IMG/VR virus record: IMGVR_UViG_3300029939_000041
Location: 1 to 24,706 of that record
Reading direction: 5' to 3' (one strand)
Source: a virus
Length of the DNA: 24,706 nt
Shown: one piece after another, positions 1 to 24,706 of the stretch
Numbering within the stretch: position 1 is the first letter of the stretch
Layout of the letters: each line of letters starts with the position of its first letter
The notes under the pieces: model-generated
What the model saw: only the letters and a program-made list of their open reading frames with translations
What the model was told of the DNA's origin: nothing
The model's database searches: none
Made by a program: the position numbers and the translations under genes

Positions 1-29
1 TTTAAAAAATCATAAAAATGAGGTGAATT

Positions 30-185
30 ATGAGTATTAACTTTAAAGAAGTTTATGGAGATAGAATTTTAGAAATAAATAAACAGATTAGAGCTGCAGT
101 TAAAAATAAAAAGTGGAAAGAAGTAGCAAAGCTTGAAGCTGAAAAAGTAGATTTACAAGAAAGAATAAGCAAAATGGAGGGTTAA
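30..185 (+). CDS. Small hypothetical phage protein (51 aa)
   Basis: An ATG at 30 follows a GAGGTGA ribosome binding site at about 20-26 and opens a 51-codon frame ending with TAA at 183-185. The product starts MSINFKEVYGDRILEIN and is rich in Lys and Glu. Its second half (about residues 12-50) has the alternating charged and hydrophobic pattern of a helix or short coiled coil. The stop lies 2 bp before the antirepressor ATG, and the antirepressor's ribosome binding site (GGAGGG, about 176-181) lies inside this gene's last codons, so the two are probably translationally coupled. I do not recognise a family. The good ribosome binding site and tight packing argue that it is real. Confidence 0.6.
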   Translation: MSINFKEVYGDRILEINKQIRAAVKNKKWKEVAKLEAEKVDLQERISKMEG

Positions 186-187
186 GA

Positions 188-943
188 ATGAATGAATTAA
201 TAAAAATAACAACTGGTGAGAATGGTGAAAAATTAGTTAGTGCTAGAGAATTACATGAGTTTTTAAATGTAAACAGTAAATTTAACGATTGGATCACTAA
301 TAGAATAAATAAGTATGAGTTTGAAGAAAGTATGGACTATACTAAAATTTTAGTACAGTGCAACAGAGGACAAAATGAATATGATTATATAGTAATAGCA
401 GATGTTGCTAAAGAATTAGCTATGGTAGAAAATAATGAAAAGGGTAAAGAAGCAAGAAAGTATTTCATAAATGTAGAAAATAATTACAAATATGAATTAC
501 TTAAAATCCAAGATAAAGCATATAGAAAAATTGGACAACTTCAAATGGAAGTACAAGCTCTTAAAGAAAGAATACCAAGACCAGTTTTAATTGCTAAAAG
601 AGAAATAGATGTAATTGCTCTATTTAATTATATAAATGAATTATCAGGTGATGGATTATTATTTGATGAAATGTATTATAAAATTGATAGAACGAAAGGA
701 TCTCTTTCAATTGATATAAGAAAAACATATAAAGTATTGAGAGAAAAGTATAAAGATATAGAAATGTTTGAATCTCAACCAATTGCAATAGAAAGAGCCT
801 TGGATAAACAGAATTTCTGTTATGGAACTAATTTTATAACAAAGTTAATGAATGATAAATATGAAATGTATCCAACTCATGTTGCAATAATAGATATTGA
901 AAAATTAGAAGAAGTAGGAGCTTGTATTGATAATTTACATTAG
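188..943 (+). CDS. AntA/AntB-type phage antirepressor
   Basis: This 251-aa protein has an N-terminal AntA/AntB-type antirepressor domain (about residues 8-90). The region contains LVSARELHEFLNV, a W at about 35, and the segment ending in GKEARKYFINVE, all characteristic of the family. Such proteins inactivate or bypass the phage repressor in related phages. A charged helical linker (about residues 98-130) leads to a C-terminal domain of about 115 residues that I do not recognise; it does not look like the common KilAC or ANT C-terminal domains. The gene lies directly before the late regulator, with an AGGAGGG ribosome binding site next to its stop. The N-terminal assignment is fairly sure; the target of the protein is not visible. 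Confidence 0.8.
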   Translation: MNELIKITTGENGEKLVSARELHEFLNVNSKFNDWITNRINKYEFEESMDYTKILVQCNRGQNEYDYIVIADVAKELAMVENNEKGKEARKYFINVENNYKYELLKIQDKAYRKIGQLQMEVQALKERIPRPVLIAKREIDVIALFNYINELSGDGLLFDEMYYKIDRTKGSLSIDIRKTYKVLREKYKDIEMFESQPIAIERALDKQNFCYGTNFITKLMNDKYEMYPTHVAIIDIEKLEEVGACIDNLH

Positions 944-956
944 GAGGGAATAATAA

Positions 957-1403
957 GTGGAAGAAAATAAGTTTAAGAAAACAGAGTATACTCTATATAA
1001 TTATAAAAGTTTGGATATAAAAATTAAAAATATAGATATTGACATAGATAATTTAGAAAATGACATATCATGTGCAGGTGTATCATGGGAACAAAGACCA
1101 AGTCCAACTAATGCATTTAGTTCATGTGTTGAAAATGAATCTATTAAAAGGGAAGAAAGAATTCCAGAGCAAATACAAAATCTAAAAGCAAAGAGAAAAT
1201 ACAATGTAGATTTAAAAACTAAGATTGATGGAGCATTAGATCGGTTACCAAGTGATGAATTAAAATTAGTTGAGCTAAGATATTTCAGTAAAGATAAAAA
1301 ACAATGGATAGAGATAGGCAATAAGTTGGGATTTGATAAAGACTATTGCACCAAATTAAGAAATAAGATAGTAGACAAGCTTAGTGAATTAATATATCCA
1401 TAA
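957..1403 (+). CDS. Sigma-70 region 4-like (ArpU/Xpf-type) late transcription regulator
   Basis: Start is GTG at 957, 8 bp after AGGAGGG (942-948). The 148-aa protein has a Lys- and Asp-rich N-terminal half and a C-terminal sigma-70 region 4-like helix-turn-helix (about residues 95-145). There, LPSDELKLVELRYF is followed by KQWIEIGNKLGF and a recognition-helix-like segment around DYCTKLRNKIV. This arrangement is typical of ArpU/Xpf-like regulators, which sit at the end of the early region in Firmicute phages and turn on late genes. Just downstream is an array of 11-bp-spaced octamers and a promoter, the likely target. A cluster of Cys, Trp and Pro residues at about 38-60 is unusual and unexplained. 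The direct DNA target is inferred from position only. Confidence 0.75.
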   Translation: MEENKFKKTEYTLYNYKSLDIKIKNIDIDIDNLENDISCAGVSWEQRPSPTNAFSSCVENESIKREERIPEQIQNLKAKRKYNVDLKTKIDGALDRLPSDELKLVELRYFSKDKKQWIEIGNKLGFDKDYCTKLRNKIVDKLSELIYP

Positions 1404-1408
1404 AACAG

Positions 1409-1449
1409 TACAGTTCAATAACAGTTATATAACAGTTACAAAACAGTTA
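1409..1449 (+). promoter_or_regulatory. Helically phased octamer array (candidate late-activator sites)
   Basis: Four near-identical octamers start exactly 11 bp apart: TACAGTTC at 1409, then AACAGTTA at 1420, 1431 and 1442. The outer part of the array is also a perfect 10-bp inverted repeat, GTTCAATAAC (1413-1422) and GTTATTGAAC (1446-1455). Spacing of one helical turn puts all sites on one DNA face, as expected for cooperative binding by a regulator. The array ends 9 bp before a -35-like hexamer. The regulator encoded immediately upstream is the obvious candidate ligand, by inference. Confidence 0.6.
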
Positions 1450-1458
1450 TTGAACGAT

Positions 1459-1487
1459 TTTACAGTGAAAATACATGCTATTATTGT
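1459..1487 (+). promoter_or_regulatory. Candidate late promoter
   Basis: TTTACA at 1459-1464, a 17-bp spacer and TATTGT at 1482-1487. The -10 is weak (4 of 6 matches), which fits a promoter that needs an activator bound at the adjacent octamer array. Transcription would run into terS and the late operon. Confidence 0.5.
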
Positions 1488-1506
1488 ATTATAGAAGAAA
1501 GCAAAG

Positions 1507-1540
1507 GGCACTTACTTATTAAATAGTAGGTGTCTATTTT
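1507..1540 (+). terminator. Hairpin of the recurring junction family (GGCACTTACT type)
   Basis: GGCACTTACT (1507-1516) pairs with AGTAGGTGTC (1525-1534) over 10 bp with two G-U pairs and an 8-nt loop, followed by a T-rich tract and an ATG at 1542. Only four consecutive Ts follow, so termination may be partial. The rest of the interval up to 1705 has an orphan AAGGAG (about 1594-1599) with no start codon after it and a short GTTCA/TGAAC palindrome (1665-1681); I see no gene there. Confidence 0.45.
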
Positions 1541-1705
1541 AATGCATAATATTAGCTTATATAAAGCTTTTATTTTAAAAGGTAGAAGTACTTAAGGAGA
1601 TAAATATAATTTAACAGTAGGGATAAGAGATAGGTAAAAACTAAATAATAATATAAATATAATAGTTCAAACAATATGAACATATGAATGAGAGGTGAAT
1701 ATATA

Positions 1706-2137
1706 ATGTTAACTCAACAACAAAAGGAATGTATAGAATACTTATCAGTTGGAACTATGATTATACAAGAGATTGCAGATAAAATTGGTTGCACATCTAG
1801 AGTTATTTATAAGTGGAAGAACAATCAAGAATTTAAGGCGGAGCTTGACAAGTGTTCACATGAATTTCAATCTGGGATAATTGATGAAGCCAATAGCCTA
1901 TTGGTTAATAAATTAGGTCAAGCAGTTAAGAACATATTAGATATAGCCAACGATAAGGATGCTAGTGAGAAGGTAAGGTTAGATGCCAACCAGTACCTCA
2001 TTAATCGTATCTTAGGCAATACTACAACTAAGATAGAACAGACTAATATAGATACTATAGGCAAGAATACTGATGTAAATATAGATGATATGTTGAATGA
2101 GATCAAAGAAGACAATGTGATTCCACTTGCCAAATGA
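1706..2137 (+). CDS. terS: Terminase small subunit (phBC6A51-like HTH)
   Basis: The ATG at 1706 is chosen over an upstream in-frame ATG at 1688 because AGAGGTGA (1691-1698) lies 7 bp before it and would fall inside the longer version. The 143-aa product starts MLTQQQKECIEYL and has an N-terminal helix-turn-helix (about residues 18-45: IQEIADKIGCTSRVIYKWKN), as in the phBC6A51 helix-turn-helix family of small terminases. The middle (about 60-105) is helical, suited to oligomerisation. The small terminase binds phage DNA at the packaging start site and hands it to TerL. Normally terL follows directly; here a recombinase cassette of about 1.2 kb lies between them. Confidence 0.75.
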   Translation: MLTQQQKECIEYLSVGTMIIQEIADKIGCTSRVIYKWKNNQEFKAELDKCSHEFQSGIIDEANSLLVNKLGQAVKNILDIANDKDASEKVRLDANQYLINRILGNTTTKIEQTNIDTIGKNTDVNIDDMLNEIKEDNVIPLAK

Positions 2138-2168
2138 TAGTATCGAAAAGTATACCTAATGATACTAT
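2137..2168. other. Candidate serine-recombinase crossover site (32-bp symmetric palindrome)
   Basis: Outer arms ATAGTATC (2137-2144) and GATACTAT (2161-2168) are perfect inverted repeats. The central GTATAC (2150-2155) is itself palindromic and shares the same centre of symmetry (2152/2153). The 32-bp total and a symmetric central AT dinucleotide resemble crossover sites of small serine recombinases (res site I, hix, gix). It overlaps the last base of the terS stop and lies about 210 bp before the recombinase gene, where resolvases usually have their sites. Function is inferred. Confidence 0.45.
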
Positions 2169-2236
2169 TGATATAGCAACGTATTCAATGGGTTTGCAAC
2201 CTATTAAATATTAATAAAAGGTATCAAAAATAAGTG

Positions 2237-2265
2237 TTGACATTATGAGACTATAAAGATATAAT
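2237..2265 (+). promoter_or_regulatory. Perfect-consensus sigma-A promoter for the recombinase cassette
   Basis: TTGACA (2237-2242), a 17-bp spacer and TATAAT (2260-2265) match the vegetative consensus exactly. It would give the recombinase gene constitutive host-driven expression independent of the phage late switch. The leader of about 100 nt contains a small hairpin, AGGTTC (2293-2298) with GAACCT (2306-2311), followed by a T-rich stretch, which might attenuate the transcript. Confidence 0.8.
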
Positions 2266-2378
2266 AAGAGTATGAAGAAAACCGGTGGGGGTAGGTTCTA
2301 ATTATGAACCTTCATTTTTATCGTCGCTAGGCTCCATAAAATTTTATTATATTTTTAAATCGAAGGAGAGTGGTCAAC

Positions 2379-3047
2379 ATGTTATATTTTGCATATCATA
2401 GAACATCTACTACAGACCAACATTTAGATAGAGGCCTTACAGAAATAAATGAGTTCATTGCTAAGGAAGGAATTACATTGATAAATAAGATTTATACAGA
2501 TCAATGTACTGGCAAGAATTTTGATAGACCTAATTATAAAAAGCTAATTGAAGATATGGATTTAATAAAACAAGCTAATCCAATAGAAGAAATAGCTTTA
2601 ATTGTTACTGAATTAGATAGACTTGGTAGAAATAAGCAACTTACTCTAAAAGAGATTTCTATACTTAAAGATAAAGGTATAAGGCTGATGGTTTTAGAAA
2701 TTCCAACAACATTAACTGATTATGCTACTTTTAAAGATAATAACATGGCCAAGATGATGATGGAAACAATTAATAATATGTTAGTTGAAATGTACGCATC
2801 CTTTGCTCAAGCTGAATTAGAAAAAAAAGAAAAAAGACAACGCGAAGGAATTTCAGCAAAAAAGGCCAGGGGTGAATGGGATGATTATGGAAGACCAAGA
2901 GCATTAGATTTTGAAAAATTCTCTAAGGCCTATAAAAGAGTTTTAGATGGTGAAATTAAACCTACTGAATGTATGAAACTTTTAGAAATGACTAAACCAA
3001 CTTATTACAGATATGCTAAAGAGTATAGTGAAAAGGTTGGTATATGA
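2379..3047 (+). CDS. Small serine recombinase (resolvase/invertase family)
   Basis: ATG 2379 follows GAAGGAGAG (2362-2370) by 8 bp; an in-frame GTG at 2370 overlaps that ribosome binding site and is rejected. The 222-aa protein begins MLYFAYHRTSTTDQHLDRG, with the expected catalytic serine at residue 10. It has the family motif ELDRLGRN at about residue 78, the long helix with QAELEKKEKRQREGI and the KARGEWDDYGRP segment that leads to the C-terminal DNA-binding helix-turn-helix (about 175-220). The length is typical of resolvases and invertases and much shorter than large serine integrases. It has its own consensus promoter and a palindromic candidate site upstream, and separates terS from terL. 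It could resolve dimers of an extrachromosomal prophage or invert a segment outside the window. Confidence 0.85.
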   Translation: MLYFAYHRTSTTDQHLDRGLTEINEFIAKEGITLINKIYTDQCTGKNFDRPNYKKLIEDMDLIKQANPIEEIALIVTELDRLGRNKQLTLKEISILKDKGIRLMVLEIPTTLTDYATFKDNNMAKMMMETINNMLVEMYASFAQAELEKKEKRQREGISAKKARGEWDDYGRPRALDFEKFSKAYKRVLDGEIKPTECMKLLEMTKPTYYRYAKEYSEKVGI

Positions 3048-3292
3048 GAATGAATAAAACATTAGTAAAAATGTTATTTGAATATAAAGATAAGCAATAT
3101 AACATTGAAGATATAATCCCAGATTATTTAGAAGAAGAAGTAGCAATATATTTATATGATGATGGTAATTATTCAGATGATTCGACTAGAGCTGATTTAA
3201 TTAGAAAGCAATATAGAAAAAATGAAATCCCGAATTTACCATTAGGTAGTGAGGAAATAGAATTAGTAAATATAGAAATAGAGTATCTATAA
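3044..3292 (+). CDS. Hypothetical protein coupled to the recombinase (82 aa)
   Basis: The ATG at 3044 overlaps the recombinase TGA in an ATGA arrangement, implying translational coupling; a second in-frame ATG at 3050 is possible. The product is acidic, with a Tyr- and Asp-rich stretch YLYDDGNYSDDS at about residues 36-47 and an acidic C-terminus. No family is recognised. Its coupling to the recombinase and presence within the same inserted cassette suggest an accessory or regulatory partner, but nothing in the sequence proves this. A hairpin of the junction family follows within 3 bp. Confidence 0.6.
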   Translation: MRMNKTLVKMLFEYKDKQYNIEDIIPDYLEEEVAIYLYDDGNYSDDSTRADLIRKQYRKNEIPNLPLGSEEIELVNIEIEYL

Positions 3293-3294
3293 CT

Positions 3295-3320
3295 AAGCAC
3301 TTACAAATGTAGGTGCTTTT
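3295..3320 (+). terminator. Junction-family hairpin after the recombinase cassette
   Basis: AAGCACTTAC (3295-3304) pairs with GTAGGTGCTT (3309-3318) over 10 bp with an AAAT loop, followed by TT and then ATCATG. It could end transcripts from the recombinase promoter. An eight-codon mini-ORF begins at the ATG at 3324. Confidence 0.5.
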
Positions 3321-3341
3321 ATCATGCAACAAAATATCCTA

Positions 3342-3492
3342 AAATTTTAAATTCATATAGAAAGGTGGTGTTATAGCAGCATGATATATTTTGACAATAA
3401 ACAATTTGATACAGAAATTTTAAATTCATATAGAAAGGTGGTGTTATAGCAGCATGATATATTTTGACAATAAACAATTTGATACAGAAATT
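3342..3492 (+). repeat. 73-bp tandem duplication of the terL translation start
   Basis: Bases 3342-3419 repeat as 3415-3492 with no mismatch, a period of 73 bp. Each copy carries the same GGTGGTG ribosome binding site, an ATG (3381 and 3454) and the first codons of TerL. As 73 is not a multiple of three, the upstream copy reads a 22-residue peptide that starts exactly like TerL and stops at TAG 3447-3449, 4 bp before the true ATG. It is either a recent duplication acting as a leader peptide or an assembly error. Confidence 0.9.
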
Positions 3493-4263
3493 AAATATGA
3501 GATATATTTATTAAAAAATTATTTAACTAAACATTATGATGAAGATACTGCTATAGCTCTACTTAAAAATAATAATTCTGATCTTGACAAATTAGCAAAA
3601 GCTTTAAGCGAAATTGATATAGAATTCTTTTGTTTATACTTCATGAGTGATACTTTTGTAGTTAAAGACACTAATGTAGCTAGACAACTTTCAAAAGGCC
3701 ATTATGAGTTATGGGATATTGCAAATGAGATATTTGTAGAAGATAAAAGAGACAAAGCTGCGATTATAGAACCAAGAGGATATGCAAAGACTACTATATT
3801 TGATATGGCTGTTAGTGTGTGGTTGCATTGTTATAAAAAATCTATATTTACTCTACTTGGTGCTAAAACTGATACAGATGCAACTCAATTCCTTGATTCT
3901 ATTAAGAAAGTATTTAATGAAAATGAAAAAATAATTAAATGCTTTGGTAAATTAATAGATATTAAGGCAATGAAGGTAAATGGCGAAAGATATACTGTTA
4001 ATGCGAATGAGGTTGAGTTTACTAATGGAACCTATATTAAAACCGTTGGTTCTGGAACATCTGTCAGAGGAGCCAATTGGGGAGGAATAAGACCAACAGT
4101 ATTTATTGGTGATGACTTTCAAGATGAAAAGAATATCCTTACTGATGCAGCAAGAGATAAACAATATTCTAAATGGACTAAGGAAATTGAAGAGGTTGGA
4201 GATAAAGCAGTTTATAGAAAAGGTGTAAAAGTTAAAGCCGCTACCAAGATTATTGCTATCGGT
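3454..4263 (+). CDS. terL: Terminase large subunit, exon 1 (ATPase part)
   Basis: Exon 1 gives residues 1-270 of a 586-aa TerL once the intron at 4264-5341 is removed. The ATPase motifs are visible: a Walker A variant EPRGYAKTT (106-114), Walker B VFIGDD (216-221), and IAIG (267-270), the first half of the coupling motif. TerL docks on the portal, pumps DNA into the prohead and cuts the concatemer. The exon ends after a complete GGT codon; unspliced mRNA would instead add five codons and stop at 4279-4281, losing the nuclease domain. The start is at the second copy of the 73-bp duplication, the only one in frame. The 5' exon ends in T, as group I splicing requires. Confidence 0.9.
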
Positions 4264-4334
4264 AGAATAGTGCCGATGTAAAATCGAGTAAAATCGGTGA
4301 AGGCTAAGCAATATTTATAATTAATGAATAATAT

Positions 4335-4363
4335 TTGATAAAACACTCAAAATGTGGTATAGT
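4335..4363 (+). promoter_or_regulatory. Candidate promoter inside the intron for the HNH gene
   Basis: TTGATA (4335-4340), exactly 17 bp, then TATAGT (4358-4363). It lies 33 bp before the endonuclease ATG and would allow the enzyme to be made independently of terL transcription. Internal promoters are known for some phage intron endonuclease genes. Confidence 0.5.
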
Positions 4364-4395
4364 TAAAATGTAGTATTTTAGGGGGGGGTTGTCAA

Positions 4396-5169
4396 ATGTT
4401 GATCAGTAAAAAAATAGAAATGGTTTGGTGTGGAGCGAATAAAAAATATTTCATTGATAAAGATTATAAATTTACTAAAATGGGTGAAAAATTTATTATA
4501 AACGTTACAGATTTAAAACCGAGAGCTAGTTTAGATGTTATTGTTAAATGCGATATATGTGGGGAAGAAAAAAAGACTAGATATTCTACATATACAAGAA
4601 GTAACGAATTAAATGGTGAATACAGATGCGATAAATGCTCTAGGATTAAAAAAGCTAAGTATACAGTGCACAGTATTGAAGAATATTTGAAAGAATATGG
4701 GTATGCTTTAGTAGATGATATGGGTTATCATAAAATGCACGATAAAATAAAAATGAGATGTTATAAAGGACATGAATATATAGCAGAGTTCAATTCTTTT
4801 AAAAGTGGGTATAGGTGTCCTCAATGTGAAAAGGAAAGATGGATGAAAGAAGGCAACCCAAGATATAATCCAAATTTATCGGAAGAAGAAAGAAAAGAAA
4901 ATGAAAGCCGACATAGCGAATATAACTATAGAAGATGGTTTAAAAATGTATTCAAAAGAGATAGATATACTTGTTGTATATGTGGTGTAAAAGGTAAGGA
5001 AATGAACGCACATCACTTAAATGGGTTTAGTGAATTTAAGGAAGATAGATATAAAGTAGAAAATGGAGTTACTTTATGTAAAGAGTGTCATGTAGAATTT
5101 CACAAAATATATAGATATGGGAATAACACTAAAGAACAATTCTATAAATTTATAAATAATGTATGCTAA
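4396..5169 (+). CDS. Intron-encoded HNH homing endonuclease
   Basis: This 257-aa protein starts 7 bp after a run of eight Gs that serves as ribosome binding site. In order: a zinc-binding region with CDICGE (about residue 54) and CDKC (about 78); a second CxxC pair around RCPQCEKE (about 140) followed by GNPRYNPNLSEEER, a motif seen in phage HNH endonucleases; and a C-terminal HNH domain with CCICG (about 194), AHHLNGF (about 205), an Asn in NGVTLCKECH and a final FH. Enzymes of this type cut intronless alleles of the host gene so that repair copies the intron across. Its TAA stop (5167-5169) lies next to the P4 strand, so the ORF and ribozyme core nearly overlap. Confidence 0.92.
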   Translation: MLISKKIEMVWCGANKKYFIDKDYKFTKMGEKFIINVTDLKPRASLDVIVKCDICGEEKKTRYSTYTRSNELNGEYRCDKCSRIKKAKYTVHSIEEYLKEYGYALVDDMGYHKMHDKIKMRCYKGHEYIAEFNSFKSGYRCPQCEKERWMKEGNPRYNPNLSEEERKENESRHSEYNYRRWFKNVFKRDRYTCCICGVKGKEMNAHHLNGFSEFKEDRYKVENGVTLCKECHVEFHKIYRYGNNTKEQFYKFINNVC

Positions 5170-5341
5170 TACCGAGGTAATTCTTTAGATTACGAAAGGC
5201 TAAAGAACACCGTAGAGCGTAGAGGGTGAATAAATATAATCCCTCCAAGAGTATTCGACAGCCTTTTGGTTGAAAATGTACGCCGAACTTATAGGAAACT
5301 ATAAGAACATAGGGATAAAAAGCCTTATGGATAACAAATTG

Positions 5342-6292
5342 ACTATATTGCATATTGATTGCCTTATGAGTAGATTAAGTAGAAATGGTGATTATTATAC
5401 TATTTTAAGACGTGCTATAATTCTCGAAGCTGAACAAACTGTTGAGAGTATATTTGAAAGTGAACTATGGCTCCAATGTAAAGAGATTTATTTTAATGAA
5501 AAACTTAATAAAGATGAAAGAAAAGAGAAAGCAAAGCAATTCTATGAGGACCACAAAGAAGAAATGAAATTTGAAACCTGGTGGCCTGAAAAATGGGATT
5601 GCTTTAATGATTTAGCCATTAAATATTGGGAAAATCGTATAGCTTTTATGTCTGAGTTGATGAATGATGCCACAAGTATAGGTGAAAAATGGTTTAAATC
5701 TGTTTCTACAAGACCAAGTGCTGAGATTGAGGAATATACTTTTACTAAAACTATGCTTATTGTGGATCCAGCTTCAACTACTACTAAGAAAAGTGACTAT
5801 ACATTTATCGGTGCGGGTTCGGAAGCTACAAATGGATTCACTTATGTTCGTGATTTTATCATGAAAAGGCTTGAATATACTGAATACTGTAATAAAGTCA
5901 TTGAAATGTTAGAAAAACATGATGATATAACACATATTAAGATAGAAAAAAACACATATCAGGGGGCAGATGTTACAAAAATCAAAGAATTGATTGCTAA
6001 GCATCCAAAACTTAAGTTTAAAAGATATGAGTTTATCAATGAAATGCAAAGAAGAAATAAAGATGAAAAAATTAGTACTGTTATCGATCCAGTAAACAAT
6101 GGCCAGATCATATTAAATCAAGATTGCAAAGACTGTAAGGAAGTTGTAGATCAAATTAAAGACTTTCAAGGGCAATTATATACGTTGCATGATGATGCTA
6201 TTGATGCTATCGCAGAATTACAGAATGCATTAAAAGAAATAAAAGTTGTAAGTAAAATAACTTTATTAGATAGAAAATTATTAGGAATTTAG
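5342..6292 (+). CDS. terL: Terminase large subunit, exon 2 (nuclease part)
   Basis: Exon 2 gives residues 271-586 and ends with TAG at 6290-6292. It opens with TILHIDCL, which completes the coupling motif IAIGTILH begun in exon 1. The RNase H-like headful nuclease follows, with candidate metal-binding acidic residues D412 in MLIVDPAST, E472 in IKIEKNTYQG and D554/D555/D558 in LHDDAIDAIAE. These three acidic positions are the family signature. The same frame is open back to an ATG at 5270, but that part is ribozyme sequence (P8, P7, P9) and not coding; a standalone gene call from 5270 would be wrong. The portal gene starts 15 bp later. Confidence 0.92.
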   Translation, partial: TILHIDCLMSRLSRNGDYYTILRRAIILEAEQTVESIFESELWLQCKEIYFNEKLNKDERKEKAKQFYEDHKEEMKFETWWPEKWDCFNDLAIKYWENRIAFMSELMNDATSIGEKWFKSVSTRPSAEIEEYTFTKTMLIVDPASTTTKKSDYTFIGAGSEATNGFTYVRDFIMKRLEYTEYCNKVIEMLEKHDDITHIKIEKNTYQGADVTKIKELIAKHPKLKFKRYEFINEMQRRNKDEKISTVIDPVNNGQIILNQDCKDCKEVVDQIKDFQGQLYTLHDDAIDAIAELQNALKEIKVVSKITLLDRKLLGI

Positions 6293-6306
6293 GAGGTGAA
6301 ACTATA

Positions 6307-7680
6307 ATGGATAATGCATTAGTGCAGAGATACCATGATATATTTTTAGCAAATAGAAATAGATACTTGGAAATAGAATATTATTACAATGGTTTTACTG
6401 AAGCCTCTAGAGGATATAAGGAATTAGATGAAAGATCAAATTTGAAGGTTGGAGTTAATTTCTTAAAGAAATTTGTTAAAGAAGAAGTCAGTTATTCAGT
6501 TGGAAATGACATTAACTATATATCTAAAAGTGGCGATGGAGAAATTATAAAGGTTATAGATGATAATTTTCAAAATCTAAGTACTCAACATGATATTGAG
6601 TTAATGAAAACCATGCTTAAATTTAATCGAGCATTTGAACTTTTCTATATAAATGATGATGGGGAATTTAAAAGCAAGGTAATTTCTCCACTTGAAGGAT
6701 TTCTTATTAGAGAAAATAATGAAATAGTAGGCTTTGGCAGGGAATATGTAGTAAGAGGTGAAGAAGACGTAACTTGGATTGACGTTTATACCAAAGAAGA
6801 TATAAAACATTATAAAGTCGGTGAAGAATATGAAGAAGCGGAAGATGTTCAGCCTAACGTATTTGGTTTTGTTCCAGTAGGTGTTGCTAGATTAGGACTT
6901 GAAGAACATCACTGGTGCGGTTTAGTTGATACAGGAATTTGGGATGATGGAATTTATGATACACTTTGGAATGATATCAAAGGATTGCAAGATGCGTATG
7001 AAACCAACTTATCAGACTTAACCAATGAAATTAGTGATTTTAGAAATGCTTATTTAGTAGTTGCAGGAGCAGAATTAGATGAACCTACAGCAGCCCAAAT
7101 GAAGAAAAAAGGTATTCTTAACTCAACAGATGCCAATGCAAAGTTTGAATGGTTGATCAAAAAACTTGATAGTAGCTTTATTCAAGAAAATTTACAAACT
7201 TTAGAAGATAAGATGTACCAAATTTCTCAACATATTAATCATAATGAAAAGTTGCATAGTAATTTAAGCGGCGTAAGCTTGAGATCAAGGCTTATATCGC
7301 TTGAAGAAAAATGTAAACTTAATCAAAGAGCCTTAACTGATTGTATAAGAGTCAGATTAAAGGCTTTATTTACGTGGTGGAACACATTAAAAGGGACTAA
7401 TCTTGATTGGAAAGATATTAAGGTTAAATTCACACCGAATATTCCTCAAGACGATTTAACAAACTCTCAGATCATTCAGCAATTAGGGGATAAATTATCA
7501 TTGGAAACAGCATTATCTCTGTTAAGTTTCGTTGAAAATCCAAATCTAGAAGCCCAAAAAGCTAAAAGGGAGCAGCAAGAAGCAATGCTAGAAACTAATT
7601 TAGATAATATCGATACAAATAGCAATAAAGATGATATTAATCCCACTACAGGCAATGTTAAGGTAAATAATCATGAGTAA
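6307..7680 (+). CDS. Portal protein, SPP1 gp6-like
   Basis: The ATG follows AGGAGGTGAAA, which overlaps the terL stop. At 457 aa this matches SPP1-type portals. The N-terminal region contains YYNGFTEASRGYKELDERSNLKVGVNFLKKFV, read here in two parts around residues 26-57, typical of the family; the central part has a GLVDTG-containing wing/stem region, and residues about 330-400 are helical. The C-terminal 40 residues are Asn- and Asp-rich and probably disordered. Twelve copies form the ring at the head vertex through which TerL pumps DNA. Its last codons overlap the next gene by 8 bp (7673-7680), indicating coupled synthesis of portal and minor head protein, as in SPP1. Confidence 0.88.
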   Translation: MDNALVQRYHDIFLANRNRYLEIEYYYNGFTEASRGYKELDERSNLKVGVNFLKKFVKEEVSYSVGNDINYISKSGDGEIIKVIDDNFQNLSTQHDIELMKTMLKFNRAFELFYINDDGEFKSKVISPLEGFLIRENNEIVGFGREYVVRGEEDVTWIDVYTKEDIKHYKVGEEYEEAEDVQPNVFGFVPVGVARLGLEEHHWCGLVDTGIWDDGIYDTLWNDIKGLQDAYETNLSDLTNEISDFRNAYLVVAGAELDEPTAAQMKKKGILNSTDANAKFEWLIKKLDSSFIQENLQTLEDKMYQISQHINHNEKLHSNLSGVSLRSRLISLEEKCKLNQRALTDCIRVRLKALFTWWNTLKGTNLDWKDIKVKFTPNIPQDDLTNSQIIQQLGDKLSLETALSLLSFVENPNLEAQKAKREQQEAMLETNLDNIDTNSNKDDINPTTGNVKVNNHE

Positions 7681-9079
7681 ACTTACGAAAGGCCAACAAT
7701 TCTTTAGTGATAGGTCCCTAGAATTTGCTCAAGAAATTTATAATCAAAATGAAAGTAAAATAAATGATATTTTAAAGGACCAAAAGAGTAACAGGGATGA
7801 AATTTTAACCCAAATAGCAAAGATATTATTATCCTACAATATATCAAATAATGTTTTATCTCTTAATGCAGCAGAAAAAGCAAAATTATATTCACAATTA
7901 AGTGATTTAATAACAGAAAAGATTAAATCAGAACTTAAAAATGAAACTGAAGCCACTAAAGGAATATTAACTGATGTTGCTAATGATAAATATGATACCA
8001 ATAATTATATTTATAGCTTAGGTAAGGATTTTAATATAACTCAGTTAGATGATAAACAGCTAGATGAAGTTGTAAATAAGAAACTAAAAAGTGAACTGTG
8101 GTCTGATAGAATATATGCAAATAAAAATGCTATTGCCAAGGATTTAAAACTACAAGTTAAAAAGTTCTTAAAAGGTGATATCAATGTAAATGATATTGAA
8201 AATGTTATTAAAACTAAATATAACGTTAATGCTACTAATGCAAGCAGATTAGTAAATACAGAAATAACTAGAGTTCAATCTGACGCTAATGAGATTTGGG
8301 CACAAGAGCATGATATAAAATACCAAATGTTTATGGCCACCTTAGATATTAGGACAAGCCAAATATGTCGTGAACATGACGGAAAGGTTTATGCTGTAGA
8401 TGATCCTGATAAACCAATTCCGCCATTACATCCTAATTGCAGGTCAGTGCTTGTGAATTTACCCGATAAGGATTGGCGGCCTAAAATGCGACTTGATAAT
8501 GAAACTAAGCAGAATATTGATTGGCAAAGTTATCAAGAATGGCATAAAAATTATGTAGAAAATAATCCTGAAAGACTTGCCAATGAAAAAATGATTAAAA
8601 ATAAATCATCTGACAATAAATTATATGAGAAATATAAAAATATTTTAGGAAAAGAAATGCCTAAAACATTGGCAGATTTCCAAAAGTTAAAGTATAATAA
8701 TAGTAATGAGTGGGATTTACTAAAAGACTATGTAAAATCAAGATCAAATAATATGATATCAGCATTTAATTCTTTTGATGATTACAAAAAATATAAAAAT
8801 TTAATTGAAAATAAAATAGTAGGATTAACAACATCAAATGGAATTAAAATAACTGGACAGAGTAAACATTTTATAGAAAGGGCATTGGGGACAACAGAAG
8901 ATCCTCATACTGGTAGACCTAGAAGCGGAGTTGAAATAAATCATATTAAAGATGCCATTCAAAATGGAAGTATACGAACTAGGAAAAATGATCCAGATAG
9001 CATAAAATTTATTACTGAAAAATGTATAGTATCAATAAATCCAAACACTGGACTTTTAATTCAAGTTAATCCACAATAA
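7673..9079 (+). CDS. Minor head protein (SPP1 gp7-like) with C-terminal BECR-type nuclease-like domain
   Basis: This 468-aa protein overlaps the portal gene. The helical N-terminal part and the domain at about residues 195-262 (EITRVQSDANEIW, TSQICREHDG, then PPLHPNCRSVL with conserved Cys, His and Arg) identify an SPP1 gp7/Mu gpF-type head morphogenesis protein, which binds portal and can be carried in the head. Residues about 300-468 are extra. The last 80 (from about 388) contain GQSKHFIERAL with H399 and R403, then a basic RTRKND stretch and beta-strand-like C-terminus. This pattern resembles the PBECR (phage Barnase-EndoU-ColicinE5/D-RelE) RNase-like domains known at the C-terminus of phage head proteins. 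Nuclease activity is inferred. The acidic gene that follows may encode a matching immunity protein. Confidence 0.82.
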   Translation: MSKLTKGQQFFSDRSLEFAQEIYNQNESKINDILKDQKSNRDEILTQIAKILLSYNISNNVLSLNAAEKAKLYSQLSDLITEKIKSELKNETEATKGILTDVANDKYDTNNYIYSLGKDFNITQLDDKQLDEVVNKKLKSELWSDRIYANKNAIAKDLKLQVKKFLKGDINVNDIENVIKTKYNVNATNASRLVNTEITRVQSDANEIWAQEHDIKYQMFMATLDIRTSQICREHDGKVYAVDDPDKPIPPLHPNCRSVLVNLPDKDWRPKMRLDNETKQNIDWQSYQEWHKNYVENNPERLANEKMIKNKSSDNKLYEKYKNILGKEMPKTLADFQKLKYNNSNEWDLLKDYVKSRSNNMISAFNSFDDYKKYKNLIENKIVGLTTSNGIKITGQSKHFIERALGTTEDPHTGRPRSGVEINHIKDAIQNGSIRTRKNDPDSIKFITEKCIVSINPNTGLLIQVNPQ

Positions 9080-9098
9080 AAATTAAGGAGGGGTTCTT

Positions 9099-9359
9099 GT
9101 GAAATTTAAATTAAATAAGAGTATTTTCGATATTTTAAAGAATAATGTAGTAGATACTTTGGAATATCTACAGGATTTAAATGAAGATAATGAGAAAGTA
9201 ACTTTTGTTATAAAAGATGAAGATGTGCAAGAAGTTCAATTATTGATAAATGACGAGATAGTTCTTCATGGTATGGATAATCAGCAAAAGGTAAATGAGT
9301 TAGGTTTAAAATTATATAAATTGTATGATGAAATTTTATACCAAAAGAATAATCAATAA
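9099..9359 (+). CDS. Small acidic protein, candidate immunity partner of the head-linked nuclease
   Basis: GTG start at 9099, 5 bp after AAGGAGGGG (9085-9093). The 86-aa product is acidic in its centre (LEYLQDLNEDNEK, about 20-32; VIKDEDVQEVQLL, about 37-49) with alternating predicted strands and a C-terminal helix. I do not recognise a named family. Its place immediately after a protein with a nuclease-like C-terminal domain, its small size and its acidity are the usual signs of an immunity protein, but this is inference from context. It is followed at once by a junction hairpin, so it forms a unit with the upstream gene. Confidence 0.6.
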   Translation: MKFKLNKSIFDILKNNVVDTLEYLQDLNEDNEKVTFVIKDEDVQEVQLLINDEIVLHGMDNQQKVNELGLKLYKLYDEILYQKNNQ

Positions 9360-9362
9360 ATT

Positions 9363-9396
9363 GGCACTTACTTAAGTAAAATTAGTAGGTGCTTTT
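9363..9396 (+). terminator. Junction-family hairpin
   Basis: GCACTTACT (9364-9372) pairs with AGTAGGTGC (9384-9392), followed by TTTTATTATG. A 13-codon mini-ORF starts at the ATG at 9400, reads through the next ribosome binding site and stops at 9441, past the next gene's ATG. Weak terminator or RNA-processing element. Confidence 0.5.
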
Positions 9397-9424
9397 ATTA
9401 TGCCTAAAATTAGGGAGGGATTCT

Positions 9425-9622
9425 ATGCTGAAGAAAGCTAATAAACATCCAGAGTTTAATTTACAAAAATCTATTTCTAAGAATGGTAAGAAGTATGGTG
9501 TCGGTGTGGGGAAAGATGATGATGGTTATTTTGTTCATACGCACAGGGCGCGAAGCAAAAGCTATGCAAGTAAAAAAGATATCTCTGCTAAAGATTTAAA
9601 ATTCATAGAGAGTACTGGCTAA
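9425..9622 (+). CDS. Small basic hypothetical protein (65 aa)
   Basis: ATG 9425 lies 4 bp after AGGGAGGGA (about 9411-9420); an upstream in-frame GTG at 9389 is inside the hairpin and rejected. The product starts MLKKANKHPEFNL and is Lys-, Arg- and Ser-rich, with GVGVGKDDDGYFVHTHRARS at about residues 26-45 and a short C-terminal helix. The basic Gly/Tyr/His-rich core suggests nucleic-acid binding, but no family is recognised. It lies between the head nuclease unit and the accessory genes, separated from both by hairpins. Confidence 0.6.
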   Translation: MLKKANKHPEFNLQKSISKNGKKYGVGVGKDDDGYFVHTHRARSKSYASKKDISAKDLKFIESTG

Positions 9623-9672
9623 AATCTAATCAACATTGAGAGAGGTTAAGGTGATCTAATTAATCTCGTGAG

Positions 9673-9697
9673 AGTCTAACGTTATAGGCTTATTTTT
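9673..9697 (+). terminator. Junction-family hairpin (AGTCTA type)
   Basis: AGTCTA (9673-9678) pairs with TAGGCT (9685-9690), followed by TATTTTTATG. The mini-ORF at 9698-9724 has AGG AGG, the ribosome binding site of the next gene, as its own codons and stops at the base before the next ATG (9725). Confidence 0.4.
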
Positions 9698-9724
9698 ATG
9701 TGTAAATTTAGGAGGAATGTATAA

Positions 9725-10189
9725 ATGGATAAGTATATTGGAACAAAATTAGTAGAAGCAAAAGAAATGAATTTAGGAGATTATAATAAATTCAAAGGTT
9801 GGACTATTCCAGAAAATGAAAATCCTAAAACAGAAGGATATATGGTGAAATACTCAGATGATTATATTTCATGGTGTCCTAAGGAACAATTTGAAAAGAA
9901 TAATTTGAAAGTTAGTGAAAATAAAAATTTACCTAGTGGCGTATCAATAGGACAGGAAATGGTTGAGGATTTTATTAAAGAAAAGTATGTGTCTACTATA
10001 GGAGATAAAACAACATTGGTAAGAGTAGTTCTCGCAAATGGTTTTGAAATTATTGAAAGTTCAGCATGTGTAGATAAAGCTAATTATAGTGAGGAAATAG
10101 GTGCAGAGTGTTGCATGGATAAGATTAAGGATAAGATACGGATGTTGTTAGGTTTCTTATTACAAACTGCATTTAAAGGTATTAAATAA
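9725..10189 (+). CDS. Phage N4 gp49/Sf6 gp66-family protein
   Basis: This 154-aa protein follows AGGAGGAATGTATAA. The N-terminal 65 residues (YIGTKLVEAKEMNLGDYNKF, then GYMVKYSDDYISWCPKEQF) form the small domain that often precedes the gp49/66 domain in Firmicute phages. The C-terminal part (about residues 75-154) matches the gp49/66 family: IGQEMVEDFIKEKYVSTIGD, TTLVRVVLANGFEIIESSAC and the paired Cys in GAECCMDKIKDKIRMLLGFLL. The biochemical role of the family is not established. It sits 15 bp before the Tad1-like gene and the two probably share a transcript. Confidence 0.72.
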   Translation: MDKYIGTKLVEAKEMNLGDYNKFKGWTIPENENPKTEGYMVKYSDDYISWCPKEQFEKNNLKVSENKNLPSGVSIGQEMVEDFIKEKYVSTIGDKTTLVRVVLANGFEIIESSACVDKANYSEEIGAECCMDKIKDKIRMLLGFLLQTAFKGIK

Positions 10190-10204
10190 GGAGGAATTAA
10201 AATA

Positions 10205-10585
10205 ATGAAAGAATCAAGTACAATTCAAAAAAGAGAAAAACTAAACCACGTATTTTCAACAGATGAAGAAGGTCCAGGAGGCGCACATCATAAATATAAA
10301 ATTGAATATGAATTATTTCCAGTAGGAAAACCTAAAGAGACTCATGTTCTTGCAGGGATTCAATTTCAAAAAGGTCCAAGAAAAGAAGAAGGTTCAATTC
10401 ATGGTGTAATTGATACTGATTTACTAGAAATAGTAAGAGACAGATTAAAGTCTTTTCAGTCTGGCCCATTTTCAAGTAGAGAAAATGCGTGTGCATTAAC
10501 CCATATTGAAGAAGCTTTAATGTGGATGAACAGAAGAGTTGAAGATAGAATTGAGAGGGATGTATTGGGAAAGAATGAAAAATAA
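10205..10585 (+). CDS. Tad1-like signal-nucleotide sponge (anti-Thoeris/anti-CBASS)
   Basis: The 126-aa protein starts after AAGGAGGAATTAAAATA. Residues about 20-75 form a Gly-rich beta region ([34 protein letters not shown]). Residues about 75-126 form the helical hairpin shared by Tad1 and Acb2 proteins: [20 protein letters not shown], then [20 protein letters not shown] and a final [14 protein letters not shown]. Tad1 proteins bind the cyclic ADP-ribose isomer made by Thoeris TIR enzymes, and some also bind cyclic nucleotides of CBASS; a clostridial homologue (cbTad1) of similar size has been crystallised. The domain order and length support Tad1 rather than the shorter Acb2. The ligand of this copy is not determined. 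Placement in the structural operon implies late as well as possible early expression. Confidence 0.78.
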
Positions 10586-10587
10586 TT

Positions 10588-10610
10588 AAGTCTTAGAAAT
10601 AAGGCTTATC
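10588..10610 (+). terminator. Junction-family hairpin (AAGTCTTA type)
   Basis: AAGTCTTA (10588-10595) pairs with TAAGGCTT (10600-10607) with a GAAA tetraloop. It lies 2 bp after the Tad1-like gene. Unlike other copies no T run or ATG follows. Confidence 0.4.
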
Positions 10611-10614
10611 ATTA

Positions 10615-10731
10615 TTCAATCCAGAAGAATTAGACAGAGCTGAACTAATTGTTGAAATTTTGAAGACAATAACAATTAGTTCAGCAAAGGAGTTACTTAG
10701 CAGAATATCAATTGACAAAAATTTAATCTAA
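10615..10731 (+). pseudogene. Remnant of a small gene without start codon
   Basis: An open frame of 38 codons ends at TAA 10729-10731 and reads FNPEELDRAELIVEILKTIT, then ISSAKELLSRISIDKNLI. It has normal amino-acid composition and an amphipathic helical pattern, but the frame is closed by a stop at 10600-10602 and contains no ATG, GTG or TTG start with a ribosome binding site. It looks like the tail of a small phage gene that lost its start. Within it is a perfect 15-bp inverted repeat (10639-10653 and 10671-10685). Its end overlaps the end of the - strand gene. Confidence 0.4.
10639..10685. repeat. Perfect 15-bp inverted repeat
   Basis: GCTGAACTAATTGTT (10639-10653) and AACAATTAGTTCAGC (10671-10685) are exact reverse complements separated by 17 bp. 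No T run follows on the + strand. Confidence 0.85.
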
Positions 10732-10896
10732 TTTTTTCATAATTTCATGATATGCGTCTTGATAATTTGCCAATAAATCAGATATGCATTTTTGAAAACC
10801 CATAACTTGGTATTCTGGTCTATTGGTCTCAACAAATTCTTTGGCAGCTAGTAAAGCTAAGTCATGAGATATTTGTTTTTTTTGCTCATCAGTCAT
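10723..10896 (-). CDS. Small antisense accessory gene (57 aa)
   Basis: The only likely gene on the - strand. The start at 10896 is preferred because AAAGGGGA lies 9 bp upstream; an ATG at 10905 is directly attached to that site. The product begins MTDEQKKQISHDLALLAAKE and is mostly helical, with a Cys at about residue 36 and an acidic and basic mix. No known domain is recognised. It has its own promoter (10920-10948, - strand) with flanking inverted repeats, and is convergent with the late operon, so late transcription would run against it. This suggests expression in the lysogen and silencing during lytic growth. Being an accessory (moron-type) gene is inferred from orientation and promoter. 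Confidence 0.6.
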   Translation of the reverse strand: MTDEQKKQISHDLALLAAKEFVETNRPEYQVMGFQKCISDLLANYQDAYHEIMKKLD

Positions 10897-10909
10897 AAAT
10901 AACATCCCC

Positions 10910-10948
10910 TTTCAACAAAATTCTACCACAGTTGAAAGAATTAAACAA
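10910..10948 (-). promoter_or_regulatory. Promoter and operator-like palindrome of the antisense gene
   Basis: On the - strand, TTGTTT (+ coordinates 10943-10948), a 17-bp spacer and TAGAAT (10920-10925). The -10 lies inside a perfect 7-bp inverted repeat, TTTCAAC (10910-10916) and GTTGAAA (10931-10937). The half-sites are 21 bp apart centre to centre, two helical turns, a geometry suited to repressor binding that would block the promoter. Confidence 0.5.
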
Positions 10949-10955
10949 AACTCTA

Positions 10956-10981
10956 AAGTCTTAGTAATAAGGCTTATTTTT
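10956..10981 (+). terminator. Junction-family hairpin (AAGTCTTA type)
   Basis: AAGTCTTA (10956-10963) pairs with TAAGGCTT (10968-10975) with a GTAA tetraloop, followed by ATTTTTATG. The stem is the same as at 10588 with a different loop. A seven-codon mini-ORF starts at 10982. Confidence 0.45.
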
Positions 10982-11033
10982 ATGTCTTTAAGCAATAGGC
11001 GTTAAACAGGCTCAACCATTTTGTGGACAATCT

Positions 11034-11062
11034 TTGTGTATAAGGTGTAATCGCATTATAAA
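11034..11062 (+). promoter_or_regulatory. Possible promoter before the capsid genes
   Basis: TTGTGT (11034-11039), 17 bp, TATAAA (11057-11062), about 55 bp before the scaffold ATG. It would give extra expression of scaffold and capsid after the antisense gene. AT-richness makes chance matches common. Otherwise 10976-11117 shows no gene, only a G-rich stretch with CTAGGG-like repeats at 11079-11107. Confidence 0.35.
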
Positions 11063-11117
11063 ATAAAAAATTCATGTTCTAGGGCACGTATGGTGGTCTA
11101 GGGGATAGGAGAATTAT

Positions 11118-11723
11118 ATGAATAAAACAGAATTACTAAAACTTATTGAAAATATTGGTGATGAAGATTCAGTTGATGAAGTCTTATCAGAAAGTGATTT
11201 TGTAAAGGCACTTAAAAATAGTGGCTTAACTTTAGAAGCTTTCAAAGGGAAATTAACCGATCCGGACTTTAAATCTTTTCTAGATTCAGCAAAGGATACT
11301 CATTTCAATTCAGCATTGGACACATGGAAAAGCAATAATTTAGACAAAATTGTTCAAGCAGAAATGCTAAAGAAAAACCCAAACAAAACACCGGAGCAAT
11401 TGCAAATAGAAGATTTAACTAGAAAGTTTGAAGAAGAACAACAACAAAGAAAAATTTCAGAACAGAAGTCTAAATTAAAAGACGAGCTTAGAGATCAAGA
11501 AGTTGATCCTAGAATTATTGATTTATTAATCAGTAATGATGAAACAGTTACTAAGGCAAACATTGATTTGTACTTAGATGCAAACACCAAAACAGTAAAT
11601 AAAAAAGTTCAAAAAGAAGTAGAAGATAGATTGAAAGCAGGGCAATATACCCCTCCGGGAAGTGATGCAGAAAAAGCTTCACAATTGGAGAAGCAAATAA
11701 ATGGTGCTTTTGGTCTTAAATAA
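11118..11723 (+). CDS. Capsid scaffold protein (DUF4355-like)
   Basis: This 201-aa protein lies directly before the major capsid gene, the usual place of the scaffold. It is charged and almost wholly helical. Residues about 90-140 (PEQLQIEDLTRKFEEEQQQR and following) form a coiled coil, and the short tail (about 180-201, ending INGAFGLK) is the capsid-contacting type of end. This matches the DUF4355 scaffold family of Firmicute siphophages. Scaffold assembles with capsid protein to set prohead size and is then removed. It starts at ATG after GGATAGGAG. The early segment LIENIGDEDSVDEVL is more acidic than usual in its neighbours. Confidence 0.8.
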   Translation: MNKTELLKLIENIGDEDSVDEVLSESDFVKALKNSGLTLEAFKGKLTDPDFKSFLDSAKDTHFNSALDTWKSNNLDKIVQAEMLKKNPNKTPEQLQIEDLTRKFEEEQQQRKISEQKSKLKDELRDQEVDPRIIDLLISNDETVTKANIDLYLDANTKTVNKKVQKEVEDRLKAGQYTPPGSDAEKASQLEKQINGAFGLK

Positions 11724-11740
11724 TAAGGAGGAATTAAATT

Positions 11741-12685
11741 ATGGCAATTAACACTATTCAATATGCAACGCTCTTTCAAAAAGCACTAGACAAGCAAATG
11801 GTAGCAGCAGCTACAAGTGGATGGATGGAAGCAAATGCAGGACAAGTTATCTACAATGGTGGTAATACAATAAAAATCCCTAAATTAAGTATGGATGGAT
11901 TAGGAAATTATGATAGATCACAAGGATATACTGGTGGTTCTGTTACTTTTGGATACGAAACTAAAACTTTAACACAAGACAGATCAAGAAGTTTTATGAT
12001 TGACAGTCAAGACGTTGACGAAACTAATTTCGGTTTAACAGCCGGGACAATTATGAGTGAGTTCCAAAGAACACAAGTTGCACCGGAAATTGATGCTTAT
12101 AGATATTCAAGTTTAGCGACTCAATTTATTACAGCAGGACAAGCAAGTTTCGGTTTTGCACCTACAACAGCTACAGCGGATACAGTTTTAGGAACCCTTA
12201 AAGGAGACCTTGACGCTATTAGAAATAATATTGGAGATGCGGATTTTGTAGTTAACATTTCAAGAACGGTATTAAGCCTTTTAGAAATGGGAACTAGAGG
12301 TATAGGTTTAGAAAAAGTTGCGTTTATAATTGAAAATGGAGATACAGCGATTGAAACTCAAGTAAGTTCAATAGATGGAGTTCCGTTATTACCAGTCCCA
12401 AGTGCAAGACTTAAAACAGCATATGTATTCAATGATGGTGCAACAACTGGTCAAACAACAGGAGGATTCACACCAGCTTCAACAGCAAAAGACGTTAACT
12501 GGTTAATTATGCCTAGAACAGCACCTATTGCAATTAGTAAACAAGAAGCACCAAAAATAATTGACCCAACTATTAACCAAGATGCCGACGCATGGAAAAT
12601 AGCTTACAGAAAATATCACGATATTTGGGTAATGGATAACAAGTTAGTAGCTTGTTATGCAAACTTAGTACAAGCTAATTCTTAA
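11741..12685 (+). CDS. Major capsid protein
   Basis: The 314-aa protein starts after AAGGAGGAATTAAATT, a strong ribosome binding site. It begins MAINTIQYATLFQKALDKQM and includes GNTIKIPKLSMDGLGNYDRS and QDRSRSFMIDSQDVDETNFG, typical of the HK97-fold capsid proteins of SPP1-like and clostridial siphophages. The C-terminal region has a Thr/Gly-rich loop (about residues 235-252) and ends in a conserved KIAYRKYHDIWV-like strand. Hundreds of copies form the shell around the scaffold. No maturation protease is encoded nearby and the N-terminus lacks a long delta domain, which fits use of the separate scaffold. Confidence 0.85.
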   Translation: MAINTIQYATLFQKALDKQMVAAATSGWMEANAGQVIYNGGNTIKIPKLSMDGLGNYDRSQGYTGGSVTFGYETKTLTQDRSRSFMIDSQDVDETNFGLTAGTIMSEFQRTQVAPEIDAYRYSSLATQFITAGQASFGFAPTTATADTVLGTLKGDLDAIRNNIGDADFVVNISRTVLSLLEMGTRGIGLEKVAFIIENGDTAIETQVSSIDGVPLLPVPSARLKTAYVFNDGATTGQTTGGFTPASTAKDVNWLIMPRTAPIAISKQEAPKIIDPTINQDADAWKIAYRKYHDIWVMDNKLVACYANLVQANS

Positions 12686-12703
12686 TTGAAAGGGTGACGT
12701 TAA

Positions 12704-12967
12704 ATGATAGAACTAAAGAGATTTAATGTCCATAGAATAGTTGACTCTTTGGAAAAAGCTAAAAAGCTTATTTCCGAAGGTTTTACTGTTCTTAAGGACG
12801 AAGAAAATATTTTGGGGAAGCAAGGGCAGCAACAAGAAACTGTTGATTATAGCAGTATGACAGTAGATCAACTTAAAGAATTATGCAAGGTAAATAATTT
12901 AGAAGGTTATAGTAATTTAGCAAAGGATGATTTGATTAAATTTATTCAAGAAAATATTAAAAAGTAG
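12704..12967 (+). CDS. HeH/LEM-domain protein downstream of capsid
   Basis: This 87-aa protein has a basic N-terminal part (MIELKRFNVHRIVDSLEKAK) and, after a Gln-rich linker (about residues 42-48), a C-terminal helix-extended-helix domain: YSSMTVDQLKELCKVNNLEG, then KDDLIKFIQENIKK. HeH (SAP/LEM-like) domains bind nucleic acid or act as small interaction modules and are very common in the gene after the major capsid gene in Firmicute phages. The exact role is not known. It ends 9 bp before the next start codon, and that gene's ribosome binding site overlaps its stop. Confidence 0.7.
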   Translation: MIELKRFNVHRIVDSLEKAKKLISEGFTVLKDEENILGKQGQQQETVDYSSMTVDQLKELCKVNNLEGYSNLAKDDLIKFIQENIKK

Positions 12968-12976
12968 GTGTTAGGT

Positions 12977-13297
12977 ATGACACTAGATGAAAAATTAGCA
13001 GCTTTATTTCCAGATGTAGATTCTAATACAATGTTAATTTATAGATGTATGGCAGATGATGCAATTAAATATTACATGAATATTGATCCCACAACCACAA
13101 GCGATACAATTGAATCAACATATGAAAGTGCTGTATTGCAACTAATAAGTAATAAAATAAAATTTGACGATATGGATGGTATTAAAGCGTGTACAGTATC
13201 CAGTACGAGTGTAACATATGCGGATAACAAAGGACTTAGCGTTACAGATGATGTTAAAGCTTTATTACCTAGACCATATGTAAGACTTTTAGGGTAG
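12977..13297 (+). CDS. Head-tail connector, SPP1 gp15-like
   Basis: ATG 12977 is chosen: AGGTG (12966-12970) lies 6 bp before it, while an earlier in-frame GTG (12968) would lie inside that site. The 106-aa helical protein (LDEKLAALFPDVDSNTMLIY; later DDVKALLPRPYVRLL) matches the gp6/gp15 adaptor family in size and position. In SPP1, gp15 binds under the portal and forms the first ring of the neck. The C-terminal PYVRLLG end is typical. Confidence 0.68.
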   Translation: MTLDEKLAALFPDVDSNTMLIYRCMADDAIKYYMNIDPTTTSDTIESTYESAVLQLISNKIKFDDMDGIKACTVSSTSVTYADNKGLSVTDDVKALLPRPYVRLLG

Positions 13298-13305
13298 GTG
13301 ATTTT

Positions 13306-13623
13306 ATGAAAATGAAATTTCCGAAATTCTTATTAAATAAACAAATACAAGTATATAGTACAACATTAGGTGAAGATGGAATTGACGAAACTCTATTGTA
13401 TGATGGTATGTGTATTTATAATGAAAAAAGCAGACAGACTTTAAATGCAGAAAGGCAACTTATAACTCTAAGTGGTAGCATAGTTATTCAAGGCGATATT
13501 TCTCCGGATAAATTAATTGTAGGTTATGTTCAAATAGGCAATATTAAAAGAGATATCTTTAGGACAGCTAGGCCAAGAAATAGTGATGGTTCAGTATTCA
13601 GTACAGAATTGGATTTGAGTTAA
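13306..13623 (+). CDS. Head closure protein, SPP1 gp16-like
   Basis: The 105-aa protein is beta-rich, with features of the head-tail joining (head closure) family: a start MKMKFPKFLLNKQIQVYST, a middle LLYDGMCIYNEKSRQTLNAE and an end IGNIKRDIFRTARPRNSDGS. Such proteins close the portal channel after packaging and provide the docking surface for the tail. Its stop overlaps the next gene's start in the form TAATG. The assignment rests on order and length more than on specific motifs. Confidence 0.6.
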   Translation: MKMKFPKFLLNKQIQVYSTTLGEDGIDETLLYDGMCIYNEKSRQTLNAERQLITLSGSIVIQGDISPDKLIVGYVQIGNIKRDIFRTARPRNSDGSVFSTELDLS

Positions 13624-14006
13624 TGAGTATAAAAGCAACAGTAAAACTTGATTATTCCAAGATCAATAAGTTAGTGGAATCCAGTAAAGAAGCTTTTAAA
13701 TTAACGGTTGAAGATGTTTTAAAAGACATTAAAGATAGCATGGTTGTGCCTAAAGATACTGGAAATCTTGAAAATAGTGGAGAGATAGACTTTTCACAGA
13801 TTGAAAATTTAATTGCATCAATTGTTTTTGATACACCATATGCACATAGACTCTATTTTCATCCGGAATATAATTTCAAAACTGATAAAAACGCAAATGC
13901 ACAAGGGAGATGGATGGATATGTATATAGATGGTGATAAAAATAATTTTATCAAAGAAACATACTCTAAGTACTTAAAAGAGCTTAGTAAGGGGATGATA
14001 ACATAA
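13623..14006 (+). CDS. Minor capsid/tail completion protein (HK97 gp10-like)
   Basis: The ATG shares its first base with the stop of the gene before (TAATGA), implying coupling. The 127-aa protein has VPKDTGNLENSGEIDF and PYAHRLYFHPEYNF, with Trp and Asp in GRWMDMYIDGD, the pattern of the Minor_capsid_2/HK97 gp10-like family of neck or tail completion proteins. It comes between head closure and tail terminator, as in SPP1-type order. A C-terminal helix (about 105-127) is predicted. Confidence 0.7.
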   Translation: MSIKATVKLDYSKINKLVESSKEAFKLTVEDVLKDIKDSMVVPKDTGNLENSGEIDFSQIENLIASIVFDTPYAHRLYFHPEYNFKTDKNANAQGRWMDMYIDGDKNNFIKETYSKYLKELSKGMIT

Positions 14007-14393
14007 ATGTTACTAAGTGAAGTTAAAGACTATTTAAAAACAGTAATTGATAGTCCTCAATGGTACAGTGGAAAAATTGATGGAACAGTTGAACAATGTA
14101 TAGGAATATACAGCAGACAAGGGAAATCACCAAACATAGCTTTAGGAGGATTAACTAATACAAGTTATTCAACTAAGGCTATTTCTATTTTGGTTCATTG
14201 GGGCAAAAATTCCAGTATAGCAGAACAACAGGCACAAGAAGTATATAACGCCTTGTTTGGTCAAGGTGCTGTTATAGGAGGTAAGAGAGTAATAAAGTTC
14301 GATATGAAAGATTCTGAGCCTATAGGCGTTGGAACTGATACAAACGGATTTTATGAATATGTAATAGATACAATAATTTATTTTGAAAGGTAG
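14007..14393 (+). CDS. Tail terminator protein (Minor_capsid_3/SPP1 gp17-like)
   Basis: Starts directly after the stop of the previous gene, with AAGGGGATGA overlapping that gene's end as ribosome binding site. The 128-aa alpha/beta protein (LLSEVKDYLKTVIDSPQWYS; SKAISIL-type strand; NGFYEYVIDTIIYFER at the end) matches tail terminators, which cap the tail tube and join it to the head. The gene directly before the tube protein is usually the terminator. Motif-level evidence is limited. Confidence 0.65.
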   Translation: MLLSEVKDYLKTVIDSPQWYSGKIDGTVEQCIGIYSRQGKSPNIALGGLTNTSYSTKAISILVHWGKNSSIAEQQAQEVYNALFGQGAVIGGKRVIKFDMKDSEPIGVGTDTNGFYEYVIDTIIYFER

Positions 14394-14403
14394 GTAATGT
14401 TAA

Positions 14404-14853
14404 ATGGGTTTTAGCGGAGTTTTTCCAGTCTATAATATAATTTTTAAAATTGGAACTAAGGGTACAACAAGTATAGCTGCAGACATGGCTACAATTGCAG
14501 ACATGGAACAATTTACAATGAAAATAAGTGGCAAGACAGATGATTGGACTCCAATGACTACAAGTGGTTGGGCAAGATCATTAATGACAGAAAAAAGTTT
14601 TACTATAAGCTTAAAAGGAAAAAGAAATGTAGGAGATCCAGGTAATGATTATGTAGCAGTTACCGCATGGGCTGATGGACTTGATTGTTCTTCAATTGCA
14701 GAAATAGACTTCCCAGATGGTTCAAAACTTACATTTAATTGTGTAATTGATGTTCAAAACGCTGGTGGAGACGCTAGCACAAAAGTTGCACCTTTAGAAT
14801 TTGATTTAAAATCTGATGGAAAACCAACATTTACAGCAGCACCAACAGTATAG
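14404..14853 (+). CDS. Major tail tube protein
   Basis: This 149-aa protein begins MGFSGVFPVYNIIFKIGTKG and has the beta-rich composition of siphophage tube proteins, with FTMKISGKTDDWTPMTTSGW, then KSFTISLKGKRNVGDPGNDY and ALDFDLKSDGK-like segments near the end (actual text PLEFDLKSDGK). This is the common small tail tube family of clostridial and other Firmicute phages. Hexameric rings stack along the tape measure to form the tube. It is followed by AGGAGGAATT, the site of the chaperone gene. Confidence 0.82.
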   Translation: MGFSGVFPVYNIIFKIGTKGTTSIAADMATIADMEQFTMKISGKTDDWTPMTTSGWARSLMTEKSFTISLKGKRNVGDPGNDYVAVTAWADGLDCSSIAEIDFPDGSKLTFNCVIDVQNAGGDASTKVAPLEFDLKSDGKPTFTAAPTV

Positions 14854-14865
14854 GAGGAATTATAA

Positions 14866-15210
14866 ATGGGAAAAAGATATAATATAATAGATAAAATTAC
14901 CAATGGAATGCAAAAACCAACTGTACAAATTGATACAGAACATGAATTTAAGATTAATAACAGCTTTCCAGCAGCAATGGCAATTAAAGCATATACAGAA
15001 GATAAAAAGTTGGATGAAAAACAAAAAATTGAGAAGATTCTAGGTACTGCATTGGATAAGGAAGCTAATGATTATATTAAAAGTCTTGAACTTCCATTAT
15101 CAATATACGTGACTATAGTTAACGTAATTATGGCATCTTTAAATGATATGGATTTAGAAGAAATAGAAAAGTTAGCAGAGGAAAAGAAAAAAATGCCCAG
15201 CGAACAATAA
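14866..15210 (+). CDS. Tail assembly chaperone, short form (gpG-like)
   Basis: The 114-aa protein is encoded between tube and tape measure genes, where the lambda G/GT pair sits. It contains EHEFKINNSFPAAMAIKAYT and a long acidic helical end EEIEKLAEEKKKMPSEQ. It coats the tape measure with the GT form while the tube assembles and is not part of the finished virion. Near its end, AAG AAA AAA ATG CCC (15184-15198) is a likely slippage site leading to the long form. Confidence 0.8.
   Translation: MGKRYNIIDKITNGMQKPTVQIDTEHEFKINNSFPAAMAIKAYTEDKKLDEKQKIEKILGTALDKEANDYIKSLELPLSIYVTIVNVIMASLNDMDLEEIEKLAEEKKKMPSEQ
15187..15199 (+). promoter_or_regulatory. Programmed frameshift site (A7 run then CCC)
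   Basis: Seven As (15187-15193) read as AAA AAA A, followed by TG and CCC. The downstream reading frame is +1 relative to the start frame, so the shift is +1 (for example CCC to CCA in the P site) or -2 on the A run. A canonical lambda-type -1 shift would not work here. Confidence 0.65.
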
Positions 15211-15535
15211 ATGGTATGACTTATATGACGATTGGGACTTAATAGAAGCATCTTTTGCAATGCAATACAATATAAGACTCAGAGAAGAGAATGATATGAC
15301 TTTTAGCGAGTTTTCTACTCTTCTTACGGGTATAATGCCTAAAACTCCATTAGGACAAATTGTAAGCATAAGGGCAGAAGAAGATAAAGATATGCTTAAG
15401 AATTTTACTAAAGATCAACATCAGATTAGAGATGATTGGAGAAATAGAAATAATCCAATCAAAGAAATGACAGATGAAGAAAAAGCAGAAAAGATAATGG
15501 AAGTGCAAAATCTATTTGCAAAAGCTTTTGCATAG
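15200..15535 (+). CDS. Tail assembly chaperone, frameshift extension (gpT part of gpGT)
   Basis: This 111-codon region has no own start or ribosome binding site at its true beginning. It continues gpG after the frameshift to give a GT protein of about 222 aa (14866-15198 joined to 15200-15535). The conserved T-part motif WYDLYDDWDLIEASFAMQYN begins at 15212, ahead of any ATG with a proper ribosome binding site, which shows the region is reached by frameshift. Further on are MPKTPLGQIVSIRAEED and a basic helix ending FAKAFA. GT is the form that contacts the tube subunits in lambda. An ATG at 15260 would remove the most conserved residues and is not the real start. Confidence 0.8.
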   Translation, partial: ANNKWYDLYDDWDLIEASFAMQYNIRLREENDMTFSEFSTLLTGIMPKTPLGQIVSIRAEEDKDMLKNFTKDQHQIRDDWRNRNNPIKEMTDEEKAEKIMEVQNLFAKAFA

Positions 15536-15576
15536 GATATTATTATATTAATTAGGAATTTATTGGAGGAATTAAT

Positions 15577-15810
15577 ATGAAGTGTCCTAAATGTGGAAGT
15601 GTAAATATAAATGTAGTTCTTGAACAAGCAAGTTCAAAAACAAAAAGTAGGAATATGGGCTGTTTATGGTCAATTGGTAGATTGTTTCTAATACTCTGCA
15701 CTTGTGGATTATGGCTAATAATAGGGGCAAGAATAGGAACACATAAGACAAAATATAATAATAGAAAAGTAGCATTATGTCAAAATTGTGGACGTAAATG
15801 GTACATATAA
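15577..15810 (+). CDS. Zinc-ribbon protein with one membrane segment
   Basis: The 77-aa product starts after TGGAGGAATTAAT. It has CPKC at residues 3-6 and CQNC at 68-71, which together can form one zinc-ribbon site. Between them is a hydrophobic stretch (about 29-51, CLWSIGRLFLILCTCGLWLI) long enough to cross the membrane. The basic flanks fit this. It is not a structural protein by appearance, yet lies between the chaperone and tape measure genes; it may be an accessory protein acting at the membrane, for example in superinfection exclusion, but this is a guess. A junction hairpin follows it. Confidence 0.65.
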   Translation: MKCPKCGSVNINVVLEQASSKTKSRNMGCLWSIGRLFLILCTCGLWLIIGARIGTHKTKYNNRKVALCQNCGRKWYI

Positions 15811-15826
15811 AATATGCTTTCAATTT

Positions 15827-15863
15827 AAAGCACTTAGAATAAAATTTCTAGGTGCTTTTTCTT
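15827..15863 (+). terminator. Junction-family hairpin before the tape measure gene
   Basis: AAAGCACTTAGAA (15827-15839) pairs with TTCTAGGTGCTTT (15846-15858) over 13 bp with a 6-nt loop, running into TTTTT and CTTATG. It is the strongest terminator-like copy of the family here. An eight-codon mini-ORF at 15864 covers the next ribosome binding site and stops at 15890, past the tape measure ATG (15883). Confidence 0.6.
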
Positions 15864-15882
15864 ATGAAGAAAGGAGGAAAAT

Positions 15883-18800
15883 ATGAGTGATGATAATAGT
15901 GTAGGGAAAATTACGCTTGATTTAGAGGTTACGAGTGATTTACAAAATCAGATTAATAAAGTTAGTGAAACTTTAGGAAAAAACCTCAAAGAAAGCATGG
16001 ATTCGGCTACTAAAGGTATGTTTGACAATATGAAAAACAGTATGGACAATAACATAAAATCCATGAATGATTCTCTTAAAAATGGTTTGGGTAAAATGAA
16101 GGATAACATTAAAAATACTTTAGGCGGTATATTTTTATCAGCAAAGAATATTAAACCTCCTAAAGTTGATTTTCCCAAAACAGATATATCAAAACCAGTA
16201 ACCAATTCTACTACAAGTACACCAGTAACACGACCTCCACCGAATTTTAATAGTGAATTAATAAAAACACAAATGGAAAATCTTAATGCTACATTAGACA
16301 ATACTAATTCTAAGATAGATTTTCAAAAGGAAAAACTTGAAGGTTTAAGAGAAGAATATAATAGAACTTTTAATGAAACTAGAAAAAATGAATTAGCAGA
16401 ACAAATTTTAAATACAGAAGGTAAAATTAATAGTTTGACCAGTGCATCAGATAGATATGGATTTAAACTTGCAGATTTAGATGAAAAGTTAGCGTCCTTC
16501 GCAGCAGCAGAAGAAGAGGCATCATCAGCCAATAGAAATTTAGAAGAAAAACTAACAGAAACAGGAGAAAAAGCCGAATCAACAGGAAATAAAATTAGTA
16601 GGCTATCTGAAATAACAAAATCCTTCACAAGTGGAGCAAACAGTTCATTCGGTGTACTTAAAAAACTAGGAGATCAGTTTAAAAGCCTAGGTTCAAGCAC
16701 TAATGAAACAAATAAAGGATTTAGCTTATTTGGTTTGAGTTTAGATTCAATTATGAAACGAATGATGATGTCAATAGTCATAATGCAACTTGCAAGAAAC
16801 GGAATTACTGCTTTAGGCAAAGGACTTTTAGACGACTTAAAAACAAATCAACAGTTTGCAACTTCACTTGCACAAGTTAAAACTAATTTAGAAGTTGCAT
16901 TTACCCCTATATTTTATGCTATTCTACCAGCAATTAATGCTTTTATGAGTGCTTTAGCAACGCTAACAACTTATATTGCTTCATTTATTAGTACTATTTT
17001 TGGAAAGACATATCAACAAAGTTATCAAGCAACTCAGGGACTTATAGATGCTAAAAACGCTATGGGTGATTATGGAAATAGTGCAGAAAAGGCAGCAAAA
17101 CAAGTTAAAGGACTAGCCGGAATTGATGAAATTAATAATTTAAATAAAAGTAATAGCAGTGATTCATCAAGTGCTTCAAAAGTACCAGCATTAACGCAAC
17201 CAAGTTTAGATACATCAGCAGTAGATTCTCAAATGAGTACATTGGCGGATAAGATCAAAAAAATATTCGGCGAAATATTTGATCCAATGAAAGAAGCATG
17301 GGACAATCAAGGTAAGGCTACTATTGATGCTTTAAAATCAGCCTTAGATGATATTTGGCAATTAATGAAAGGCATAGGACAAACGTTTTTAGATATTTGG
17401 GATAATGGAACAGGTTTAAAAGTTTGTACAGATATCCTAAAGTTATTTCAGACCATATTTGGAATAATTGGAGATATAGCAGGAGCATTTAAAACAGCGT
17501 GGGATACAGGCGGTTTAGGAACAGCTCTAGTACAATCTATATTTGATGCACTAGATGCAGTTTTGCAACTTTTAAACACTATAGGAACAACTTTTAGGGA
17601 CGTTTGGAATGGCGGTCTAGGTGTTGAAATTTGCACTAATATACTAGAGATATTAAAAAATATATTTATTATAATTGGTCAAGTCGCTACTTCATTTAAA
17701 AATGCATGGGATAGTGGTTTAGGAGTTCAAATAGTAACAGACATTTTAAATCTTTTAAATGGTTGTTTGAGAATAATAAAAGATATTACAAGCTCATTCT
17801 CTAAAGCGTGGGTAACAAATGGTGATACTATTTGTAAAGGTATATTGCTTATTTTAGATAATATAATTGGAACTGTTAGTGATATTGCCAATAAATGGTC
17901 TACTGCTTGGGAGAGTAATGGCAATGGTGATAAATTGATGGACAGTTTACTATCAACATTAGGCAAAATATTAACAACTATCGGTGATATAGGTACAGGC
18001 ATAAGGGATAGTTTAGGGAAAGTAGCAGATGAAATTTTCCCTACAATAATTCAATTTGCAACTAATACTTCAACTGGTTTAGGTAATATTACAGATGGTT
18101 TTAAGCTCATTTGGGACAATGGCGGCAAGCACTTATTTGATGGGATAGTTCAATTGATAGCAAAGATTGCAGAACTAATTTTAAAAATTAGTGGTCAAGC
18201 ATTTGAAGATTTTACTAATATCTTCAAAGATTTATCACCGGCAATCGGAAAAGTAAGTGATGTATTAGGAACTCTATGTGATTGGTTAGGAAAATTGATT
18301 GATAAAATAAATGAAAATAAACCATTACTAGATGGACTTGAAAGTGCATTTGCCGGAATTGGAACAGCTTTAGCGGGAGCTAAAATTGCAGAAACCATTG
18401 CCGGGCTAGTACCCGCATTTCAAACTCTTGGTAAAGCAATAGCGTTTGTTTTTTCAGATGGTGCAATTGCGGGACTATTGGATATTGGTGGAGCAATAGT
18501 AGCAGCTATAGGCGGTTGGCCAATACTAATTGGAGCTGCTATTATAGCGGTTGGTGTTGAAATATATAAACATTGGGATGAAATATCAGCAAAAACAGCC
18601 GAAATTTGGAATGGCATTAAAGATTTCTTTTCGCAATGGGGAACTGATCTATTAGCATTGGTTACAGGCGGTCCAGTAGCATTAGTTGTTACTGAAATAG
18701 GCAAACATTGGGATGATATAAGTGCATACGTTGTTGAAGTATGGAACAATATTAAAACATGGTTAGGTACTACGTGGGATGATTTACAAAATACAGTATC

Positions 18801-19629
18801 TACTACATGGGACAATTTCACAACAACAATATCAAAAGGTTGGAATGACGTTAAAGATAATACAGCAACAACATGGGACACCATCACAACGGATTTATCT
18901 ACAGCATGGGATAATATTACAACAAATTCGAGTACCACATGGGATAATATAAAACAATATATTGCTACAAAGTGGACAGAAGTAAATTCAGATGCACCTG
19001 CTTTATGGGATACAATAAAAACTACATTGTCAGACAAATGGAACGAAATTTCAACCGATTCTCAAACTATTTGGAACAACGTAACTGATTTTATTAGTAA
19101 TACATTTAGCACGAATTGGAGTAATGCGTGGGATGGAATACAAGATACTTTTAAAAAGGTGTGGGAGTCGTTTGAAGATATTGCGAAAGCGCCTATAAAC
19201 GGAATAATAGCTTTAATGAATGGATTGATTACAGGAATTAATACAGCTATAAAAGCACTAGATAGTATACACATTGATATTCCGGATTGGATTCCGGATA
19301 TTGGAGGTAAAAGTTTTAGTCTAAATTTAAGTCCAATAGGCACAATACCAGCATTGGCAACTGGTGGTATAATTGATAGTCCAACATTAGCAATGGTTGG
19401 TGAAGCAGGGAAAGAAGCAGTAATGCCACTTGAAAATAATACTGGTTGGATTTCCGACTTAGCAGGACAAATTGCATCAAAAATAGGTGGAACTAATTCT
19501 AATTCAAGTACAACAGAACAAAGCGGTGACTTAATACTTATGATAGATGGTTCTGTTATAGGCAAAGTTGCGTTAAATCAACTTAGAAAAATGCAAAGAC
19601 AAGGAAGTGTTACTTTAATACCAACTTAA
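15883..19629 (+). CDS. Tail tape measure protein
   Basis: At 1248 aa this is the largest gene, after GAAAGGAGG. Order: N-terminal helical and coiled-coil region (1-270, with a Pro/Thr-rich linker at about 105-125); hydrophobic segments at about 285-310 and 340-375 (SIVIMQLARNGITAL; PIFYAILPAINAFMSALATL) that may enter the membrane during DNA ejection; about 470-750 with repeats of about 40 residues of the form AWDxGLGxxIxxxIL; another hydrophobic hairpin at about 860-890; about 945-1090 an 11-residue repeat with W (TTWDN-like); and a C-terminal block with ATGGIIDSPTLAMVGEAGKE (about 1163-1182), a common tape-measure end motif. Length sets tail length; by the usual 0.15 nm per residue, a tail near 190 nm is expected. 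No peptidase domain is seen. Confidence 0.92.
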   Translation: MSDDNSVGKITLDLEVTSDLQNQINKVSETLGKNLKESMDSATKGMFDNMKNSMDNNIKSMNDSLKNGLGKMKDNIKNTLGGIFLSAKNIKPPKVDFPKTDISKPVTNSTTSTPVTRPPPNFNSELIKTQMENLNATLDNTNSKIDFQKEKLEGLREEYNRTFNETRKNELAEQILNTEGKINSLTSASDRYGFKLADLDEKLASFAAAEEEASSANRNLEEKLTETGEKAESTGNKISRLSEITKSFTSGANSSFGVLKKLGDQFKSLGSSTNETNKGFSLFGLSLDSIMKRMMMSIVIMQLARNGITALGKGLLDDLKTNQQFATSLAQVKTNLEVAFTPIFYAILPAINAFMSALATLTTYIASFISTIFGKTYQQSYQATQGLIDAKNAMGDYGNSAEKAAKQVKGLAGIDEINNLNKSNSSDSSSASKVPALTQPSLDTSAVDSQMSTLADKIKKIFGEIFDPMKEAWDNQGKATIDALKSALDDIWQLMKGIGQTFLDIWDNGTGLKVCTDILKLFQTIFGIIGDIAGAFKTAWDTGGLGTALVQSIFDALDAVLQLLNTIGTTFRDVWNGGLGVEICTNILEILKNIFIIIGQVATSFKNAWDSGLGVQIVTDILNLLNGCLRIIKDITSSFSKAWVTNGDTICKGILLILDNIIGTVSDIANKWSTAWESNGNGDKLMDSLLSTLGKILTTIGDIGTGIRDSLGKVADEIFPTIIQFATNTSTGLGNITDGFKLIWDNGGKHLFDGIVQLIAKIAELILKISGQAFEDFTNIFKDLSPAIGKVSDVLGTLCDWLGKLIDKINENKPLLDGLESAFAGIGTALAGAKIAETIAGLVPAFQTLGKAIAFVFSDGAIAGLLDIGGAIVAAIGGWPILIGAAIIAVGVEIYKHWDEISAKTAEIWNGIKDFFSQWGTDLLALVTGGPVALVVTEIGKHWDDISAYVVEVWNNIKTWLGTTWDDLQNTVSTTWDNFTTTISKGWNDVKDNTATTWDTITTDLSTAWDNITTNSSTTWDNIKQYIATKWTEVNSDAPALWDTIKTTLSDKWNEISTDSQTIWNNVTDFISNTFSTNWSNAWDGIQDTFKKVWESFEDIAKAPINGIIALMNGLITGINTAIKALDSIHIDIPDWIPDIGGKSFSLNLSPIGTIPALATGGIIDSPTLAMVGEAGKEAVMPLENNTGWISDLAGQIASKIGGTNSNSSTTEQSGDLILMIDGSVIGKVALNQLRKMQRQGSVTLIPT

Positions 19630-19643
19630 AAGGAGGAGATATA

Positions 19644-19994
19644 TTGCTTCAAATAAATAGTACAGAAGTCGTTGATCCTAGTACGTATCAAGTTACAATA
19701 TCAGATATAGATGCAGATTCAAACAGAAATGCAAACGGAGAACTTCTAAGGGATAGAATTGCAGTTAAAAGAAAACTAAGTCTTGAATTTGGACCACTAA
19801 CTCAAGATGAAATTTCCACACTTTTAAATGCAATTACAGATATATTTTTTGATGTTACTTTTTTTGATCCAGCGGAAGGATCAGTTACAAAAACAATGTA
19901 CGTTGGAGACAGAACCGCACCAGCATACTGTTATGATTCAACAAGCGGTGAAATGAAATGGAAAAGTTTAAAAATGGATTTTATTGAACAATAA
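19644..19994 (+). CDS. Tail protein after the tape measure (DUF6711-like)
   Basis: TTG start at 19644, 5 bp after AAGGAGGAG (about 19630-19638). The 116-aa beta-rich protein starts MLQINSTEVVDPSTYQVTIS and contains DADSNRNANGELLRDRIAVK and AEGSVTKTMYVGDRTAP, resembling small tail proteins of the DUF6711 type that follow the tape measure in Firmicute phages. It takes the place where a distal tail protein would be expected but is half its length, so may be a reduced or different tail-tip component. Confidence 0.65.
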   Translation: MLQINSTEVVDPSTYQVTISDIDADSNRNANGELLRDRIAVKRKLSLEFGPLTQDEISTLLNAITDIFFDVTFFDPAEGSVTKTMYVGDRTAPAYCYDSTSGEMKWKSLKMDFIEQ

Positions 19995-20015
19995 TAGAAA
20001 GAAGGATGATTAAAT

Positions 20016-20297
20016 ATGTTAAAAACAACTAAAAATATTACATTAGTAGGACAATCTTTAATTGCCAATGCACAAGTAATTTATATGAATGCTAGTATAA
20101 GTGCAGATGGAAGCACCAATGCAAACATTAATACTTCAATTACTAATCAAACAGTTTATGAAGCTAATAAGACAGAGTGTAGAAAAGATATATCAGATTT
20201 TCAAACAGCAGTTTATGCAGCACAAGACGAAGCAACAACCGCTACTTCAACAACTGCAAACACAACAACGGCAACTTCAAGTACAACAACAGCTTAA
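20016..20297 (+). CDS. Small tail-region protein with Thr-rich end
   Basis: This 93-aa protein follows AGAAGGATGA. The first 70 residues (LKTTKNITLVGQSLIANAQV; ASISADGSTNANINTSITNQ) look like a beta-rich structural module. Residues 72-93 are almost only Thr, Ala and Ser, coded by repetitive ACA/ACT/GCA triplets (20227-20294). No family recognised. A junction hairpin follows 4 bp after the stop. The position among tail-tip genes suggests a virion component. Confidence 0.6.
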   Translation: MLKTTKNITLVGQSLIANAQVIYMNASISADGSTNANINTSITNQTVYEANKTECRKDISDFQTAVYAAQDEATTATSTTANTTTATSSTTTA

Positions 20298-20300
20298 TCA

Positions 20301-20327
20301 AAGGCACTCTTAATTGAGTGCCTTATT
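20301..20327 (+). terminator. Junction-family hairpin (AAGGCACTC type)
   Basis: AAGGCACTC (20301-20309) pairs perfectly with GAGTGCCTT (20316-20324) around TTAATT, then ATTTATG. A four-codon mini-ORF starts at the ATG at 20329. Confidence 0.5.
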
Positions 20328-20349
20328 TATGAAAGAGGGATGATTATTA

Positions 20350-20736
20350 ATGAAAATGACAAATAGAGAGCTACAAAGCAAGGTTCAAATATTAAGTATG
20401 ATTTCAAATAAGCAATTACCAATAAAGGTGAGTTACTCTATAGCGAAGAATATTAACTCTATAAATAAAGAATTAGCAATAGTTGAATCAGAAAAACAAA
20501 AATTAATCAAAGAATATGCTTTAAAAGATGAGCATGGAAACCTTAGAGTAGCAAATAATAAAATTTTATTTCCAAGTATCGAAAAAGAAAATGAATGTAA
20601 TGGAAAATACAATGAATTATTAGATATTGAAGTTGATATTGAGTTAAGAGTGATAAATGCTATTGATTTATTCAAATCTAATGTTGAATTTTCACCTTCA
20701 GAATTAATGGAACTTGATTTCTTCATAGTAGAATAA
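20350..20736 (+). CDS. Hypothetical helical protein (DUF1617-like)
   Basis: The 128-aa product begins MKMTNRELQSKVQILSMISN after AGAGGGATGATTATTA. It is predicted to be mainly helical, with a central segment KNINSINKELAIVESEKQKL and an acidic end SELMELDFFIVE. Proteins of this size and look, often called DUF1617, occur between the tape measure and tail-fibre genes of Gram-positive phages; their role is unknown. The assignment to that family is tentative. Confidence 0.55.
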   Translation: MKMTNRELQSKVQILSMISNKQLPIKVSYSIAKNINSINKELAIVESEKQKLIKEYALKDEHGNLRVANNKILFPSIEKENECNGKYNELLDIEVDIELRVINAIDLFKSNVEFSPSELMELDFFIVE

Positions 20737-20771
20737 TTTAATATTTTATTTTAAATGAAGGGAGGTTTGGG

Positions 20772-23700
20772 ATGTACGGCACATCAGCCAACTATAAAAC
20801 ATATATCAAAAAACCTTCAAGAATTTTTGATTGCGAAGTCGTTATAGGAAGTAGAACATTTACAAATAGTGATATTATTCAAATAGTTCCGGAGATTGTG
20901 CAGCCTAGTGATGGCTTTTCTATAGGTAATACAGTATCACAAAGTATAGATATAACATTAAGGAATGATGGTGGAGTTTATGCAAGTGTTGGAGAAATAG
21001 ATGTTCAAATAGGGCTTAATACAGGTAGTTCATTTGAATATATACCTATAGGTGTATTCAATATAGACAGCGTAACCAAAACCGATTATACGGTTCAATT
21101 AACTTGCTACGATAATATGATTAAGTTTGAAACTAGTTATTCATCAAGTTTAGGAGATACACCAACATTACAACAAGTAGTGGATGAACTAGCAAATATT
21201 ACAGGCGTAGAATTTACTGGAACATTACCAAGCTATACAGTAACAAAATTGTCAGGATATACTTGTAGAGAAGTTTTGGCTTATGTTGCTAGTGTATGCG
21301 GTGGAAATGCTTATATTACACGTGATGGGAAATTCACTATAGTTTATGCAGCCGAAGTTGATTGCACTATTACAGCAGACAATTATATCAATACTGGTTA
21401 CACTATTGAAGATTCAACTTATACCATTGGCATGGTTACTTGTCAAAATACAACTACTTCATCAAGTATCACTTCTTATGATAGCTCAACAGATACAAAT
21501 TGTATAAGTGTAGGTTCTTTAACAAGTGATACAATGGAACTTACTTTTGCCAATCCGTGGGTAACTGCTTCTATATTGAATGATATTTACAATAAGCTAA
21601 ATGGATTTAGTTATTTGGGTTATGATTTGCAATGGCAAGGTGATTTAAGTTTAGACGCTGGGGATATAATTACGATAATTGATGATAAGAATGTAACAAG
21701 AACAGCGTATGTATTTGCCAATACACTCACTTATACTGGTGGATTGGTTGCGGAAACATCATCAACAGGCGAAACTAAGTCTTATAATTCTTTTAGTCCT
21801 AGCGGTTCAAATAGCCAAGATATATCAAGATTATCCGTTCAATTGCTTATAGCACAAGAAGCTATTATAACCAAGGCCAATATATCAGATTTAGAAGCGA
21901 ACAATGCAGAAATTGAAAATTTAAACGCATCAGTAGCAACGATAAATACCGCATTAATTGATTGTGCTACAATAGACCAATTAAACGCTACTAATGCTAA
22001 TATAGGCACTTTGAATGCATCAGTAGCAAATATTGATAGCGCATTAATCAATAAAGCTAATGTAGCAGATTTAACCGTAACAAATGCAACAGTAGCAAAT
22101 TTAAATGCAACAGTAGCAAATATACAATCTCTTGTAAACGGAAATCTAACAAGTGCTAATATTCAATCTTTAATTCTAACAAGTAGTAAAGTGACTGTTG
22201 ATGATGGTTTTATTACAAATGCTATGATTGAAAATTTAGATGTAGATAAAATAAATGCAGGAACTTTAAACACTAACAAAATAAGCGTTTCGTCTAGTGA
22301 TGGCAGCTTAATCATTGCAGGAGCTACACAACAATTTAAAGATAGTTCCGGATACGTTAGATTGCAGTTAGGACAGGATGCAGAAGGAAATTTTGATTTC
22401 ATTTTAACAGCATCAGATGGAACTACCACATTAATTGATGGAACAGGGGTTCACGCAAATGCTATTGCAGATAAATTAATTAAAACAAACATGGTTGCAG
22501 ACCAAGCTATTACAAACGAGCAGATTAATTATAGTAGTTTTGCAACTGGATTTAATGCAAGTACTAACACTAATTATATAAATGCCAGCCATGTTCAAGT
22601 GGATTTAACAGGCCAGACTTTAGATATTTCTTTTAGCAATTTAAATACTACGGTAAATGGATTGGAAACAACAACTAGTAGCAATACAACTTCCATAAGT
22701 GCTATACAAGGTCAAATAAGCACTTTAATTTCTAACACTACTATTACAACAGGAGGAACTACAACACAGCTTATAGATGCCTATAATGGTACGGTTGATA
22801 CTATAAACTCTATGCAAACAACTATAGGACAGCATACAAGCACATTATATACTCAAAGCGGTGAAATAAGTAGTGTCTCAAGTCAAGTTACATCAATACA
22901 AGCAGATTTGGACAGTATTGAGCTTAGTATTTCTAGTGCACAAACAACTCTAACCTCAAATAGTTCACAATTGGCATCATTGCAATTAAGCGTAAATGGA
23001 ATAAACACTAGAGTAGAAACAACTGAAACTTCTATTTCAAATTTGCAGGTGGGCGGCAGAAATTATATTTTGGCAAGTGACTTTCAAGATGATATATACA
23101 CTAATTATTGGACTTTGACGAGTCTTTATGATATCGAAACATATACCTATAATAATTATACTTATAATTCCTTAATTTGCGACAATACAAGCGATATATG
23201 GAGCGAAATAGGTCAATGTATAGATTCGCTAACATCTAACACAACTTACACCTTTAGTGCTATGTGCTATGGTGAAATGACAATTTCAATTTGTCAAATA
23301 ATTTATGATCCAACTTTAAATAGTAATAATTATATTTATAGTGAGTTAGATGTATCGAATACAGATTACACAAAAGAAATACTAACATTTACTACAAGTG
23401 CTAATGTTAGATATGGATATCTAAATATTGCAACGCCTAGAGATACAACATCAAAGATTGCATTATTGAAACTTGAACAAGGGAATGTTGCTACAGATTG
23501 GTCACCAGCACCGGAGGATACAACCCAAAGTATTACAAGTGCAGTATCACAAATAAACCAAACCACCGATTCAATAACTTTAAGCGTTTCTAGTTTGCAA
23601 AGTAGCGTCTCATCAATAAACAATACAACGTCATTACTACAGACAAGTATAAATGGTATAAATGCAAGCATAACAACATTAAATTCTAACGTGACGGCTA

Positions 23701-24437
23701 ATGACACTAATGTTTCAAGTTTACAAAGTTCTATTTCAATACTACAAGGTCAAATAACTTTAAAAGTAGAGCAATCCAATATTGACACAGCGGTTACTAC
23801 TATAAATGGACAAATTGCATCTACTAATACAACTATAAGTAGTTTACAATCACAAATAACTATTCAAGCAGGGCAGATAAGTAGTAAAGTGAGTTCCAAT
23901 GATGTTGGTACAATAATAAGTCAATCACCAACTCAAGTAATGACAGCATTTAATAATATAACAAGTTATTTTCAAGTTAATTCAAGTGGTGCAACTTTTG
24001 GTAATACGTCAAGTGGAGATTATACAACCGTAGGAAGTGGTGGTATGCAACATCATATAGGTGGTGCTAATTATGATTATATGTATATAGTTTATTCACA
24101 AAACGTCACAATGACAATTCCTAGTGGTTCAAGTTCTACAAATGCAACTTTTAGCTTCGATAGTACATTGCTTACTCTTTTAAATGGTAGAATACCAAAG
24201 GCGGTAATAATTACATCTGTAATTGATGGTGGAAATTCCACTTATTATGGTTATCAAACTTTTGGGAAAAATACAGCAGCATGGTGTAGTGGAATTACAA
24301 CTAATACATTCATACTAACAGGGTTTGCCTCATATACACAAATAAATTACTTATCTCCCGTAAATTCTGGATGTTTAGATTGGAAAAACGCTCAAGGTGG
24401 CACAACTTTAGAGATTAATGTTCTTATATTAGCATAA
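20772..24437 (+). CDS. Tail-tip hub/receptor-binding fibre protein (1221 aa)
   Basis: ATG 20772 follows GGGAGGTTTGGG. Residues 1-345 form a hub-like N-terminal domain (KPSRIFDCEVVIGSRTFTNS; later LSLDAGDIITIID), as in gpJ/hub-type tail tip proteins. Residues about 350-480 carry repeats of the type ANIxxLNAxVAxI, a trimeric coiled-coil or beta-helix stalk. About 480-755 is more beta-rich and Ser/Thr-rich. About 758-915 is a carbohydrate-binding-like module that starts with GGRNYILASDFQDD and ends KLEQGNVATDWSPAPEDT, a boundary very common in Firmicute tail proteins. A second coiled-coil (about 915-1060) leads to a C-terminal head (about 1065-1221). It likely attaches to host surface sugars. 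Confidence 0.82.
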   Translation: MYGTSANYKTYIKKPSRIFDCEVVIGSRTFTNSDIIQIVPEIVQPSDGFSIGNTVSQSIDITLRNDGGVYASVGEIDVQIGLNTGSSFEYIPIGVFNIDSVTKTDYTVQLTCYDNMIKFETSYSSSLGDTPTLQQVVDELANITGVEFTGTLPSYTVTKLSGYTCREVLAYVASVCGGNAYITRDGKFTIVYAAEVDCTITADNYINTGYTIEDSTYTIGMVTCQNTTTSSSITSYDSSTDTNCISVGSLTSDTMELTFANPWVTASILNDIYNKLNGFSYLGYDLQWQGDLSLDAGDIITIIDDKNVTRTAYVFANTLTYTGGLVAETSSTGETKSYNSFSPSGSNSQDISRLSVQLLIAQEAIITKANISDLEANNAEIENLNASVATINTALIDCATIDQLNATNANIGTLNASVANIDSALINKANVADLTVTNATVANLNATVANIQSLVNGNLTSANIQSLILTSSKVTVDDGFITNAMIENLDVDKINAGTLNTNKISVSSSDGSLIIAGATQQFKDSSGYVRLQLGQDAEGNFDFILTASDGTTTLIDGTGVHANAIADKLIKTNMVADQAITNEQINYSSFATGFNASTNTNYINASHVQVDLTGQTLDISFSNLNTTVNGLETTTSSNTTSISAIQGQISTLISNTTITTGGTTTQLIDAYNGTVDTINSMQTTIGQHTSTLYTQSGEISSVSSQVTSIQADLDSIELSISSAQTTLTSNSSQLASLQLSVNGINTRVETTETSISNLQVGGRNYILASDFQDDIYTNYWTLTSLYDIETYTYNNYTYNSLICDNTSDIWSEIGQCIDSLTSNTTYTFSAMCYGEMTISICQIIYDPTLNSNNYIYSELDVSNTDYTKEILTFTTSANVRYGYLNIATPRDTTSKIALLKLEQGNVATDWSPAPEDTTQSITSAVSQINQTTDSITLSVSSLQSSVSSINNTTSLLQTSINGINASITTLNSNVTANDTNVSSLQSSISILQGQITLKVEQSNIDTAVTTINGQIASTNTTISSLQSQITIQAGQISSKVSSNDVGTIISQSPTQVMTAFNNITSYFQVNSSGATFGNTSSGDYTTVGSGGMQHHIGGANYDYMYIVYSQNVTMTIPSGSSSTNATFSFDSTLLTLLNGRIPKAVIITSVIDGGNSTYYGYQTFGKNTAAWCSGITTNTFILTGFASYTQINYLSPVNSGCLDWKNAQGGTTLEINVLILA

Positions 24438-24449
24438 AGGAGGGAATAA

Positions 24450-24706
24450 ATGAGTAGATTAATAAGTTTAAACCTAGATGTAAACAGCAGAAAACCAACA
24501 CAATTTCAAGATTTAGTAAAAATCGGTGATGACTTATCTTTAAGTATCACCGTTTTTAATGGATCAAATTCCTACGATTTTACAAATGAATCAGTTAGCG
24601 TATTTCTAAAAAAAGCAGATAACACAAAAGTCCAACAAACTTTAACTATTAGTGGAAATGTAGTTAGTTGCGCAACATTAGATGCACAAGCAAGTACCTA
24701 TGTTGG
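24450..24706 (+). CDS. BppU-like baseplate protein, N-terminal part (cut by the window end)
   Basis: Starts at ATG 24450 after AAAGGAGGGAATAA and is still open at the last base; 85 full codons are seen. The visible part (MSRLISLNLDVNSRKPTQFQ; VKIGDDLSLSITVFNGSNSY; then DFTNESVSVFLKKAD) matches the N-terminal domain of BppU-type baseplate upper proteins, which attach receptor-binding proteins to the tail tip. The gene order, directly after the hub protein, agrees. Confidence 0.78.
   Translation, partial: MSRLISLNLDVNSRKPTQFQDLVKIGDDLSLSITVFNGSNSYDFTNESVSVFLKKADNTKVQQTLTISGNVVSCATLDAQASTYV

Follow-up and report, generated by a model that had tools for sequence, protein, structure and literature searches.

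A Candidate Toxin and Immunity Pair on the MuF Head Protein of a Clostridium-Type Phage

The Locus and Its Head Protein

The window analysed here is a stretch of 24,706 nucleotides (positions 1 to 24,706 of IMG/VR record IMGVR_UViG_3300029939_000041), a linear and incomplete viral contig. The ORF at 7673-9079 (+) encodes a 468 aa minor head protein of the SPP1 gp7 or MuF1 type, recognised in Pfam and TIGR01641 scans (PF04233, 46 bits; TIGR01641, 69 bits), with the Phage_Mu_F domain at aa 170-260. An SPP1-type portal gene (6307-7680) lies immediately upstream, the placement expected of a MuF polymorphic toxin. From about aa 297 the body gives way to a C-terminal extension which runs to aa 468, and the two parts differ in charge, the body having a pI of 5.9 and the extension a pI of 9.5. 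A reading of this DNA from the sequence only had described an extension of about 160 residues with a basic segment; the extension and its basic character are borne out, and its measured length is 172 aa. MuF toxins carry a toxin domain in a C-terminal extension of at least 100 aa, and such a domain is indicated here, at the level of sequence and model, by the BECR-like predicted fold and by homology to the C-terminus of an Rhs protein. The features of the locus are as follows.

7673..8560, + strand: SPP1 gp7 / MuF1 (PF04233) minor head protein body, aa 1-296 (Pfam, TIGR01641; 61-63% identity to the bodies of loci L090 and L005)
8606..8737, + strand: helical adaptor of about 44 residues at the body-tip junction, aa 312-355 (profile matches in MuF proteins with unrelated toxins; helical in the model)
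8738..8818, + strand: helical connector, aa 356-382, kept with the toxin in phage versions (alignment; model helix at aa ~368-381)
8819..9076, + strand: BECR-like nuclease core, aa 383-468, with an Hxx[ED]R helix, a second helix, four strands and SINPxTGxLIQxNP (AlphaFold, Foldseek, Rhs homologue)
8867..8881, + strand: candidate catalytic residues H399 to R403, HFIER (conservation among homologues)
9086..9093, + strand: Shine-Dalgarno sequence of the candidate immunity gene, AGGAGGGG (direct reading)
9099..9359, + strand: candidate immunity gene, 86 aa, acidic (co-occurrence and co-divergence with the toxin core; homologue behind an Rhs-borne toxin)

Since the contig is linear and incomplete, a temperate lifestyle is inferred from the relatives of the locus, which sit in bacterial genomes. 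Genes for an AntA-type antirepressor and a serine resolvase are encoded in the window at 188-943 and 2370-3047 and fit a temperate lineage. The large terminase gene appears to be split, with the ORF at 3454-4281 corresponding to positions 254-449 of PHROG 38 and the ORF at 5270-6292 to positions 450-706. An HNH homing-type endonuclease ORF (4396-5169) lies between the two parts, and no Rfam intron match was obtained in the region 3454-6292. In the gene island between the MuF and scaffold genes, a 126-aa protein (10205-10585) contains an Acb2/Tad1 hairpin domain (PF24729, E 1.6e-8) and is possibly an anti-CBASS or anti-Thoeris nucleotide sponge.

The Predicted Nuclease Tip

The tip was modelled with AlphaFold2 from the C-terminal region and 27 homologues, at a mean pLDDT of 92. 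The model contains several helices, after which come the SKHFIERA helix, a second helix and four strands. This agrees with the BECR arrangement of an N-terminal helix and four or five strands, and the His expected in the first helix is present as H399. The best PDB matches in Foldseek are BECR proteins, at weak E-values of 0.02 and above, with none at E 0.001. The top three are all CdiA-CT of NC101, followed by RelE, HigB and colicin E5 (PDB 3ao9, which we take to be the colicin E5 entry). As the E-values are weak, the fold call depends on how well the hits agree with one another, on the first-helix His and on a remote similarity to DUF4258. Taken together, these support a predicted BECR-like nuclease fold for the tip. 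The CdiA-CT of E. coli NC101 is an EF-Tu-assisted tRNase (PMC9086364).

H399 and R403 had been located correctly within GQSKHFIERAL by the sequence-only reading. Both are invariant in the tip alignments, and the full Hxx[ED]R motif is found in 32 of the 34 homologues. The strand-4 position which usually holds a Ser or Thr in BECR enzymes is Q464 here; Thr or Ser occurs at this site in divergent members only, and S443, S/T454 and T459 are conserved nearby. The replacement by Gln means that catalysis may be altered, and the exact chemistry is uncertain.

The earlier assignment of the last 80 or so residues to the PBECR nucleases stands only in part. The BECR-like fold is retained through AlphaFold and Foldseek, and PBECR membership is not, since no PBECR or MuF-C Pfam model matched at E<=10 in scans of 11 members of the tip family. 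Profile comparison of the extension with PBECR3 by hhalign gave probabilities of 0.4-1.4%, and membership of that family was rejected. Nothing relevant came from scanning the extension directly against Pfam and NCBIfam, or from searching PDB sequences by profile. The nearest Pfam family is DUF4258 (PF14076), with an hhalign probability of 66-83% across the first half of the tip; against its own cut-off of 25 bits the window gives no match and distant relatives reach at most 21.8 bits. The tip represents a candidate toxin family without a Pfam model, new within the known MuF toxin class.

The Downstream Gene and Its Exchange with the Tip

The small ORF at 9099-9359 begins with GTG behind a strong Shine-Dalgarno sequence, 19 nt past the stop of the head-protein gene, and encodes a protein of 86 aa with a pI of 4.5 and a net charge of -7. 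Its position and acidity are as first described, and so is its lack of resemblance to structural proteins: there was no match in Pfam or NCBIfam and no significant match in PHROG. A Pfam scan of 12 members of the small-protein family found no relevant match to known immunity (Imm) families. The protein is modelled at a pLDDT of 95.5, and a fold search with the model found no significant match among solved structures.

In dozens of phages and prophages, the tip core and the small gene are conserved and recur together, so that their pairing exceeds chance. Homologous tips are borne on both PF04233 (MuF1) and PF06152 (MuF2) bodies; their carriers are Clostridia phages and prophages and one Enterococcaceae bin. 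In nearly all cases with complete downstream sequence, a small ORF is positioned at -11 to +19 nt behind the tip. The closest gp7 relative without an extension is informative in this regard. The body of L090, 61% identical to that of the window, ends at aa 297, and the scaffold gene comes directly after it, without a small ORF between them. A small gene that also followed gp7 proteins lacking the extension would have spoken against the pairing, and the proposal survives this comparison. An ORF of fewer than 150 aa immediately downstream, missing from short MuF relatives, is a feature of MuF toxins which the window shares.

A joint exchange of toxin and partner between head proteins had been predicted, and the survey returned it. 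Between the window and L004, the bodies are 22% identical, the toxins 94% and the partners 76%, the same tip being placed on a MuF1 body in one and a MuF2 body in the other. Toxin and partner distances are strongly correlated across 24 pairs (Mantel r 0.83; 0/5000 permutations) and also within ten MuF1 proteins (r 0.89). Body and toxin distances correlate at r 0.11, that is, the toxin diverges independently of the body.

Some related loci have lost part of the arrangement. In the bacterial genomes of L075/L080 and L079, truncated toxin remnants are followed by an intact-looking immunity gene, which fits orphan immunity genes. In Streptococcus phage Javan284 (L082), the head gene is followed by a tip-like stretch that is not in its reading frame, and the downstream small gene is retained; this is a decayed toxin with a retained partner.

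The same toxin domain was found outside phage heads. In one bacterial chromosome (L078:7722-13804, minus strand), a 1941-aa Rhs/YD-repeat protein ends in a homologous toxin domain. An 86-aa ORF that overlaps the end of its gene by 4 nt encodes a homologue of the small protein of the window (17.2 bits; 0/3000 shuffles reach this score, the shuffle maximum being 13.0). The swapping of a toxin between delivery systems with its partner attached is a hallmark of polymorphic toxin-immunity modules. Just downstream (L078:5434-6912), a further and shorter Rhs fragment, whose C-terminal tip is different, resembles a spare tip cassette.

The proposal that the small gene is an immunity partner is supported by its co-occurrence and co-divergence with the toxin, its homologue behind the Rhs-borne toxin, its absence from L090 and the match of an acidic product to a basic tip. 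On these comparisons, a role as the cognate immunity gene of the tip is strongly supported. At the sequence level, the analysis documents the architecture, the fold prediction, the cassette-like exchange of toxin and partner between unrelated carriers and their co-divergence.

The Adaptor between Body and Tip

The adaptor has the consensus xxDxxQYxKYKxILGxxAPKSLxxFQxLKYNxxxxyxxLKD. MuF proteins with other tips show profile matches to it at 26-47 bits, and there was no match in the short MuF protein of L090 or in the Rhs protein. Viral contigs were scanned with this stretch alone, through a profile built from six closer alignment rows. The scan yielded 80 viral loci, each matching the profile, of which the 75 complete ones comprise 11 tip families on three body clusters. 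The adaptor recurs, before at least 11 unrelated tips, at 8606-8737 of the window and in L116-L128, L130-L135 and L137-L215. The tips behind it include Ntox50, a BURPS668-type deaminase and an SM1-like tip, along with several that have no Pfam name. These loci were chosen by the adaptor, so that its presence is by construction and the result concerns what surrounds it. A small ORF led by a Shine-Dalgarno sequence (<=150 aa) follows 52 of 53 distinct adaptor-borne tips; these ORFs have a median length of 69 aa and a median pI of 4.5, with a pI below 6 in 50. Counts are given as distinct tips and not as independent events because closely related Streptococcus prophages account for many of the loci.

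In PHROG, the adaptor stretch corresponds to segments of three separate families; no Pfam model matches it. It was also considered as a part of the obligatory MuF fold, which was rejected, as it is missing from L090, from L093 and from some toxin-bearing MuF proteins (L084, L087). In L136 the adaptor is followed by only about 15 residues and by no small gene; it can evidently persist without a tip. The table of Zhang et al. gives no pre-toxin domain for the MuF route (PMC3482391), and the literature searched held no description of the adaptor. The odds are about even that it is a dedicated pre-toxin module, serving as a docking, release or translocation element and as an exchange point for interchangeable tips on MuF1, MuF2 and MuF3 proteins. 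If so, toxins carried by phages and so far unrecognised could be traced through its sequence, along with their immunity genes, and the exit of MuF toxins from the head into the cytoplasm could be tested by mutating one small element.

Proposed Function and Alternative Explanations

The best joint explanation, with a probability of roughly 0.8, is that a Clostridium-type phage of temperate lifestyle encodes here a MuF polymorphic toxin, made up of a head body, an adaptor and a BECR RNase tip which is injected, together with a separate immunity partner. The N-terminal body would be built into the head beside the portal, with the short helical adaptor linking it to the C-terminal tip. The tip would act as a metal-independent RNase of the BECR fold, centred on H399/E402/R403. 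It would most likely be carried in the virion and enter the target cell with the DNA; the argument for such delivery is the fusion to a head protein itself. Inside the cell, the tip would be toxic by cutting an RNA essential for translation. The favoured guess is tRNA, since tRNases predominate among the closest solved folds. By binding the basic tip, the acidic 86-aa product of the next gene would block it, shielding the cell in which the phage is assembled and later its lysogens.

A rival possibility is that the tip is an early host-takeover RNase which, once injected, serves the phage itself by cleaving mRNA of the host or defence RNA (CRISPR RNA, for example), with the small gene only a chaperone or silencer in assembly and no immunity factor in competition between bacteria. 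Iyer et al. suggest such a role for the PBECR domains of phage proteins (PMC5512222), and placement among the late genes would suit a silencer needed in assembly. The same toxin-partner module is, however, attached to a bacterial Rhs protein, where takeover would be meaningless, and the divergence of the partner tracks that of the toxin in the manner of immunity proteins; this explanation is considered unlikely.

Two others are far less probable still. That the carrier is a head protein, and that the adaptor recurs in head proteins, could point to a structural head domain in contact with the portal or DNA, the small gene then being a head accessory protein. Against this, L090 does without both extension and small gene, tips are exchanged among unrelated bodies, a homologous tip is found on the Rhs protein, and in other phages unrelated toxins (Ntox50, deaminase, ADP-ribosyltransferase) occupy the same site. 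An addiction pair of the type II toxin-antitoxin kind, fused to the head gene by chance, would accord with the listing of DUF4258, the nearest Pfam family, among the BECR families of such modules (PMC11980606). Here the toxin comes first and lies in a late virion gene, the partner has no recognisable DNA-binding region, and the layout fits MuF and Rhs polymorphic toxins instead. The chance of this explanation is as slight as that of the structural one.

Comparison with Known Systems

The sequence-only reading suggested that a toxin-immunity pair on a virion protein may not have been described. This does not hold, as MuF toxins with downstream immunity genes have already been published (PMC3482391, PMC5576092); the pair in the window therefore adds a new family of toxin and immunity gene to a kind that is already known. 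MuF was listed as a toxin delivery route by Zhang et al. in 2012 (PMC3482391), and Jamet et al. in 2017 found a small ORF behind 89% of MuF toxins compared with 25.5% of short MuF genes (PMC5576092). The window shares with these systems the MuF domain adjoining the portal gene, the C-terminal toxin, the small downstream ORF and, probably, an origin in temperate phages of Firmicutes, and differs in its tip and immunity gene, for whose families Pfam has no model.

Two MuF toxins have been tested experimentally together with their immunity proteins, in the Apk2-IapK-Aph1 system of Streptococcus pneumoniae prophages (PMC12226406) and the Bxa-Bsi-BAH system of Bacteroides (PMC11699363). Both consist of a MuF head protein with an antibacterial tip and adjacent immunity genes. 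Unlike that of the window, the tip is a (p)ppApp synthetase in the first and an ADP-ribosyltransferase in the second, and one of the partners undoes the product enzymatically. A Streptococcus phage with Apk2-type toxin and immunity genes has a gp7-type body distantly like that of the window; the Streptococcus example L093, in contrast to the window, has no adaptor.

Among BECR toxins, the tip resembles CdiA-CT NC101, colicin D/E5 and RelE in predicted fold, and its first helix has the Hxx[ED] motif ascribed to Tox-Colicin D (PMC3482391). It differs from them in having no detectable sequence homology, another carrier, and Gln at the strand-4 Ser/Thr position. The likeness to DUF4258 is a remote profile similarity in the first half, including the H..R helix; the tip falls under the Pfam cut-off, and DUF4258 was described from stand-alone toxins of toxin-antitoxin systems. 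With PBECR1-5 and MuF-C, whose fusions to MuF were described by Iyer et al. in 2017 (PMC5512222), the tip has in common a predicted BECR nuclease fused to MuF, and it is set apart by the profile comparisons given above. The MuF toxins hereby gain two families without a Pfam model, that of the probable RNase and that of its partner, and a toxin-immunity cassette common to phage heads and one bacterial Rhs toxin is now documented.
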